This document shows positions 1 to 64,000 of a DNA stretch of 64,000 nt, one piece after another. Under the pieces are notes generated by a model, which did not search any database, was not told the DNA's origin, and saw nothing but the letters and a program-made list of their open reading frames with translations. Source of the DNA: Flavobacteriia bacterium (GTDB lineage: Bacteria > Bacteroidota > Bacteroidia > Flavobacteriales_D > Crocinitomicaceae); the NCBI GenBank assembly GCA_026391005.1, contig JAPLEV010000014.1:1-64000 (forward strand), read 5' to 3'. The translations under genes and the position numbers were made by a program. Position 1 is the first letter of the stretch. Each line of letters opens with the position of its first letter.

Positions 1-1
1 T

Positions 2-121
2 GAATTTTATAACACAGAAAGAAGGCATACGAGCATAAATAATAATACCCCTGAAAAATATTTTAATCCAATTAATACGAATACCAAAAATAAACCTATA
101 TTTGAATTATCCCTGTCCTAA
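2..121 (+). CDS. IS3-family transposase, C-terminal end (cut by window edge)
   Basis: An open frame enters from the left edge and ends at TAA 119-121, giving about 39 residues. It contains FYNTERRHTSIN followed by NTPEKYF, which matches the end of IS3-type OrfB integrase-core transposases (the YN..R.H.sl...TP..y signature that follows the last DDE residue). The stop is followed by TAAATAAGGGGGG, a plausible part of the terminal inverted repeat, so the element probably ends near 130-140. The catalytic residues lie outside the window. The family call rests on this short signature alone. Confidence 0.6.
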   Translation, partial: EFYNTERRHTSINNNTPEKYFNPINTNTKNKPIFELSLS

Positions 122-173
122 ATAAGGGGGGAATTATATAGGATAATATAATGGTTTTATTTAATTTTAAGAT

Positions 174-593
174 GTGCTAAAAAGATTCATACTCTTCGCG
201 ACCATTTTATTGCTTTTCGTTGGAAATATTGGTATTCGTGTGTTTAGTCATTCTTGTTCAAAAGAAGGGGTGTTCACTTCTTATATTTTTGAAAATCACC
301 ACGCCTGTCCAAGTGAAACAAAGAAGTTACCTCCTTGCTGCAAAAAAGAAGATCCCAAAAATGATGGATGTTGCTCCGATTATTCCGCTTTATATAAAAT
401 TGACATTGATTACGACAAAACGGATGATTTTAAAACGGATTTTGCTTTCAATGCAACGATTAATACCCCTTTTGTATTTGACAATACCAAAAACCTCATC
501 CATGAAGCAACTCCAATTGCTTGTTTTATTCCACCTCCTTGGAAACCCTCCGGAAAATTATTATTAATTAAAAAACAAGTATTTCAGATTTGA
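174..593 (+). CDS. HYC_CC_PP-like small exported protein of a metal TonB operon
   Basis: A 139-residue protein with an N-terminal hydrophobic segment (residues 4-22) that looks like a signal peptide or anchor. Three islands recall the Bacteroidota HYC_CC_PP family: HSC near residue 27, PPCC near 53 with a further CC near 67, and CFIPPPW near 118. The first island reads HSC rather than HYC. The start is GTG 174; an in-frame stop lies directly upstream at 168-170, and the ATG at 172 is out of frame and meets a stop after two codons. It leads a three-gene operon with a TonB receptor and an HMA-domain protein, which suggests a role with a thiophilic metal such as copper. The molecular function is unknown. 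Confidence 0.72.
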   Translation: MLKRFILFATILLLFVGNIGIRVFSHSCSKEGVFTSYIFENHHACPSETKKLPPCCKKEDPKNDGCCSDYSALYKIDIDYDKTDDFKTDFAFNATINTPFVFDNTKNLIHEATPIACFIPPPWKPSGKLLLIKKQVFQI

Positions 594-635
594 AGATGAA
601 GGCGAAATTATTTCTAACCTTTAAATTCTTTAATT

Positions 636-2831
636 ATGAAACTTATCTTAACACTGTGTTGTTTGCTTTTACTTACAACACTAAATGCTCAAATCAAGGG
701 CCTTGTTCAAGGGCTTAATTCCTCTTCAACGGAGATTCTTGTTGGTGCAAAAATCACTCTACTCCATGCCAATACGGGCACTAAAACACTCGAAAACGGC
801 ACATTTGAATTGGCTTTGCCGAAATCACTACCAGATACGCTTGTGTTTTTCTACCCGGGATATTATCCTGATTCCATCATTGTAAATAAAAAAGACCGTT
901 TTGTTTCATTAAACATTATGCTAAAAGCAGAAGTACATTTTGGAGAAATTACAGTTGATGGCAAGAAAAATACCCATGGTATTTCCAAAATGAAAACCTT
1001 GCACGTAGAAGAAATTACGGCGGGAGAATTACGAAAAGCCGCCTGTTGTAATTTATCTGAATCCTTTGAGACAAATGCTTCTGTAGATGTTAACATCACC
1101 GATGCCGTATCGGGTGCAAAAAAAATTCAAATGATGGGATTAAATGGTGTTTACACTCAAATTCAACTGGAAAATATTCCATACCTCAGGGGTTTAGAAA
1201 GTTCTTATGGATTAAATACACTTCCAGGAACCTGGATTGAATCGATACAAATCACTAAAGGGACAGGAAACGTAGTGAACGGTTACGAATCCATGGCTGG
1301 GCTTATTAATTTAGAATTGAAAAAACCAACTGAAATGGAACGGCTATACGTCAACGCTTATCAGAATAGGTTTGGACGTTCTGAAGTAAATGTGAATGCC
1401 GGTCAAGTAATCAATAAAAAATGGAGCACTGGATCCTTTGTACACGCCTCAGCAGTATACGGCAACATTGATGAAAATAAGGATGGGTTTCGCGACCTAC
1501 CAATGGGTGATAACCTCTCTTTCATGAATCGTTGGGTATTCCAAGGCGATAAAATGGAGGCGCAAATTGCCGTTAATGCTTACCAAGACCGAAAAGTCGG
1601 AGGGCAAATTAGCTTCCAACGCGAAAATCCTCTTGGATATGGTGTTTTAATCAATTCACAACACATCGACCTCATGGCAAAAACTGGTTTTTTTTCCAAA
1701 AAGCCACTTCGCTCATTTGGCGTTGTCTACAACCTTAAATACCAAGATATGGATGGCCAATTCGGAATCCGTTCTTTTCTAGGAACGGAAAAACGGGCGT
1801 ATGTTAATGCGCTATATGAGGACATAATAGGAACAAGCGACCATAAAATAAAACTTGGTTCGAGTATGGTCATGCTTCAAATTACCCAGAAAGCAGATTT
1901 GCTCTCAGATAATAGAAATGAATTTGTTCCCGGGGCTTTCGCTGAGTACACGTTCACAGGGGCAAGATTGAGTAGTGTGCTTGGTGCACGAATTGATTAT
2001 CATAATTTGTTCGGGTGGCAGTTTTCACCACGACTTCATGCAAAATATAGGCTCACACAAACAACAGATTTACGCGGAACGGTGGGCAAGGGATGGCGCG
2101 TTCCAAATTACATTATCGATAATGTTTCTTTGCTCGCAAGCTCGAAAACTTGGGTTGCACCAACGAGTATTTTACCCGAAATATCGTGGAATTTTGGCGG
2201 TTCAATTGCACAAGAGTTTACCTTATTTAAACGTAAAGGGACCGTGAGTATCGATTTTTATCGAACCTTCTTCGAAAGACAATTAATCATTGACCGAGAT
2301 GAAGACCCTTCTAAAGTGGTGTTTAAAAACCTGGATTCGCCCTCTATTTCGAATAGCTTGCAAGCTGAAGTAGCGATTAATCCACTTAAAAATCTAGCTA
2401 TTCGAATGGCTGTAAAATACTTGGATGTAAAAACGATACTCGATGGAAGATTTCAGCAGCAGATTATGCTTCCAAAATATCGAGGGTTTGTAAATATCGC
2501 CTATAAAAGTAAAAACAAACGTTGGGAATATGATGTAACCTGCTCGGTCTTTGGAAAATCGCGACTTCCCGTAGAAAAACCAAACGATCCCGAAAGATAT
2601 AGCCCCGCTTATCCAATGATTAATTCGCAAATTACCCACGTGTTTAAGCGGTGGAATTTTTACATTGGTATTGAAAACTTAGCTAACTTTAGGCAAAAAA
2701 CACCGGTCGTTGATGCTAGTAATCCATTTGGAAATGATTTTGATGCTACCTGTGTTTGGGGTCCAATTACCGGAACAAATGCATACATTGGACTGCGATA
2801 TGCCCTTTTACGTAAACCACTAAAAAAATAA
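636..2831 (+). CDS. TonB-dependent outer-membrane receptor, probable metal uptake
   Basis: A 731-residue receptor. Signal peptide at residues 1-18, cut after LNAQ; a carboxypeptidase-regulatory-like beta domain at about 20-95; a plug at about 110-230 (ESFETNASVDV, then the ITKGTGNVVNGYESMAGLIN stretch typical of plugs); then a 22-strand-type barrel to the C-terminus. A Cys pair in the plug (KAACCNLSESF) is typical of the receptor type found beside HMA proteins. It starts 42 bases after the HYC_CC_PP-like gene and ends three bases before the HMA gene, so the three are co-transcribed. The substrate is inferred from the neighbours and not shown; copper or another soft metal, or its chelate, fits best. 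Confidence 0.87.
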   Translation: MKLILTLCCLLLLTTLNAQIKGLVQGLNSSSTEILVGAKITLLHANTGTKTLENGTFELALPKSLPDTLVFFYPGYYPDSIIVNKKDRFVSLNIMLKAEVHFGEITVDGKKNTHGISKMKTLHVEEITAGELRKAACCNLSESFETNASVDVNITDAVSGAKKIQMMGLNGVYTQIQLENIPYLRGLESSYGLNTLPGTWIESIQITKGTGNVVNGYESMAGLINLELKKPTEMERLYVNAYQNRFGRSEVNVNAGQVINKKWSTGSFVHASAVYGNIDENKDGFRDLPMGDNLSFMNRWVFQGDKMEAQIAVNAYQDRKVGGQISFQRENPLGYGVLINSQHIDLMAKTGFFSKKPLRSFGVVYNLKYQDMDGQFGIRSFLGTEKRAYVNALYEDIIGTSDHKIKLGSSMVMLQITQKADLLSDNRNEFVPGAFAEYTFTGARLSSVLGARIDYHNLFGWQFSPRLHAKYRLTQTTDLRGTVGKGWRVPNYIIDNVSLLASSKTWVAPTSILPEISWNFGGSIAQEFTLFKRKGTVSIDFYRTFFERQLIIDRDEDPSKVVFKNLDSPSISNSLQAEVAINPLKNLAIRMAVKYLDVKTILDGRFQQQIMLPKYRGFVNIAYKSKNKRWEYDVTCSVFGKSRLPVEKPNDPERYSPAYPMINSQITHVFKRWNFYIGIENLANFRQKTPVVDASNPFGNDFDATCVWGPITGTNAYIGLRYALLRKPLKK

Positions 2832-2834
2832 ACT

Positions 2835-3167
2835 ATGAAAACAACGCTTTTAATTCTGGCGATTTGCTTAAGCCAAGTAGTATTTTCTCAACAAGCAAAA
2901 AAACAAACCATTGTCATTCAAACCTCAGCGCAATGTGATGATTGCAAAGAACGAATTGAAGGTGCTTTAAATTATACAAAAGGTGTGAAATTCGCAGACT
3001 TAGACCTCGAAACTAAAAAGGTAAGCGTGCAATATAAAACCAAGAAAATAAATGCGCAAGAGATTAAAGATATCATCGCTAAAATTGGATACGATGCCGA
3101 TGAAACAAAAGCAAATGCTGAGGCTGTTTTTAAATTACCCAAATGCTGCCAACCAAATGGGCATTAG
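2835..3167 (+). CDS. Secreted heavy-metal-associated (HMA) domain protein
   Basis: A 110-residue protein with a signal peptide (MKTTLLILAICLSQVVFS) and one HMA/ferredoxin-like domain. The metal-binding loop is SAQCDDCKERIE (CxxC at about residues 34-37) and the domain ends with IIAKIGYDADE. A second cluster, LPKCCQPNGH, sits at the extreme C-terminus and could be an extra metal site. Unlike CopZ-type chaperones it is exported, so it probably works in the periplasm as a carrier to or from the receptor encoded just upstream. Which metal it binds cannot be read from the sequence. Confidence 0.85.
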   Translation: MKTTLLILAICLSQVVFSQQAKKQTIVIQTSAQCDDCKERIEGALNYTKGVKFADLDLETKKVSVQYKTKKINAQEIKDIIAKIGYDADETKANAEAVFKLPKCCQPNGH

Positions 3168-3257
3168 AATAGCAGAACGGCTAATGCAAAAAATTGCTTT
3201 TTAAACTGTGTAATGAATAGTTAATAACAATTAACTGCTTTTTACTTTTATTTCTAT

Positions 3258-3284
3258 TTGTTCGAATAACAATGGTTATCTTCG
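3258..3284 (+). promoter_or_regulatory. Predicted promoter of the purF-like gene
   Basis: TTG at 3258-3260 and TATCTTCG at 3277-3284 are separated by 16 bases. This fits the Bacteroidota -33 TTG / -7 TAnnTTTG promoter with one mismatch. The ATG at 3306 follows 21 bases later. Confidence 0.5.
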
Positions 3285-3305
3285 CATAAAATTTGTTCAG
3301 AAAAC

Positions 3306-5207
3306 ATGAGTGATGCGATCAAACATGAATGCGGAATTGCACTTCTAAGGTTAAAAAAACCACTACAATTTTACCTTGAAAAATATGGTACTGCATTTTA
3401 TGGCTTGAATAAAATGCAACTCCTGATGGAAAAACAGCATAATCGAGGGCAAGATGGTGCTGGATTAGCCAATATTAAGTTGGACATGCTCCCCGGAGAC
3501 CGATACATTTCAAGGGTTAGGTCCATTCAAAAAAATTCTATTCAAGATATTTTTGAGCAAATCAATGCGCGTTTTGTTCAGATTCAGCGCGAAGATCCTA
3601 AACTACTCAAAGACATCGATTTTCTAAAAAGAAATGCCGGTTTTACCGGTGAATTATTTCTTGGACATCTTCGCTATGGTACCTTCGGACGAAATTCCAT
3701 AGAAAGCTGCCACCCCTTCTTGCGACAAAATAACTGGATTTCTAGAAATCTCGTCGTGGCTGGAAATTTTAACCTCACCAATGTAGATGAACTTTTTGAA
3801 GCGCTAGTAAAAATTGGACAACACCCAAAAGAGAAATCAGATACAGTTACTGTTTTGGAGGAAATTGGCCATTTCCTGGATCTTGAACACGATGCCCTCA
3901 TTCAAGAATATAAATCTAAAGGATACGAGAAATCGGATAGCTATAAATTGATTGCCGAGCAGCTTAGCATTTCCTCGATTTTGCGGAAATCATCTCATAA
4001 TTGGGATGGCGGATATGCCATGGCTGGTTTGCTAGGACACGGAGATGCTTTTGTATTGAGAGATCCCGCCGGTATACGACCTACTTTTTGGTTTGAGAAT
4101 GATGAAGTGTGTGTTGTTGCTTCCGAAAGACCTGTTATACAGACCGCTTTTAATTTGCAATTGGAAGACATCAATGAATTGAAACCAGGACATGCCCTAA
4201 TCATTAAAAAAAATGGAGTAGTTAGCGAAGAATTAATTCATCAACCACTTCCTGTAAGGCAATGCTCTTTTGAAAGAATCTATTTCTCCAGAGGATCCGA
4301 TGCCGATATTTACAAAGAACGTCAAGCCCTTGGCAACTTGATCGTTAATCAAGTAATGAAGGCTATCGATAACGATCTTTGTGATTCAGTTTTCTCTTTT
4401 ATTCCAAATACGGCAGAGGTATCATTTCTTGGAATGATAAAAGGTATCGAGGATGAATTAAATGAGCGAAAAGTAAAAGAAATTACAGCACTAGGCGCAA
4501 ATCCATCCTCGGAAGATATTACGAAAATAATTCAGCAACGGACAAGAATTGAAAAAATAGCGATTAAAGATGCCAAACTTCGAACCTTCATTACACAAGA
4601 TAATTCACGTGACGACCTCGTAACCCACGTTTATGATATTACCTATGGAAGTGTGCGTAAAGGCCTCGATAATTTAGTCATTATTGACGATAGCATTGTT
4701 CGAGGAACCACCTTGAAACAAAGTATTTTACGAATGCTTGATCGCTTGAGTCCTAAAAAAATTATTGTTGTTTCCTCCGCTCCACAAATCAGGTATCCTG
4801 ATTGCTACGGAATTGATATGGCTAAGTTAGGGGATTTCATTGCCTTTGAAGCCGCTATTTCACTTCTTCACGATCGAAATATGCAATCCACTATCGATTT
4901 TGTTTACCGTAAATGTAAAGAGCAACTGTTGCTTCCTAAAGAACAAGTAAAAAATTATGTGAAAGAAATTTACGCACCTTTTACAGATGAAGAAATTTCC
5001 GCTAAAATTGCTGTATTATTAAAACCAAAAACAGTAAATGCAGCAGTAGAAATTATTTATCAAAAAGTTGAAAACCTGCACCTTGCCTGTCCGAATCATA
5101 CGGGCGATTGGTATTTTACAGGAAACTATCCAACACCCGGTGGAAACAAAGTAGTCAATCGAGCCTTTGTTAATTGGGTTGAAAAGAAAAACGAAAGAGC
5201 GTATTAA
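3306..5207 (+). CDS. Amidophosphoribosyltransferase-like protein (long PurF form)
   Basis: A 633-residue class-II glutamine amidotransferase joined to a phosphoribosyltransferase. The N-terminal nucleophile is the Cys in HECGIALLR (residue 9), behind a short propeptide. Glutaminase motifs follow (NRGQDGAG; GHLRYGTFGRNS), and the PRPP loop is VIIDDSIVRGTT at about residues 458-469. PurF makes 5-phosphoribosylamine in the first step of purine synthesis. Typical PurF has about 470-510 residues; this one has extra sequence in the glutaminase half and a C-terminal extension, a form common in Bacteroidota. It may be a paralogue rather than the housekeeping enzyme. It overlaps the convergent waaA by four bases. 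Confidence 0.85.
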   Translation: MSDAIKHECGIALLRLKKPLQFYLEKYGTAFYGLNKMQLLMEKQHNRGQDGAGLANIKLDMLPGDRYISRVRSIQKNSIQDIFEQINARFVQIQREDPKLLKDIDFLKRNAGFTGELFLGHLRYGTFGRNSIESCHPFLRQNNWISRNLVVAGNFNLTNVDELFEALVKIGQHPKEKSDTVTVLEEIGHFLDLEHDALIQEYKSKGYEKSDSYKLIAEQLSISSILRKSSHNWDGGYAMAGLLGHGDAFVLRDPAGIRPTFWFENDEVCVVASERPVIQTAFNLQLEDINELKPGHALIIKKNGVVSEELIHQPLPVRQCSFERIYFSRGSDADIYKERQALGNLIVNQVMKAIDNDLCDSVFSFIPNTAEVSFLGMIKGIEDELNERKVKEITALGANPSSEDITKIIQQRTRIEKIAIKDAKLRTFITQDNSRDDLVTHVYDITYGSVRKGLDNLVIIDDSIVRGTTLKQSILRMLDRLSPKKIIVVSSAPQIRYPDCYGIDMAKLGDFIAFEAAISLLHDRNMQSTIDFVYRKCKEQLLLPKEQVKNYVKEIYAPFTDEEISAKIAVLLKPKTVNAAVEIIYQKVENLHLACPNHTGDWYFTGNYPTPGGNKVVNRAFVNWVEKKNERAY

Positions 5208-6445
5208 AAGGTAAACATTGAATGCGTGCTAATAGAATGAGTAGCGCCAGCATTTTGTTCAATATACAAACTAGCAGATAAGCTTAAATCAGCTGTATTT
5301 TCTTGTATCGCATTTAGCACCTCTAAAAATTCACTTGTATTAGCTGCTTTAAAGGCAAAACCTTCTAAAAGTGGTTGTTCGGTTTCTGGGAACTTACTGA
5401 CCTTTGGCCCAAAAATAACTGGCAAACCAAAAACCAAGGGTTCAAGAATGTTATGCAATTTACCGGAAAATCCGCCGCCGATTACTGCAATATCGCCAAA
5501 TCGATAAGCCATTGATAAATGACCAATCGTGTCTAAAATTAAGACCTGTTGCTGCCTGTAATCGCTAAATGCTGTAAAGCGAATGGCCTTATCACCAATA
5601 CTAGCCTTGAGTCGAGCACTATTTTCTTCTTTAACATCATGTGGTGCAACAATGATTTTTCGTGTGCAGCCACTTTCCAATAAAGCAAGGAGCAAACCCT
5701 CTTCTTCTCGCCAACTGCTGCCAAAAATGATGGCTTTTTCACCTTCCAAAAAAGTGCTAAAAAGCGTGTTTTCAAAAGATGTAAGGTTTGATTTTTCAAT
5801 TGTTGCAGCGCGATTTGCCAAAACGCGATCAAATCGTGTGTCGCCAACACATGCTACCTGTTTTATTTGGATAGACTGTAGCAAAGCAAATGTTGACTTA
5901 TTTTGAACAAAGAAATAATCAAACGATTGAAGTAGTTGACGGAAGAATCCCCCATAAAATTTAAAATAAACTTGATCCTTTCGAAGCAAAGTAGCTACTG
6001 AAAGTAATACAACCCCTTGTTTTTTGGCGGCAAAAACAACATTAGCCCAAAACTCATACTTAATAAATATAGCGTAAGTAGGTTGAAGTTTTTGAATAAA
6101 AATCGCCGCATTTTTGGGTGTGTCGAGCGGCAAATACACTGCGTAATCGACACAGTTTTTCCTCTTTTGATAATGATCCATGCCAGAAGGCGAGAAGAAA
6201 GAGACAACAATCAAACAAGTGGGTTCACGCTCTTTTAAAGCAAACATTAAGTCTAAGCCTTGGTCAAATTCGCCTAATGATGCACAATGAAACCAAATAA
6301 TCTTCTCACTTTTAGGAATGCTATCTAATTTTTCCTTCCAATTTTTTCGTCCATCCACCCATCGTTTTGCTTTTGGCAAAAATAAAGACGCTATACGTAT
6401 GGTACATCCGAGCATGACAATGGAAATATGATACAAAAAGCCCAT
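5204..6445 (-). CDS. waaA: 3-deoxy-D-manno-octulosonic acid (Kdo) transferase
   Basis: A 413-residue GT30-type glycosyltransferase. It has an N-terminal membrane anchor, the WFHCASLGEFDQG motif that carries the acceptor-site Glu, and the C-terminal GGGFSGKLHNILEPLVFGLP nucleotide-sugar site. It transfers Kdo from CMP-Kdo to lipid A precursors at the cytoplasmic face of the inner membrane, so this organism makes Kdo-containing LPS. The ATG is two bases after the stop of the upstream outer-membrane protein gene, so the two are probably one transcript from the promoter at 7216-7223. Confidence 0.93.
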   Translation of the reverse strand: MGFLYHISIVMLGCTIRIASLFLPKAKRWVDGRKNWKEKLDSIPKSEKIIWFHCASLGEFDQGLDLMFALKEREPTCLIVVSFFSPSGMDHYQKRKNCVDYAVYLPLDTPKNAAIFIQKLQPTYAIFIKYEFWANVVFAAKKQGVVLLSVATLLRKDQVYFKFYGGFFRQLLQSFDYFFVQNKSTFALLQSIQIKQVACVGDTRFDRVLANRAATIEKSNLTSFENTLFSTFLEGEKAIIFGSSWREEEGLLLALLESGCTRKIIVAPHDVKEENSARLKASIGDKAIRFTAFSDYRQQQVLILDTIGHLSMAYRFGDIAVIGGGFSGKLHNILEPLVFGLPVIFGPKVSKFPETEQPLLEGFAFKAANTSEFLEVLNAIQENTADLSLSASLYIEQNAGATHSISTHSMFTF

Positions 6446-6446
6446 A

Positions 6447-7211
6447 TTAATTGTAATAATATGCTTTGGGTTGACGCTTGTAGATAGGAATAAACCAACC
6501 TAAACGAAAACCAAATTGAAGGTCTAAACGCAAATCTGTTGAAACGGTAGTTGTGGGTTGATCAAAGAAAATTGTTCTTCGATTTTTTGTAAAGCCCTGC
6601 TGTGCATAGAACCCAGCATAAAAATTGTAGAATCCACCGTCAGACAAAAAAGAATACCCAACAAATTGATGTGTATTAATACCCGTTGTCATTCGGTCAT
6701 ATCCCTTTTTATAGGTGAGTTCCAATTGTGGAATGACCTGATCTTGGGTTTCAACGCGCATGTGATGCAACAAATAGCCCACGCCGCCGTGCACAAAAAT
6801 ACCTGAGTTTTTATTTGACCCCCAAACAGGAAATAAGCCTCCGATTGATGCATTCGCATTAAATCCTCGAGGCATAACCAAAACCCTTGCAATGTCGCCA
6901 TTAATATCCGTGATGTTTCCTTGTGCATCAACTAAGTGATCAAATAAGCCCGTTAAATTTACTTTTTGTCCAAAAATAAAATTGGCATCTAAACCAAGGT
7001 AAAACTGCTTTGCTGTTTTATAGCCCGCCATAAAACCAATATGATTAAGGTATCCGTAACGATCATCAAGATCTCCTGATGGGAAATTTCCTCCATAATG
7101 TACGCCTACCCAAGGCGTAGCGATGGCAGAATCTTTCACTGTTCGCTGAGCGACAAACACTTGAATAGATTGTAGCATGAAGAAAAATAAAACTATCTGA
7201 AAGCGATTCAT
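6447..7211 (-). CDS. Outer-membrane beta-barrel protein upstream of waaA
   Basis: A 254-residue protein with a signal peptide (cut near VFVAQ) followed by alternating hydrophobic/aromatic strands, e.g. WVGVHYGGNFPSGDL and FVHGGVGYLLHHM. It ends with LQFGFRLGWFIPIYK, consistent with a small outer-membrane barrel of the PorT/OmpX type. I do not recognise a specific function. It is translationally tight with waaA, which suggests a role in the cell envelope. A TAnnTTTG box lies four bases before its ATG, so its mRNA is predicted to be leaderless. Confidence 0.75.
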   Translation of the reverse strand: MNRFQIVLFFFMLQSIQVFVAQRTVKDSAIATPWVGVHYGGNFPSGDLDDRYGYLNHIGFMAGYKTAKQFYLGLDANFIFGQKVNLTGLFDHLVDAQGNITDINGDIARVLVMPRGFNANASIGGLFPVWGSNKNSGIFVHGGVGYLLHHMRVETQDQVIPQLELTYKKGYDRMTTGINTHQFVGYSFLSDGGFYNFYAGFYAQQGFTKNRRTIFFDQPTTTVSTDLRLDLQFGFRLGWFIPIYKRQPKAYYYN

Positions 7212-7215
7212 GGTT

Positions 7216-7223
7216 CAAAAGTA
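7216..7223 (-). promoter_or_regulatory. -7 promoter box 4 nt before an ATG (predicted leaderless mRNA)
   Basis: Minus-strand TACTTTTG, then AACC, then the ATG of the outer-membrane protein gene. It matches TAnnTTTG exactly. Transcription would start at or next to the A of ATG. Confidence 0.6.
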
Positions 7224-7314
7224 ATTTATTTTTTAGCTTTTTACGCTGATAATTAAAACTATCGCTTTGCCTTTTGCTCGTTCGTCTTACACTGAGCTCA
7301 ATGAGCTCATGAAA

Positions 7315-7349
7315 GTGGATCGAGTCCGCAGAGGCGGACCGAGATCCAC
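7315..7349. repeat. Intergenic palindromic hairpin element
   Basis: GTGGATC (7315-7321) pairs with GATCCAC (7343-7349), and inside it GTCCGC pairs with GCGGAC around an AGAG loop: a 13-bp stem with a small internal loop. Just upstream, TGAGCTCA occurs twice (7293-7309 region). The stretch is GC-richer than its surroundings and lies between two minus-strand genes. It resembles the longer palindrome cluster at 23.46-23.66 kb, so it may belong to a dispersed repeat family. It could also stop transcription, but it lacks a U-tract. Confidence 0.6.
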
Positions 7350-7414
7350 GAATAGCTCAAAAGCTCACCTTTGGCTAAGCGCTCAGCTTAAAAGGAAGAA
7401 TAGAAATACCCCTG

Positions 7415-8197
7415 TTACTCCAGAGAAACAAGGCGGAAGCCCAAACACATATAAGGGTGGTCTGGACTAATTCCGTTGCGGCATGCTGAACGACAGCGGC
7501 GTGCATCGTAGCACCAACCACCGCCTCGACGAATTCGCTTTGTTCCATTGCTTGGTCCTTGTGGGTTACTTTGTTTAAATCTGGTAGATTCCCCATACCA
7601 ATCACTGCACCACTCCCATGCGTTACCATGCATATCATACAAGCCCCATGCATTTGGTTCAAAGCTGCCCACCTCTTTTGTTTGGTCAGCATATATTCCT
7701 TTTTGATTATTATTATAGGGATAATTTCCGTTATAATTCGCTTGACTAGTTGTCAGATTCTCACCGGTATTGAAAGGTGTAGTGCTGCCTGCTCGGCAGG
7801 CATATTCCCACTCCGCCTCTGTTGGTAAACGGCAGCCCATCCACTTTGCAAAGGCTGTAGCATCGCCCCAACTAACGTAGATCACAGGGCGCTTTCCCCT
7901 ACCCCAAAATTTATCACTTGGCTTCTTACGCATAGTAGCATCGCAAAAAGCATCATACTGAGCAAAAGTAACTTCATGGGCACTCATTTTAAAAGCACTC
8001 AAGCTTACTTCATGTTGCGTTTCATTATCATTTCTACTTTCTTCAGAAGCTGGGCTGCCCATCATAAAAGTGCCCGCTGGGATGGAAATCCACTTAATGG
8101 TCGATTTTGTTTTTTCATTACTGGAACTACCACCGCAACTTGAGCTGAGAATTGCAACAATAACTGCTATTCGGAAATATAAACTTGGTCTTTTCAA
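7415..8197 (-). CDS. FGE-sulfatase (SUMF1-fold) lipoprotein
   Basis: A 260-residue protein with a lipoprotein signal (ILSSSCGG, Cys at about residue 21) and one FGE-sulfatase domain: IPAGTFMMGSP, EVTFAQYDAFC, GCRLPTEAEWEYACRAG, NAWGLYDMHGNAWEWC, then RRGGGWCYDARRC and LGFRLV. The Cys that follows GGGW is one position off from the first catalytic Cys of true formylglycine-generating enzymes, so that activity is doubtful. A role as a binding or structural module, like GldK, is more likely. The start is TTG 8197; no in-frame ATG lies upstream. A single gene, not in an operon. Confidence 0.85.
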   Translation of the reverse strand: MKRPSLYFRIAVIVAILSSSCGGSSSNEKTKSTIKWISIPAGTFMMGSPASEESRNDNETQHEVSLSAFKMSAHEVTFAQYDAFCDATMRKKPSDKFWGRGKRPVIYVSWGDATAFAKWMGCRLPTEAEWEYACRAGSTTPFNTGENLTTSQANYNGNYPYNNNQKGIYADQTKEVGSFEPNAWGLYDMHGNAWEWCSDWYGESTRFKQSNPQGPSNGTKRIRRGGGWCYDARRCRSACRNGISPDHPYMCLGFRLVSLE

Positions 8198-8336
8198 GGG
8201 AAATGTTTTACAATTTTTATATAAAGATAAAAAATAACAGTTATTAATTCTATTTAATAGAGTTGCTTCTCTATTATCATCCTTTATAATATCGAAATTA
8301 TTGTTGTCTCTTAGCTGTTATCTTAGGCAAAATCCT

Positions 8337-8344
8337 TACTTTTG
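8337..8344 (+). promoter_or_regulatory. -7 promoter box of the sugar-nucleotide cluster
   Basis: TACTTTTG matches TAnnTTTG and lies 26 bases before ATG 8371. No other good box was seen in front of wbpE. The genes downstream to sixA are spaced by 5 bases or fewer, or overlap, so this could drive the whole cluster. Confidence 0.5.
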
Positions 8345-8370
8345 AAGCGTTATTTATTACCGTTTTTTGT

Positions 8371-9504
8371 ATGAGAAAAATTCAAATGGTCGATTTGATC
8401 AGCCAATATGAAAAAATCAAGCCTGCCATTGATGAAGCGATTTTTTCGGTTATACAAAATGCTCAATTTATTAATGGACCAGAAGTTACTGGTTTTCAAA
8501 GTGAATTTGAAAGCTATTTAGGAATTAAGCATGTAATCCCTTGTGCTAATGGCACAGATGCCTTACAAATCGCCATGATGAGTTTGGGATTGAAACCTGG
8601 TGATGAAATTATTACGCCTTCCTTTACCTATATAGCCACCACAGAAGTGATGGCACTGCTTGGACTAACACCCATTTTTGTTGATGTAGATCCACATACA
8701 TTTTGTTTAGACCCGAGCAAAATTGAAGCAGCAATCACCAAAAATACCAAGGCAATTGTTCCCGTTCATCTCTATGGACAAGCTGCCGATATGAATAAAA
8801 TAATGGCTATCGCAGAAAAGCACAAACTCTATGTAATAGAGGATAATGCGCAAGCTATTGGCTCTGATTATCACCTGGATAATGGATCAGTCGTAAAAAC
8901 AGGTACCATTGGACATATTGGCTGCACATCATTTTTTCCTAGTAAAAACCTAGGCTGCTACGGCGATGGTGGCGCAATGTGTACAAATGATGATGCACTG
9001 GCTGAAAAAATTCGAATGATCGCAAATCATGGCCAAAGTAAAAGGTATTACCACGATATGGTAGGATGTAACTCACGATTAGATAGCATTCAAGCAGCTG
9101 TGTTGCGCATTAAACTTCGCCAATTAGATAATTATATTGATGCACGAAGAAACGTTGCTGATTACTATGATGGGATTTTGGGAAGTATAAAAGGCGTGAG
9201 CATTCCATTTCGTGCACATGATTCCAAACATGTTTTTCATCAATACACTCTTAAATTGGAAGGGATTGATCGCAATGGATTAAATGAATATTTAGCAAGC
9301 AAAGAAATTCCGTCCATGATTTATTATCCGGTTCCGGCTCATCGTCAAAAAATGTTTGCCCATTTTGGAAGTGATACCACTAATTTACCGGTAACGGACG
9401 AACTTACATCCATTGTTATTTCACTTCCCATTCATACTGAAATGCAAGATGAACAACTTGAATTAATCACATCAGAAATCATTGAATTCATTCAAAAAAA
9501 ATGA
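8371..9504 (+). CDS. wbpE: UDP-3-keto-GlcNAcA aminotransferase (DegT/DnrJ family, WbpE-like)
   Basis: A 377-residue PLP aminotransferase of the sugar type. Motifs are [12 protein letters not shown], the EDNAQAIG segment with the PLP-contacting Asp, and [16 protein letters not shown] with the PLP Lys (about residue 190). In the WbpA-B-E-D pathway it aminates C3 of the 3-keto sugar made by WbpB. The presence of wbpB, wbpD and a wbpA-type gene in the same cluster supports this over other DegT roles. Its stop overlaps the ATG of the broken ugd gene (ATGA). Confidence 0.88.
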
Positions 9505-10789
9505 AAATAGCTGTAATTGGAACCGGATATGTTGGACTAGTAACTGGTACTTGTCTTGCAGAAACGGGGAATAAATCGATCGTTTAAATAAGGGAGAAGT
9601 GCCCATTTATGAGCCACAATTAGATACTTACTTTGAACGTAACATGAAAGCCCAGCGTTTGTTCTTTACAACCTCATTGGTAGATGGGATTAAAGATGCT
9701 GAGGTGATCTTTCTAGCACTTCCTACTCCTCCCGGTGAGGATGGATCTGCAGATTTATCCTACATTTTAAAGGTTGCCGAACAATTGGGTAGCATGATCG
9801 AAAAATATACCATTATCGTTGACAAAAGCACCGTTCCTGTTGGCACGGCAGATAAAGTACATGCCATCATCTCCAAGAAAGCAAAATGTACATTTAGCGT
9901 TGTTTCGAACCCTGAATTTTTACGCGAAGGCTTTGCTATTAGCGATTTCATGAAACCGGACAGAGTTGTTATTGGAACCGAGGATGCCACAGCAAGAAAA
10001 GTAATGGAAAGACTATATAAACCATTTGTCCGGCAAGGTAACCCCATTATATTTATGGATGCAAAATCAGCTGAACTAACAAAATATGCAGCCAATGCTT
10101 TTTTGGCGACGAAAATTACCTTCATGAATGAAATTGCTAATTATTGTGAGTTAGTTGGCGCAAATGTAGATCAAGTTAGAATCGGTATTGGTTCTGATGA
10201 TCGGATAGGAAAACGCTTTTTATTTCCCGGAATTGGCTATGGTGGGTCATGTTTTCCCAAAGATGTGCAGGCACTTGTCAAATCGGGGAAGGATGATGCT
10301 TTTGAATTTAACATCTTAAATGCTGTTATGGAGGTGAATAACCGTCAAAAAACAGTCTTGTTTCCTAAAATAATGAATTACTTCGATGGGAATATAACAG
10401 GGAAAAACATTGCACTTTGGGGCTTGGCATTTAAGCCTGATACGGATGATATTCGCGAAGCTCCCGCTCTCTATTTAATTGATAAATTAGTAGAATCAGG
10501 AGCTATAATTTCAGCCTTTGATCCGGAAGCAATGGAGAATGTACAGCAATTAGTTGGAGATAAAATAACGTATGCAGAAGATGAACATCAAGCGTTAAAA
10601 AATGCAGATGCTTTGATCATCTGCACCGAATGGAGTATTTTTAGAAATCCAGATTTTACTAGAATTAAAGCTGAAATGAAGGGGAATGTGATTTTTGACG
10701 GTAGAAACTTATTCGACCTAGAAGACATGCAATCCAAAGGATTTTGTTATTTTAGTATAGGACGTCAGATCATAAACGCAAAACAATGA
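9501..10789 (+). pseudogene. ugd: UDP-glucose 6-dehydrogenase, frame broken near the N-terminus
   Basis: ATG 9501 opens [18 protein letters not shown]...AETGN, a normal UGDH start, but the frame hits TAA at 9585-9587. The rest ([14 protein letters not shown] onward, from about 9575) continues two frames over to 10789, with the catalytic Cys in GYGGSCFPKDV and the usual C-terminal NAD/UDP domain. About 31 bases are missing between GN and IDR, exactly where family members carry the VTCVDID strand that binds NAD ribose. A GTG at 9599 could start a 396-residue remnant, but without the dinucleotide-binding start it should be inactive. This is either a real deletion or an assembly error. The next gene overlaps by ATGA. 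Confidence 0.85.
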
Positions 10790-11772
10790 AGCGAATACTT
10801 ATTACTGGTGCAGCAGGCTTTTTAGGCTCACACCTTTGCGATCGGTTTATTAAAGATGGATATCATGTGATTGGAATGGATAATCTAATTACTGGTAACC
10901 TTAAAAATATTGAACACCTTTTTAAACTAGAACAGTTCGAGTTTTACAATCACGACATATCTAAATTTATTCATGTCCCGGGACAATTAGACTTCATCTT
11001 GCATTTTGCCTCTCCTGCTAGTCCTATTGATTACCTTAAAATTCCAATTCAAACCTTAAAAGTTGGCTCCTTAGGCGTGCATAATTGCTTAGGCTTAGCA
11101 AAATCCAAAAAAGCGCGAATTCTTATCGCCTCGACTTCGGAAGTATATGGAGACCCTGAAATTCATCCGCAGCATGAAGGATATTGGGGAAACGTAAACC
11201 CTGTTGGGCCCAGAGGTGTATACGATGAAGCGAAACGATTTCAGGAAGCAATTACGATGGCTTATCATAATTTTCATGGTTTGGAAACTAGAATTGCTCG
11301 TATATTTAATACCTATGGACCAAGAATGCGCCTAAATGATGGTCGTGTTCTTCCAGCATTTATTGGTCAGGCAATCCGTGGCGAAGACTTAACCGTTTTT
11401 GGCGATGGTTCTCAAACTCGCTCCTTTTGCTACGTAGATGATTTGGTAGAAGGAATTGTTCGTTTATTGCATAGTGATTGTGCTGATCCCGTAAACCTGG
11501 GGAACCCTGCTGAAATTACGATCGATCAATTTGCACAAGAAATTATTGAATTAACAAATACACAACAAAAAGTAGTGTATAAAGGGTTGCCAATCGATGA
11601 CCCTAAACAACGAAGGCCTGATATTTCCAAAGCAAATAAATTGCTTGATTGGACTCCGTTAATTGATAGAAAAGAAGGCTTGGATCGGACATACGCCTAT
11701 TTTTTAGGATTAACCAAAGAAGAATTAATGGCAACAGAACATAATGATTTTGATAAATACATTATAAACTAA
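10786..11772 (+). CDS. UDP-glucuronate decarboxylase (UDP-xylose synthase)
   Basis: A 328-residue extended SDR. The N-terminal NAD site is [30 protein letters not shown] supplies the catalytic Ser/Thr region; YDEAKRFQE is YxxxK; and [10 protein letters not shown] with [14 protein letters not shown] are characteristic of the UXS group. It turns UDP-glucuronate into UDP-xylose, the step after Ugd, whose gene directly upstream is broken here. It overlaps ugd by four bases and the acetyltransferase gene by one. Confidence 0.9.
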
Positions 11773-12347
11773 TGAGTAACTACTTTTCACATGAGACAGC
11801 CATCATAGATACGAATTCCTCTATCGGGGAAGGAACAAAAATTTGGCATTTTTCTCATATCATGGCCAATTGTAAGATTGGAAATGGGTGTAATATTGGG
11901 CAAAATGTAGTGATATCTCCAGAAGTAGAACTCGGAAATAATGTCAAAATACAAAACAATGTGTCCATTTATACGGGGGTAATTTGTGAGGATGATGTTT
12001 TTCTTGGGCCTTCCATGGTATTTACCAATGTGATTAATCCTAGAAGTCATGTGAATCGAAGAGGACAATATGCGAAAACCATCGTGCGAAAAGGAGCAAG
12101 TATTGGTGCCAACGCAACCATCGTTTGTGGCCACGAAATTGGTGAATTTGCCTTTATTGGTGCTGGAGCCGTGGTGACAAAAGAAGTGCTTCCTTATGCC
12201 TTAGTGGTTGGGAATCCTGCACGGCAAATTGGTTGGATGAGTAAATTTGGGCATAAATTAATTTTTGATGAACATGGATTGGCTAACTGTCCCGAAAGTG
12301 GTGAAAAATATCAGCTAAATGAAAACAAACTTTCAATTATTGTATAA
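11772..12347 (+). CDS. wbpD: UDP-GlcNAc3NA N-acetyltransferase (WbpD-like, hexapeptide repeat)
   Basis: A 191-residue left-handed beta-helix acyltransferase with about ten hexapeptide turns (e.g. [44 protein letters not shown]). The Asn-rich [17 protein letters not shown] loop is typical of WbpD/WlbB enzymes. It acetylates the 3-amino group to give UDP-GlcNAc(3NAc)A from acetyl-CoA. It is joined head to tail with UXS and wbpB (one-base overlaps), so the set is certainly co-transcribed. Confidence 0.9.
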
Positions 12348-13381
12348 TGTCAGAAGAAAATAAAATTCGATTTGCTGTAGTTGGTGCAGGGCACATTGGG
12401 AAAAGGCACGCGGAAATGATTCGTAGAGAAAATGAAGCGGAATTGGTCGCAATGGTGGATGTTAGAACAGCAAAGGAATGTCATGCAGAAGAATTTAATG
12501 TTCCTTTCTTTTCAACAATGGAAGAATTACTGGCGGCTAATATTGAAATTGATGTGGTGAATATTTGTACGCCCAACGGCTTACATGCCGAACAAGCCAT
12601 CACAGCGTTAGAAGCAAAAAAACACGTTGTCTGCGAAAAACCAATGGGACTCTCCAAAGAAAGTTGCGAAAAAGTGTTGTTCAAAGCGTTACAAGAAGCA
12701 AAGCAAGTATTTTGTGTTATGCAGAACCGGTATTCTCCACCTTCTGAATGGATAAAATCAATAATTACCGAAGGGAAATTAGGGGAGATTTTTATGGTTC
12801 AATTGAATTGTTTTTGGAACAGAGATGAACAGTATTATAAAGCTGGTGGATGGAAAGGAACCGAAGAGTTGGATGGCGGAACGTTGTTTACCCAATTCTC
12901 ACACTTTATTGACATAATGTACTGGCTGTTTGGTGATATTGATAATATTCAAGGGAAGTTTGCCGATTTTACGCACAAAGAATTAACTGATTTTGAAGAT
13001 TCCGGATTTGTTAGTTTTGATTTTATTAATGGTGGAATGGGTAGTATTAATTATTCTACTGCTATCGCTCATCAAAATTTAGAGTCATCTATGACCATTA
13101 TTGGTAAGAATGGCAGTGTGAAAATTGGCGGACAATACATGAATGAGGTCGAAGTTTGTACTATTTCCAACTATAACATGTCCGAATTAAAGGTGTCCAA
13201 TCCAGCCAATGATTACGGGCCTTACAAAGGTTCTGCTGCCAATCATAATTATGTTATTTCGAATGTTATTGATACCCTAAAAGGACGCACATCGGCAACT
13301 ACTAACGCATTAGAAGGAATGAAAGTGGTCGAAATTATTGAGCGAATTTATAAAGTTAGGAACGAATCCATGAACAGATAA
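12347..13381 (+). CDS. wbpB: UDP-GlcNAcA 3-dehydrogenase (Gfo/Idh/MocA family, WbpB-like)
   Basis: A 344-residue oxidoreductase with the N-terminal NAD fold VVGAGHIGKRHAEMI, the CEKPMGLSKESC motif carrying the EKP signature Lys (about residue 92), and a C-terminal beta-sheet domain including GGTLFTQFSHFIDIMYWLFG. It oxidises C3 of UDP-N-acetylglucosaminuronate to the 3-keto sugar used by WbpE. In known systems NAD is recycled with 2-oxoglutarate. Neighbouring wbpD and wbpE support the assignment. Confidence 0.9.
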   Translation: MSEENKIRFAVVGAGHIGKRHAEMIRRENEAELVAMVDVRTAKECHAEEFNVPFFSTMEELLAANIEIDVVNICTPNGLHAEQAITALEAKKHVVCEKPMGLSKESCEKVLFKALQEAKQVFCVMQNRYSPPSEWIKSIITEGKLGEIFMVQLNCFWNRDEQYYKAGGWKGTEELDGGTLFTQFSHFIDIMYWLFGDIDNIQGKFADFTHKELTDFEDSGFVSFDFINGGMGSINYSTAIAHQNLESSMTIIGKNGSVKIGGQYMNEVEVCTISNYNMSELKVSNPANDYGPYKGSAANHNYVISNVIDTLKGRTSATTNALEGMKVVEIIERIYKVRNESMNR

Positions 13382-13385
13382 TAAA

Positions 13386-14690
13386 ATGGAAAAGAAAATA
13401 TACCAGCAATTAGTTGACCGAGAAGCAAGCCTCGCAGTTATTGGATTAGGTTATGTTGGATTGCCAATTGCCTTAGAATTTGCTAAAAAGATAAACGTGA
13501 TTGGCTTTGATATCAGCCAAGAACGGATCGAATTAATGAAACAGAAAATTGATCCAAGCAACGAATTAATTAGCAATGATTTTGAAAATTGCAGCATTCA
13601 TTTCACCTCCGATTTAACAGCGTTAAAAAAAGCTTCCTTTTTTATCATTGCTGTTCCTACTCCAATAGATGATGCTAATTTACCGGATCTAAAACCTCTA
13701 CTCGCTGCCACACGAACCATTTCAAAGGTCTTGAAAAAAGGAGATTACGTCGTGTACGAATCAACGGTTTATCCTGGCTGTACTGAGGAGGACTGTATCC
13801 CACTTATAGAAGAGGAAAGCGGTTTGCGGTTTAAAGAAGATTTTAAGGTTGGATATTCCCCTGAAAGAATAAACCCGGGAGATAAAGAGCATACACTCCA
13901 AAATGTGGTGAAGGTTGTTTCAGGATGTGGCGATGAATCACTGCAAGAAATTGCACTTACTTATGAACTAGTTGTACAAGCAGGCGTGCATCGCGCCACA
14001 TCAATTAAGGTGGCCGAAGCGGCAAAAATTATCGAAAACACACAGCGCGATGTAAATATTGCTTTGATTAATGAATTATCAATCATTTTTAACAAGCTTA
14101 AAATTAACACCTTTGATGTGCTGGAAGCAGCAGGGACTAAATGGAATTTTTTAAAATTCTCCCCCGGTTTGGTAGGCGGACATTGCATTGGTGTTGATCC
14201 TTATTATTTAACGCATAAAGCGCAACAAGCAGGTTATCACTCTCGGGTAATTACAAGTGGTCGGTATGTCAACGACTCCATGGGTTTTTATATCGCTAAG
14301 CAAACTGTAAAAAAAGTAATTGCCCAAGGAAAACACATTCAGGAAGCAAGAGCACTCATTATGGGCGCTACATTTAAAGAAGATGTAAGCGATATTCGGA
14401 ATACGAAAGTTATTGATATCGTAACTGAATTGAAATCCTACCAAATGGCAGTTGATATTGTCGATCCACATGCCAATTCGGAAGAAATGGAAAGAGAATA
14501 CGGAGTTTCACTCATTCAACAACCTTCTAATAACTATGATGCCATTATCGTTGCCGTTAATCATCATGCCTATTTAGAGTTAACAGAAACGTATTTTAAA
14601 AGTTTATTCAAAGATGGAATGGGTGTTTTTATCGATGTGAAAGGAATATATAAATCAAAAATTAAGGACCTAGAATATTGGAGTTTGTAA
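13386..14690 (+). CDS. wbpA: UDP-N-acetyl-hexosamine 6-dehydrogenase (WbpA/TviB-like)
   Basis: A 434-residue nucleotide-sugar dehydrogenase: NAD fold AVIGLGYVGLPIALEF, GYSPERINPGDKEHT, and the catalytic Cys in GLVGGHCIGVDPYYL (about residue 264). This PERINPGD form marks the UDP-HexNAc branch (WbpA, WbpO, TviB), not UDP-glucose dehydrogenase. It probably oxidises UDP-GlcNAc to UDP-GlcNAcA and feeds WbpB. UDP-GalNAc as substrate cannot be excluded. It sits four bases after wbpB and is intact, so it does not replace the broken ugd in making UDP-GlcA. Confidence 0.88.
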   Translation: MEKKIYQQLVDREASLAVIGLGYVGLPIALEFAKKINVIGFDISQERIELMKQKIDPSNELISNDFENCSIHFTSDLTALKKASFFIIAVPTPIDDANLPDLKPLLAATRTISKVLKKGDYVVYESTVYPGCTEEDCIPLIEEESGLRFKEDFKVGYSPERINPGDKEHTLQNVVKVVSGCGDESLQEIALTYELVVQAGVHRATSIKVAEAAKIIENTQRDVNIALINELSIIFNKLKINTFDVLEAAGTKWNFLKFSPGLVGGHCIGVDPYYLTHKAQQAGYHSRVITSGRYVNDSMGFYIAKQTVKKVIAQGKHIQEARALIMGATFKEDVSDIRNTKVIDIVTELKSYQMAVDIVDPHANSEEMEREYGVSLIQQPSNNYDAIIVAVNHHAYLELTETYFKSLFKDGMGVFIDVKGIYKSKIKDLEYWSL

Positions 14691-14692
14691 AA

Positions 14693-15754
14693 ATGGAAAA
14701 ATATACTAAGCGCATAATGATAACGGGTGGAGCAGGATTTATTGGGTCTCATGTTGTAAGACGATTTGTGACGCATTATCCAGCATACCTACTAATTAAT
14801 GTCGATAAACTTACCTATGCTGGTAATTTAGAAAACTTAACAGATATAGAAAACAACCCTAATTATGTGTTCGAAAAAGCGGATGTAGTTGATAAAAAAG
14901 CAATGGATGAGTTGTTTCTAAAATATAAAATTACTGATGTCATTCACCTTGCTGCCGAATCGCACGTAGATCGTTCGATTGAAGGACCGATGGAATTTGT
15001 GTTCACCAATGTGGTAGGAACCGTGACTTTATTAGAAACCGCAAGAAAATATTGGGTAAATAAAGATAACCATGTATTCTATCATGTGTCCACCGATGAA
15101 GTATTTGGAAGTTTGGAAGAAGAAGGTTTTTTTACAGAACAAACTCCTTACGATCCGCGCAGCCCTTACTCTGCCTCTAAAGCCTCTTCTGATCATTTTG
15201 TGAGGGCCTATTTTCATACGTATCAACTGCCCATAAAATTGTCCAATTGTTCGAATAATTACGGCAGTCATCATTTTCCGGAAAAACTTATCCCTTTGAT
15301 GATTACGAATATTTTGAACGAAAAACCCTTGCCAATCTATGGTAATGGTCTAAACATTCGTGATTGGTTATGGGTAGAAGATCACGCAAGCGCCATTGAT
15401 GTTGTTTTTCATAAAGGAAAAGTTGGAGAATCATACAATGTCGGCGGTTTGAATGAATGGACAAATATCTCCCTCGTCCATTATTTATGTCAGTTAATGG
15501 ATGAAAAACTTGGTCGGCCAGCAGGGAGTTCTGCTAAATTAATCACCTATATTGCAGACAGAGCAGGACATGATCAACGCTATGCGATTGATGCACATAA
15601 ACTCGATGATGAATTAGCTTGGAAACCCTCCATTACATTTGAAGAAGGCTTGTCAAAAACAATCGATTGGTACCTCGATAATACGGAATGGATCAAAAAA
15701 GTGACGAGCGGTGATTACCAAAATTACTACACCAAACAATACCATAACCGATAA
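14693..15754 (+). CDS. rfbB: dTDP-glucose 4,6-dehydratase
   Basis: A 353-residue extended SDR. Motifs are MITGGAGFIGSHVVRRF, HLAAESHVDRSI, STDEVFGSLEEEGFF, YSASKASSDHFVRAY (YxxxK), NCSNNYGSHHFPEKLIP and GNGLNIRDWLWVEDH, all typical of RfbB. It makes dTDP-4-keto-6-deoxyglucose. The start ATG 14693 is two bases after the wbpA stop; a TTG further up would overlap wbpA. rfbA, rfbC and rfbD are not in this window, so the pathway must be completed elsewhere. Confidence 0.94.
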   Translation: MEKYTKRIMITGGAGFIGSHVVRRFVTHYPAYLLINVDKLTYAGNLENLTDIENNPNYVFEKADVVDKKAMDELFLKYKITDVIHLAAESHVDRSIEGPMEFVFTNVVGTVTLLETARKYWVNKDNHVFYHVSTDEVFGSLEEEGFFTEQTPYDPRSPYSASKASSDHFVRAYFHTYQLPIKLSNCSNNYGSHHFPEKLIPLMITNILNEKPLPIYGNGLNIRDWLWVEDHASAIDVVFHKGKVGESYNVGGLNEWTNISLVHYLCQLMDEKLGRPAGSSAKLITYIADRAGHDQRYAIDAHKLDDELAWKPSITFEEGLSKTIDWYLDNTEWIKKVTSGDYQNYYTKQYHNR

Positions 15755-15759
15755 CTTAC

Positions 15760-16503
15760 ATGGGATTATTTGGATTTTTTAGTACTAAACCGAAAAACCG
15801 AGTAGCCCTCGATTTATCAAAAGTAAAAGTGGATATGCACAGCCACTTAATCCCTGAGATTGATGATGGAGCGCAAAATATGGAGGAAACAATCGGGATG
15901 CTTGCTAAATTTGAAGCTTTAGGATTCTCTAAAATAATTACGACCCCACATATTAAACATCCCTCCTATCCAAATTCAAGTGCTATTATTTTAAGCGGAT
16001 TAAATGAGGTGCGAAATCAAATGAAAGAACTGGGTATTAGCTTAACACTGGAAGCTGCAGCAGAATATTTTTACGATGAGAGCTTTCTCGAAAAAGTTAA
16101 AAGCCGCGATTTACTCACTTTTGGCGATAATTACGTTTTATTTGAATTCTCATTTTATCATACTCCGACTTTTGTAGATGTACTATTTGATGAATTAATA
16201 AAAGCCGGTTATAAGCCTGTTATTGCTCATTTTGAGCGCTACTTATACTTTTTAGGGTCAATTGAGAAAGCCGTTGAATGGCGAAAAAGAGGCGTGAATA
16301 TTCAAGTTAATTTACTTTCTCTCACCGGGCATTATGGAATGGAAATAAAGAAACAAGCTGAAATGCTCATTGATGCCTGTGAATTTGATTTTGTTGGTTC
16401 GGATTGTCACCGAATGGAGCATCTTACGCTACTTGAAGCATCACTAACCCTTCCTCAACTAGAAAAACTGAACAACTATTTACTAAAAAATAAATTCTTG
16501 TGA
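15760..16503 (+). CDS. PHP-type capsule tyrosine phosphatase (CpsB/YwqE family)
   Basis: A 247-residue PHP-fold metallophosphatase. The metal ligands are in VDMHSHLIPEIDDGA (residues 25-39), TTPHIKHPSYPN, EAAAEYFYDESF, AHFERY and GSDCHRMEHL. In capsule loci this family removes phosphate from tyrosine-phosphorylated Wzc-type kinases and controls export. No kinase gene is in the window, but the position at the end of a sugar-nucleotide cluster fits. Its stop overlaps the GTG start of sixA. Confidence 0.9.
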   Translation: MGLFGFFSTKPKNRVALDLSKVKVDMHSHLIPEIDDGAQNMEETIGMLAKFEALGFSKIITTPHIKHPSYPNSSAIILSGLNEVRNQMKELGISLTLEAAAEYFYDESFLEKVKSRDLLTFGDNYVLFEFSFYHTPTFVDVLFDELIKAGYKPVIAHFERYLYFLGSIEKAVEWRKRGVNIQVNLLSLTGHYGMEIKKQAEMLIDACEFDFVGSDCHRMEHLTLLEASLTLPQLEKLNNYLLKNKFL

Positions 16504-16973
16504 AGCTCCACCTATTAAGGCACGCCAAAACACAAGTATTATCTTTCAGCGGTAAAGACATTGATCGAGAATTAGCTGAAAAAGGACTTCGGCAAGCGAT
16601 TGAAATGAAAACGTTTCTTTCGAAAACCGAATGGAAAAACACCCTGCTCTTGTGTTCAGACGCAACCCGAACCAAACAAACACTCGAAAACGTAACGGTG
16701 GCGAGGCAATTTAAAGCCGTCGAATATACCAACGAATTATACCTTGCAGAGCCATATGAATTGAAAACAGTTATTGCAGGACAAGAAAATCATGATTTAT
16801 TTATCATTGGTCATAACGATGGCTTGTCAGCATTAGCGGAAGAAGTTTGCGGAAATTCCATTTGCCTAAAAACCTGTGAGTATATCGAACTTGAATGTCC
16901 TGGAAACGATTGGGCGGATATTTTCATCCAAAAAGGAAGGATTATCGCACAGTTTCATCCGAAGGTGGATTAA
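16500..16973 (+). CDS. sixA: SixA-type phosphohistidine phosphatase
   Basis: A 157-residue histidine-phosphatase-superfamily protein. The RHG-type catalytic motif is LLRHAKTQ (His at about residue 7), the second His is in FIIGHNDGLSAL, and Arg is near SDATRTKQTL. SixA enzymes remove phosphate from phosphohistidine. The start is GTG 16500, overlapping the upstream stop by three bases, so it is translationally coupled to a tyrosine phosphatase gene. Its 3' end overlaps the convergent rhomboid gene by 32 bases. Confidence 0.85.
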   Translation: MKLHLLRHAKTQVLSFSGKDIDRELAEKGLRQAIEMKTFLSKTEWKNTLLLCSDATRTKQTLENVTVARQFKAVEYTNELYLAEPYELKTVIAGQENHDLFIIGHNDGLSALAEEVCGNSICLKTCEYIELECPGNDWADIFIQKGRIIAQFHPKVD

Positions 16974-17730
16974 TCACTGCTTTATCTTTGCCGTCTTTGC
17001 CATCTAGGTAGTGATAGATGATTTGTTGAGGTGATTTAATTCCTGCCTCACGCTCCGCCTCTTCACGTAATTTTTGGTTATAAATTCCTTCCAAATCCGG
17101 CGGGTCAATACCTAACTCTTTTTCTATTTCATATTGAAATTTTGGACGTTGAGGTCCTTTTGATCGATAATATATTGCCAAAAATATTCCCGCAGACAAA
17201 CCCATTAGATGGCCTTCCCAAGAAATTCTTAGATTGGTTGGAAAAAGTCCCCAAACCATACTTCCATATAAAAAGACAATCAATAAGGACAATGCTTGAA
17301 GTGGAAAATATTTTCGCAAAATCCCAGACATAAATAGAAAACCAGCTAAAGCGTAAATCACAGCGCTCATTCCAATGTGATAAACACCCCGGTCCTCCGC
17401 AAAAGCCCACAATAACAATCCACTCATAATCCATGAAAGGACAAAAATCTTGAAACCAATTTTATGATACGAATAAAATAACAAAGTGCTTAAAAAAAAT
17501 ATGGCTGGCGAATTATTCAAGATGTGCTTAGTATCATCACTTGCATGAATGAGCGGCATAAAAAGAATGCCCTTGAGTCCTTTTAATTGTTTTGGTAAAA
17601 CGCCAAGCTCATGAAAATTATAGGAAAATAAGGCGTCTGCCCAATAGACCAGCCACATTGACAAAAGAATAAACAAGCCATATAGAGCAGCCCTTTTTAA
17701 TGAAATTTCTTCCTTTATATTTATTCCCAT
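16942..17730 (-). CDS. Rhomboid-family intramembrane serine protease
   Basis: A 262-residue protein with six predicted membrane helices between residues 12 and 190, followed by a charged cytoplasmic tail of about 70 residues. The catalytic dyad is Ser in YHIGMSAVIYA (TM4) and His in SWEGHLMGLSAG (TM6). Rhomboids cleave transmembrane helices. The tail, rich in Glu/Lys, is longer than in GlpG-type enzymes. It is transcribed alone, convergent with sixA. Confidence 0.9.
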   Translation of the reverse strand: MGINIKEEISLKRAALYGLFILLSMWLVYWADALFSYNFHELGVLPKQLKGLKGILFMPLIHASDDTKHILNNSPAIFFLSTLLFYSYHKIGFKIFVLSWIMSGLLLWAFAEDRGVYHIGMSAVIYALAGFLFMSGILRKYFPLQALSLLIVFLYGSMVWGLFPTNLRISWEGHLMGLSAGIFLAIYYRSKGPQRPKFQYEIEKELGIDPPDLEGIYNQKLREEAEREAGIKSPQQIIYHYLDGKDGKDKAVINPPSDETVR

Positions 17731-17891
17731 ACAGCTACGTCTTCAAATGCTGTACCTAAACGAATTAGCTGACATTCTGTCTGAACATTCTAGGTAAGTT
17801 GATCAAATAAAATAATCATTCCATCTAAAGAATCAAAAGTAATATACGATACTCTTTACCCCATAAAAAGGAAAAAATATAAATATAACCT

Positions 17892-17899
17892 TACCTTTG
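17892..17899 (+). promoter_or_regulatory. -7 promoter box upstream of the membrane protein and menA
   Basis: TACCTTTG matches TAnnTTTG and lies in an AT-rich stretch 71 bases before ATG 17971. The implied 5' UTR is about 65 bases, longer than usual in this window. No riboswitch fold was recognised in it. Confidence 0.5.
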
Positions 17900-17970
17900 C
17901 ACCGCTTAAAATTAATAAAGACGAACAGATATTAGCAACCGCTATAAATTTAAAAGCGAAAACTAAAGAA

Positions 17971-18687
17971 ATGCGCATAGGAAGTAATTACGATAAAATA
18001 GAGTGGAAGGTATGTAACCTGGATTTACTAGAGCCTATTACTTTTTTTGGGGACCTATTAATCGCTGCTTTTTGCTTTTATTTTGCCTACAAAATTCTAA
18101 AGATGAATACCAAGGCACTCTTTTTTTATTACTGGCGGTGGTTTTTTATAAGCTTCGGGATAGCAATAATATTTGGAGGTCTCGGGCATCTCCTATATAA
18201 TTACACAGGCGCTTTTGGGAAATGGTTTGGGTGGTTAGGATCACTAATTAGTTCGATCTTTCTGGAAATGGCTTTTATTTCTATTTATCCTAATCCCAAA
18301 GTAAAAAAGATTCTCTATCTCATTTCATATGCTAAGCTAGTAATCATCTTTATTATTGAATTATTGATTTTATCATTTGTTGACATTGACAAGAATCAAG
18401 CGCTTGGTTTAATCGTGCCTTCCATAAATTTCTTTATTGGCATAGGATGCTATGCAGGATTTTTAGGGTACTATTATCAGCAAACAATTTCTGAAAACTT
18501 TAACTATTTTTGGATCGGATTGCTAGTATTAGTTCCTACAACGGCATTACAATTATTTAAAATAAATCCCCATCAGTATTTTGATCGTAATGATTTATCA
18601 CATATAATAGTAATTTTGTCCTTGATAGTGTTTTATCAAGGCGTAAAAAAACTTTCGAAAATTGATTTTGCTAAAAACTTGGATTAG
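17971..18687 (+). CDS. Multi-pass membrane protein of unknown function
   Basis: A 238-residue protein with about seven hydrophobic helices (roughly residues 21-41, 50-72, 82-100, 108-130, 137-157, 172-190 and 210-228) and no clear catalytic motif. I do not recognise the family with confidence. The seven-helix layout is similar to the uncharacterised DUF6962-type proteins. The reading frame overlaps menA by 26 bases, so the two are coupled, but that does not reveal a role in quinone synthesis. The start could be ATG 17971 or somewhat later. Confidence 0.7.
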   Translation: MRIGSNYDKIEWKVCNLDLLEPITFFGDLLIAAFCFYFAYKILKMNTKALFFYYWRWFFISFGIAIIFGGLGHLLYNYTGAFGKWFGWLGSLISSIFLEMAFISIYPNPKVKKILYLISYAKLVIIFIIELLILSFVDIDKNQALGLIVPSINFFIGIGCYAGFLGYYYQQTISENFNYFWIGLLVLVPTTALQLFKINPHQYFDRNDLSHIIVILSLIVFYQGVKKLSKIDFAKNLD

Positions 18688-19579
18688 CGCAGTTAGATTA
18701 CGAACACTCCCCTTGTCAATTTCAGGCATTCTGGTCGGTATTGCATTGGCAAAAATCAATGGTCAATGGGATGCCGTTCTTTTTTGGGGAGCTATTAGCA
18801 CAACACTATTATTTCAAATCACCTCAAATTTAGCCAATGATTTAGGCGATACGTTAAAAGGAACTGATACGGATAAGCGCATCGGACCTATGCGCGGTGT
18901 TCAATCGGGATTAATTTCAAAAAAAACGATGACAATTGCAATCCTACTATTTGTTGTGCTTTGTTGCTGCTCTTCCATCTTTTTAATTTATTACTGCTCA
19001 AAAACACTTACAGCATCCGCTATATTAATTTACGGAGTACTTGCATTGCTTTGCATAATCGCCGCAATTACCTATACCATTGGCAAAAAAGCTTATGGGT
19101 ATCATGGACTAGGCGATTTAATGGTCTTCATTTTCTTTGGTGCCGTAAGTGTAAATGGATCTTTTGGCTTATTTGGCAATCCGTTAAACATGCAAACAAT
19201 GCTCGCCTGTATCAGCATTGGAGCGTGGAGCGTTGGCGTCCTCAACCTTAATAATATGCGGGATCAAGAAAATGATAAACAAAGTAATAAAAATACCTTA
19301 GCCGTTAAATTAGGGTATGATGGTGCTAAGAATTACCATGTTGGACTAATAATTATTGGAATAATCAGTTGGACAATTTTACTATTTTCTTTATATGTAA
19401 AGGAGAAGAATGCGCTTTATTTTATTGGCTTTTTACCCTATTTTTTCTTTCTTAAACATTTATTGAAAATTAAAAAAATAGAACTGCCCAAAGATTTTGA
19501 CCCAGAATTGAAAGTTCTTGCCCTAAGCACCTTTTTTTCTGGATTACTGTTATTCATAATTAGTTTTTTGAGCTTGTAA
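18662..19579 (+). CDS. menA: 1,4-dihydroxy-2-naphthoate polyprenyltransferase
   Basis: A 305-residue UbiA-family prenyltransferase with about nine membrane helices. Its two Asp-rich motifs are NLANDLGDTLKGTDTD (about residues 56-71) and NNMRDQENDKQSNKNT (about 198-213); the MenA-type RLRTLPLS is near the N-terminus. It prenylates DHNA on the way to menaquinone. The start is a TTG (18662, or 18668 just after), inside the end of the upstream gene. No other men genes lie nearby. Confidence 0.93.
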   Translation: MILLKTWISAVRLRTLPLSISGILVGIALAKINGQWDAVLFWGAISTTLLFQITSNLANDLGDTLKGTDTDKRIGPMRGVQSGLISKKTMTIAILLFVVLCCCSSIFLIYYCSKTLTASAILIYGVLALLCIIAAITYTIGKKAYGYHGLGDLMVFIFFGAVSVNGSFGLFGNPLNMQTMLACISIGAWSVGVLNLNNMRDQENDKQSNKNTLAVKLGYDGAKNYHVGLIIIGIISWTILLFSLYVKEKNALYFIGFLPYFFFLKHLLKIKKIELPKDFDPELKVLALSTFFSGLLLFIISFLSL

Positions 19580-19627
19580 ATTGATGAATTCAAGTCCTAA
19601 TAAGTAAATAGAACTGAATATAATTAG

Positions 19628-19635
19628 TAAATTTG
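19628..19635 (+). promoter_or_regulatory. -7 promoter box of etfBA
   Basis: TAAATTTG matches TAnnTTTG exactly, 19 bases before the ATG of etfB at 19655. The implied 5' UTR is about 15 bases. Confidence 0.55.
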
Positions 19636-19654
19636 TTGCCAAATATATGGATAT

Positions 19655-20395
19655 ATGAATATTTTAGTTTGTATTAGTAAATCCCCCGACACGACTTCAA
19701 AAATTGCTTTTATTGAAAATAATAAAGTATTTGATGAAAATGGTGTTCAATACATCGTTAATCCTTATGATGAATGGTATGCTTTAGTGCGGGCGCTTGA
19801 ATTAAAGGAAACCCTAGGTGGGCAGGTTACAATTATCACCGTTGGAACGGCCAATGACGATGCTATTATGCGAAAAGCATTGGCAATTGGAGCAGATGAG
19901 GCGTTTAGAATCGATGCAGATGCTAAAGATGCATATTACACTGCTTATCAAATTGGTCATTTTGCAAAAGAGAAAGGTTTTGATTTAGTATTAACCGGCA
20001 AGGAAACAATCAATTTTAACGGCTCTCAAGTTGGGGGAATGATTGCTGAAGTATTGGATCTTCCTTTTATTTCTCTTGCATCGAAACTTGATATAGTTGA
20101 TAAAACTGTTTCTGTAGAACGTGAGATTGCGGGAGGTATTCAAGTGGTAGAAGCCAGTATACCAATTGTTATTTCTTGCGCCAAAGGAATGGCGGAACAA
20201 CGAATTCCAAACATGCGAGGCATTATGGCCGCTCGAACAAAACCGTTACAAATTGTCACACCAGTAAGTGTAGAAGAGCTGACTAGCTATGTGTCATTTG
20301 TAACACCTGCTTCCAAAGCAGCTGTAAAAATAATTGACGCCTCCAATATGGATGAGTTGGTAAGGTTATTACATAGCGAAGCAAAAGTTATTTAA
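19655..20395 (+). CDS. etfB: Electron transfer flavoprotein beta subunit
   Basis: A 246-residue EtfB: KSPDTTSKI near the start, VNPYDEWYALVRALELKE, and the AMP-binding signature region LTGKETINFNGSQVGGMIAEVLDLP, ending with IPNMRGIMAARTKP. It pairs with EtfA and FAD to pass electrons from acyl-CoA and other dehydrogenases to ETF:quinone oxidoreductase. etfA follows after 17 bases, in the usual beta-alpha order. Confidence 0.95.
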   Translation: MNILVCISKSPDTTSKIAFIENNKVFDENGVQYIVNPYDEWYALVRALELKETLGGQVTIITVGTANDDAIMRKALAIGADEAFRIDADAKDAYYTAYQIGHFAKEKGFDLVLTGKETINFNGSQVGGMIAEVLDLPFISLASKLDIVDKTVSVEREIAGGIQVVEASIPIVISCAKGMAEQRIPNMRGIMAARTKPLQIVTPVSVEELTSYVSFVTPASKAAVKIIDASNMDELVRLLHSEAKVI

Positions 20396-20412
20396 TATAA
20401 AATTCAAAAAAA

Positions 20413-21354
20413 ATGGTATTAGTATATATTACATCTCAGAATGGTATTTCTAAATCAGCGTTAGAAGCGGTAAGCTATGCGCGTAAATTATCTAAAGAAG
20501 TTACGGTGATTACTTGCGGTACTGCCTCCGAAAAAGAGCTGGCTGTACTTGGACAGTATGGTGCAAATTCAATTTTAGTTAATCGATTGATAAACGGAGA
20601 CGATCAACAACAAGTAACACGATTGATTTCAGATTTTGCACTTTCTTTGTCGGCAGAAACCATTTTATTCTCGCATGATTTTACGGGTAAAGCAATAGCG
20701 CCTCGGCTGTCTGTTCGATTAAAAGCAGGCCTTGTTTCCGGTGCTATATCATTACCTGGAGAGGATGGAACGATAAAAGTCAACGTTTTTTCTGGAAAGG
20801 CAATGGCTCATGTGAAAGTAAATACTCCAGTTAAAATTATATCCCTTTTACCCAATAGTATTCCGTTGGAATTAAACGAGTCCGCATGCAGTATAAAAGA
20901 GATTGATGGCGATTTTGGTGCTACTTCTATAACTATTATTTCGGTAAAAAAACCAGAAGGTGCTATACCATTGCCTGAAGCAGAATTAGTAGTATCGGCA
21001 GGAAGGGGAATGAAAGGTCCAGAAAATTGGGCAATTATTGAAAATTTAGCCTCTGCATTGGGAGCAGCTACCGCATGTTCTCGACCAGTAGCAGATATCG
21101 GATGGCGACCACACCATGAACATGTCGGTCAAACGGGAGTCGCTATTCGGCCCAATTTATATATCGCCGTTGGTATTTCCGGGGCGATTCAACACCTTGC
21201 TGGAGTGAACGGCTCTAAAGTAATTGTAGTGGTAAACACGGACAGTGAAGCACCGTTTTTTAAGGCCGCTGACTATGGGGTAATTGGTGATGCTTTCGAC
21301 GTAATCCCTAAACTTACTGAAGCAGTAATAAAATTTAAATCCTCAAATAGTTAA
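20413..21354 (+). CDS. etfA: Electron transfer flavoprotein alpha subunit
   Basis: A 313-residue EtfA. The N-terminal half is an adenine-hydrolase-like fold; the FAD-binding C-terminal half includes VSAGRGMKGPENW, CSRPVADIGWRPHHEHVGQTG, YIAVGISGAIQHLAG and VNTDSEAPFFKAADYGVIGDAFDVIP, all hallmark EtfA motifs. It forms the heterodimer with the EtfB just upstream. The next gene, a nuclease, starts 40 bases later and may be read from the same transcript. Confidence 0.96.
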   Translation: MVLVYITSQNGISKSALEAVSYARKLSKEVTVITCGTASEKELAVLGQYGANSILVNRLINGDDQQQVTRLISDFALSLSAETILFSHDFTGKAIAPRLSVRLKAGLVSGAISLPGEDGTIKVNVFSGKAMAHVKVNTPVKIISLLPNSIPLELNESACSIKEIDGDFGATSITIISVKKPEGAIPLPEAELVVSAGRGMKGPENWAIIENLASALGAATACSRPVADIGWRPHHEHVGQTGVAIRPNLYIAVGISGAIQHLAGVNGSKVIVVVNTDSEAPFFKAADYGVIGDAFDVIPKLTEAVIKFKSSNS

Positions 21355-21394
21355 CCTTTTTTTGTAATTTTAATCTTTAGGTATAATTTCCAAA

Positions 21395-22003
21395 ATGAAA
21401 AAGATAGAATTAGAAATTGTTGGCATTGCATATAGCCAAACCTCATCTGGATCTTATGTCCTTACATTATGCGAAGTAGACGGCAAAAGAAAACTGCCCA
21501 TTATTATTGGGGGTTTTGAAGCACAAGCTATTGCAATCGAACTTGAAAAGATGGTTCCTAATCGTCCTCTTACCCATGATCTTTTTAAATCTTTCTGCGA
21601 ATCTTTTGCAGTTCAAGTTACTGAAGTAATTATTTATAAATTTCTTGAAGGCGTATTTTTTGCTAAAATAATCTGCAAAAAAGATAAGCATGTTACAGAA
21701 ATTGACTCTAGAACCTCAGATGCCGTAGCGATAGGAGTACGATTTGATTGCCCTATTTATGCGCTTGAAAATGTTTTAACAGAGGTTGGGAATTCAAAAA
21801 ACTTAAATGAGGAGGAGGATGAAACCTCAAGTGAGGAAATACAGGAGCAATTAGAATTGGATAAGCCATTCGAGGATTTTGAGGGGGAAGGAAACGAATC
21901 CATAGAAGAGCTACAGAAACAACTTAAAGAAGCAATTGAACGCGAAGAATACGAGCTTGCATCGCAGTTGAGAGATGAGATTGCTAAAAGAACTTTGAAA
22001 TGA
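21395..22003 (+). CDS. Bifunctional nuclease (BFN/DUF151) with C-terminal UVR motif
   Basis: A 202-residue protein. Residues 1-130 form the BFN domain (LPIIIGGFEAQAIAIELEKM, RTSDAVAIGVRFDCPIY). An acidic linker of about 40 residues (EEEDETSSEEIQEQ) follows, then a UvrB/UvrC-type motif (LQKQLKEAIEREEYELASQLRDEI) at the end. This architecture is conserved in Bacteroidota. The cellular role is poorly known; nuclease activity has been reported for plant BFN-domain proteins. It overlaps the transporter gene start. Confidence 0.9.
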   Translation: MKKIELEIVGIAYSQTSSGSYVLTLCEVDGKRKLPIIIGGFEAQAIAIELEKMVPNRPLTHDLFKSFCESFAVQVTEVIIYKFLEGVFFAKIICKKDKHVTEIDSRTSDAVAIGVRFDCPIYALENVLTEVGNSKNLNEEEDETSSEEIQEQLELDKPFEDFEGEGNESIEELQKQLKEAIEREEYELASQLRDEIAKRTLK

Positions 22004-23373
22004 TGAATCAAAATTCTCAATTAATCGAAAATAATACGGTAATAACAATTAAGTTGAGATTGATCATTATGATCTTTTTACAATATTTTGTTTGGGGAGC
22101 TTGGTTGATCACTATTGCGAATTATTGGTTTGTAGAAGGGAGAGAAATAGAGTATTCGTTTATCACTAATGAATCTTGGTTGATAAAAGAATGGAGATAT
22201 TGGGTTGGTGAAATTAAATGGAGTTCAACAAATTTTGGTGCAATTTTCACGACAATGGGAATATCATCTATTTTCATGCCTAGTTTAATGGGTGTAATAG
22301 CAGATAAATGGTTTAATAAGGAACGACTTTATGCATTATTGCATTTGCTGAGTGGTCTAAGCTTAGTACTAATTCCATTAGCAGGAAATCCTGTCGAATT
22401 CTTTTGTATAACATTAATCGCCATGCTTTTTTATATGCCGACGATTGCGCTATCAAATGCCATTAGTTACAGTGTATTAACAAAATACAAATTAGACATA
22501 GTTAGCACCTTTCCACCCATTCGAGTATGGGGGACCATAGGATTTATTGCAGCCATGTGGCTAACTAATTTAACCGGAAATAAGGCTTCCGCTAATCAAT
22601 TTTACTTTGCTGGAATAGCGGCAGTCGTTTTAGTAATTTATGCGCTTAGCTTACCCAAATGCCCTCCAATCCCGAAAGAAAACACTAAACAAAGTTGGGT
22701 TCAAGTTCTTGGATTAGACGCCTTTAAATTATTAGCTTCCTACAAAATGCTCATCTTCTTTCTGTTTTCTTTGCTATTGGGCGGCGCATTACAATTGACA
22801 AACATGTATGGGGATTTATTTCTTGATCACTTTAAGAAAATTGATATCTATGCTGATTCATTTGCGGTCAAATATTCGACGATAATAATGTCTATTTCAC
22901 AAATTTCAGAAACGCTATTCATCCTTGCGATTCCATTTTTCCTTTATCGATTTGGAATAAAAAAGGTGATGCTAATTAGTATGATCGCCTGGGTTTTACG
23001 ATTTGGTTTGTTAGCGTACGCTAATCCTGCAGATGGTCTTTGGATGATTATCATCTCGTGTATTGTTTACGGAATGGCCTTCGACTTTTTTAATATTTCC
23101 GGTTCTCTTTTTGTCGATTCAACTGTTGATCCAAGTATACGGTCGAGTGCACAAGGATTATTTATGATGATGACCAACGGTTTTGGTGCTATTTTGGGAA
23201 GTCTTGCCAGTGGCTATTTAATCGATCACTATTTCCTATTTCCGGATGGAAGTAAAGACTGGACTGGAATTTGGATTTGTTTTGCTGTGTATGCCTTATT
23301 CATCGCGGTATTTTTTGCACTCTTGTTTCACCACAAACACGATCCAAAGCAACTCGGAGAAATTAAACACTAA
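22000..23373 (+). CDS. Nucleoside transporter, MFS (NupG/XapB-like)
   Basis: A 457-residue protein with 12 predicted membrane helices and the features of the nucleoside:H+ symporter family: FLQYFVWGAWLITIANYWF in helix 1, the MGVIADKWFNKERLYALLH loop, and SVDPS-like SLFVDSTVDPSIRSSAQGLF in the C-terminal half. It probably imports nucleosides. It may start at ATG 22000 or 22003, overlapping the nuclease gene. The loop after helix 1 (residues 40-75) is longer than in E. coli NupG, a common trait of the Bacteroidota version. Confidence 0.85.
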   Translation: MMNQNSQLIENNTVITIKLRLIIMIFLQYFVWGAWLITIANYWFVEGREIEYSFITNESWLIKEWRYWVGEIKWSSTNFGAIFTTMGISSIFMPSLMGVIADKWFNKERLYALLHLLSGLSLVLIPLAGNPVEFFCITLIAMLFYMPTIALSNAISYSVLTKYKLDIVSTFPPIRVWGTIGFIAAMWLTNLTGNKASANQFYFAGIAAVVLVIYALSLPKCPPIPKENTKQSWVQVLGLDAFKLLASYKMLIFFLFSLLLGGALQLTNMYGDLFLDHFKKIDIYADSFAVKYSTIIMSISQISETLFILAIPFFLYRFGIKKVMLISMIAWVLRFGLLAYANPADGLWMIIISCIVYGMAFDFFNISGSLFVDSTVDPSIRSSAQGLFMMMTNGFGAILGSLASGYLIDHYFLFPDGSKDWTGIWICFAVYALFIAVFFALLFHHKHDPKQLGEIKH

Positions 23374-23922
23374 AAAAAGTGCTTAAATTATAGAGATTTC
23401 CCAAAAACATCCATACTTACTATTCGTTTTTTCTTTGTCTCGATTGGCAAAGTGAGGATGAAGATCCGCCTAGGCGGATCGAGTCGAAAACTATACCGAA
23501 AAGCACCGAATTCTCGGTGCGACGTTTCGGTGTGTCGTTTGATTTAAGTGTCTCTCGGCTCCGCTCGATTCACTTAAAGGGCATCGAGCGGAGTCGAGAG
23601 GCGCGTTACCCATTCTTTTGTACTTGTGCTGAGCTTGCCGTAGTATCAAGACAAAAGGACAAAGAAAATAACGTCTGATTTTTTCCGCCGGGGCGCAGGA
23701 CAAAATTGATATTAATTATTTTGATAATCACTTTCGTTCCACTATTCGAAATCCTATTCAAATTCATAACGCGAAAATCAATCTCTATTTGAGAAATTAT
23801 TGTTCACTAATATTCACTATGTAGTTCTCACTTCGAATGAATTCTTTATTTTTAACATTAAAATAATTTACTTGTACGATTGCGAAGACTCAATTATTTA
23901 TTAATTTTAACAAAAAAACACC
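23374..23922. other. Gene-poor stretch with a palindrome cluster
   Basis: About 550 bases without a convincing gene. The first 90 bases are AT-rich and hold no clear terminator. The middle (23463-23657) is a GC-rich cluster of inverted repeats, described separately. The last 220 bases are AT-rich leader sequence before the next gene. The 70-codon minus-strand frame across the cluster is not gene-like. Confidence 0.7.
23463..23657. repeat. Cluster of nested inverted repeats (palindromic intergenic element)
   Basis: Five inverted repeats lie side by side: perfect 18-bp palindrome GATCCGCCTAGGCGGATC (23463-23480); 7-bp stem GCACCGA/TCGGTGC (23503-23520); TTTAAGTG/CACTTAAA (23543-23578); an 18-bp stem with one mismatch joining 23552-23569 and 23583-23600; and CTTTTGT-CTTG/CAAG-ACAAAAG (23615-23657). 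The third and fourth overlap and cannot form together. The sequence is clearly GC-richer than the neighbourhood. It resembles dispersed palindromic repeats of Bacteroidota genomes and may be a decayed small mobile element. Confidence 0.7.
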
Positions 23923-24279
23923 ATGAAAAATCTACTCTCTTTTGCATTAATAATGATGACCTCACTTAGTTTATATGCTCAAAAAGCAACTTCTTTTGAT
24001 GGTAAGCTAGACGGACTTGAAATAAAAGCAAGTATTAATCTATTGAGTGGAGAAAGTTCCGGCAGCTTCTTTTTTATTAATCAGCCAAAAGAAATTTACG
24101 AGCTTATCATGGTAAACAAAGCAGATAGTCAGATTGAAGTCAAAATCATACTAAACGGCAATAAACACGCAAGTGGAACGCTAAATCAAACTGAAATTGA
24201 TGGCATCACGCAATTAAACGGCGAGATAACTAAAGAAGATGGAGAGAATGCGGTAATCACATTAGTTGAATCTAACTAG
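23923..24279 (+). CDS. Small secreted protein of unknown function
   Basis: A 118-residue protein with a signal peptide (MKNLLSFALIMMTSLSLYAQ) and a mature part that alternates short beta-type stretches (FDGKLDGLEIKASINLLSG, IEVKIILNGNKHASG, NGEITKEDGENAVITLVES). It looks like one small beta-sandwich or lipocalin-like unit. I do not recognise the family. It stands alone, after the palindrome cluster and convergent to carbonic anhydrase. Confidence 0.65.
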   Translation: MKNLLSFALIMMTSLSLYAQKATSFDGKLDGLEIKASINLLSGESSGSFFFINQPKEIYELIMVNKADSQIEVKIILNGNKHASGTLNQTEIDGITQLNGEITKEDGENAVITLVESN

Positions 24280-24283
24280 TCGT

Positions 24284-24928
24284 TTAAAAAATATCTAGTT
24301 TATATACTTCACCTAGTGATTCATTGTTTGCAATAGTTACTTCTAAATCATTAATTAGACCATCAGCAATATCGTACACCCATCCGTGGATATGTAACTC
24401 CTTCTTTTTCTTCCACGCTCCTTGCACGATTGACGTTTTTGCCAAATCAAACACTTGTTCAGCTACGTTTAATTCAACAAAACGATTAAAACGATCCTTT
24501 TCTCCATCAATAGCATTTAATTCAGTTGCATGATGCCTGTAAACATCCTTAATGTGACGAATCCAATTATCAATTAATCCAATCTGCTTATTGCCCATCG
24601 CAGCATGAACACCGCCACAACCATAATGGCCACAAACGATGATGTGCTTCACGTTTAAAACATTTACAGCATAATCTAATACAGATAACATACTCATATC
24701 TGTATGAATAACCATATTTGCAATATTACGGTGTACAAAGACTTCTCCAGGTTGTGCTCCAATAATTTCATTCGCAGGCACACGACTATCCGAACAACCA
24801 ATCCAAAGCAATGGAGGCTGCTGACCATTCGCTAAGCGATTAAAAAAATCAGGGTCTTTCTCTAAATTCTTAGACACCCAAACCTTGTTATTATCTAGCA
24901 AGGACTTATAAAAATTTTCCATATTCAT
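24284..24928 (-). CDS. can: Beta-class carbonic anhydrase
   Basis: A 214-residue beta-carbonic anhydrase. The zinc ligands are visible: Cys and Asp in GCSDSRVPANE (about residues 44-46), and His and Cys in CGHYGCGGVHAAMG (about 100-105). It interconverts CO2 and bicarbonate in the cytoplasm. It is encoded 22 bases downstream of a SulP-type transporter on the same strand, a frequent pairing that suggests bicarbonate uptake or pH/CO2 balance. Confidence 0.95.
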   Translation of the reverse strand: MNMENFYKSLLDNNKVWVSKNLEKDPDFFNRLANGQQPPLLWIGCSDSRVPANEIIGAQPGEVFVHRNIANMVIHTDMSMLSVLDYAVNVLNVKHIIVCGHYGCGGVHAAMGNKQIGLIDNWIRHIKDVYRHHATELNAIDGEKDRFNRFVELNVAEQVFDLAKTSIVQGAWKKKKELHIHGWVYDIADGLINDLEVTIANNESLGEVYKLDIF

Positions 24929-24950
24929 TCGATTAAATTAATACTTTTTA

Positions 24951-26498
24951 TTATAATTTGATGTTTATTAACTCTACACTAATATTTTTTTGTGGCGCTT
25001 TATACAACACAAACTCTCTCATAAGTTCAAGCACATCAAAATCAATATTTTTACACGCTGTTCCATCAATTTTTAATGCAAAATTAGAAGAAATGTCATT
25101 TAATTCTGCTTTAATACTTGCTTTATTTAAGAAAGAAACTTGTTCAGAAAGTGTGATAACAATTACCCCATCATTTAATTCTTTACGAAAATCATTTTTT
25201 AAGTTTTTTCTTAATAAGAAAAATATGGAAACAATAATTCCAATAGCGATTCCGATTAACAAATCAGTAAATAACACACCTAAAATGGTGGAAATAAAAG
25301 GAATAAATTGATCCAAACCATTTTTATATTGCTCCCTAAATAAATTGATTTTGGTGAGTTTATATCCAACAAAAACCAATAAAGCAGCTAAGACTGAAAG
25401 CGGAATTAGATTTAGCCATTTAGCGACAAATAACACAGCTAGCAGAAGCCAAAAACCATGTAATATGGTGGACAATTTAGACTTTGCACCACCACTTATA
25501 TTTGCCGAACTTCTCACAACCACTTGGGTAATTGGCAGTCCACCGATTAACCCAGATAGAATATTACCAATGCCTTGCGCTTTAAGTTCTCTATTTGTCG
25601 GGGTAATCATTCTTTCGCTATCCAACTTATCAGTTGCTTCTGCACCTAACAACGTTTCTAAACTACCGACAATAGCAAGTGTAAAAGCGATAATATAGCA
25701 ATCAACATTTTTTAAAAAAGAAAGGTCAGGATGTACAAAATGATTAAAAAGATCAAAAGGTGTATTTAATATAGGCAATTTAACCAAATGGGATGCTTGA
25801 ATAGCAATAGAAGGAGAGAAGGTTAGAAATAATTGATTAATACTAATTGCAAAAACAACGACCAATAATGACCCAGGAATGAGTGAGAAAAAACGAATTT
25901 TTTTAACATGTGATAAATCAAGCACTATAAATAATGCTAGTGAGATCAATCCTATTATTAAGGCTCCGACATTTGAATTTTGGATCGCGTAAAACAATTC
26001 AGTTAACGTATTATGGCCATCTTTTTGAATAAATGCCTCATCTCCAATGAAATCAGCATCAAATCCGATTAAATGTGGCATTTGTTTTAAAATTAATATA
26101 ATCCCAATCGAAGCCAACATACCTTTTATAACCGCTGATGGGAAATAATTAGCTATTAACCCAAAGCGGAGGAATCCCGCTATTAATTGAATAATCCCCG
26201 CTAAAACAACCGCTAATAAAAACCCTTGATAACTTCCTAGTACGCTTATTCCTCCGATAACTATGGTAATTAAACCTGCTGCGGGTCCTGAAACGCCTTT
26301 GCTAGATCCACTTACCGCACCTACGATAATTCCACCAATAATCCCGGCCAAAATTCCTGCAAAAGGACTAGGTAGCCCAGGTATACCAGCAACGGAGGTT
26401 GAAGCTAAACCAAGACCTATACATAATGGTAAGGCCACAAAAAAAACTACGATACTCGCTGGCAAATCTTTTTGCCAAGCTTTAAAAAAATGATTCAT
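24951..26498 (-). CDS. SulP-family anion transporter, possible bicarbonate transporter
   Basis: A 515-residue SLC26/SulP protein: KDLPASIVVFFVALPLCIGLGLAS in helix 1, GSSKGVSGPAAGLITIV in helix 3, about 14 helices, and a short cytoplasmic STAS-like domain after about residue 420 (VIVITLSEQVSFLN, FDVLELMREFV). Family members carry sulfate or bicarbonate. Co-transcription with carbonic anhydrase argues for bicarbonate, but this is inference. Confidence 0.88.
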   Translation of the reverse strand: MNHFFKAWQKDLPASIVVFFVALPLCIGLGLASTSVAGIPGLPSPFAGILAGIIGGIIVGAVSGSSKGVSGPAAGLITIVIGGISVLGSYQGFLLAVVLAGIIQLIAGFLRFGLIANYFPSAVIKGMLASIGIILILKQMPHLIGFDADFIGDEAFIQKDGHNTLTELFYAIQNSNVGALIIGLISLALFIVLDLSHVKKIRFFSLIPGSLLVVVFAISINQLFLTFSPSIAIQASHLVKLPILNTPFDLFNHFVHPDLSFLKNVDCYIIAFTLAIVGSLETLLGAEATDKLDSERMITPTNRELKAQGIGNILSGLIGGLPITQVVVRSSANISGGAKSKLSTILHGFWLLLAVLFVAKWLNLIPLSVLAALLVFVGYKLTKINLFREQYKNGLDQFIPFISTILGVLFTDLLIGIAIGIIVSIFFLLRKNLKNDFRKELNDGVIVITLSEQVSFLNKASIKAELNDISSNFALKIDGTACKNIDFDVLELMREFVLYKAPQKNISVELINIKL

Positions 26499-26533
26499 TA
26501 ATATAAAATTTAAATAACTACTGGGTAATTTAT

Positions 26534-26860
26534 CTAAATTTTATTTTCTGGGGGGGAATAAGGTATTTCTAAGTATACCGGTTTTGGAATCTGATTATTA
26601 TGGCTCAAATAAATAGTTTGTTGATATACATCACAAACAACATGATTCGAACTTGAATTTTTATTATCAATTAAATAAAATTCTGCATCAACTTCACCCT
26701 CACTATCTTCTGTCGAAAAATCTACTATCCCCTCTTCAGTTGAAACATCGCCTAGCTTAATATTGGCTGATTTACATTCGAATTGATAACAAACGGAAAT
26801 TAATTGCAATAAAAACAAGCTTAAAAAAAATAATTTAATTGTTGTATTGCATTTTATCAT
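26534..26860 (-). CDS. Small exported protein of unknown function
   Basis: A 108-residue protein with a hydrophobic N-terminal segment (FFLSLFLLQLISVC, residues 11-24) and an acidic mature part (STEEGIVDFSTEDSEGEVDAEF). Several Cys are present (residues 4, 24, 29 and one near 74). No family is recognised. It is read toward the SulP/carbonic anhydrase pair with a 35-base gap and could be in the same transcript. It has a TAnnTTTG box four bases before its ATG. Confidence 0.65.
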   Translation of the reverse strand: MIKCNTTIKLFFLSLFLLQLISVCYQFECKSANIKLGDVSTEEGIVDFSTEDSEGEVDAEFYLIDNKNSSSNHVVCDVYQQTIYLSHNNQIPKPVYLEIPYSPPENKI

Positions 26861-26864
26861 GCCA

Positions 26865-26872
26865 CAAAAATA
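26865..26872 (-). promoter_or_regulatory. -7 promoter box 4 nt before an ATG (predicted leaderless mRNA)
   Basis: Minus-strand TATTTTTG, then TGGC, then ATG at 26860. Exact TAnnTTTG match. It may drive the small exported protein, the SulP transporter and carbonic anhydrase, for which no separate promoter was seen. Confidence 0.6.
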
Positions 26873-26903
26873 AGATTGAAAAGTTAAATAACAAGCGAAT
26901 TAA

Positions 26904-28091
26904 TCAAATAACATTTAATTTTTTTCCGACTTTAACAAAAGCAGCGATCGCTTTATCCAAATCTTCTTTAGAGTGAGCGGCAGAAACTTGTGTCCGTATT
27001 CGAGCCTGTCCCTTTGCAACAACCGGATAAAAGAAACCAATAGCATATACCCCTTCGTTTAACAGTTCGTTTGCGAAAGTTTGAGATAGCGCTGCATCGT
27101 AGAGCATAATAGGAACTATAGGCGAATTGCCAGGTTTAATATCGAAACCTGCAGCTACTATTTTATCTTTAAAATAAAGCGTATTTTGTTCTAATTTGTC
27201 CCTTAAAGACGTGTTTTTGGATAAAATCTCAAATACTTTTAACGATGCACCGACTATAGCTGGTGCTAGTGAATTGGAAAATAAGTAAGGACGGGAGCGT
27301 TGGCGAAGCATTTCAATTATTTCTTTCTTTCCTGTAGTATAGCCTCCCATTGCACCACCAAGTGCTTTTCCAAGAGTTCCTGTAATAATATCAACACGAT
27401 CCATTACGCCACAATACTCTGGAACTCCCCTGCCTGTTTTACCAATAAATCCTGCTGAATGGCATTCATCTGTCATGACGAGTGCATCATATTTATCAGC
27501 TAAAGCACAAATCTGATCCATTAAGGCAATATCACCATCCATTGAAAAAACACCATCTGTTACAATAATACGGTGGCGTTGCGCTTGTGCTTTTTGAAGT
27601 TGAAGTTCTAAATCCGCCATATCAGAATGATTATAGCGATAACGCTGGGCCTTACACAACCTAACCCCATCAATAATAGAAGCATGGTTCAAAGCATCAG
27701 AGATGATGGCATCTTCTTCGTTAAATAAGGGTTCAAATAAACCTCCATTGGCATCGAATGCAGCAGCATAGAGAATGGTATCTTCCGTTCCATAAAATTC
27801 CGCAATTTTCCGCTCTAATTCCTTGTGGATATCTTGGGTTCCACAAATAAAGCGCACTGAGGACATACCAAATCCATGGGAATCTAAAGCGTCTTTAGAT
27901 GCTTGAACCACTTCTGGATGCGAAGACAGACCCAAATAGTTATTCGCACACATAATTACCACATGTTCTCCTGTAGAAACAGAAACTTGTGGTCCTTGCG
28001 GCGTAGTAATGATTCGCTCTCTTTTCAAGAGACCATTGGCATCAATTTGAGCCAACTCATCCGATAAATATTGCTTTAATTTTCCGTACAT
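26904..28091 (-). CDS. kbl: Glycine C-acetyltransferase (2-amino-3-ketobutyrate CoA ligase)
   Basis: A 395-residue alpha-oxoamine synthase. Motifs are MCANNYLGLSSHPEV, SVRFICGTQDIHKELE, DALNHASIIDGVRLC, VMTDECHSAGFIG, and the PLP Lys in IITGTLGKALGGAMGGY (about residue 240). It cleaves 2-amino-3-ketobutyrate with CoA to glycine and acetyl-CoA in threonine breakdown. SVRFICGT and overall length separate it from BioF. tdh, its usual partner, is not in this window. It follows the upstream membrane protein gene by two bases. Confidence 0.93.
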   Translation of the reverse strand: MYGKLKQYLSDELAQIDANGLLKRERIITTPQGPQVSVSTGEHVVIMCANNYLGLSSHPEVVQASKDALDSHGFGMSSVRFICGTQDIHKELERKIAEFYGTEDTILYAAAFDANGGLFEPLFNEEDAIISDALNHASIIDGVRLCKAQRYRYNHSDMADLELQLQKAQAQRHRIIVTDGVFSMDGDIALMDQICALADKYDALVMTDECHSAGFIGKTGRGVPEYCGVMDRVDIITGTLGKALGGAMGGYTTGKKEIIEMLRQRSRPYLFSNSLAPAIVGASLKVFEILSKNTSLRDKLEQNTLYFKDKIVAAGFDIKPGNSPIVPIMLYDAALSQTFANELLNEGVYAIGFFYPVVAKGQARIRTQVSAAHSKEDLDKAIAAFVKVGKKLNVI

Positions 28092-28093
28092 AG

Positions 28094-28651
28094 TTACTTT
28101 TTTATAAATTGTCGACTGCGTTTCAATAAAAGATTTAAAAGTACATTCGCATCTTTCTGATCTATTTTTTTTCCAAATTTTACCGTCTTCTCCCTATAAA
28201 CAAATTGAAATCTTTCACCACCGTTTATCCATGGTGAAGATTCCCAAACACTTTGTAGGGAATTCGGTTCAGGATAAATCAAACTAATTTGCTCAATATT
28301 TTCATGATAGTAAACCACTGACTTGCCATAATTAATGATTGATTTTTTGATATGGAGACCTACCTCATCAATTTTCATTTTTTCTTTCCCATATTGGAGC
28401 CAAAGAAAAGCTTTAGTAACGCGTAAGGCATAATAAAACCAAAAAACCAATGAAACAACAACAATTATTTTTTCCTGTTTTGATAAACTTAATGTATTAA
28501 ATGCCCACAATAAAGTTATTCCTATTACATACCACATGGCTAACCAAGCCCCCATCATTGTGTTAATCCAAAATTTCTTTTCCGGTTCAATGACGATCGT
28601 TGTTTTACTTCCATGATCAACGAAGGTAATCCGCTGCCCTATTGATTTCAT
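28094..28651 (-). CDS. Membrane protein with two N-terminal helices, unknown function
   Basis: A 185-residue protein. Two membrane helices (about residues 32-52 and 60-82) are followed by a basic/aromatic cytoplasmic domain resembling a PH-like or bPH fold (VGLHIKKSIINYGKSVVYYHEN, ISLIYPEPNS). I do not recognise a named family. The ATG at 28651 is preferred over the TTG six codons upstream, because that extension translates the promoter box. It is coupled to kbl (two-base gap). Confidence 0.65.
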   Translation of the reverse strand: MKSIGQRITFVDHGSKTTIVIEPEKKFWINTMMGAWLAMWYVIGITLLWAFNTLSLSKQEKIIVVVSLVFWFYYALRVTKAFLWLQYGKEKMKIDEVGLHIKKSIINYGKSVVYYHENIEQISLIYPEPNSLQSVWESSPWINGGERFQFVYREKTVKFGKKIDQKDANVLLNLLLKRSRQFIKK

Positions 28652-28655
28652 AAGA

Positions 28656-28663
28656 CAAAAATA
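28656..28663 (-). promoter_or_regulatory. -7 promoter box 4 nt before an ATG, overlapping the gldN terminator tail
   Basis: Minus-strand TATTTTTG, then TCTT, then ATG 28651. The box lies in the U-rich tail that follows the gldN terminator hairpin (28671-28694). Confidence 0.6.
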
Positions 28664-28694
28664 AAACAAAAAACCCCGGCTTTCGCCAGGGTTT
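28664..28694 (-). terminator. Rho-independent terminator after gldN
   Basis: On the minus strand AAACCCTGGC, GAAA loop, GCCGGGGTTT: a 10-bp stem with one G-U pair and a tetraloop (28671-28694), followed by a T-rich run. It lies 18 bases beyond the gldN stop and should end the porP-gldKLMN transcript. Confidence 0.88.
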
Positions 28695-28711
28695 CAAAAA
28701 AATAGATTCTT

Positions 28712-29977
28712 TTAATAATTCCAAACATCGTGTTCCCAATTACGCATCGTATTTTTAAATTCCTCTGCTTTGTATAAAGCATCAACACCGTAGCGATAAT
28801 CTTCTATTTCTTGATCAAATCTATTTGAACTCTTATAAATTTGACCTGAGAATCTTCTTTTCCAAAATAAATCATCGAACGACATCATCTGGGCATCTGA
28901 TTTATCATTATAAACAAAATAGTTTACAATTATATTTCTCAATTCCGGAAAATATAACCAAAACATTTCTCTCTCCTCCCATTGATCTGTATATTCCTCA
29001 AAAACATTATCGAAACGATATGCTTTCCCTAATTTATTATAAACCAATAGATCTCCACGTTCAGTAGTTGGCTCTGCAACAGAGTAAGTATACCTTGCAA
29101 CTGGAGCAATACAGATTATTCGCTTTTCAAACATTGATAATTCTTTATCAAAATACCAATCTTCTTTGATATTATAAGCAAAAATACTATTGGATGCAGC
29201 AAACATCGTTTTATAATCTTTTTTAACAATTTGATCTACATTTGAAGCTTCCCACCAAGCAGCTAATTTTACTTGATCTATTCCTTGTAAGGCTTGGTAA
29301 TCTTCGTAATCTGGCAAGGTTTTTAAAGAATCTAAAAAAGCACTAAGGGTTTGTTTTGTCTTCTTAATTACAATTGTATCATAAACATCATTAACCCTTG
29401 CAAACTTTAAATCATCTCCTGGACCATTTGCAGAAATAATATCTAAAATTGTTCTTTTATATGCTGAGTTAGAAAAGTAATCATTTCCATTATAATTAGG
29501 GTTTTTAGCAATTGGATACCTTAAATTATAACCATCTTCAACATCAGGATAATCATTACTAGCTACTTGAAATACCGTTAAGTCACCTAAGAGGACATGA
29601 CGAAGAATAACAGTCCATAATGACCAGTTGCTTTGATTTCGATTCCAAGAACTATTATCAACTTCGTTAACATTAACAGGGTTATATGAAGATCCATTTT
29701 CATCATCCCCATAAAATGAATCATAAGGCAAAAAAATGGATTGATTAATTTTTTCACGAGCGTCGATTCGAGAGTATACTCTTTTAGAGAAAGTATAATC
29801 AGCTGGACGCACAAATTCATATGGACGAGCAGCACCAACAGGTAACTCTTCTTGAAGAACAACCCCATCAATCACTCCATTAGAAGGCTGATTAAGAGGG
29901 CCACGCATTGGGTCTTGAGCATTAGCAAAAGATGCTAATCCAATTATAATATAAAGAAATACATTTTTTACTTTCAT
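28712..29977 (-). CDS. gldN: Gliding motility / type IX secretion protein GldN
   Basis: A 421-residue GldN/PorN. Signal peptide to about residue 20 (ASFANAQ); the conserved DGVVLQEELPVGAARPYEFVR start; EDWYFDKELSMFEKRIICIAPV in the core; and the C-terminal LFWKRRFSGQIYKSSNRFDQEI. GldN forms periplasmic rings with GldK under the outer membrane in the T9SS. It is the last gene of the operon, six bases after gldM, followed by a clear terminator. Confidence 0.95.
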   Translation of the reverse strand: MKVKNVFLYIIIGLASFANAQDPMRGPLNQPSNGVIDGVVLQEELPVGAARPYEFVRPADYTFSKRVYSRIDAREKINQSIFLPYDSFYGDDENGSSYNPVNVNEVDNSSWNRNQSNWSLWTVILRHVLLGDLTVFQVASNDYPDVEDGYNLRYPIAKNPNYNGNDYFSNSAYKRTILDIISANGPGDDLKFARVNDVYDTIVIKKTKQTLSAFLDSLKTLPDYEDYQALQGIDQVKLAAWWEASNVDQIVKKDYKTMFAASNSIFAYNIKEDWYFDKELSMFEKRIICIAPVARYTYSVAEPTTERGDLLVYNKLGKAYRFDNVFEEYTDQWEEREMFWLYFPELRNIIVNYFVYNDKSDAQMMSFDDLFWKRRFSGQIYKSSNRFDQEIEDYRYGVDALYKAEEFKNTMRNWEHDVWNY

Positions 29978-29983
29978 AATTTC

Positions 29984-31762
29984 TTAATTTACCACTTTTA
30001 ATATCCCTACCGCATTGTTTTTAGACTTAACTCCATTTTTTGTATAAATAAGCTCAACAGCAACCCTCTTTCCAATACGTATATTTTTAACCAAATTTCC
30101 TGGTATAACTTTTCCTGTAAAAGGAACGTCATCTATGAAACCACCTGTAACATTAAATGCTACACCAGTAAAGGGGCTATCTGCACCAAGTCCTACGTTT
30201 GCAACAAAACCTGTAGACTTAGAGATAGTTGCTCCTGAAATTTGAGCAGTTGGAAAAGCTTTAACTTTATATTTAAATGTACCATATTGTTTCTGCGTGC
30301 CATCCTTATCTTTACCACTTAATTTAATGGTTACATTCTTAGTTCCCGTATTAACTTTCACATAATATCCATCAAACTTTGAACCGTCCGTTGTCGTCCA
30401 AGTTTTTTTAGTTGCAAATCCCCCATCAACACTAATAGAAGAGCTTATTGAGCCCACAACAACAGGAACAATTTTATTTTCCCAATCTGTGTATAAAACA
30501 CTCATCTCTGGCAAAGAAATCGATCCTTGAGGAGCAACAATTACGTATTTATGCTCCCATGATTTTGTGTATGCGGTGTAAGATTTACTAAGAATTGTAA
30601 CTGTACCAGAAATGGTTTGTTCACCATTTCCAGTTGCAATTTTCTTTACAATCACAAGACCTTTGCCGATTTCTTGATTACCGCCACCGTTAACAATAAC
30701 GGTTGGATTTTTGTCGGTATCATAAGCGGCCATAGTCACACTTATTTTTAATTCACCGCCGTTTGTTACAACTGCATCACCAGCGACAAAAGCCTCAATT
30801 TGGTTAAAAGAAAATTCACCAACCTGCACCTTACGCTTTAAAAGATCGATCAATTTTTCTCTAGCCTGCAAAATGTCATTCTGCATGGAAGACAATGAAG
30901 CCAATGCACCAACTAAAGGCGCGTGATCAAAAGTTCTACCTAACCAATGAATTTGATCTTTATCTTCACCATATTCATCGATCTCATTTTTTGACATTAA
31001 TTCATATACCAATTGAAGCGTACTTAAATCATCAGGATTGACTTTATTACCACTCGAATTGATCATTTTAGTTAACTGACTCTGTAAATCCTTACTGTCA
31101 GCAAATTTATTAATATCACCAACTTTTAGCTTCCATGCTTTCAATTTGCCATCTTCACCAATACCTTCAGAATAGGTTCCCGCTATTTCAACCATATTTT
31201 TTCTCAGTGCCTTAAAATCATTCCACAATTTAAGGCCCTCCTTAGAAGTAATATCTCCTATATCGGATCCCACTAATGCATGCATTGGAACATCAAAGTT
31301 ATCTTTATTTTCTACTTTAAATAGATTAAAGCGAATTGGCTTAACAGGTTCCTTAGCGTTAAATTTAGACCAAACAATATAGTCTCTATTCTTTAGCATT
31401 GGTGAGTTCTTGTTAAACTCTTCACCAGCTTCAGATAATAATTCATATTTAATATTATCAATCGACTGAATCATTTTTCCCGTTTCCTTATCCAACTTTT
31501 CAATAATAGAAAGATATGTCTTAATCTTCGCTTTTTTCGCCATATCCTTAGGATCCTTAAGCGCCATATATTCATCAGAAAGGTCTCTGAAATTTTGCTG
31601 ACCTTTTATGTATAAATTTTCATTTGAACGTTGCGTATTATCTTCAATAGCTGCAAAAGCCTCTAATACTTGTTTTGATACGTTTAATGCAAGAAGAGCA
31701 GTTAAAACTAAGTACATCATCCCAATCATCTTTTGTCTTGGGGTTTCTTTACCACCAGCCAT
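29984..31762 (-). CDS. gldM: Gliding motility / T9SS motor protein GldM
   Basis: A 592-residue GldM/PorM. It begins MAGGKETPRQKMIGMMYLVL with the single N-terminal membrane helix (about residues 14-32), followed by a long periplasmic part: helical region to about 300, then beta domains (VGEFSFNQIEAFVAGDAVVTNGG onward). GldM pairs with GldL to form the proton-driven motor that spans the periplasm. It is somewhat longer than the roughly 515 residues usual in Flavobacterium; the extra length seems to lie in the C-terminal beta domains. Confidence 0.95.
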   Translation of the reverse strand: MAGGKETPRQKMIGMMYLVLTALLALNVSKQVLEAFAAIEDNTQRSNENLYIKGQQNFRDLSDEYMALKDPKDMAKKAKIKTYLSIIEKLDKETGKMIQSIDNIKYELLSEAGEEFNKNSPMLKNRDYIVWSKFNAKEPVKPIRFNLFKVENKDNFDVPMHALVGSDIGDITSKEGLKLWNDFKALRKNMVEIAGTYSEGIGEDGKLKAWKLKVGDINKFADSKDLQSQLTKMINSSGNKVNPDDLSTLQLVYELMSKNEIDEYGEDKDQIHWLGRTFDHAPLVGALASLSSMQNDILQAREKLIDLLKRKVQVGEFSFNQIEAFVAGDAVVTNGGELKISVTMAAYDTDKNPTVIVNGGGNQEIGKGLVIVKKIATGNGEQTISGTVTILSKSYTAYTKSWEHKYVIVAPQGSISLPEMSVLYTDWENKIVPVVVGSISSSISVDGGFATKKTWTTTDGSKFDGYYVKVNTGTKNVTIKLSGKDKDGTQKQYGTFKYKVKAFPTAQISGATISKSTGFVANVGLGADSPFTGVAFNVTGGFIDDVPFTGKVIPGNLVKNIRIGKRVAVELIYTKNGVKSKNNAVGILKVVN

Positions 31763-31805
31763 AATCTATGTTTTTAAGGTTAATTAATATGTTATGTTGG
31801 TTTAA

Positions 31806-32651
31806 TTAGCTTTTCATCGCTTTTAACATATTGCCATATACATTATTCAAATCTGCTAAGTTTTGAGCTAACATGGCCATATTATCACGATATAATTTAG
31901 TGTCTTGCGCTGATGCCGATAAATCAGTCATCATTTCCTCAACCTGCTTTTGAAAACCTTGCGTTGCCTCTAAATGAGCAGAAGATCCCTGCAACTGAAG
32001 TTCGTAAACATTGTTCAATGCTGTCAAATTTTTAGATACACCTTGCATAGCAATACCCATCGATTCTCCATCACTTTGTGCAGCGGTGATCCCAACAAGA
32101 GCAGCAGATGCTTTTTCATAATCAGAAGACAATGCTGTTACTTTATTAGAAGCAGCTTCTAAACTAGCTACATAAGAATCAGTAGCTGCTGCAGCCGAAG
32201 AAACGCTTTTTAATTGTTCAGCATTATGACTTAAGTCACGCATGGATGAACCTAGACGATCTAAAAGCGATTGATCGATCTTAGCCGCAGCAAGAAGCTC
32301 ATCAAATTTTTCTGTAATGCCTGTTGAAGCTGAAGCAGATCCTCCAGCAAGGTCTAGTGGCTTTGGAAATGCAGCCAATTCATCCGCAGATTGAGGCCTT
32401 TCATCTTCTGGTAATAAATAGGGATAATAAACTGCCCAATTTGGCTCAGCGTGAAGCGGTTCCATGGCACTTAAGCCAAAAATAATTGCTTCAGTAGAAA
32501 GACCAATTATTAGCATGGTATCACATCCTGGCCAGTGCATTATTTTAAATAATGCGCCAAGAATAACGACTGAGGCACCATAGCCATAAACATATTTCAT
32601 TAAATTTTTGTACCCTTTTGATGCGAAAAAACCGCCTGACTTACCACTCAT
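31806..32651 (-). CDS. gldL: Gliding motility / T9SS motor protein GldL
   Basis: A 281-residue GldL/PorL with two N-terminal membrane helices (about residues 16-34 and 45-63): KYVYGYGASVVILGALFKIMHWPG and MLIIGLSTEAIIFGLSAMEP. The Glu in STEAIIF is the membrane-buried acid implicated in proton flow. The rest is a cytoplasmic coiled-coil-like tail (SAEQ/AAS-rich helices). It forms the motor with GldM, encoded 43 bases downstream. Confidence 0.95.
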   Translation of the reverse strand: MSGKSGGFFASKGYKNLMKYVYGYGASVVILGALFKIMHWPGCDTMLIIGLSTEAIIFGLSAMEPLHAEPNWAVYYPYLLPEDERPQSADELAAFPKPLDLAGGSASASTGITEKFDELLAAAKIDQSLLDRLGSSMRDLSHNAEQLKSVSSAAAATDSYVASLEAASNKVTALSSDYEKASAALVGITAAQSDGESMGIAMQGVSKNLTALNNVYELQLQGSSAHLEATQGFQKQVEEMMTDLSASAQDTKLYRDNMAMLAQNLADLNNVYGNMLKAMKS

Positions 32652-32701
32652 AACTTTTATATTTTATACATTAAACTTTAAATAATTGAAACGTTACAGA
32701 T

Positions 32702-34720
32702 TTATTTTAATTGAATATCACTTTGGATTTCTTCACCATTTTCAGCTTCAAGATCCTTTCCTCCACGACCCAGGTGAGTCATTACATTTCTAAAACCGAT
32801 ATAGCACTTAGCAGTATCCTGATATTCATATGTTCGTGTAGAATTCATAAGATAGTATCCTATATCTTTCCACGAACCACCGCGCACAACTTTCCGCTTT
32901 TTAATAGGAGAATCCCCATCTTTTGCGTCGTATTGGTTATCAGAATTCAAATCGTGCGAAAATTCACCAAAAGAAGCCTCATATGCCGTTGAACACCATT
33001 CAGCAGCATTGCCTGCCATACAATATAAACCGAAAGCATTTGGATTGTATGAGTAAACTTTTACTGTATGAAAACCACCATCTTCGAAATATCTTCCTCG
33101 CATAGGTTTAAAGTTAGCGAGAAAACATCCGTTAGCATTTCTAATATAAGGCCCTCCCCATGGATATTGCGATAAATTTAAATCTCCACGAGCTCCTCGC
33201 TCCCACTCCATTTCAGATGGTAATCTAAAGTCATTGACAAATAAATCGCCGTTAGACAATAACCAACTGTGATACAATTGGGTTCTCCAAACAGAGAAAG
33301 CTTTTGCTTGCGACCACGTTACACCAACCACTGGATAATTGTCATAAGCAGTATGCCAGAAATAATTTTGGGTCATCGGCTCGTGAGAAGAATAAGTAAA
33401 ATCTCTTACCCAACACATTGTATCAGGATAAACATGAATTCGCTCCTTGATAATAAACCTGCTTCTGTCAGTATGTCCTCGAATTGCATTGTGTTGACCT
33501 TTAGTATTTGTATAACCTAAATCCAAATCTTGTCCTGGATTAATTAATATCCCCCCTTCTATAAGAGCTACTCCGTTTGCATCGGTTGGAACAGTAGAAA
33601 AATTGTTTGGATCAATTAGAGCGCCATCATTGTATACTGTAGAATCAAACATTACTTGGCTACCATCAACATTTAAGGTAGATCTATGCAAACCATTATT
33701 TTTGTAATCTTTTGAAAGTGGATCACGACGATGACTTCCTGACAAATCTTCCTGTAAATAGTTGTAAGAATTACGTGCGTCTACGTCAGCTGTTTGAATT
33801 TTTCCACGTTTTGCTGCTTCTTTGTAATCAATCCAAAAATAATCATAAAACAATAACCTAGTATCAATCTGCTTGTTTTTGAAATATTGTTCCTCTTGTC
33901 CCAAATACATATCGGATAATAAAAAGGCTGTTTCAGGGTCTGTGTAATCGATTGGAACTTCCCAATTTAATGTGAAAAACTTTCTATTTTCTATTCTACC
34001 GCCATTGGTTTCTAAAAGCTTTTTGTCAAAGTCTTTAGGAGCATCTGTTTTCATATCCGCTGCCTTACCTTCTTTGGAGTAGGCATAGAAGATATTAGAA
34101 ACCTCCATTGGATTAAGCGTCAACTCAATATCCTTTCGGGTAATTTTTTTAGGCGCTTTATCTAGGCCTGCTTTTTTCCAATCAAATCCATTTACTTTAA
34201 TACCATCATAACCTGTTAAATACAGATAAGCTTTGTCTAATTCCTCGGCACCCTCACCGGTTAAAAATGGCTCGAAAGGCGTATTAGCACCTTGTACATC
34301 TGAACCTTGAGAAATTAATGAACGATAAGGCTCTTTAAAGAAATCATCTGGAACATTAACCCATTGTTCTGCATCATCTGAGGATTGCCTTCTGTATAAT
34401 TTTTCCCTTGCCATTGAATCACGCACCCAATCAACAAATTGGCGGTACTCATTGTTAGAAATTTCTGATGCATCCATATAAAATGCGGCAATAGACACAG
34501 TGCGTATTCTGGAAGTATGCAAGCCCATTATGTCTTCGTCATCCTCGCCTGATTGAAATGCTCCACTAGGAACATAAATCATTCCGTAGGGAACTTTACC
34601 TGGTCCTAAAATATCAGGATAGAAAGTATCACGTCCTTGAACACCTACTAAATTTCCGTCAATGTCATCGCAAGATGCGAACATTAACACTACTACTACT
34701 AGCGCAAAAAATCTTTTCAT
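32702..34720 (-). CDS. gldK: Gliding motility / T9SS lipoprotein GldK
   Basis: A 672-residue lipoprotein (lipobox LMFASCDD, Cys at about 17) of the FGE-sulfatase fold: MIYVPSGAFQSGEDDEDIMG, FYMDASEISNNEYRQFVDW, WSQAKAFSVWRTQL, FRLPSEMEWERGARGD, FGLYCMAGNAAEWC and VVRGGSWKDIGYYLM. Formylglycine-forming Cys residues are missing after GGSW, as expected for GldK. A large insertion of about 250 residues splits the domain and makes it longer than the usual 460-500 residues. GldK builds the periplasmic ring with GldN. Confidence 0.94.
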   Translation of the reverse strand: MKRFFALVVVVLMFASCDDIDGNLVGVQGRDTFYPDILGPGKVPYGMIYVPSGAFQSGEDDEDIMGLHTSRIRTVSIAAFYMDASEISNNEYRQFVDWVRDSMAREKLYRRQSSDDAEQWVNVPDDFFKEPYRSLISQGSDVQGANTPFEPFLTGEGAEELDKAYLYLTGYDGIKVNGFDWKKAGLDKAPKKITRKDIELTLNPMEVSNIFYAYSKEGKAADMKTDAPKDFDKKLLETNGGRIENRKFFTLNWEVPIDYTDPETAFLLSDMYLGQEEQYFKNKQIDTRLLFYDYFWIDYKEAAKRGKIQTADVDARNSYNYLQEDLSGSHRRDPLSKDYKNNGLHRSTLNVDGSQVMFDSTVYNDGALIDPNNFSTVPTDANGVALIEGGILINPGQDLDLGYTNTKGQHNAIRGHTDRSRFIIKERIHVYPDTMCWVRDFTYSSHEPMTQNYFWHTAYDNYPVVGVTWSQAKAFSVWRTQLYHSWLLSNGDLFVNDFRLPSEMEWERGARGDLNLSQYPWGGPYIRNANGCFLANFKPMRGRYFEDGGFHTVKVYSYNPNAFGLYCMAGNAAEWCSTAYEASFGEFSHDLNSDNQYDAKDGDSPIKKRKVVRGGSWKDIGYYLMNSTRTYEYQDTAKCYIGFRNVMTHLGRGGKDLEAENGEEIQSDIQLK

Positions 34721-34830
34721 TTTATACTTGTTTAAGTTCTTTCGTTATTCAAACTAACTTTGCTACAGGTCATCAAGGTTTGTTATAACGTATGAACAAT
34801 AAAAATGGTTACACAGCTAAAAAATAAATA

Positions 34831-35781
34831 TTATAACCACCTTGGATGACGTGCTTTTGTCACAGGAGGTGGAGGTAAATAAAAACAGTATTTCACCAAA
34901 ATCTCATGAGATCCACGGGAAACGCTTGATAATTTGTTAATTGTTAAATCATAAGAATAACCAACCGTTAAATCGGCAATCGGGTTATAACCAAGAATAA
35001 TAGCAATCGCATCTGAAGTTCTGTATGTTATACCTCCATATGCCAATTCCTTATTGTTTTTAACATAGAAATAACGTGCGTTAATATCTGCGGAGAATTT
35101 GACCAAATCAGTTCTTATTAAAAGATTACCATCAATGTTTCCTCCAGCAATGTCTCTTATTTTATAACCACCCATGGCATAATAGTGCCTAGCTGATTGA
35201 TATGTTGCGGGGTCAATGCCAAAATTCGAGTTATTTGACAATTCTGATTCGCTTAAATGCGTGGATGATAAGCCTGCATACATATTCTTTCCCTTAAAAT
35301 ACGCCCCGAAATTTAAATCCAAATTAGCTGCTTGAAACCCTGCAGTAGCAGGAAGCGAAGGGTCATTAAGCGTTTGAGGTGGAATCCAGGCTGGGGTCAT
35401 GCCATAGGTCATTATACCAACACCAATCCCAAGGCCTAAACGACCAATGTTGCCAATTTGAATTGGATAAGAATAATTTAACAATACATTATTTTGACGT
35501 GAAAATCCAATTGCATCATGATAAAAAGAAACTCCAAGACCTCCAGGAAAGAAGCGATTCATATTAGCTTCCACATTTAAAACCGCTGAATTAGGAGCAC
35601 CATTTACTTTGTCCCATTGATTTCTATAAATAGTTGTCGCACAAATTCCGTCATCTAAACCAGTTTCCCCTGGATTTATACTCATTTTATCATAGAAAAA
35701 ATGGGTTAGCAACTTGTCTTGCTGACCAATAGCACTACTGACAAAAAGCAGAACTAATATAGGTAAAAGTCTCAATTTCAA
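34831..35781 (-). CDS. porP: PorP/SprF-family type IX secretion outer-membrane protein
   Basis: A 316-residue barrel with a signal peptide and PorP/SprF hallmarks: LLTHFFYDKMSINPGETG, ATTIYRNQWDKVNGAPNSAVLNVEA, GLGVSFYHDAIGFSRQNNVLLNYSYPI, and a C-terminal GYSYDLTINKLSS...GSHEILVKYCF. It opens the gldKLMN operon, as in many Bacteroidota. The start is TTG 35781; no nearby in-frame ATG was seen. The promoter box is at 35831-35838. Confidence 0.93.
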   Translation of the reverse strand: MKLRLLPILVLLFVSSAIGQQDKLLTHFFYDKMSINPGETGLDDGICATTIYRNQWDKVNGAPNSAVLNVEANMNRFFPGGLGVSFYHDAIGFSRQNNVLLNYSYPIQIGNIGRLGLGIGVGIMTYGMTPAWIPPQTLNDPSLPATAGFQAANLDLNFGAYFKGKNMYAGLSSTHLSESELSNNSNFGIDPATYQSARHYYAMGGYKIRDIAGGNIDGNLLIRTDLVKFSADINARYFYVKNNKELAYGGITYRTSDAIAIILGYNPIADLTVGYSYDLTINKLSSVSRGSHEILVKYCFYLPPPPVTKARHPRWL

Positions 35782-35830
35782 TAGATTTAGTTTTAGTTAT
35801 AGTATTTTAAAGAAAAGAGAATTGTCAAAA

Positions 35831-35838
35831 CAAAACTA
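35831..35838 (-). promoter_or_regulatory. -7 promoter box of the porP-gldKLMN operon
   Basis: Minus-strand TAGTTTTG matches TAnnTTTG, 49 bases before the TTG start of porP; the implied 5' UTR is about 45 bases. No internal promoter was seen between porP and gldN. Confidence 0.5.
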
Positions 35839-35962
35839 TTTTCGGATGCTAAAATAATTAAAAAAAACCAAAACGAAAAAAAAGTTGACTAAAAATTAAA
35901 AAAATGATTCAAAAATTAAAAAGATTTCCTCGTGGCACGAATGTAATCGAGATTGATTTTCC

Positions 35963-37123
35963 TTACCCTAATTTCTGATAGGTTTTCCACCACAAATCCG
36001 GCATTTCATTTTTCATTGCCCGATCGTAGTCAAATTTATTGCACGGCACCATATGATGCCGTTCAAATTTCGAAAATTCACTTGGTGGATAAGGCACTTC
36101 CATCCACCAACGGTCGGATTTATTACTACGATAAAAGACTAGTTCGTGCTCTCCTGTTTCTAAGAAAACGGTAAATTTTGTGTAATCGATTTTGCTACCA
36201 ACCGGAAAGTCGCCTTTTCTATCAAAAAAACCATCCATAAAATACCAACACATTTGGGCAATTAATTTCGCTTCAATCAATTTATCGGAAAAGCAATTAA
36301 AAATACCAAAGCTAGTTGCCTTATCACTAATGCCAGCATATTTAGCAATTTGGCATGCTTGATCAGCATAAAATCCATTTGGATTTCCTTGGTTATTATT
36401 TATTTCGGAAGCTCGAATAGCTTGAAAATCGAAACTTATGATATCGGAATTCCTAAGAATAGGTTCAGCGGTTTTAAAATCGGCATTAAATTCCCCTAGG
36501 CGGCAAACGTCAAAAAACAGTTTTTCAAACAAATCCAATTCTTTAGGCTGAGCAAAGGGAATTTGAAGTCCAATATTAGCATGATTAAACAGATAGCAGG
36601 GCCTTCTAATCAACAAACTGCCGATAAACTTTTCATGCGTTACGGGCTCCTCGGGCGTTCCTAAATCTAATTTTGAATCGATTGTACAGGTATTGATCAA
36701 TTGCTCCAATTCCTCATAACCAATAAACATAGCTGTTGTCAAGTCCTGTCCTCCACCAACAACAATTGGGACAATGTTATTTTTAACTAATTCAGCTACC
36801 ACTTGTCCTAAGGCGAAATAGGTATCTGACAATTCATCACCTGGCATAAGATTGCCTAAGTCATAAATCGTTGTTTTCCAATCTAATCCTTTGTATAAAG
36901 AATAGAGCTCATCCCTAAAATTACTTGGTCCCACAAACTGTTTTTCTATCCTTTCTTGTTCAAGCAAAACGCCTCGGTATTCTGGGACATAGAAAATAGC
37001 ACAAGTATTAGCTATTAAGGCCGGAAATTCGTTAGTGTATGAATCTATAACATTTCCTAGTTGTTCATCATGAAATGTAAGCGTTTGGCTTATGGGTTGA
37101 AAATAAATAGATAAATCTTTCAT
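35963..37123 (-). CDS. Arginase/formimidoylglutamase-fold protein lacking metal ligands
   Basis: A 386-residue member of the ureohydrolase superfamily in overall fold (VPIVVGGGQDLTTAMFIGYE, then TIDSKLDLGTP, then IISFDFQAIRASE). Active arginases and formimidoylglutamases bind two Mn ions through GG.HD, DAH.D and S.D.D. Here these read GGGQD, DSKLD and SFDFQ, so several ligands are replaced and catalysis is unlikely. Bacteroidota genomes often annotate this protein as formimidoylglutamase. No hut genes lie nearby; it sits beside the T9SS operon and is transcribed the same way. It may be a pseudoenzyme with a structural or regulatory role. Confidence 0.8.
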   Translation of the reverse strand: MKDLSIYFQPISQTLTFHDEQLGNVIDSYTNEFPALIANTCAIFYVPEYRGVLLEQERIEKQFVGPSNFRDELYSLYKGLDWKTTIYDLGNLMPGDELSDTYFALGQVVAELVKNNIVPIVVGGGQDLTTAMFIGYEELEQLINTCTIDSKLDLGTPEEPVTHEKFIGSLLIRRPCYLFNHANIGLQIPFAQPKELDLFEKLFFDVCRLGEFNADFKTAEPILRNSDIISFDFQAIRASEINNNQGNPNGFYADQACQIAKYAGISDKATSFGIFNCFSDKLIEAKLIAQMCWYFMDGFFDRKGDFPVGSKIDYTKFTVFLETGEHELVFYRSNKSDRWWMEVPYPPSEFSKFERHHMVPCNKFDYDRAMKNEMPDLWWKTYQKLG

Positions 37124-37141
37124 TTGCTATTTTGATAAGTT

Positions 37142-37149
37142 CAAAACTA
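37142..37149 (-). promoter_or_regulatory. -7 promoter box of the arginase-fold gene
   Basis: Minus-strand TAGTTTTG, 18 bases before ATG 37123; exact TAnnTTTG match, implied UTR about 13 bases. Confidence 0.45.
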
Positions 37150-37237
37150 GCTTAAAGTCAAATTTAAATCGTGGGCTTAAGCTAAAAGAAATGAAAGGTA
37201 AAAAGTGAATAACTATTACTCTTTTATTCTCTTCCAC

Positions 37238-37630
37238 TTATTTTTCTAGAATTATTTTAATATTTGGCTTAAAATAAAGGTTAGATTTCAACACCTTTCC
37301 ATCTTCTCGATAGATTGGTTTGCCATCACTATCTAATTTACTCATATTAGATCGCTGAATTTCATTAAAAACCTCCTCTATTTTATACTGAAGGCCGTGT
37401 CGCAAAATGGTTCCGCACAAAATATATAATTGGTCACCCAGGGCATCGGCTATCTCAACAATATCCCTATTCTTAGCTGCTTCCAAGTATTCCTCATTTT
37501 CTTCTTTCATTAGATTAAAACGTAAATCAATATCTTGGGGCGTCAAATCCACCGTTGGGGCATGATTGTTTTCAATTCCAAAAGCATCATGAAAAGTACC
37601 AACTGCTTTGATTACTTCTTGTAATTCCAT
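37238..37630 (-). CDS. MazG-like nucleoside triphosphate pyrophosphohydrolase
   Basis: A 130-residue all-alpha NTP-PPase. The Mg-binding signature is EENEEYLEAAKNRDIVEIAD followed by ALGD (EExxE then ExxD, about residues 41-66). Such enzymes hydrolyse (d)NTPs or modified nucleotides to monophosphate and PPi; phosphoribosyl-ATP-like substrates are also known in the superfamily. The C-terminal tail (YREDGKVLKSNLYFKPNI) is typical of a small house-cleaning subgroup. It is coupled to the upstream E1 dehydrogenase gene with a 10-base gap, probably by shared transcription only. Confidence 0.85.
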   Translation of the reverse strand: MELQEVIKAVGTFHDAFGIENNHAPTVDLTPQDIDLRFNLMKEENEEYLEAAKNRDIVEIADALGDQLYILCGTILRHGLQYKIEEVFNEIQRSNMSKLDSDGKPIYREDGKVLKSNLYFKPNIKIILEK

Positions 37631-37640
37631 TTTAAAAAGG

Positions 37641-39728
37641 TTAATTATTTAATAATTTTTCGAGGGCCGTTTGCACTTTTGATGCATTGGGTAAAATCAC
37701 ATCTTCCAAGCCAGAATTTAGCGGAATTGCAGGTGTATCGATTGCTCCTACAATTTGTATTGCCGCATCAAGAAAGTTAAAATTATCACGTTGAAGACGC
37801 CCGGCAAGACCGAGAGCAAAATTACATTCAATTGATTCCTCGGTAACAATTAAAACTTTTCCATGTCTTTGACATAGCGCATTCATCGCCTCGTGATCAA
37901 GGGGATTCAAACTTCTAAGGTCCAAAATTTCAACCCTTCCTTTAAATTCTTTTGCCGCTTTTAAAGCCCAATAAACGCCCATGCCATATGTTATAACACC
38001 GCAAGTTTCTCCTTTCTCTAAGGATAACGGTTCCGCTTCAATAACTGTTCTTGCCTTTCCGATAGGTATGCAATACTCCTCATCGGGCTCTGGCGACATT
38101 GCTCCTTCTGTACCTTCTATTTTGGACCAATACAGCCCTTTATGTTCTAAAATAACAACTGGATTTGGATCATAAAATGCTGCTTTTATCAATCCTTTTA
38201 AATCCGCACCAGTAGAAGGGTATAAGAGCTTTATACCCCTGATATTCGTCAATACCGACTCTACACTAGATGAGTGGTATGGTCCGCCTGAACCGTATGC
38301 TCCTATGGGCACGCGAATAATACAACTAACCGGCCATTTGCCATTAGACAAATAATAAGACCTTGATACCTCTGTAAACAATTGATTTAATCCAGGCCAA
38401 ATATAATCAGCGAATTGAACCTCTACGATTGGTTTCAGTCCAACTGCAGACATCCCGACTGTTGATCCAATTATAAAAGCTTCCTGAATCGGAGTATTAA
38501 AAACCCTATCATCGCCAAAAGTTTGAGCTAAGGTCGCTGCTTCACGAAATACTCCCCCTAACCTACCCCCAACATCTTGGCCATATAGCAAAGCTTCGGG
38601 GTGTTTTTGCATTAATTCCCTAACGGCAAAAAGAGCAGAATCAACCATAACTGTTTTCTTTTTACCTTTCGGTTCCCTGACACCTTTTTCTTCTGTAATG
38701 GGCGTAGGCGCAAATATATAATCGGTCACAGAATCCAAAGCTGGGTCGGGAGAATTTAAAGCCAGAAGGTATTGTTCATCTATCAACTTTCTACAAAGTG
38801 ACTCTGTATTTATAGTATCCGCAAGCGAAACATTAAATTCAGATAAAATTGCCTTTAATTTTGGATAAGGGTCATTTTTTTCAGCTTCTTCTAAATCATC
38901 TCTATACCACTCCTTTCTAACGCCAGACGTATGATGCCCAAGCAAAGGAACTTTTGCGTGTATAATAAAAGGACGCCGTTCTTTTCTAACTAGGGAAAAT
39001 ACCTCCTGAACCGTTTGAAAACAAGTCTCAAAATCTGTTCCGTCAATCGTTCGGACCTCTATCCCCGCAAATCCTTTTGCGTAAGTGCTAATATCTTGAG
39101 CTCTCGTTTCCGATGCTTTCGCTGAAATATCCCAGCCATTATCTTGAACTAAGTAAACAATTGGAAATTGTTTCAATGCCGCCATTTGAAAAGCCTCAGA
39201 TACCTCACCTTCAGTACAGGAAGCATCTCCGAGAGAACACACAATAACAGGAGCATTGTATTCATCAACAATACTCAATCCTCTTTTTTCTTTATACTGA
39301 ATTCCCATAGCTATACCCGTTGTGGGGATTGCCTGCATTCCGGTGGCGGAAGATTGGTGAATAATTTTGGGAAACTGCTCTTTATTCAGAGAGGGATGGG
39401 CATAATAGGTTCTGCCACCTGAAAAAATATCATCCCTTTTTGCAAAAACTTGCAGCATTAACTCATACGGACTTATTCCAATACCTAGTAGCAATGAGTC
39501 ATCACGATAATAGGGAGATACCCAATCGTATGGTTTTAATTGCATGCCAATTGCAATCTGAATCGCTTCATGACCACGAGAAGTTGCATGCACATATTTT
39601 GCTGTAACCTCTTTATTTTGCTCAAATTTTTCAGCTAGTAATTTAGCCGTGCACATGTGCTTGAATGCTAATTTTATCATCTCCTCATCAAGGATAACTT
39701 TTAAGGGGATTTCTTTTTTCTGAATCAT
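37641..39728 (-). CDS. 2-oxoacid dehydrogenase E1, fused alpha and beta subunits
   Basis: A 695-residue fusion. The alpha half carries the thiamine diphosphate site SLGDASCTEGEVSEAFQMAA through VQDNGWDISAKAS (about 165-205). The beta half starts near residue 365 (LFAVRELMQKHPEALLYGQDVGG), with GVFREAATLAQTFG, VEVQFADYIWPGLNQL and the C-terminal transketolase domain. This is the E1 of branched-chain (2-oxoisovalerate) or pyruvate-type dehydrogenases as found fused in Bacteroidota. The substrate is uncertain without E2. ATG 39728 is chosen over an upstream TTG because the promoter TATATTTG lies across that codon. Confidence 0.9.
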   Translation of the reverse strand: MIQKKEIPLKVILDEEMIKLAFKHMCTAKLLAEKFEQNKEVTAKYVHATSRGHEAIQIAIGMQLKPYDWVSPYYRDDSLLLGIGISPYELMLQVFAKRDDIFSGGRTYYAHPSLNKEQFPKIIHQSSATGMQAIPTTGIAMGIQYKEKRGLSIVDEYNAPVIVCSLGDASCTEGEVSEAFQMAALKQFPIVYLVQDNGWDISAKASETRAQDISTYAKGFAGIEVRTIDGTDFETCFQTVQEVFSLVRKERRPFIIHAKVPLLGHHTSGVRKEWYRDDLEEAEKNDPYPKLKAILSEFNVSLADTINTESLCRKLIDEQYLLALNSPDPALDSVTDYIFAPTPITEEKGVREPKGKKKTVMVDSALFAVRELMQKHPEALLYGQDVGGRLGGVFREAATLAQTFGDDRVFNTPIQEAFIIGSTVGMSAVGLKPIVEVQFADYIWPGLNQLFTEVSRSYYLSNGKWPVSCIIRVPIGAYGSGGPYHSSSVESVLTNIRGIKLLYPSTGADLKGLIKAAFYDPNPVVILEHKGLYWSKIEGTEGAMSPEPDEEYCIPIGKARTVIEAEPLSLEKGETCGVITYGMGVYWALKAAKEFKGRVEILDLRSLNPLDHEAMNALCQRHGKVLIVTEESIECNFALGLAGRLQRDNFNFLDAAIQIVGAIDTPAIPLNSGLEDVILPNASKVQTALEKLLNN

Positions 39729-39746
39729 TTTTAATTTAAGAAGAGA

Positions 39747-39754
39747 CAAATATA
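39747..39754 (-). promoter_or_regulatory. -7 promoter box of the fused E1 gene
   Basis: Minus-strand TATATTTG, 18 bases before ATG 39728. Exact TAnnTTTG match; implied UTR about 14 bases. Confidence 0.5.
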
Positions 39755-39807
39755 CAAAAGAACATTTTAAGTCACTAGCTTAAGATTACTAGTGAGCTAT
39801 TAGGTGG

Positions 39808-40836
39808 CTAAATCACCACAGCAGGTTGCAGTAATTCTAATGACAGATTTTGTGCGTTTAACTCTGCCATGGCTCCAATTGGTATCGTCCACTTTTTAGT
39901 TGTATGGCCAAAGGGGGCATTAAAAATTGCCGGGATTTTTAGCGGTAACACATGATGCTTTAGAACTTCTAAGAGAGAAAAAGAGCGCTTCGGATTTTCA
40001 CTCTTACAGTCAGTACATTGGCCAAAAATAAAACCAGATAGCTTATCTAAAATACCGGCAAGTTTTAATTGTGTTAGCATTCTATCTATCGTATATGTAT
40101 CCTCATTGAGGTCTTCAAGAAATAAAATTTTACCATCACAATTTGGTATATATTCGGTACCTATTAAGCTATTAAAAACGGAAAGATTGCCCCCAATTAA
40201 TTCACCTCTAGCTATCCCAGGGCTTAACATTATCATTTTAATTTCAGCATCAAGTGGGAATGCGCTTTTCTCTCCTAGTAAAACAGTTTTAGTAAAAGAA
40301 AGAGTTGAAAAAGGATCCCAACTTGATAAGCCAAGCGGCCCATGAAAAGTTATTAAATTTGTTTTGGTATAAATGGCTAGAATTAGACTTGTAATATCAC
40401 TAAATCCCATAATCATCTTTGGATTATCCGCAATTAGTTTAAAGTCTAAAAGTCTAAAAATTCTTGCACATCCCCAACCTCCGCGAGAGCAAAAGATACC
40501 TTTTATGGATTGGTTAGCAAATGCGGCATTAATATCCGCTGCTCGCTCTTCATCGGTTCCTGCTAAAAATCCATAACAATTAGCAGCAGATTTAGCAATT
40601 TCAACTTCAAAGCCAAAATCTGATAAAACCTTTTTAAATTCCATGATTTTCTTTGAATCATAAACGGCTCCTGCAGGGGATACAATTATAACTTTATCTC
40701 CTTTTTTTAGAGCGGCAGGCATCAAAGACTTTTGTGAACTGGCAACCAGTGAATTCTGGGGACTAAGAAGGGGATGCGCTATAGATGCGGAAGCTAAAAG
40801 AGCTGAATACTTCAAAAAATCTCTTCTATTATGCAT
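39808..40836 (-). CDS. LD-carboxypeptidase (peptidase S66) with Tat-like signal
   Basis: A 342-residue S66 peptidase. The N-terminus MHNRRDFLKYSALLASASIA has the twin-arginine RRDFLK motif. Catalytic Ser is in MGFSDITSLILAIY, Glu in ILFLEDLNEDTY and His in APFGHTTKKWTIPIG; the oxyanion region GGWGCARIFRLLD is also present. These enzymes cut the L-D bond of murein tetrapeptides in peptidoglycan recycling or remodelling; an exported form would act in the periplasm. It follows the DUF2141 gene by 20 bases on the same strand. Confidence 0.9.
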   Translation of the reverse strand: MHNRRDFLKYSALLASASIAHPLLSPQNSLVASSQKSLMPAALKKGDKVIIVSPAGAVYDSKKIMEFKKVLSDFGFEVEIAKSAANCYGFLAGTDEERAADINAAFANQSIKGIFCSRGGWGCARIFRLLDFKLIADNPKMIMGFSDITSLILAIYTKTNLITFHGPLGLSSWDPFSTLSFTKTVLLGEKSAFPLDAEIKMIMLSPGIARGELIGGNLSVFNSLIGTEYIPNCDGKILFLEDLNEDTYTIDRMLTQLKLAGILDKLSGFIFGQCTDCKSENPKRSFSLLEVLKHHVLPLKIPAIFNAPFGHTTKKWTIPIGAMAELNAQNLSLELLQPAVVI

Positions 40837-40856
40837 GCATCATTTCATTACATGAA

Positions 40857-41282
40857 TTATAAACTATTCTTAATTGTTATACTTTTGTTTTTATCAAGTT
40901 TAATCAAACAATTTTCGAAAGAAGGAGCTGAAAATATTGGCCGAATGTTGTTAGAAAATCCATATGGCTCGGTTGGTAAACCAAAAAAATTTCTGTCGCA
41001 CGATTTATTATTATTTTGATCGTGATAAACACAAACACCATAATTACCTGGCTCTAATTGATAAAAAATAACTGTAACTTGTTTTTCTGTAATCTTTGTT
41101 CTTATTTGCTTATAAGTTAGTCCAACTTCCGCAAAAGTTTCAGCATTCCGATACAAGCCCAGTTCAACCATGCCATTTGTATTTTTCAGATTTGTTACGG
41201 TTACAGATAAGTTGTATGTTATTTTTTGAGCTTGCAGCACCACAAGTATCGAGCAAAGAATAATTGTTAATATGATTTTCAA
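40857..41282 (-). CDS. DUF2141 secreted protein
   Basis: A 141-residue exported protein with signal peptide (MKIILTIILCSILVVLQAQ) and one DUF2141 domain: NLSVTVTNLKNTNGMVELGLYRN, QLEPGNYGVCVYHDQNNNKSCDRNFFGLPTEPYGFSNN. The DQNNN.K.D.N..G.P.E.YGFSNN stretch is the family signature. Function is unknown; the fold is probably an Ig-like beta sandwich. It is often found beside lipid- or carotenoid-modifying genes and here follows a fatty acid hydroxylase-type gene by seven bases. Confidence 0.9.
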   Translation of the reverse strand: MKIILTIILCSILVVLQAQKITYNLSVTVTNLKNTNGMVELGLYRNAETFAEVGLTYKQIRTKITEKQVTVIFYQLEPGNYGVCVYHDQNNNKSCDRNFFGLPTEPYGFSNNIRPIFSAPSFENCLIKLDKNKSITIKNSL

Positions 41283-41289
41283 GGTATGC

Positions 41290-41976
41290 TTAAAAATTAG
41301 TTTTAAATAGCCGATCCATCCAAAGAAAAGTAGATGAATAATTTCCCGTTAACTTAGCGTGATGATCATCGTGATGTTTCGTTTTACTTAACAATGGTAT
41401 TTTACTTGAAACAGGTAATTCTAGATCAGAATGAATGTGAATCTCATGTAGATTTCTTAATCCACCGAAAATCCAAAATGCATAAAGATTAACCGGCATA
41501 AACATGAAAAGAATGGCGAATCCTAAAAATGCACCTATCATTCCTAACAACCATTCAATTGGGTGAGCATAAAGGTATTCAAGCGGAAAAGGTTTTGTTG
41601 CTCTATGATGAATGGAGTGTACTGTTTTAAGCATGTATTTATTTTCGTGCAGCCATCTGTGGTAGAAATAGAAAAAAATATCATCAATAACAAAGGCGAC
41701 AACAACTTGAAAAATAATTGTTCCGATAGAAAAATCCTGGATAAAAAAGTCAGCGAAAAAATAGGCCCCAAAACCAGAAATCGTCAACAAAAGGGTTATA
41801 TTGAAAAGATAAAGAGGCATTCGTTTGGAAAAAAGGCCTTTTACATATGGTTTCTTTTGAATCGAAAACTTCTGAAAAGCAGAGGTATACAAGACCAATA
41901 TCGAATATATTAGTCCAAATAGATTCGTACAAATCAATAAAACAATGGTATAAATAGCAATACTAGCTGCGCTCAT
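41290..41976 (-). CDS. Sterol desaturase / fatty acid hydroxylase-type membrane oxygenase
   Basis: A 228-residue membrane di-iron protein with about four helices and the three His boxes HRWLHE, HSIHHRA and HHDDHHAKL. Such enzymes hydroxylate or desaturate lipids, sterols or carotenoids in the membrane. The substrate is not readable from the sequence; length and His-box spacing do not exclude a carotenoid hydroxylase. Its ATG overlaps the stop of the FkbM methyltransferase gene by four bases. Confidence 0.87.
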   Translation of the reverse strand: MSAASIAIYTIVLLICTNLFGLIYSILVLYTSAFQKFSIQKKPYVKGLFSKRMPLYLFNITLLLTISGFGAYFFADFFIQDFSIGTIIFQVVVAFVIDDIFFYFYHRWLHENKYMLKTVHSIHHRATKPFPLEYLYAHPIEWLLGMIGAFLGFAILFMFMPVNLYAFWIFGGLRNLHEIHIHSDLELPVSSKIPLLSKTKHHDDHHAKLTGNYSSTFLWMDRLFKTNF

Positions 41977-42770
41977 TCTTTCACTGCAAAAATATTAAAC
42001 ATAGCTGAGTTTTCTAAGCCTTTTTCTTGCTCGTCAGTAAGGCGTGTAAATCCTTTTTGGGTAAACAATTCTTTGACTTTTTGAACTCTATTTTCAGTAT
42101 CATGAACCTCTATTACGATGGATTTTATTTTGAGCCAATCTGCCTCGTTAATACCCGTTAAAACATCCCATTCGGCACCCTCACAATCAATTTTAAGCAA
42201 ATCAATTTTTTGAATATTTTCCGATTCTATAATAGATGATAAGGTTTTTAATTCACACGTAACTAGTTTTTTCCCTTTCACCAAATACTTAGCTATAATT
42301 CCTGAGAACATCAAAGGAATCCATTTCATCCATCGCATATCATCGGGTGGGTTTCGCATGGTACCTTTAACTGCTCGCTGAAAAGCGGTTGGGTCAGCAT
42401 CCCATTGCTGTGGATGCAAGGTAGAGAGCGCTGGCGTATTTGGAAAGTAGGTGAAGGTAGCATTGGTGTTTTCATTTGAAACACCATAAGGAAGAACATG
42501 CATATTTCCATTTCCATGCAGCACGGCATTTTTAGACAAGGCCTCCACAATATCCGGAATCGGTTCAAAGCAATAAACACTTACATTTTTTGCTTTCTGC
42601 ATTGCCCTAACTCCAAATATACCAATATTAGCTCCTACATCAAAAACGACATCACCATCCTTTATAGCAATTCCATTTTGAAGATAACCCTCTACATGAT
42701 GGTCTAACATTTTTGCTTCTGGTTTTCTTAAGCAATGCACTTTGGTACCATCAGAAAGTTTCGCTATCAT
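41973..42770 (-). CDS. FkbM-family methyltransferase
   Basis: A 265-residue SAM-dependent methyltransferase. Motif I is DVVFDVGANIGIFGVRAMQK, followed by VYCFEPIPDIVEALSKN and the FkbM signature IDLLKIDCEGAEWDVLTG, then IVIEVHD. The family O-methylates sugars or small molecules. It is the first gene of a four-gene minus-strand run (FkbM, His-box oxygenase, DUF2141, LD-carboxypeptidase), which suggests modification of a membrane lipid or envelope molecule. Confidence 0.9.
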   Translation of the reverse strand: MIAKLSDGTKVHCLRKPEAKMLDHHVEGYLQNGIAIKDGDVVFDVGANIGIFGVRAMQKAKNVSVYCFEPIPDIVEALSKNAVLHGNGNMHVLPYGVSNENTNATFTYFPNTPALSTLHPQQWDADPTAFQRAVKGTMRNPPDDMRWMKWIPLMFSGIIAKYLVKGKKLVTCELKTLSSIIESENIQKIDLLKIDCEGAEWDVLTGINEADWLKIKSIVIEVHDTENRVQKVKELFTQKGFTRLTDEQEKGLENSAMFNIFAVKE

Positions 42771-42806
42771 AACTTTTACTTTAATATTTCGCTAAAATAA
42801 AAAAAA

Positions 42807-44438
42807 TTATTGTTCAAGAAACGGATATTCATAACTTATTGGTGGGACAAATGTTTCTTTTATAGTTCTTGCAGAAACCCATCTTAATAAGTTCATAGCA
42901 GCACCTGCTTTATCATTAGTTCCAGAACCCCTTGCTCCACCAAAAGGCTGCTGCCCTACCACTGCTCCTGAGGGTTTATCATTAATGTAAAAGTTTCCTG
43001 CGGCATTTTCCAATATTCGAGTTGCCGTATTAATGGCATAACGATCCTGAGCAATAATAGACCCTGTTAAAGCATACTCAGAAGTTTCATCAATAAGCTT
43101 CAATGTTTGTTCATAAGCACTGTCATCATAAATATAGATGGTAAGAACAGGGCCAAATATTTCCTCACACATGGTGCGAAACTTTGGATTAGTAGTAACA
43201 AAGGTTGTTGGTTCAATAAAATAACCAACAGATTTATCATAGCCTCCGCCCGTTATTAATTCGGCATCTGGTTGAGCTTTACAATAATCGATAAATGAAC
43301 TGATTTTATCAAAAGCTGTTTCATCAATGACGGCATTTACAAAATTAGAGGTGTCGAATGGCGACCCTATTTTAATTGAATTAACTTGTTCAACAAAGTG
43401 TTTTTTTATTTCTGGCCAAAGCGATTTTGGGAGATATGCCCTTGATGCAGCAGAACACTTTTGTCCTTGGAATTCAAATGCACCACGAGCAAGTGCCGTT
43501 GCAACAACTGCCGGAATAGCTGAGGTATGCGCCACCACAAAATCCTTTCCTCCTGTTTCGCCAACAATGCGTGGATAGGTACGATAATAGGAAAGATTCT
43601 CTCCTATTTGCTTCCATAGTGCTCGAAAAACATTAGTTGATCCAGTAAAATGCAAGCCTGAAAAATCCTTATGCTTAAAAATAATATCCCCAGCAACAGG
43701 GCCATCAACAGTAATCATATTGACTACCCCATCAGGCAAGCCAGCAGCTTTAAATAATTCCATGATAACCTGAGCAGAATAAACCTGAGAATCAGACGGC
43801 TTCCAAACCACGACATTTCCCATCATAGCTGGAGCAGCGCATAAATTAGCAGCGATTGCCGTAAAATTAAAAGGCGTAATAGCAAAAACAAATCCTTCAA
43901 GTGGTCGGTATTGAAGTCGGTTCCAAACACCGGGAGAAGAATCAGGTTGTTCTTTATAAATTTGCGTCATGTATTGAACATTGAAGCGCAAAAAATCAAT
44001 CAATTCACATGCAGCATCTATTTCAGATTGAAAAACATTTTTGGATTGCGCTAGCATCGTGGCGGCGTTCATTTTATTTCTAAAAGGACCGGCCAATAAA
44101 TCAGCTGCCTTTAAAAAAATCGCAGCACGATCCTCCCAAGGAAGATTTGCCCATGCACTTCTAGCGGCCATTGCTGCATCAATTGCATCCGTTACATGCG
44201 AAGCATCGCCAAAATTAAAATGACCCAAGACCTTTTGATGCTCATGTGGTGGGCTCATTGTTTTTTTATTGCTCGTTCTTATTTCCTGAGCGCCAATATA
44301 CATAGGCACATCAATTGGCTGTTGCGAGTACATCTTGTTGTAACAAGACAATAAACCAGCTCTATCTTCGCTTCCTTTAGCGTATGATTTTACGGGTTCA
44401 TTAATGGCTATAGGTGTTTTAAAAAAAGCGTTTGACAT
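42807..44438 (-). CDS. pruA: L-glutamate gamma-semialdehyde dehydrogenase (P5C dehydrogenase)
   Basis: A 543-residue aldehyde dehydrogenase of the PruA type. Motifs are FVFAITPFNFTAIAANLCAAP, IVGETGGKDFVVAH with catalytic Glu, and FQGQKCSAASRAYLP with the nucleophile Cys (about residue 330); the C-terminus NDKPSGAVVGQQPFGGARGSG is characteristic. It oxidises glutamate semialdehyde to glutamate in proline and arginine breakdown. ATG 44438 (MSNAFFKTPIAINEP) is the family start; the longer frame covers the promoter. Confidence 0.95.
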   Translation of the reverse strand: MSNAFFKTPIAINEPVKSYAKGSEDRAGLLSCYNKMYSQQPIDVPMYIGAQEIRTSNKKTMSPPHEHQKVLGHFNFGDASHVTDAIDAAMAARSAWANLPWEDRAAIFLKAADLLAGPFRNKMNAATMLAQSKNVFQSEIDAACELIDFLRFNVQYMTQIYKEQPDSSPGVWNRLQYRPLEGFVFAITPFNFTAIAANLCAAPAMMGNVVVWKPSDSQVYSAQVIMELFKAAGLPDGVVNMITVDGPVAGDIIFKHKDFSGLHFTGSTNVFRALWKQIGENLSYYRTYPRIVGETGGKDFVVAHTSAIPAVVATALARGAFEFQGQKCSAASRAYLPKSLWPEIKKHFVEQVNSIKIGSPFDTSNFVNAVIDETAFDKISSFIDYCKAQPDAELITGGGYDKSVGYFIEPTTFVTTNPKFRTMCEEIFGPVLTIYIYDDSAYEQTLKLIDETSEYALTGSIIAQDRYAINTATRILENAAGNFYINDKPSGAVVGQQPFGGARGSGTNDKAGAAMNLLRWVSARTIKETFVPPISYEYPFLEQ

Positions 44439-44457
44439 AATTTCATTTTTAATTACA

Positions 44458-44465
44458 CAAATATA
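44458..44465 (-). promoter_or_regulatory. -7 promoter box of pruA
   Basis: Minus-strand TATATTTG, 19 bases before ATG 44438, in the divergent intergenic region shared with recF. Implied UTR about 15 bases. Confidence 0.55.
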
Positions 44466-44551
44466 ACATTTGTTATAATTTACAGGGCTAAACAAGGGTG
44501 AAAACTCGATAGAATTTATTTCTACAAACGATTATTTCGCCATTAAAATTG

Positions 44552-44559
44552 TACCTTTG
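44552..44559 (+). promoter_or_regulatory. -7 promoter box 4 nt before the recF ATG (predicted leaderless mRNA)
   Basis: TACCTTTG, then GAGC, then ATG 44564. Exact TAnnTTTG match. A TTG start at 44549 would place the box inside the coding region. Confidence 0.65.
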
Positions 44560-44563
44560 GAGC

Positions 44564-45685
44564 ATGTATTTATCGCATCTGCACTTACTTAATTTTAAAA
44601 ACTATTCCGATACGGAAATCGATTTTTCTCCCCGACTAAACGGCATTGTTGGCGATAATGGTAGTGGTAAAACAAATATTTTAGATGCTATACATTACCT
44701 GAGTATGTGTAAATCATATTTAAACAGCATCGACCGGCAGAATATTAAATTTGATGAATTATTTTTCTCCATTCAGGGCCATTGGAAAAACGGTGAAAAT
44801 GAATCTGTTGTAAATTGTGCTGTAAAACTAGGAGCAAAAAAAATAGTAAAACGCAACAAGAAAGAATATGAACGTTTAGCGGACCATATAGGCTTATACC
44901 CTGTTGTATTTGTTTCTCCCTACGATGGTGATTTAATCGCAGAAGGTAGTGAGTTAAGGCGCCGCTGGATGGATGGTATTCTTGTGCAAATTGACCGTGT
45001 ATATTTGGACCAACTCCAACAGTACGTTCGAGTATTAGATCAGCGAAATGCACTGCTAAAAAATATGTTTGAGCACCGACTATTTGATGCGGAAAGCATT
45101 GATGCTTGGGATCATCAACTAGTTTCCTCAGGTATTATTATCCACGAAAAGAGAAGTGCCTTTTTGAAAGAATTTATTCCCATATTTCAAAAATTCTATG
45201 CGATAATTGGAAAAGAAACAGAAGATGTAGGTTTGGCGTATCGATCTCAATTAAATGAGGGTGATTTTGCAGTATTATTAAAAGATTCGATTCGTAAAGA
45301 CACTTTTTCTCACTACACAAGCGTGGGCCTTCATAAGGATGATTTACTCTTTACACTTAATGGTAATCCAGTAAAAAAATTTGGTTCTCAAGGGCAGCAG
45401 AAATCATTTATAATTGCTTTAAGACTTGCGCAATATGAGTGGCTTAAAACAAGTTTAGGAATTTCTCCCGTTTTATTACTCGATGATATTTTTGATAAAT
45501 TAGATGGGCACCGTGTTGAAAAACTAATTAAAATTGTTACCGAAGGTTCTTTTGGGCAAGTAATCGTTACCGATACAGATCTGAAAAGGATGGAAAAACT
45601 TTTTTCGAGATTAACCGTTTCAAATTGTATCTTTGAAGTCAATTCTAAGCAAGATATAGCATATCAAAATAATGTAAAATTATGA
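44564..45685 (+). CDS. recF: DNA replication and repair protein RecF
   Basis: A 373-residue SMC-like ATPase: Walker A GIVGDNGSGKTNILDAIHYL, RRRWMD and Q-rich middle, ABC signature FGSQGQQKSFIIALRLAQ, Walker B PVLLLDDIFDKLD. RecF loads RecA on gapped DNA with RecO and RecR. The start ATG 44564 (MYLSHLHLLNFKNYSD) fits the family. The next gene (DUF721) overlaps its stop by four bases, a conserved pair in Bacteroidota. Confidence 0.95.
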   Translation: MYLSHLHLLNFKNYSDTEIDFSPRLNGIVGDNGSGKTNILDAIHYLSMCKSYLNSIDRQNIKFDELFFSIQGHWKNGENESVVNCAVKLGAKKIVKRNKKEYERLADHIGLYPVVFVSPYDGDLIAEGSELRRRWMDGILVQIDRVYLDQLQQYVRVLDQRNALLKNMFEHRLFDAESIDAWDHQLVSSGIIIHEKRSAFLKEFIPIFQKFYAIIGKETEDVGLAYRSQLNEGDFAVLLKDSIRKDTFSHYTSVGLHKDDLLFTLNGNPVKKFGSQGQQKSFIIALRLAQYEWLKTSLGISPVLLLDDIFDKLDGHRVEKLIKIVTEGSFGQVIVTDTDLKRMEKLFSRLTVSNCIFEVNSKQDIAYQNNVKL

Positions 45686-45987
45686 GCTCAACGGACAAGC
45701 GAAAATCGGAAAGTCAGCCCTTGAAAAAGGTTATTGACCGGTTTTTAAAAGCGTATTCCTTAGAAAATAAGATGAAAGAAATGGACATCATTGCAGCATG
45801 GCCTGAATTAATGGGAAGTGCTGTAGCATTTAGAACAAAAAGTATAAAAATTCATAATAAGGTACTTTACCTAGAAATCACCTCATCTGTAATGCGGGAG
45901 GAATTACTCAATGGGAAACAAATTATTTTATCCCGTTTAAATGAAAGGGCTGGGCAATTGATAATCAATGATGTTTGGTTTGGATAA
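45682..45987 (+). CDS. DUF721 protein (DciA-like)
   Basis: A 101-residue protein with one DUF721 domain: PLKKVIDRFLKAYSLENKMKEM, IIAAWPELMGSAVAFRT, LYLEITSSVMREELLNGKQI. Its AAWP.....A..T pattern matches DciA, which recruits the replicative helicase DnaB in many bacteria lacking DnaC; the function here is inferred from that family. It is translationally coupled to recF. Confidence 0.88.
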   Translation: MSSTDKRKSESQPLKKVIDRFLKAYSLENKMKEMDIIAAWPELMGSAVAFRTKSIKIHNKVLYLEITSSVMREELLNGKQIILSRLNERAGQLIINDVWFG

Positions 45988-46058
45988 TACTTATTTAGGG
46001 ACTTTTGACTTAATGAAAATAATTATCATTTAACCACAATCATTTAAATTAGATTGGT

Positions 46059-47027
46059 TTGCGAAAGATCTTCCTTGCTCTATTCTTACTCTATTTTCAA
46101 CCGCTTTATTCGCAGGTTACTGACTATAATGTGACGAAAAACTGGGCTGTGTTACCTACTAAATTAACGCCAAATATTCGGAATTCAATAAAGGACAGTT
46201 CATTATTTAAGAATGTCGATGTGTTCTACATTTACCCTACTTTACTAGTTGACGTTCAAGATAAGCGTTGGAATATAGGAATTGATGACACTGCTCATAG
46301 AAGAGAAGTACTAGATTATGCCATCCGATTTCAAGCAAGTGCTTGGGCAGAAGCAGGACGAATGTACGCACCCTATTATCAGCAAGCGCATCTTCGATCA
46401 TATGATAGCTTAGAAAATGGCGGGCGAGACGCCTTATTATTTGCCTATGCGGACATTAAAGCGGCCTTTGAATATTACTTAAAGAATTACAATCATGGCA
46501 GAGGAATAATTTTGGCGGGACATAGCCAAGGATCAACCCACATTGATTTATTGTTAAAAGATTTTTTTGATGGCAAGGCACTTCAAAAACAATTAGTGGT
46601 AGCTTACATTCCGGGGATTGGAATACCAAGCAATGAATTCAATACCATTCCTTTTCTAATAAATGCCAAAGAAATTGGGGGATTTGTTACATGGAATACT
46701 TTTAAAAAGAAGCTCAATCAAGAAAAATACGAGAAGTGGTATTTCGGAAAAGCTGTAGTTAATCCAATAACATGGGATTTAAGCCCATTGAGTAAGAAAA
46801 ACCAGCAGAAAGGATTTTATTACAACAATGGAAAAAAATACAAGCATGTTTTTCAAACAGAACTCATTTCTGGAGGGCTTGTTTTGACGAAGCTAAAATT
46901 CCCCTTCAGCCTTGCCGCAAGGAAAATGAATGATTTTCATATTGGTGACATCAACCTTTTTTGGGAAAACATCCATCAGAATGCAAAACTGAGAGGCCAG
47001 GAATGGGTGTTAAAAAACACGCCATAA
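46059..47027 (+). CDS. DUF3089 alpha/beta-hydrolase
   Basis: A 322-residue exported protein (signal peptide to about residue 18, PLYSQ) of the DUF3089 family: KNVDVFYIYPTLLV, RMYAPYYQQAHLRS, DIKAAFEYYLKNYNHGRGIILAGHSQGSTHIDLLL with the nucleophile elbow GHSQGS, and IPGIGIP. Probably a periplasmic esterase or lipase of unknown substrate. The start is TTG 46059; no upstream ATG in frame was found. It lies convergent to a DUF5916 gene with a five-base gap. Confidence 0.85.
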   Translation: MRKIFLALFLLYFQPLYSQVTDYNVTKNWAVLPTKLTPNIRNSIKDSSLFKNVDVFYIYPTLLVDVQDKRWNIGIDDTAHRREVLDYAIRFQASAWAEAGRMYAPYYQQAHLRSYDSLENGGRDALLFAYADIKAAFEYYLKNYNHGRGIILAGHSQGSTHIDLLLKDFFDGKALQKQLVVAYIPGIGIPSNEFNTIPFLINAKEIGGFVTWNTFKKKLNQEKYEKWYFGKAVVNPITWDLSPLSKKNQQKGFYYNNGKKYKHVFQTELISGGLVLTKLKFPFSLAARKMNDFHIGDINLFWENIHQNAKLRGQEWVLKNTP

Positions 47028-47032
47028 AACAA

Positions 47033-49453
47033 CTATTTCTTCTTTTTCTTGATGTTTTGAGCATCCAGCCAATAAATGAGTTTAAATGACAAACTATTCA
47101 TTGGCCCTTGTTGAATTGTTTTGGTAAGGTTATAGATGTAAGATTCAGCTACGAACTTGTCACTTTGAAAGATTGAGTTTTTCCAAACGATATTTATTTC
47201 GCTACCAGGAAGAAAAACCCATCGATAAACGAAATCAATGGTAAACGCATTGAAATTTACATTGTATGCTGCTTGACCTTCCGCGTCCAAGCCATTAAAA
47301 GGGATTGAAGTTAAACTTCCGTCTTGATTCAATTCAAAAAAGAAATTATAAGCCAAGGTAGAGCGATAATGCCTTAATCTAAAAGTAATATTCATTCGAT
47401 TCGTTATTGTATAATCTAAACCGATGGTATTCGTAGTATTAATTCTATTTCTTGATCCGAATAGAATACCAGTAAAAGAAGTGTCAGCTGGAGCTCCAAA
47501 GGGAACGGCGAAACCTAAATAATTAACTTGAAATCCTTGTTCCCAATTGTATTTTAAAAACAAATGGTTAGATAAGCGAAAGCGTAGCCCAATATTATAT
47601 TCATATTCACGCCAATTATCAGCATTAACTATGTAATACCCACCGCCTGCATCAAGCGCCACCTTTTTTTGGTAATTACTCGAAAGCCAAGTAGAAAAAC
47701 CATAAAAAGAAGGGGTTTTATAATAATAACCTGGTGTTCTAGGTTCAAAATAATCATATCCTTTGACCGGTGAAACGTACGACTCAATACCGAAAGCGTT
47801 AAAGCTTTTCGTTACTGCGAAAGTCCTTACATTAAAACCAAAACTTGTAAAAACGTCAGGATTATAAAGCCTATTATAATTTAAATCGATGGATGAAACA
47901 ACCTTAATAAAACTTCCGAAAGGCTTTAAAATTCGGTAAGCAAAGGAAGCAGAAGAGATTTTGCGATTATTATTTTGATTGTATCCTAAATCATTGGGGT
48001 CGTAGGTATCTGATTCTTCAAAGTAAGAAGCAGAATAAACAATAGCCCCTCTTTGCTTTCCTGCGGATAAGCCCCAATTATGACCCGTCGAGGTGCTATC
48101 TAAAAAAAACTTGTTTGACAAAGCCGTTGAACCACCCACATAGTAATTATTATCCTTGGTGTTCAACATTGTTTTTAGGGAACTCACATTAGCATCATAA
48201 AAAGAACCAGCCCTAGTTACATTGGTATTGGTGAAATTAATGTAGCTATTGTTTTTTAGATTTTGATCTAAGACAAAGACATTAAAATTGCTTAAAGGCG
48301 AAACTAAGACCTCTCTTTCCGCTAAGGTCGATTGATTAACTGCAATGGCATATTGAGGCGCTGTAATTCCATTAAAAACACCAATTCCTAAACCAGATTT
48401 GGTGCGACCGCTTAATTTAGTGGCATTGTATAATTGAGTGGCAGAAGGGACAGACGATAAGCGCTCATTGGAAAGCAAAAGATTGTTAAGGACAGCACCT
48501 GGAGCCTGAATGCCAATTCGTCTACTATAAAACAAACCTGATTTATTGAAGAGCTCCGTGCCCTCTGTGAAAAATTGCCTGTTTTCATTAAATTGAATTT
48601 CAAAAGGTGTTAAATTTAACACCTGATTATCAAACACAACTTGGCCAAAGTCAGGAATCAAGGTGACGTCCAAAGTGAAAGCATCATTAATTCCGTATTT
48701 GATGTCCAAGCCGCCATTTATTGATTGAGATGTGCTCCCTGACTCATTGCTTATATATGCCGATACATAGGGCATTAAAGCCAATCGTAAAGGCGGGTTT
48801 ATTCCACTTACACCTGCAACTTCTCCACTTTCAAGTAGGTAATTTTCTAAATCGGGGTTCACAATCGACCAGGAGGACAGTTCTCGTTTTCGACTAATTT
48901 GCCTGGAAAAATTAATCCCCCACTTTTGGACATCTTTCTCAGGAAAGCGAATCGCAGAATACGGGATCCGAATCTCTACCTGCCACGATTCATTTGAAAT
49001 TTTAACAGCACTGTTCCAAATTAAATTTAATTGTTCATTGTATAAACCCTCTGTAATTTTTGCATCTAACTGCACCCCTTTACTCGTTACGCCAAAACAA
49101 AAACCATTTAGATTATCGTTATACGTATCAAGAAAAATAGCAAAAATATCCGCATTTGGACTATTATCGTCTCTTGCAGAAAAGACCTTTGAAATAGAAT
49201 CTGGATGATCGTAACAAATCGCTGCAAAATAGATAGCATCTAAAGAATAAGCAATGGCTACTTTCGTATTTTGGGATGATTGCACGCCAGGATTTGGACT
49301 TATTTGTGTGAAACCCTCTACAAAGTTGGCAGTCAACCAAAATGACTCCTCTAAATTTCCATCTACCACAATTTTGTCATTTGTTCTATTCGCATTTATT
49401 ATTTGAGAAAAAGATCCGAAATATATTAGAACAAAAAATAAGCATAATTTCAT
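47033..49453 (-). CDS. DUF5916 protein with N-terminal CBM9-like domain
   Basis: An 806-residue exported protein. Signal peptide to about residue 18; a family-9 carbohydrate-binding-like beta sandwich at about 25-200 (IVVDGNLEESFWLTANFVEGFTQ, FLDTYNDNLNGFCFGVTSKGVQLD, WQVEIRIPYSAIRFPEKDVQKWGINFSR); then the DUF5916 region of about 600 residues rich in beta strands, probably an outer-membrane barrel (FNENRQFFTEGTELFNKSGLFYSRRIG). The role is unknown; carbohydrate binding is not demonstrated. A TAnnTTTG box ends four bases before ATG 49453. Confidence 0.88.
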   Translation of the reverse strand: MKLCLFFVLIYFGSFSQIINANRTNDKIVVDGNLEESFWLTANFVEGFTQISPNPGVQSSQNTKVAIAYSLDAIYFAAICYDHPDSISKVFSARDDNSPNADIFAIFLDTYNDNLNGFCFGVTSKGVQLDAKITEGLYNEQLNLIWNSAVKISNESWQVEIRIPYSAIRFPEKDVQKWGINFSRQISRKRELSSWSIVNPDLENYLLESGEVAGVSGINPPLRLALMPYVSAYISNESGSTSQSINGGLDIKYGINDAFTLDVTLIPDFGQVVFDNQVLNLTPFEIQFNENRQFFTEGTELFNKSGLFYSRRIGIQAPGAVLNNLLLSNERLSSVPSATQLYNATKLSGRTKSGLGIGVFNGITAPQYAIAVNQSTLAEREVLVSPLSNFNVFVLDQNLKNNSYINFTNTNVTRAGSFYDANVSSLKTMLNTKDNNYYVGGSTALSNKFFLDSTSTGHNWGLSAGKQRGAIVYSASYFEESDTYDPNDLGYNQNNNRKISSASFAYRILKPFGSFIKVVSSIDLNYNRLYNPDVFTSFGFNVRTFAVTKSFNAFGIESYVSPVKGYDYFEPRTPGYYYKTPSFYGFSTWLSSNYQKKVALDAGGGYYIVNADNWREYEYNIGLRFRLSNHLFLKYNWEQGFQVNYLGFAVPFGAPADTSFTGILFGSRNRINTTNTIGLDYTITNRMNITFRLRHYRSTLAYNFFFELNQDGSLTSIPFNGLDAEGQAAYNVNFNAFTIDFVYRWVFLPGSEINIVWKNSIFQSDKFVAESYIYNLTKTIQQGPMNSLSFKLIYWLDAQNIKKKKK

Positions 49454-49457
49454 AGTG

Positions 49458-49465
49458 CAAAAATA
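49458..49465 (-). promoter_or_regulatory. -7 promoter box 4 nt before an ATG (predicted leaderless mRNA)
   Basis: Minus-strand TATTTTTG, then CACT, then ATG 49453 of the DUF5916 gene. Confidence 0.6.
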
Positions 49466-49615
49466 CGTTTGAAATTCATAATAAAGTTGAAATAGATAAG
49501 GCATTTGTTACTTAACAAACAATCTGATTGAATTTATTTACGTAACCTTATTTTAGTTTTTAGTTTTTAAAGGATTAAAAAAACGTTGACTTTATTCATC
49601 TAACCATAAAATAAA

Positions 49616-50362
49616 ATGAAACAACTATTCTTGAGCATCATTTACTTATGTCTTTTTAGCTTGAATGCACAAAAAGATATTGTGATCTATTTCGATTTTA
49701 ATAGTAATGCATTGACAAGTCAATCGAAATCAACACTAGGTGCAATTGATTTGACAACAATAGATATTTTGGGATTTTATGGTTATACCGATACAGTAGG
49801 TAGCTTGGACTATAATTACGCCCTAGCCACAAGGCGCGTTGAAGAAGCGTGCGCATTTATGAATATAAAAAACCCAATATCCACCGAAAAAGCAATTATT
49901 GGGGAACTTTTTGCACCAAATACTTTAGATAAAGAAAACCGTAAGGTTGTGATTCAAATAAGTGAAAAAGATCATAATGTTTCATTGCTAGAAGAAAAAC
50001 TAAAAGAGGCCAAGATTGGTGATAACATTATTTTAAAATCCCTCAACTTCGAACCGGGCCTATCGATTTTATTAACAACATCCCTTCCTTCATTAAATGA
50101 GCTTTACAGTCTAATGATCAAAAACAAAAATCTTATTATTGAGATACAGGGTCATATTTGCTGCGCAAGTAGCGATGAATTGAATTTATCAACCGAGAGG
50201 GCTAAAAGTGTTTATGATTTTTTAATTTCGAAAGGAATTTCGAAAAATAGGATGACCTATATCGGCTTGGGTGTGACAAGTCCGCTCTATAGTATACCTG
50301 AAAAAAATGTAATGGAAGAAAACGCTAATCGACGGGTTGAAATAAAAATAATCAGCAACTAA
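49616..50362 (+). CDS. OmpA-family protein with two OmpA-like domains
   Basis: A 248-residue exported protein (signal peptide to about residue 19, SLNAQ). Residues 20-115 hold a first OmpA-like unit (IVIYFDFNSNALTSQSKSTL, GFYGYTDTVGSLDYNYALATRRVEEA). Residues 125-248 hold a second (NIILKSLNFEPGLSILLTTSLPSL, IIEIQGHICCASSDELNLSTERAKSVYDFLISKGI, NRRVEIKII). OmpA domains bind peptidoglycan, so it probably links the envelope to the cell wall. There is no barrel or lipobox, so the protein may be periplasmic. A tandem of two such domains is unusual but not unique. Confidence 0.88.
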   Translation: MKQLFLSIIYLCLFSLNAQKDIVIYFDFNSNALTSQSKSTLGAIDLTTIDILGFYGYTDTVGSLDYNYALATRRVEEACAFMNIKNPISTEKAIIGELFAPNTLDKENRKVVIQISEKDHNVSLLEEKLKEAKIGDNIILKSLNFEPGLSILLTTSLPSLNELYSLMIKNKNLIIEIQGHICCASSDELNLSTERAKSVYDFLISKGISKNRMTYIGLGVTSPLYSIPEKNVMEENANRRVEIKIISN

Positions 50363-50420
50363 TAATTCAAAAATACGTGTGATTTAAAACTAAATAGTTA
50401 GCATTAGCAAAAAATCACCT

Positions 50421-50428
50421 TAAATTTG
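50421..50428 (+). promoter_or_regulatory. -7 promoter box 4 nt before a GTG start (predicted leaderless mRNA)
   Basis: TAAATTTG, then CACC, then GTG 50433 of the DUF493 gene. Exact TAnnTTTG match. Confidence 0.6.
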
Positions 50429-50432
50429 CACC

Positions 50433-50696
50433 GTGGAAACTTTCAGTTCACTTCGCGAGCAATTAGAACTAATGGAATGGCCGGATGTTTATTTATTTAA
50501 ATTCATTATGCCAAATGAGCAAGAGAACATTGCTAAAATCACTGCCTTTTTTGATGAAAATGCCAGTATTAACCTTCATCCTTCAGGTAAGGGAAATTAC
50601 ACAAGCTTAAGTATAAAAGCAGTTATGTTTACTGTTGACGACATCATAACAATTTATAAAAAAGCAAGTGCCATAAATGGCGTAATATCATTATAA
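50433..50696 (+). CDS. DUF493-family protein (YbeD-like)
   Basis: An 87-residue protein with one DUF493 (ACT-like) domain: LMEWPDVYLFKFIMPNEQENIAKI, HPSGKGNYTSLSIKAVM, VDDIITIYKKASAINGVISL. These small alpha/beta proteins are widespread and of unknown function, probably regulatory ligand binders. GTG 50433 is preferred because the -7 box ends four bases upstream. The next gene begins directly after its stop. Confidence 0.85.
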   Translation: METFSSLREQLELMEWPDVYLFKFIMPNEQENIAKITAFFDENASINLHPSGKGNYTSLSIKAVMFTVDDIITIYKKASAINGVISL

Positions 50697-51077
50697 ATGC
50701 ATCCATACCAAATTCTCAAAGACGTACTATTCTATTCCTTTCTAATCCTATTTATTATTATTCTGTATCGACTACTGATTAATCGCATGAGTAAGGGGAG
50801 GCATATCCGTGAAAACTTTTGTATTCTTTACCCATTAGACATTAATCCTTCAAGTGGTATAATCCCTTTTTATTTCACCACTGAAATCGCTAAGAAGATC
50901 GTATTTACCATAGAAAGCGAGGACAACAAAGTAATTGAAATAGCTAACAGAGAATTTGAATCTGGAGGTCACATTCTTAGATTTGATAGTACATCGTTAC
51001 CTAATGGACTTTACTTCTATTGTTTGAAAACAGATGTACAAGAAACGAAGAAGAAATTTAGAATAACGAATATTTAG
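50697..51077 (+). CDS. Single-helix membrane protein with a T9SS-sorting/FlgD-like Ig domain
   Basis: A 126-residue protein. A membrane helix (about residues 10-27, DVLFYSFLILFIIILYRLL) and a basic stretch (NRMSKGRHIREN) are followed by one beta domain: LYPLDINPSSGIIPFYFTTE, IVFTIESEDNKVIEIANREF, SGGHILRFDSTSLPNGLYFY and ETKKKFRI. The pattern P.NP..G.I.F, D...LP.G.Y.Y, KK resembles T9SS type A sorting domains and FlgD Ig-like domains. Normally these end large secreted proteins; here the domain is almost the whole protein and is anchored to a membrane. It directly follows the DUF493 gene (no gap). Confidence 0.7.
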   Translation: MHPYQILKDVLFYSFLILFIIILYRLLINRMSKGRHIRENFCILYPLDINPSSGIIPFYFTTEIAKKIVFTIESEDNKVIEIANREFESGGHILRFDSTSLPNGLYFYCLKTDVQETKKKFRITNI

Positions 51078-51787
51078 CCTTCCTTCTCCTTTTTTGGCTT
51101 TTTGACTTTTAATTTTGTTCTTCCCTTGTCAATACTATATCTTTTTTTACTAAATTCCGACTTCTGCGAAGCTAAGGTTTCAAAGCGAAAAACTAAACCC
51201 ACGCTATGTTGCATATAATTAGACTTACCCATAAATGGACTCGTCAATCCAAATTTTCCGCCCGATTGCAATTGCAATCCAATTACTTTTGAAAACCAAA
51301 AATTACACCCTAACATTACATTAAGAGTTGGGGTTGTTGGGGCCACCAACGCATCATCGCGATTTCGAATACTTAATCCCAATCCAGCAGAAACAAAAGG
51401 ATCAATCGTTCCTGACTTTAATAATTTATAAAATGAATATTTCAAATTAACATCTGTCGCAAAAAAGATTCCGGTTTTTCCTAATTGCCCGTTCAATAAT
51501 TTATTGGCATTGTATTGATTAAACGCAGTTGAAAGTTCACAACTCCAGCCATTGTACAAATATCTATCAACAAAAAATCGTGATGGATAAGCGTTATAGT
51601 GCCAATTTTCTGGAGAGTAAAATGCGCCTGCATTCCCATCATCATCTAAGGCATTCCAACCCAAACCAAACATCCATTTGTACGTATTTCCTTCAGTAAC
51701 TTTTTTGACCGGTTGAGCCTTAAATTGGGCAACTATTAGTAAACACAAAATAGCGCAATAGATTTTTAAACTAATTGTTTTTTTCAT
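51074..51787 (-). CDS. Outer-membrane beta-barrel protein
   Basis: A 237-residue protein with signal peptide (VAQFKAQ, about residue 25) and barrel-like strands: YKWMFGLGWNALDDDGNAG, YNGWSCELSTAFNQYNANK, IDPFVSAGLGLSIRNRDD, IGLQLQSGGKFGLTS, MQHSVGLVFRFETL. It ends in a lysine-rich tail (KLKVKKPKKEKEG) that probably lies in the periplasm. It belongs broadly to the OmpA/OmpW-like eight-strand barrels; no specific role is evident. Convergent with the previous gene (four-base overlap). Confidence 0.78.
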   Translation of the reverse strand: MKKTISLKIYCAILCLLIVAQFKAQPVKKVTEGNTYKWMFGLGWNALDDDGNAGAFYSPENWHYNAYPSRFFVDRYLYNGWSCELSTAFNQYNANKLLNGQLGKTGIFFATDVNLKYSFYKLLKSGTIDPFVSAGLGLSIRNRDDALVAPTTPTLNVMLGCNFWFSKVIGLQLQSGGKFGLTSPFMGKSNYMQHSVGLVFRFETLASQKSEFSKKRYSIDKGRTKLKVKKPKKEKEG

Positions 51788-51792
51788 AAGTA

Positions 51793-51800
51793 CAAAATTA
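51793..51800 (-). promoter_or_regulatory. -7 promoter box 5 nt before an ATG (predicted leaderless mRNA)
   Basis: Minus-strand TAATTTTG, then TACTT, then ATG 51787 of the barrel gene. Confidence 0.55.
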
Positions 51801-51929
51801 ATTAAAATAGTAATTCATAATGGAAATAAATTTTCAATTAATTATTTAAAAATATTGGAAATAGGTTAATTATAATTTGAGAATAAATTATTAACCAAAT
51901 GGTTACAGAAAATAGCTAAATTAAATCAC

Positions 51930-51937
51930 TATTTTTG
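51930..51937 (+). promoter_or_regulatory. -7 promoter box 4 nt before a GTG start (predicted leaderless mRNA)
   Basis: TATTTTTG, then TGGG, then GTG 51942. Drives the IPExxxVDY-like gene and probably pyk. Confidence 0.6.
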
Positions 51938-51941
51938 TGGG

Positions 51942-52379
51942 GTGATAAAAAAAGTAAAAAAATATTTTTTAGAAGAAGAAAAGGCCAAACCCTTTGATTT
52001 TATTGGTATTTGCACTACCCATAACGATTTTAGATTAGCATGGCAACTCAATGCACGATTTAATATTTTTCTCGAAAAGAACACTAAAAATATTGAAATT
52101 CCAAATAAAAAAACGGGTTTGCTTTCCTCATTTAATTTTTATTCTTTCTATCACCCTCAAGATTTGATTTCTTATTATTTGATTCGTAATAAACAAGAAG
52201 GATGCTTATTACTTGCTGAGAAGCCAAGTATTGATTATTTTTTAATTATGCAAGATAATTATGTTATCAACGAAATCGAAATGATTGAGAATTTGCGCAA
52301 AATGGATTGCATTATCGCTGTCTTTAATTTTTCAAGTAAAGAATTTCAGATGTCAGAATATTTAATTTTCGAAAAGTAA
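51942..52379 (+). CDS. IPExxxVDY-family protein upstream of pyruvate kinase
   Basis: A 145-residue protein seen next to pyk in Bacteroidota. Features are KPFDFIGICTTHNDFRLAWQLN, SFYHPQDLISYYLIRNKQEG, and EKPSIDYFLIMQDNY in place of the IPExxxVDY signature, so the motif is recognisable but diverged. The function is unknown. It starts at GTG 51942, with a promoter box four bases upstream, and ends three bases before pyk. Confidence 0.72.
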   Translation: MIKKVKKYFLEEEKAKPFDFIGICTTHNDFRLAWQLNARFNIFLEKNTKNIEIPNKKTGLLSSFNFYSFYHPQDLISYYLIRNKQEGCLLLAEKPSIDYFLIMQDNYVINEIEMIENLRKMDCIIAVFNFSSKEFQMSEYLIFEK

Positions 52380-52382
52380 AAT

Positions 52383-53801
52383 ATGAAAAAAACAAAAATA
52401 GTTGCCACGCTAGGGCCCGCATCGTCCAGTAAAGAGGTGTTAAAAGAAATGATGTTGGAAGGATTAAATGTTTGCCGATTAAATTTTTCACATGGGGCGT
52501 ATGACGACCATGCTAATTCCATTAAAATTATCCGAGAGTTAAACGACGAGTTGGGATTAAACGTGGCGATTTTGGCAGATTTACAAGGGCCCAAAATCAG
52601 AACCAATGAAATGGAAGCAAACGGAGTCCTTTTGGAAGTTGGAAAGGAAATAAAGATAATCACCGATAAAGTGGTAGGGAACGCCGTAAGATTCTCGATT
52701 AACTACCAAAAACTACCTCAAGATGTTTCTCCGGGAGAGAAAATCTTATTGGACGATGGGAAGATCATGCTGGAGGTAATCACCACTAATGGAAAAACAG
52801 AAATTACGTGTAAAATTATTCAAGGTGGCATCTTGTCTTCAAAAAAAGGCGTTAATTTCCCTAACACCAAAATTTCATTGCCGTCCTTAACAGAGAAAGA
52901 TCAACTAGACTTAGAATTCGCACTCGACCACGAAGTAGATTGGATCGGCTTGTCTTTTGTTCGTTCTGCAAGAGACATTATTGAATTAAAACACAGAATT
53001 GCAGCTCGTGGCGCAAAAGCAAAAGTGATTGCAAAAATAGAAAAGCCAGAGGCCCTTGAAAACATTGATGACATCATAAAAGAAAGCGATGGATTAATGG
53101 TGGCACGAGGAGATTTAGGAGTCGAAATTCCTTATCAAAATGTTCCATTGATTCAAAAAATGCTCATCTCGAAATGTGTACGTAAAGCGAAACCTGTTAT
53201 TGTTGCCACCCAAATGATGGAATCAATGATTACCAATATGACACCTTCCAGAGCAGAGGTAAATGATGTCGCTAATGCTGTTCTAGATGGCACGGATGCC
53301 GTGATGCTATCCGGAGAAACTTCTGTAGGAAAATATCCGGTGGAAGTTATTCGTACAATGTCAAATATTATTAAGGAAATGGAAACCCATGAGGGCATTT
53401 ACAATAAAGAGGAGCTTCCAGAGCGCAATCAAGAGCGATTTATTTCGGATTCGATTTGTTTTAATGCTTGTCGCTTAAGTCAACGCGTTGAGGCAAAAGC
53501 AATTATTACGATGTCTTTTTCTGGTTATACGGCCTATAAAATTGCGTCACAACGGCCAAATGCGGCGATTTTTATTTTCACAAGCAATCGCAGTATACTA
53601 ACACAATTAAATTTATTGTGGGGGGTTAGAGCTTTTTATTACAACAAGCACATCTCAACCGACCATACTATTGCAGATATAAAATACTTAATGAAAAACG
53701 AGGGCTATCTGAATCAAGGCGATTTAGTGATTAATATTGCCTCTATTCCAATTGAAGATTTAGGGGGTTCAAATATGCTCAAATTAAGTTATGTTGATTA
53801 A
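52383..53801 (+). CDS. pyk: Pyruvate kinase
   Basis: A 472-residue pyruvate kinase: KTKIVATLGPASSS, NVCRLNFSHGAYDDH, ILADLQGPKIR, the catalytic-site stretch KVIAKIEKPEALENIDDII, DGLMVARGDLGVEIP, ATQMMESMITNMTPSRAEV and DAVMLSGETSVGKYPVEV, then a C-terminal allosteric-type domain from about 350. It makes pyruvate and ATP from PEP. The C domain ends without the extra PEP-utiliser domain. It is co-transcribed with the IPExxxVDY-like gene. Confidence 0.97.
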   Translation: MKKTKIVATLGPASSSKEVLKEMMLEGLNVCRLNFSHGAYDDHANSIKIIRELNDELGLNVAILADLQGPKIRTNEMEANGVLLEVGKEIKIITDKVVGNAVRFSINYQKLPQDVSPGEKILLDDGKIMLEVITTNGKTEITCKIIQGGILSSKKGVNFPNTKISLPSLTEKDQLDLEFALDHEVDWIGLSFVRSARDIIELKHRIAARGAKAKVIAKIEKPEALENIDDIIKESDGLMVARGDLGVEIPYQNVPLIQKMLISKCVRKAKPVIVATQMMESMITNMTPSRAEVNDVANAVLDGTDAVMLSGETSVGKYPVEVIRTMSNIIKEMETHEGIYNKEELPERNQERFISDSICFNACRLSQRVEAKAIITMSFSGYTAYKIASQRPNAAIFIFTSNRSILTQLNLLWGVRAFYYNKHISTDHTIADIKYLMKNEGYLNQGDLVINIASIPIEDLGGSNMLKLSYVD

Positions 53802-53966
53802 AAATCTTTAACTCCTATGGGGTTATGTAATATATTTGTGGTATAATTAAGAACTGTCAATTTAAAAATTATTGCCTTATATAAAAAAAATAGTGATCAA
53901 TTTTAGCTTGTTATAAACACTTTGTAAAGCGACTTGTTTATCAGTTGTTCATTCATTTATAGAACG

Positions 53967-53974
53967 TATATTTG
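53967..53974 (+). promoter_or_regulatory. -7 promoter box of gcvP
   Basis: TATATTTG, 25 bases before ATG 54000; a second TATATTTG stands at 53831-53838. The nearer one gives a UTR of about 20 bases. No glycine riboswitch fold was recognised between them. Confidence 0.5.
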
Positions 53975-53999
53975 TTGCCTAAAAAAAATTAATTTTTTC

Positions 54000-56861
54000 A
54001 TGATAAACTCATTTTCAAACCGTCACATTGGACCTAACGAGATCGAAAAGTCTGAGATGCTCAAATCAATTGGAGTTTCTAGCATCGCGTCCTTAATTGA
54101 TAAAACGATCCCTGCTAACATTCGTTTAAACAGCGAATTAGACATCGCAAACGCGATGAGTGAAGCTGAATATTTAAAGCACATCACCGAATTAGGGAAT
54201 AAAAATAACGTATTAAAGTCATTCATTGGATTGGGTTACTATGAAACGATTGTTCCTTCAGTTATCTTAAGAAATGTATTAGAAAATCCAGGGTGGTACA
54301 CCGCTTATACGCCATATCAAGCAGAAATTTCTCAGGGACGTTTAGAAGCACTTTTGAATTTCCAAACGATGGTGATGGATTTGACCGGTATGGAAATAGC
54401 TAATGCATCGTTACTTGACGAAGCTACATCTGCCGCTGAAGCGATGATTATGATGTACAATTCCCGCTCAAGAAGTGATATTAGTGCCGGAAAAAAGACC
54501 TTTTTTATATCCGAGGATTGTTTCCCTCAAACGATTGAAGTTGTACAAGGAAGAGCGATCAATTTAGGTATAGAGCTTATTGTTGGTGATGAGTCTACTT
54601 ACCAATCAAGTGAAAATTGTTTCGGTGCACTTATACAATATCCAACTGCAAAGGGAGAAATTAAAAATATTGAACCATTAATTTCAACTTGGAAAGAAAA
54701 TGGGATACAGGTTGCTGTAGCAACGGATTTATTGGCACTTGCCCTATTGAAAGCACCCGGCGAAATGGGTGCAGATGTGGTGTTTGGGTCGTCACAGCGA
54801 TTTGGTGTTCCCATGGGATTTGGTGGGCCTCATGCTGCTTTCTTTACCACGAGAGATTCTTACAAACGAACAATGCCAGGAAGAATTATTGGTGTCTCAA
54901 AAGATGCGGATGATAATTTAGCGTTGCGCATGGCCTTACAAACTAGGGAACAGCATATCAAACGCGATAAAGCGACCTCTAACATTTGTACTGCCCAAGC
55001 CTTATTGGCTGTTATGGCAAGTATGTATGCCGTGTACCACGGACCCGCAGGAATTAAAGAAATTGCTCAAAACGTCAACGACCTTGCCAGCTTAACAGCC
55101 AAAGGATTAAGAAACTTAGGATTCTCCTTGCAAACGGATTCGTTTTTTGACACGATTTGTGTTCATGGAATAGACACTGAAAAATTAAAGACCTTGTCCG
55201 AAAGTAATGGTATGAATTTTAATTATTTCGGAACTGATTCGGTAAGCCTAAGTTTTGGAGAACCTCACACAACAAATGATGTTCAGAAAATTTTGTCCGT
55301 TTTTGCGGAATTAAAAGGTGTTTCAGCACCACAATTAGGAGAAAGAACAAACAGCATTCCAACGAATAACGCCCGTGTTTCAGCGATATTAAGTCATCCA
55401 GTATTCAGCCAGCATCACTCTGAATCAAAAATGATGCGTTATTTGAAACGCCTTGAAAACAAAGATTTATCATTGGTTCACAGCATGATCGCATTAGGAT
55501 CTTGCACGATGAAACTTAATGCTGCGTCTGAATTAATTCCAATTACCAACTCGCAATTTTGCAATATGCATCCATTTGCACCAAAAGAACAAGCAAGTGG
55601 ATACTATGAAATGCTTCATCAATTAGAAAAAGATCTATGTGCTTGTACTGGATTTGCCGCTGTTTCCTTGCAGCCAAATTCTGGTGCACAAGGAGAGTAT
55701 GCTGGCCTAATGGTCATAAAAGCTTTTCATGAGGCGAATGGGGATTTACAACGCAAGAAAATAATAATCCCTTCTTCTGCGCATGGCACCAATCCTGCGT
55801 CTGCTGTAATGGCTGGTTTCGAAGTAATCGTGACGGGATGTGATGAAGACGGCAACATTAACATTGATGAATTAGAACGCGTTGCTACAGAAAATAAAGA
55901 TATACTTGCTGGATTAATGGTTACCTATCCATCTACACATGGTGTATTTGAAGAGGGAATTCAAGTAATCACAAAGATTATTCATGACAATGGCGGCCAG
56001 GTTTATATGGATGGTGCCAATATGAATGCTCAAGTTGGGTTAACAAATCCAGGAAATATTGGAGCGGATGTTTGTCATCTTAACCTGCATAAAACTTTTG
56101 CCATTCCTCATGGTGGTGGTGGCCCAGGGATGGGACCTATCGGAGTTGCGGCTCACTTAGCGCCTTTTTTACCAGGAAATCCATTAATTAAAATGGGTGG
56201 TGAAAAAGCAATTCATGCTATTTCAGCTGCTCCTTTTGGAAGCGCACTTATTCTACTAATTTCATACGGATACATCAAAATGTTAGGCGCAATAGGCCTA
56301 AGAGAAGCTACAGAAATAGCCATTTTAAATGCAAATTATATTGCGGCAAAGCTTAAAGGACATTACGATGTTTTGTATACTGGGAAAAATGGCATGGTTG
56401 CACACGAGATGATTTTGGATTGCCGCGCTTTCAAACAAACTGCTGAAGTGGAAGTCGCTGATATGGCAAAACGATTAATCGATTTTAATTTCCATGCACC
56501 AACTGTTTCGTTTCCTGTAGCGGGTACCTTGATGATTGAGCCAACAGAATCTGAGGACAAGGAAGAGTTGGATCGTTTTATTTCTGCCATGATTAAAATT
56601 AGGGAAGAAATAAAAGAAATCGAAAATGGCACTGCCGACAAAGCGAATAATTTACTTAAAAACGCTCCTCACACGGCCGATTGCATTATCAATAAAAATT
56701 GGGATTATCCATACACGCCACAAGAAGCCGTATATCCATTGCCTTATTTAAAAGATTGGAAGTATTGGGTGCCTGTTCGACGAGTAGACAATGCTTTTGG
56801 CGATCGGAATTTGATCTGTTCGTGCCCAAGCGTGGAGAGTTACCAAACAGAAAACGCATGA
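54000..56861 (+). CDS. gcvP: Glycine dehydrogenase (aminomethyl-transferring), P protein
   Basis: A 953-residue single-chain P protein. N-terminal FSNRHIGPNEIEKSEML, YTPYQAEISQGRLEALLNFQ, and in the second half HSMIALGSCTMKLNA, SLQPNSGAQGEYAGL, AHGTNPASAVMAG, and the PLP Lys in CHLNLHKTFAIPHGGGGPGMGP (about residue 698). It decarboxylates glycine and passes the aminomethyl group to the H protein. gcvT and gcvH are not adjacent. ATG 54000 gives the usual N-terminus; the longer TTG frame covers the promoter. It overlaps bshB1 by ATGA. Confidence 0.96.
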   Translation: MINSFSNRHIGPNEIEKSEMLKSIGVSSIASLIDKTIPANIRLNSELDIANAMSEAEYLKHITELGNKNNVLKSFIGLGYYETIVPSVILRNVLENPGWYTAYTPYQAEISQGRLEALLNFQTMVMDLTGMEIANASLLDEATSAAEAMIMMYNSRSRSDISAGKKTFFISEDCFPQTIEVVQGRAINLGIELIVGDESTYQSSENCFGALIQYPTAKGEIKNIEPLISTWKENGIQVAVATDLLALALLKAPGEMGADVVFGSSQRFGVPMGFGGPHAAFFTTRDSYKRTMPGRIIGVSKDADDNLALRMALQTREQHIKRDKATSNICTAQALLAVMASMYAVYHGPAGIKEIAQNVNDLASLTAKGLRNLGFSLQTDSFFDTICVHGIDTEKLKTLSESNGMNFNYFGTDSVSLSFGEPHTTNDVQKILSVFAELKGVSAPQLGERTNSIPTNNARVSAILSHPVFSQHHSESKMMRYLKRLENKDLSLVHSMIALGSCTMKLNAASELIPITNSQFCNMHPFAPKEQASGYYEMLHQLEKDLCACTGFAAVSLQPNSGAQGEYAGLMVIKAFHEANGDLQRKKIIIPSSAHGTNPASAVMAGFEVIVTGCDEDGNINIDELERVATENKDILAGLMVTYPSTHGVFEEGIQVITKIIHDNGGQVYMDGANMNAQVGLTNPGNIGADVCHLNLHKTFAIPHGGGGPGMGPIGVAAHLAPFLPGNPLIKMGGEKAIHAISAAPFGSALILLISYGYIKMLGAIGLREATEIAILNANYIAAKLKGHYDVLYTGKNGMVAHEMILDCRAFKQTAEVEVADMAKRLIDFNFHAPTVSFPVAGTLMIEPTESEDKEELDRFISAMIKIREEIKEIENGTADKANNLLKNAPHTADCIINKNWDYPYTPQEAVYPLPYLKDWKYWVPVRRVDNAFGDRNLICSCPSVESYQTENA

Positions 56862-57574
56862 AATTAGATATCCTTGCTTTTGCTGCGCACCCAGACGACG
56901 TTGAAATTTCATGCGGTGGGACACTGATCAAGTATCAGCAAATGGGAAAGAAAATCGGCATAGTTGATTTAACACAAGGGGAATTAGGGACACGCGGAAG
57001 CAAAGAAAAAAGACGAGAGGAAGCAGCGAATTCTTCTATTTCACTTGGCTTGTCGGTAAGAAAGAATTTAGAATTAAAAGACGGATTCTTTTCGAATGAT
57101 GAAGCAAGCATGCTAAAAATAATCACTGAAATTCGACGGTTTAGACCGGAAATTGTGTTGGCTAATTCATTGGAAGACCGACATCCGGATCATGGGAAAG
57201 CGGCGAAACTAGTTGCGGATGCCTGCTTCCTTGCTGGCTTAAGCAAAATAGAAACGATGGATAATAATGAAAAACAAGCGCATTATCGACCTCGTTTACT
57301 TCTTCATTACATTCAAGATTATTACATCGAACCAGCTATTGTATTGGATGTAACTCCATTTTATGAGCAAAAGATTGAGGCAATTAAATGTTATTCCTCC
57401 CAATTTTTTGACCCTAATTCAACAGAACCAGGAACCCCCATATCAGGTGAGGATTTTTTTGAATTTTTAAAAGGAAGAATGATGACGCTTGGACGTCCTA
57501 TCGGAGCAAAATATGCAGAAGGATTTTCAAAAAGTCGTTTGTTGGGGGTTAATGACCTTTTCGAATTGAGCTAG
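56858..57574 (+). CDS. bshB1: Bacillithiol biosynthesis deacetylase BshB1
   Basis: A 238-residue LmbE/PIG-L-fold zinc deacetylase. Motifs are ILAFAAHPDDVEISCGGTL with the metal ligands His, Asp and Asp; TQGELGTRGSKEKRREEAANS; and LEDRHPDHGKAAKL with the second His pair. It deacetylates GlcNAc-malate in bacillithiol synthesis, so this organism probably uses bacillithiol as its low-molecular-weight thiol. The ATG at 56858 overlaps the gcvP stop; a longer frame starting at 56699 runs inside gcvP and is not real. Confidence 0.93.
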   Translation: MKLDILAFAAHPDDVEISCGGTLIKYQQMGKKIGIVDLTQGELGTRGSKEKRREEAANSSISLGLSVRKNLELKDGFFSNDEASMLKIITEIRRFRPEIVLANSLEDRHPDHGKAAKLVADACFLAGLSKIETMDNNEKQAHYRPRLLLHYIQDYYIEPAIVLDVTPFYEQKIEAIKCYSSQFFDPNSTEPGTPISGEDFFEFLKGRMMTLGRPIGAKYAEGFSKSRLLGVNDLFELS

Positions 57575-58306
57575 TTAATACAGCAGCAAAGCAAGCGATA
57601 CCCCAACGATAATGCTTATTAATTTAAGAAAGTTAAATTTATGGTTCTCTGATGTTTCGAAGATAATTGTCGTTGAAATATGAAGAAACATCCCAATAAC
57701 AACACCGAGTATCATTTGATAATTAAGTCCTAATTGTCCAGAGGTGATATACAAACCTAAAACAAATCCCAAAGGTGTCATACAAGCAAAAAGAAGTAAA
57801 ACTAGCCATGCCTTCATCTTGGTAAGCGATGTGTTTAGCAACAAGGTCATTAAAGCAATAGCAACTGGGATTTGATGGAAGACAATTCCCCAAAACAAGG
57901 AATCATTACTGCTATGATCATGACCAGACTCAATTCCCGAATAATGATTCCCCAGTGGAATACCTTCAATAATTGAATGGATTGATAAGGAAATAAATAA
58001 AGTCCAAGGAAGTGCTTGCCCTTTATGAACATGGACATGTCCGTGTTCGATACCTCCTGAGAAATATTCGAGTATTAATTGAATTAAAAAGCCAGAAAGT
58101 ATATAGATGCCGACGTTAACATGGTTAGAAGCATACAATTCGGGCAAAAGATGCTCAAAAATAATAGCTAACAAAAATCCACCACTAAAAGCCAAGGCGA
58201 ATTTAATGAAAGCGCTATTGTTGGTATATCGTAAAGTTGTGACAATTAGACCGCCCAGAAGAGCCGAAAAAATTAAACCAAAAAAAACAAAACCAGCACT
58301 TATCAT
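57575..58306 (-). CDS. ZIP-family metal transporter
   Basis: A 243-residue transporter with about eight helices. The His-rich loop is GIEHGHVHVHKG (about residues 88-99); conserved metal-site helices carry HSIIEGIPLGNHYSG and FHQIPVAIALM. A second His cluster is ESGHDHSS. ZIP proteins move Zn, Fe or Mn into the cytoplasm. Its ATG overlaps the stop of the methyltransferase gene, a pairing without an obvious functional link. Confidence 0.92.
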   Translation of the reverse strand: MISAGFVFFGLIFSALLGGLIVTTLRYTNNSAFIKFALAFSGGFLLAIIFEHLLPELYASNHVNVGIYILSGFLIQLILEYFSGGIEHGHVHVHKGQALPWTLFISLSIHSIIEGIPLGNHYSGIESGHDHSSNDSLFWGIVFHQIPVAIALMTLLLNTSLTKMKAWLVLLLFACMTPLGFVLGLYITSGQLGLNYQMILGVVIGMFLHISTTIIFETSENHKFNFLKLISIIVGVSLALLLY

Positions 58307-59034
58307 TTTCGACGGGCAAATAGTATGAGACGATCTGATGTTTCGGGATCAAATGCATCCAATTGGAAGTTGCCAAAGGTAGACAATATTTCAAAATCTT
58401 TCGCTAAAAAACGGAGAAAGTCTTCTTGTTTTAAGGCCTGCACACGTTCCGTATAATGATGTTTTACTCCTTTATCTTCGAAGCGGATATCTTTATAAAT
58501 ATGCTGCCCATCATAACGGCGGGTGATCGAAAATAATATCCCATCAATCATTTTTTCCTCAGAGGGTACTAAGTGCTCAATAACTTTAATAGCGTTCATG
58601 AAATCAATAATTACTTCCCCTTTTTCATGAAGCATTTCGGTAATAGAAGTGATCATTTTTTCATTGTCCGATTGGGAATCAAAATAGCCGAAACTGGTGA
58701 ATAAGTTCGCTATTAAATCAAACTTTTTGTTGGGAATTACTTCCCGCATGTCGTGCACGTCAAAAGCCAATCCCTGGCAAGAATTCTCCTTGGCTGTTTG
58801 TATGCTATTACTTGATAAATCAACGCCCAACACTTCCATTCCCAATTTATGGAACATCACCGCATGACGCCCTTTTCCGCAAGCTAAATCCAACACTTTA
58901 CTTCCCGGCTTTAAAGAAAGGTGTGCCACTAAACGCTCAATAAACGCATTGGCCTCCACATCATTTCTATGCTGATAAAGTATATGATAATACGAAGTAT
59001 CAAACCATTCCGCGAACCATTCTGCCTTTTTCAT
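58303..59034 (-). CDS. Class I SAM-dependent methyltransferase
   Basis: A 243-residue methyltransferase: GSKVLDLACGKGRHAVMFHKLG (motif I), VLGVDLSSNSIQTAKE, DLIANLFTSFGYF. The substrate is unknown; it resembles the Methyltransf_25 group of small-molecule enzymes. ATG 59034 (MKKAEWFAEWFDTSYYH) is the family-like start; the longer frame would translate across a TAACTTTG promoter box located five bases upstream of this ATG. Confidence 0.87.
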   Translation of the reverse strand: MKKAEWFAEWFDTSYYHILYQHRNDVEANAFIERLVAHLSLKPGSKVLDLACGKGRHAVMFHKLGMEVLGVDLSSNSIQTAKENSCQGLAFDVHDMREVIPNKKFDLIANLFTSFGYFDSQSDNEKMITSITEMLHEKGEVIIDFMNAIKVIEHLVPSEEKMIDGILFSITRRYDGQHIYKDIRFEDKGVKHHYTERVQALKQEDFLRFLAKDFEILSTFGNFQLDAFDPETSDRLILFARRK

Positions 59035-59039
59035 GGGCA

Positions 59040-59047
59040 CAAAGTTA
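59040..59047 (-). promoter_or_regulatory. -7 promoter box 5 nt before an ATG (predicted leaderless mRNA)
   Basis: Minus-strand TAACTTTG, then TGCCC, then ATG 59034. On the opposite strand TAAATTCG at 59080-59087 lies three bases before the ATG 59091 of coaE, so this divergent region seems to hold two promoters in about 50 bases. Confidence 0.55.
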
Positions 59048-59090
59048 CACCTTTGGTAAAAGTAATCCACGAAACTCCGTAAATTCGTAC

Positions 59091-59684
59091 ATGACAATGA
59101 AAAAAATTGGCATTACTGGTGGAATCGGCTCGGGAAAGTCTTACGTCTCGGATATTATTAAATCGATGGGGTTTCCCGTCTATCATTCAGACGAAAACGC
59201 CAAATCATTAATGGAAAGTAATCCAGAAATAAAGGAAGGATTACTACTTCTTTTTGGTGATTCTATTTACGAAAAGGGCGAATTAAACAAAAAGAAATTA
59301 GCGGAGCTGATTTTTGAATCCCCTGAATTACGTGAAAAGGTGAATGCCATAGTGCATCCTATTGTGAGGGCAGATTTCGCCCAGTGGGCAAGTAATCAAT
59401 CGCAAGAAATCGTCTTTAACGAGGCGGCCATTCTTTTTGAAACGGGTGCTCACACGAATTTCGATGCAACAATTTTGGTCATTGCACCCGAGGCCATTCG
59501 CATAGATCGTGTGATGAAAAGAGAAAATTGCTCGCGAGCGTTGGTGTTAAAAAGAATCCAATCACAATGGAGCGACGAACAAAAAAGTAGCTTAGCCAAT
59601 TACCAAATTATCAACGATTCTGTTTCTCCTTTGTTAATTCAAGTAGAAAAGGTGCTAGAAAAAATCAGAACGATTAATAATTAA
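59091..59684 (+). CDS. coaE: Dephospho-CoA kinase
   Basis: A 197-residue kinase: P-loop KIGITGGIGSGKSYV, FPVYHSDENAKSL, IVHPIV and NEAAILFETG, with RIDRVMKREN in the lid. It adds the 3'-phosphate in the last step of CoA synthesis. The start may be ATG 59091 (MTMKKIG) or ATG 59097 (MKKIG); the second matches the usual N-terminus, the first lies nearer to a TAAATTCG box. It converges with the next gene with an 11-base overlap. Confidence 0.95.
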   Translation: MTMKKIGITGGIGSGKSYVSDIIKSMGFPVYHSDENAKSLMESNPEIKEGLLLLFGDSIYEKGELNKKKLAELIFESPELREKVNAIVHPIVRADFAQWASNQSQEIVFNEAAILFETGAHTNFDATILVIAPEAIRIDRVMKRENCSRALVLKRIQSQWSDEQKSSLANYQIINDSVSPLLIQVEKVLEKIRTINN

Positions 59685-60765
59685 CATTAATGCTTAGACC
59701 AAAGCGAAGCGGATAAATGGCAATGGTGCTTCCTTTTTTGAATAAGGGGGTTAAACTATACTCTACAAATGCTCCTAAATACTTACCAAAACCGGCTCTA
59801 ACGGTTGCGTCTAAGGAAAAATGCTGTAAATTAAAACGTGAAGACGTATTATTAGTGAACTTATCGCCATTCACATATTCTCCTGTTTTCGTACTCGTAG
59901 AGGCAAAGCGCCATGCACCAATAACACCTGCGGCGAGGTAAAAGCTCTTTTTAGCTTCCGGCTTAGTGGTAAATTCCAGTAATAAGGGCAAGGTCAAGCG
60001 ATGCATTGCCAATGTATTTGTTTTATACGATTGGATGGTGTCCGAGACACAAAAAACGGTGTCGTTACTATGTTGAATAAGGTAATTATTTCGTAAACCG
60101 AGGCTCGTCAAACCATATCCCAATCCAGTAGTCAAACCTAGATATTGCTTAAAAATGGGAAGCTTATATTCTAGAAAATTAAAATTGATAGCCACGGATT
60201 TAACCGGATCTATTTGCCAGTAATCATTCGCTCCAAAATCTGTATCAAAACGTGAATTCGTCTGTTCATTTAAACGGAACATGCTCACAAATCCAAGATC
60301 AAAAGAAGCCCAATGTGGCTCATATTTAGTTTCTTCAGAGTCGTCAAATTCACCTTCACCCTCAAGGTCAAATGATATTGGTAAATCCATCACAGTCCTT
60401 GTTGCCAAAGAAGTATCTGCTGATCCAGGAAGCCAATTCGGCATAATAGATACTACCCGAAGCGCTTCTTGTTCTATTGCGGGACAATTGATGCCTTTAA
60501 GTAATTCCACATTTGCAACCTTTCCGTCTTTTTCGACATAAAAACGGACATACACCTTGCCTTCCATACCCAACTCAATGGCTGATTCAGGGTAAGTGAT
60601 ATTACTATGAATAAAACGCATAAGCGCTTCATGTCCACCTGGAAAAGTTGGTTCAATATCATAAGGCCCTTCTACTACTTCAATCGGAGGAGGTAAGGGT
60701 TCTTCTTGCGAGAACATGCTGGAAACAATAGAAAAACAAAAAAATAAAAGTAATTGAGTTTTCAT
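59674..60765 (-). CDS. TonB C-terminal domain fused to an outer-membrane-type barrel
   Basis: A 363-residue exported protein. Signal peptide (to about residue 19, SMFSQ), then a proline-rich bit (EEPLPPPIEVVEG), a TonB_C domain at about 38-130 with the Bacteroidota FPGG motif (PTFPGGHEALMRFIHSNITYP, GKVYVRFYVEKDGKVANVELLKG), then from about 150 a beta-barrel-like region (WASFDLGFVSMFRL through LGAFVEYSLTPLF...YPLRFGLSINV). Normal TonB proteins are anchored in the inner membrane by an N-terminal helix; this one appears secreted and followed by a barrel. It is encoded 20 bases downstream of the TPP-controlled receptor. The function is open. Confidence 0.8.
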   Translation of the reverse strand: MKTQLLLFFCFSIVSSMFSQEEPLPPPIEVVEGPYDIEPTFPGGHEALMRFIHSNITYPESAIELGMEGKVYVRFYVEKDGKVANVELLKGINCPAIEQEALRVVSIMPNWLPGSADTSLATRTVMDLPISFDLEGEGEFDDSEETKYEPHWASFDLGFVSMFRLNEQTNSRFDTDFGANDYWQIDPVKSVAINFNFLEYKLPIFKQYLGLTTGLGYGLTSLGLRNNYLIQHSNDTVFCVSDTIQSYKTNTLAMHRLTLPLLLEFTTKPEAKKSFYLAAGVIGAWRFASTSTKTGEYVNGDKFTNNTSSRFNLQHFSLDATVRAGFGKYLGAFVEYSLTPLFKKGSTIAIYPLRFGLSINVNY

Positions 60766-60785
60766 AGGAAGTAGTTATTCGTTAA

Positions 60786-63245
60786 TTAAAATTTAAAAAG
60801 CACTCGACACATTAAATTTCTTCCCGCTTGAGGGTAATAAAAATTCTCTGTTGTTTTTTGACCATCATACAGGTATGAAAAAGTATATCCGTTATTGGCA
60901 TAAAGATAATTGAAAATATTATTCACCTGTAGACCGAAATTAATTTCTTTTCCTAAAACATGTCTAAGCGCATAGCTGAGCGTTAGATTACTGTATGAAA
61001 AAGCCTTAATACTTCTATCCAGCGCAGAAGTATTGTCCAAAAATTGTTGTGACACAAACTTACTCATCCATTCCACATTCATATTTTTAAAGGGCACCCA
61101 TACAACACCAAGGCTGGTAACTACATTTGGAGAAAAGGCCAAATCCACGTCTTTATGCGTGATAATTTGTTGCGAATAATAGGGTTCCGTGGAGGAATAA
61201 ACATCCAAAAATTCATTGAATTCTTTTATTTTATTTTGACTTAAGGCCAAGGCTCCATTAAATTTTAAGAAAGAAAATGGCGCATAAGCGGAGTTCATTT
61301 CGATACCCAGTCGATAACTTGAGGGAACATTGGTACGGGTATAAGAACCCACATCATTAATTTCACCCGTTAAAATAAGTTGATTGGTATAATCCATGAA
61401 ATAAGCATTTACATTCAAAAGTAGCTTCGATTTTTTGTAGGTGTAGCCCAATTCAACATCTCGTAAAACCTCCGCTTTTGGCCGGCTATTTGGAGTGCTT
61501 TCTCTAAAATCTTTCCGCACGGGTTCTCTATGAGAAATACCAAAAGAAGCAAAAATGGATTGCGCGTAAGAAAGCTGTCTTGAAATGGAAATTTTTGGGT
61601 TTAAAAAATCAAATTTTACCCGTTGCTGCACATCTTTTAACACGCCTGAAACTTGATCCACGCCCAAAAAAGAATAATCCAAGTGCCTGAACTGGATATC
61701 ACCGTTGAACGTCCAATCTTTCAGCTTATACGATCCTTTAACATAGGAAGACCATTCCGATTTTTGACCAGATTCATTGTAATAGCGATCTCCCAATTCC
61801 GAATCGGATGCAAAACGAGACCAGATCACTTCCCCATAATGACGACCCAAATACGTATTCACCGAACCACCCCACACCAAATTTAAACGTTGTTTAAAAT
61901 AGGAAAGAGAAAAGACAGAACCTATAAAATCATTGTTCAACCAACGCTGGCGAATTAGATCACTTGTGGTAATTGTATCGTTTCCTACGACCACCGATGA
62001 CATTCCATACCCGCTAAGTGTTTGGTTGTTTTTATATTCCTCATAATACCCTCTTCCATACGTATAGTGACCGGAGATATTTAAAAGTAAATTCGATTTT
62101 ATGGAATAGGCATAGTGCAATTGATAGTTATCTTGCTTGTAATTATCCACTTGATTTTTGTAAGTGTAAAAATTATACGTTCTTCCCGAGGAGATTAAAT
62201 TTTGTCGTTCCTCTGGGCTTAATAAATTGCGATCCGCATACGCACTCATCTCCGCTACATCGCCGGTTAAACGACTTTCTGGTGTGCCATACCAAGCCTG
62301 ATACGTCAACTCATGACCACTAAAGACAAGCGCTTTCAGAAGGAAATTTTTACCGAGGTAAGCGCCAGAAAAATAGATGGAATTTAGATTTGATTTAGCT
62401 CGATCTAGAAATCCATCGGAAGAAATACGGGAGAGACGCGTTTCAAAATTAAACTTTTGATGGAGGAGCCCCGTTCCAATTTTAATAGAATTTTTGAGCG
62501 TGTTAAACGCCCCATAACTATTGTCAATCGTTGCGTAGGGCGTTTCAGAAAGATTGCTAGACTTCAGGTTTAATCCTGCGCCAAAAGCGGCAGCGCCATT
62601 GGTAGAAGAACCAATACCGCGTTGAATTTGAATATTTTCAATGGAGCTACTCAAATCAGGCATATTGACCCAATAAACATCGTGCGATTCAGGATCATTG
62701 ATTGGAATACCGTTCAAGGTGACATTGATGCGAGAAGCATCTATTCCTCGAATTCGCATTCCTGTATACCCTACTCCATTTCCTGCATCTGAGGTAGTTA
62801 CTAAGGAAGGCGTGCCATCCAATAAGAAAGGCAAATCTTGTCCAAAGGCCTTTTTTTCTAAGGTTTTCTCTTCAACAAAAATCGCGGAGGAAGATGCAGC
62901 AGACGCTCTGGTAGAGGTAACTTGAACCTCTTCCAAGGTTTGGGTACTTTTATAGAGCATGATTTTTAATGGAACATTAAAATCTTCCGAATAAAAAAAG
63001 TTGGCACTTGAAGTGTATCCTGGGAATTCAAAAACAAGCGTGTTTTGACCACCAATTGCCGGTCCTAAGCTAAATTTTCCCTGCGCATCGGTTTGGGTGC
63101 AGAAGGTAGTCGCTTGGATACAAACCTTTACGCCTTCCAACCATTTCCCTTCCTCATCGGATACGACACCCGTAAAATTATTTTGTCCAAAAGAGAGAAA
63201 AGTCGATACTAAAAAACCGATACTGATAAAAATCCTTGTTTTCAT
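60786..63245 (-). CDS. TonB-dependent receptor under TPP riboswitch control (probable thiamine uptake)
   Basis: An 819-residue receptor: signal peptide to about residue 20, a carboxypeptidase-regulatory-like domain (FTGVVSDEEGKWLEGVKVCI), a plug at about 110-230 (MRIRGIDASRINVTLNGIPI, INIPLSSSIENIQIQRG-type region) and a long barrel ending LMCRVLFKF. A TPP riboswitch lies 57 bases upstream, so it is repressed when thiamine pyrophosphate is plentiful. Thiamine-regulated outer-membrane receptors of this kind are known in Bacteroidota and are thought to import thiamine or its precursors. ATG 63245 gives the signal peptide; a TTG eight codons earlier is less likely. Confidence 0.9.
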   Translation of the reverse strand: MKTRIFISIGFLVSTFLSFGQNNFTGVVSDEEGKWLEGVKVCIQATTFCTQTDAQGKFSLGPAIGGQNTLVFEFPGYTSSANFFYSEDFNVPLKIMLYKSTQTLEEVQVTSTRASAASSSAIFVEEKTLEKKAFGQDLPFLLDGTPSLVTTSDAGNGVGYTGMRIRGIDASRINVTLNGIPINDPESHDVYWVNMPDLSSSIENIQIQRGIGSSTNGAAAFGAGLNLKSSNLSETPYATIDNSYGAFNTLKNSIKIGTGLLHQKFNFETRLSRISSDGFLDRAKSNLNSIYFSGAYLGKNFLLKALVFSGHELTYQAWYGTPESRLTGDVAEMSAYADRNLLSPEERQNLISSGRTYNFYTYKNQVDNYKQDNYQLHYAYSIKSNLLLNISGHYTYGRGYYEEYKNNQTLSGYGMSSVVVGNDTITTSDLIRQRWLNNDFIGSVFSLSYFKQRLNLVWGGSVNTYLGRHYGEVIWSRFASDSELGDRYYNESGQKSEWSSYVKGSYKLKDWTFNGDIQFRHLDYSFLGVDQVSGVLKDVQQRVKFDFLNPKISISRQLSYAQSIFASFGISHREPVRKDFRESTPNSRPKAEVLRDVELGYTYKKSKLLLNVNAYFMDYTNQLILTGEINDVGSYTRTNVPSSYRLGIEMNSAYAPFSFLKFNGALALSQNKIKEFNEFLDVYSSTEPYYSQQIITHKDVDLAFSPNVVTSLGVVWVPFKNMNVEWMSKFVSQQFLDNTSALDRSIKAFSYSNLTLSYALRHVLGKEINFGLQVNNIFNYLYANNGYTFSYLYDGQKTTENFYYPQAGRNLMCRVLFKF

Positions 63246-63273
63246 TTGTTTCAAATTACACAAGAACAAGGGG

Positions 63274-63298
63274 CTAATTCCAGCTGGTTATTAATTAG
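63274..63298 (-). promoter_or_regulatory. Possible expression-platform hairpin after the TPP aptamer
   Basis: CTAATT (63274-63279) and AATTAG (63293-63298) can pair around a loop with the palindrome CCAGCTGG. It lies between the aptamer and the receptor start. It has no U-tract, so any switching is more likely at translation than by termination. Inference only. Confidence 0.35.
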
Positions 63299-63302
63299 CA
63301 CA

Positions 63303-63384
63303 GTCATCTTCCCTTCGTAGGCATTATCCTAAATCAGGTTCAATGGGTATAATCTCAGCCTTGTCACGGGCACCCCTTAGAGAC
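63303..63384 (-). ncRNA. TPP riboswitch (THI element)
   Basis: On the minus strand, reading 5' to 3', the element shows GGGGTGCCC, CTGAGAT, ACCCATTGAACCTGATTTAG and GATAATGCCTACGAAGGGAA, all the conserved THI-box blocks in order. P1 can form between GTCTCT (63379-63384) and AGATGAC (63303-63309), with one bulge. It controls the TonB receptor downstream. The 5' edge of P1 ends at the very base where the neighbouring truncated epimerase sequence begins, so no promoter for this riboswitch is visible. Confidence 0.95.
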
Positions 63385-64000
63385 GGGGGCATATTGGAAA
63401 TGTAGTTTGTAGAAAACTGATTGAATTAGGCTATTCGGTAAAGGCCTTTTATCATTCTGATGCTACGAGTTTAAAAGATTTGCAATTAACATTGGTTAAA
63501 GGCGATATTCTTGATCCTACAGCGGTAAGCAACTTATTATCTGGGTGTGATTATGTAATCAATTGCGCTGCCCTAATAAGTATCAATGGTGATCCAAGTG
63601 GAATAGTCTACAAGACCAATACCCAAGGTCCTGCAAACATTCTTTCTGTAGCCAAAGAACTTGGAATAAAAAAAATAATTCATGTCAGCAGTGTACATGC
63701 CGTTCATGATTTGCCGCACAATACAGCTTATGATGAAACGCGACCTTACAAAACGAAAAGTGATTTTGCCTACGATTACTCTAAAGCCCAAGGCGAACAA
63801 ATTATGCTTTCGGGAGCTGAAACGGATGGCGTAGAAGTGGTGGTGGTAAGACCCAGTTGTGTCATTGGGCCTTTTGATTTTAAACCTTCCAAAATGGGAG
63901 CTGCACTTCGAGGATTTTACAAAAAGAAATTCATATTCCTTCCCAACGGTGGCTATGATTTGGTGGATGTTCGCGATCTTTCAACTTCCATTTGTGCGGC
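63385..64000 (+). pseudogene. NAD-dependent epimerase/dehydratase, missing its N-terminus (also cut by window edge)
   Basis: From 63390 an open frame runs to the window end: HIGNVVCRKLIELGYSVKAF, KGDILDP, NCAALISI, VHVSS-like IIHVSSVHAVHD, YDYSK (YxxxK), VVVVRPSCVIGP, VDVRDLS. This is an extended SDR epimerase. The expected opening (Met, a beta strand and TGA.G of the NAD loop, about ten residues) is absent, and TAG at 63378-63380 closes the frame upstream, inside the TPP riboswitch. No start codon exists before ATG 63803. Either a deletion or an assembly join removed the 5' end together with the divergent promoters. Confidence 0.85.

Follow-up and report, generated by a model that had tools for sequence, protein, structure and literature searches.

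A TPP riboswitch abruptly joined to a headless epimerase gene at a site that is an insertion hot spot in related genomes

Flexible genomic islands, or hypervariable hot spots, hold variable cargo between conserved flanks. SXT, for its part, supplies the gene it enters, prfC, with a new start. The SXT/R391 ICEs integrate in the 5' end of prfC, as set out in the account of these elements in PMC2791158. On the regulatory side, OMthi (BT2390) of Bacteroides thetaiotaomicron is presented in PMC5613172 as a TonB thiamine receptor behind a TPP riboswitch.

The locus described here shares features with each of these systems. Like OMthi as portrayed in PMC5613172, it places a TonB-dependent outer-membrane receptor behind a TPP riboswitch; unlike OMthi, the presumed native promoter before the aptamer appears to be deleted, and the substrate of the receptor is putative. 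In related genomes insertions enter a conserved chromosomal gene, here an epimerase gene, at the 5' end, as SXT/R391 enters prfC in the description of PMC2791158, and the interrupted gene has a complete 5' end again after the insert. However, SXT uses its own tyrosine recombinase according to that description (PMC2791158), whereas a search with the Phage_integrase domain (PF00589), which leaves serine recombinases and transposases outside its reach, found none on the eight contigs, from 7 relatives, that carry the site. By this search the relatives' islands thus encode no recombinase of the kind that would mark an integrative element. Also unlike SXT/R391, the relatives' cargo is about 1-12 kb with putative mobility, and our genome carries no such element. 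The collinear conserved flanks are as in flexible islands, and so is the variable cargo, in which a toxin-antitoxin pair and the gene for a secreted protein are found; unlike in those islands, displaced copies of the 5' end of the target gene mark the insertion point in five relatives, 5 of the 6 copies with a shared 26-bp continuation.

The window, i.e., the whole stretch of 64,000 nucleotides that was analysed, is part of contig C41 (115,057 bp) of genome G000 (2.64 Mb in 56 contigs, completeness 95.3%), whose source organism is a freshwater bacterium. Judging from its relatives, G000 is very probably a metagenome bin: a search of one named-genome collection returned 15 loci, all titled MAG and labelled Flavobacteriales or Crocinitomicaceae, plus some other labels. 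Several of these loci (L handles) are the same genomes as those with G handles. With some gaps, C41 aligns collinearly with G039, G049 and G043 along most of the compared length, while G021 and L087 provide shorter stretches that are collinear around the junction. At 65685-65721 of C41, beyond the window, there is a second variable point, where G049 and G043 have a 5-6-gene block, including the gene for a 769-aa protein, that is absent in G000 and G039.

The TPP riboswitch aptamer (RF00059) occupies 63293-63387 on the minus strand. It was matched by cmscan over the full model (1-105) with 53.5 bits and an E value of 1.8e-9, the gathering score being 54.3; within the window, no RNA family reached its gathering score. 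We take its membership in RF00059 as safe, because the match is full-length and the riboswitch is present in 11/11 scanned orthologous receptor loci (at or above gathering in 4 of the 11), and we regard the riboswitch of G000 as real. A match to GOLLD RNA (20.2 versus 150 bits) was taken as chance. The gene behind the riboswitch (60786-63245, minus strand) is assigned to a TonB-dependent receptor by its Pfam Plug and CarboxypepD_reg domains, its orthologs and the riboswitch. Orthologs with at least 53% identity were found in 12 of the 14 genomes searched; none was found in G045. A thiamine compound is the probable, putative substrate.

The homology on the riboswitch side stops at 63386, and epimerase homology starts at 63387. 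The joined sequence, GAGACGG followed directly by GGGCATATTGG, spans 63380-63397; microhomology at the join amounts to 0-1 bp (G), and the riboswitch model match takes in one base (63387) to its right. BLAST alignments split exactly at 63386/63387 against G049, G043, G021 and L087, which bears out the abrupt junction described in the initial annotation. Against G039 the right piece also begins at 63387, and the left piece weakly overruns to 63409, these 23 bp being, by eye, a weak A+T-rich similarity. Epimerase homology starts at 63387 in G045 and G050 as well. Five relatives (G039, G049, G043, G021 and L087) are collinear with C41 on both sides of the junction, and the DNA between the two parts measures 12,159 bp in G039, 8,116 bp in G049, 7,392 bp in G043, about 1.7 kb in L087 and 875 bp in G021. 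The length of the gap is unmeasurable in G050, where the two sides lie on separate contigs, and in G045, since the receptor ortholog was not found there. The set of genes between riboswitch and epimerase varies among the relatives, and G000 has none. Such a comparison with related genomes, as proposed earlier, bears out the observation with one refinement: the missing part consists of 0.9-12 kb of genes and goes beyond an intergenic region.

To the right of the junction, a headless NAD-dependent epimerase/dehydratase runs on the plus strand from 63387 to the window's end at 64000, and on to 64319 of C41. Its PF01370 match (96.9 bits against a cut-off of 20.9) covers profile positions 11-218 of 240. 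The first codon that matches the relatives is GGG at 63387-63389, the Gly that follows ...VAVTGAS in their proteins; the first 11 codons (M..S of M-x-K-x-V-A-V-T-G-A-S) are gone, which deprives the protein of its initial beta strand and of the leading Gly in GxxGxxG. The N-terminus is complete in 13/13 named-genome loci read upstream (of 15; L095 and L096 were left out), so the epimerase start and first beta strand are indeed absent as previously noted, and the G000 protein has neither the full N-terminal strand nor the GxxGxxG motif nor a start codon. Not until 63480 does the frame offer an ATG, GTG or TTG. The frame is open from the junction through 64319, and an in-frame TAG directly 5' of it (63378-63380, plus strand) closes it upstream; a fusion or read-through gene was rejected on this ground. 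Rarer start codons would give no complete dinucleotide fold. With no start codon, and with the first beta strand and first dinucleotide-motif Gly lost, the epimerase would be dead as a dehydrogenase. Nevertheless, the headless gene still looks constrained: the 302 codons compared are free of stops, and dN/dS against G039 is 0.19, within the 0.107-0.260 spanned by pairs without G000 (the near-identical pair G043-G021, at 0.459, being left out). Immediately downstream, at 64320-64900 of C41 (L052:4320-4900), lies a 581-bp stretch of dispersed repeat, which is also represented at 23514-23688 of the window. Within G000 the stretch gives at least 47 matches, counting itself (40 of 71 candidates scored); most are short, and both orientations occur. 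It contains a 79-bp tandem pair, and a 24-bp inverted repeat is found at 23552-23600.

TANNTTTG is the Bacteroidota -7 consensus. In 11/11 relatives a box resembling TANNTTTG abuts the riboswitch match or stops one base short of it, with 6/6 letters matched in 8 and 5/6 in the other 3, whereas the same fixed position in G000 has 2/6. The box was scored at fixed positions; for L032, which has a tied box elsewhere, the fixed position was taken from the sequence. Conservation of a -33 motif was looked for in the same relatives and none was found. We believe that the -7 box would be the receptor's native promoter element, and the claim that promoter sequence is missing fits with its loss in G000. 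Since the deletion ends almost at the presumed transcription start, it would have removed the receptor promoter together with the epimerase leader and start. The receptor would then keep its aptamer but be deprived of its native promoter. A candidate substitute in G000, TACATTTC (5/6 letters, 8 bases upstream of the lost box), was indistinguishable from chance.

In the relatives, the 5' end of the epimerase gene is an insertion hot spot with variable cargo. Inserted genes are present in 7/7 informative close relatives (G039, G045, G049, G050, G043, G021 and L087); L084, which ends at a contig edge, was left out of this count. When two proteins of the window and eight from the islands were compared with Pfam, the latter yielded an ECF sigma factor, a Por_Secre_tail sorting-domain protein, a short-chain dehydrogenase, a CAP-domain protein and an AbiEi/AbiEii pair, with 2 of the 8 giving no match; two-component genes were also recognized by eye. 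Among the matches listed for the literature on freshwater Crocinitomicaceae islands and integration, none evidently concerns an epimerase hot spot.

A profile search of eleven sequences revealed, besides intact genes, six displaced and truncated copies of the epimerase 5' end, which are also seen as direct repeats of that end. They are spread over five relatives, two of them in G050. Five copies (in G039, G045, G049, G050 and G123) stop at profile position 130, and the sixth, in G050, stops at position 171 beside an AbiE cassette. In the window, position 130 corresponds to 63406 and the junction to position 111, so that 63387-63406 (plus strand) is the segment matching this insertion core. The five position-130 copies continue into the same 26-bp sequence, which, allowing up to 3 mismatches, occurs in 5/86 genus genomes, once each, with 0 matches for the reversed control. 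As the pattern was built from G039 and G049, two of these matches are there by construction and three are new finds. Each of the five is immediately preceded by a displaced epimerase 5' end, and three different upstream contexts are represented. Past the 26 bp there are three kinds of sequence (G039 and G045; G049 and G123; G050), G050 agreeing with the first kind for a few bases longer. An exact-match search of viral contigs for the 26-bp end gave no hits. The profile search detected no displaced copy in G000, nor in G043, G021 and L087 despite their inserts; the L084 sequence extends too short a distance upstream to be informative. The 10-kb contig of G123 has a displaced copy and no intact epimerase. 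In one relative an AbiEi/AbiEii toxin-antitoxin cassette (L058:5301-6880) lies between displaced and intact epimerase 5' copies.

The displaced copy in G050 is 150 bp from the riboswitch edge, and G045 has a similar context at a contig end. These copies near the riboswitch suggest that the riboswitch, a short intergenic region and the epimerase originally followed one another without interruption. As for the insertions themselves, the displaced copies would fit site-specific insertion, and they would also fit one old insertion followed by homologous shuffling via the shared 5' ends. One specific reading is that, in freshwater Crocinitomicaceae, the Rossmann-loop codons of the epimerase might be the attachment site for cassettes that lack an integrase, are moved in trans, restore the 5' end, stack, and sometimes fail in excision. 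We regard this reading as doubtful, and slightly more so because three relatives with inserts show no displaced copy.

How did the state seen in G000 arise? We lean, with some confidence, towards a real and recent illegitimate deletion allele. On this reading, the epimerase 5' end would be a fragile site, a recurrent insertion point at which cassettes bring a replacement 5' end, and a deletion from approximately the receptor transcription start to codon 11 of the divergent epimerase would have taken away the receptor -7 element, the epimerase start and, as parsimony suggests, an island of inserted genes. The presence of inserts in 7/7 close relatives is what makes loss of an island by G000 the parsimonious reading; we infer both that the deletion was biological and that G000 had an earlier island, which was probably lost together with both promoters. 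A junction of this kind would also result if about 184 bp had been lost from an allele without an insert, such as the one that G050 implies. The 0-1 bp of homology, and a join 20 bp before the end of the displaced copies, point to an illegitimate deletion rather than an excision. The epimerase tree separates G000, G039 and G045 from the rest with a support of 90 and groups G000 with G039 with a support of 58; the latter pair has a support of 61 in the receptor-side tree. Supports range from 29 to 100, and the root is unreliable, since the outgroup attaches within the ingroup by a very long branch. The constrained, stop-free epimerase implies that the loss is recent, or else absent from the population. 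The epimerase branch of G000 is about three times that of G039 (0.042 versus 0.013) although its receptor-side branch is the shorter of the two (0.015 versus 0.025), an oddity that speaks against the reading as a recent deletion.

We also searched G000 for island DNA, with 12.3 kb from G039, 7.9 kb from G049 and 7.0 kb from G050 (the islands of G043, G045, G123 and L087 were left out). Beyond the epimerase itself and two short matches on other contigs (81% and 70% identity), none was found among the first-look candidates scored (40/98, 40/50 and 40/68, respectively). One of these searches recovered the epimerase end of its query, and another had no such internal control.

The initial annotation had named deletion and assembly fault as the two candidates, and both have stood up. 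An artefact of assembly or library, in which chimeric reads or a minority allele at a strain-variable site were assembled while the majority genome is intact or carries an island, is the less probable of the two, yet has to be taken seriously. The relatives differ strongly at this site, and their contigs end at or inside it (C12 and C47 of G050, C14 of G045, and L084), as would be expected if mixed-strain hypervariable sites are where assemblies fail; moreover, a headless gene free of stops and frameshifts fits a population with an intact gene. On the other hand, there is no sequence overlap at the junction for an assembler to misuse, and since a de Bruijn assembler would have had no long overlap to use falsely, reads with the join probably existed. 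Elsewhere, C41 and G039 remain collinear for about 108 kb, interrupted by several gaps, and few of the C41 genes look broken. A broken-gene test over the 115-kb contig, which did not flag the headless epimerase itself, flagged 1/83 G039 proteins (at a contig end) and 2/83 G049 proteins (ugd, and a protein whose ATG is preceded by a stop). The same test gave 4/84 and 2/81 for G039, and 4/84 and 3/80 for G049. A general assembly fault finds no support, as on this contig there is no excess of broken genes over the relatives and no clear excess of larger indels.

It is very unlikely that the junction stems from aberrant excision by a site-specific recombinase acting on the core at the epimerase 5' end. 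Although the right breakpoint coincides with the start of the approximately 20-bp segment with which the displaced 5' copies terminate, it falls at profile position 111 while five of those copies end at 130, the left breakpoint shares no core sequence, and the contigs carrying the relatives' site are free of the Phage_integrase domain. An illegitimate deletion accounts better for such a join.

The proposal that one process lies behind both the junction and a second loss, in ugd, can hardly be maintained: both strike an NAD-binding N-terminus within one window, but ugd lost 31 bp internally while the junction removed promoters and a start, the breakpoints are unrelated, and the four larger losses specific to G000 are no clear excess over G049 (3), though above G039 (1). 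The ugd gene (9501-10789, plus strand) keeps its ATG (9501-9503) and initial 24 codons and then lacks 31 bp with respect to both relatives, a frame-shifting deletion at 9572/9573 whose breakpoints share nothing informative with the junction. We therefore see it as a separate event, with no sign of a shared process in the sequences. It is the only frameshifted gene flagged on C41 (83 proteins from each of two relatives). G000 has no second full ugd copy that we could find, only ugd in two pieces and a distant relative of 24% identity. The flanks of ugd resemble G049 more closely than G039, and the tract may therefore have recombined.

The losses of at least 20 bp confined to one genome in this three-way comparison (4 in G000, 1 in G039 and 3 in G049) were counted without the chaining artefacts at 34801/35160 and 55621/55909; those of G000 are the 31 bp of ugd, about 700 bp, about 298 bp and the junction site. 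At 45987-46140, G000 lacks about 700 bp that in G039 hold a single gene, whose product of about 250 aa looks like an esterase by eye; G049 has a stretch of similar length. At 59674-59690, about 298 bp present in both G039 and G049 is absent in G000 between two convergent genes, by eye coaE and a TonB-like gene, whose ends overlap in G000.

Altogether, a suspicious gene fusion in an assembly turns out to sit on a natural insertion hot spot, so that there is reason neither to dismiss it as noise nor to see in it a new regulatory design. As a feature of one genome the headless epimerase is ordinary; the hot spot with its displaced 5' ends is of more interest, and these ends provide a simple marker for finding further insertions at the epimerase gene.
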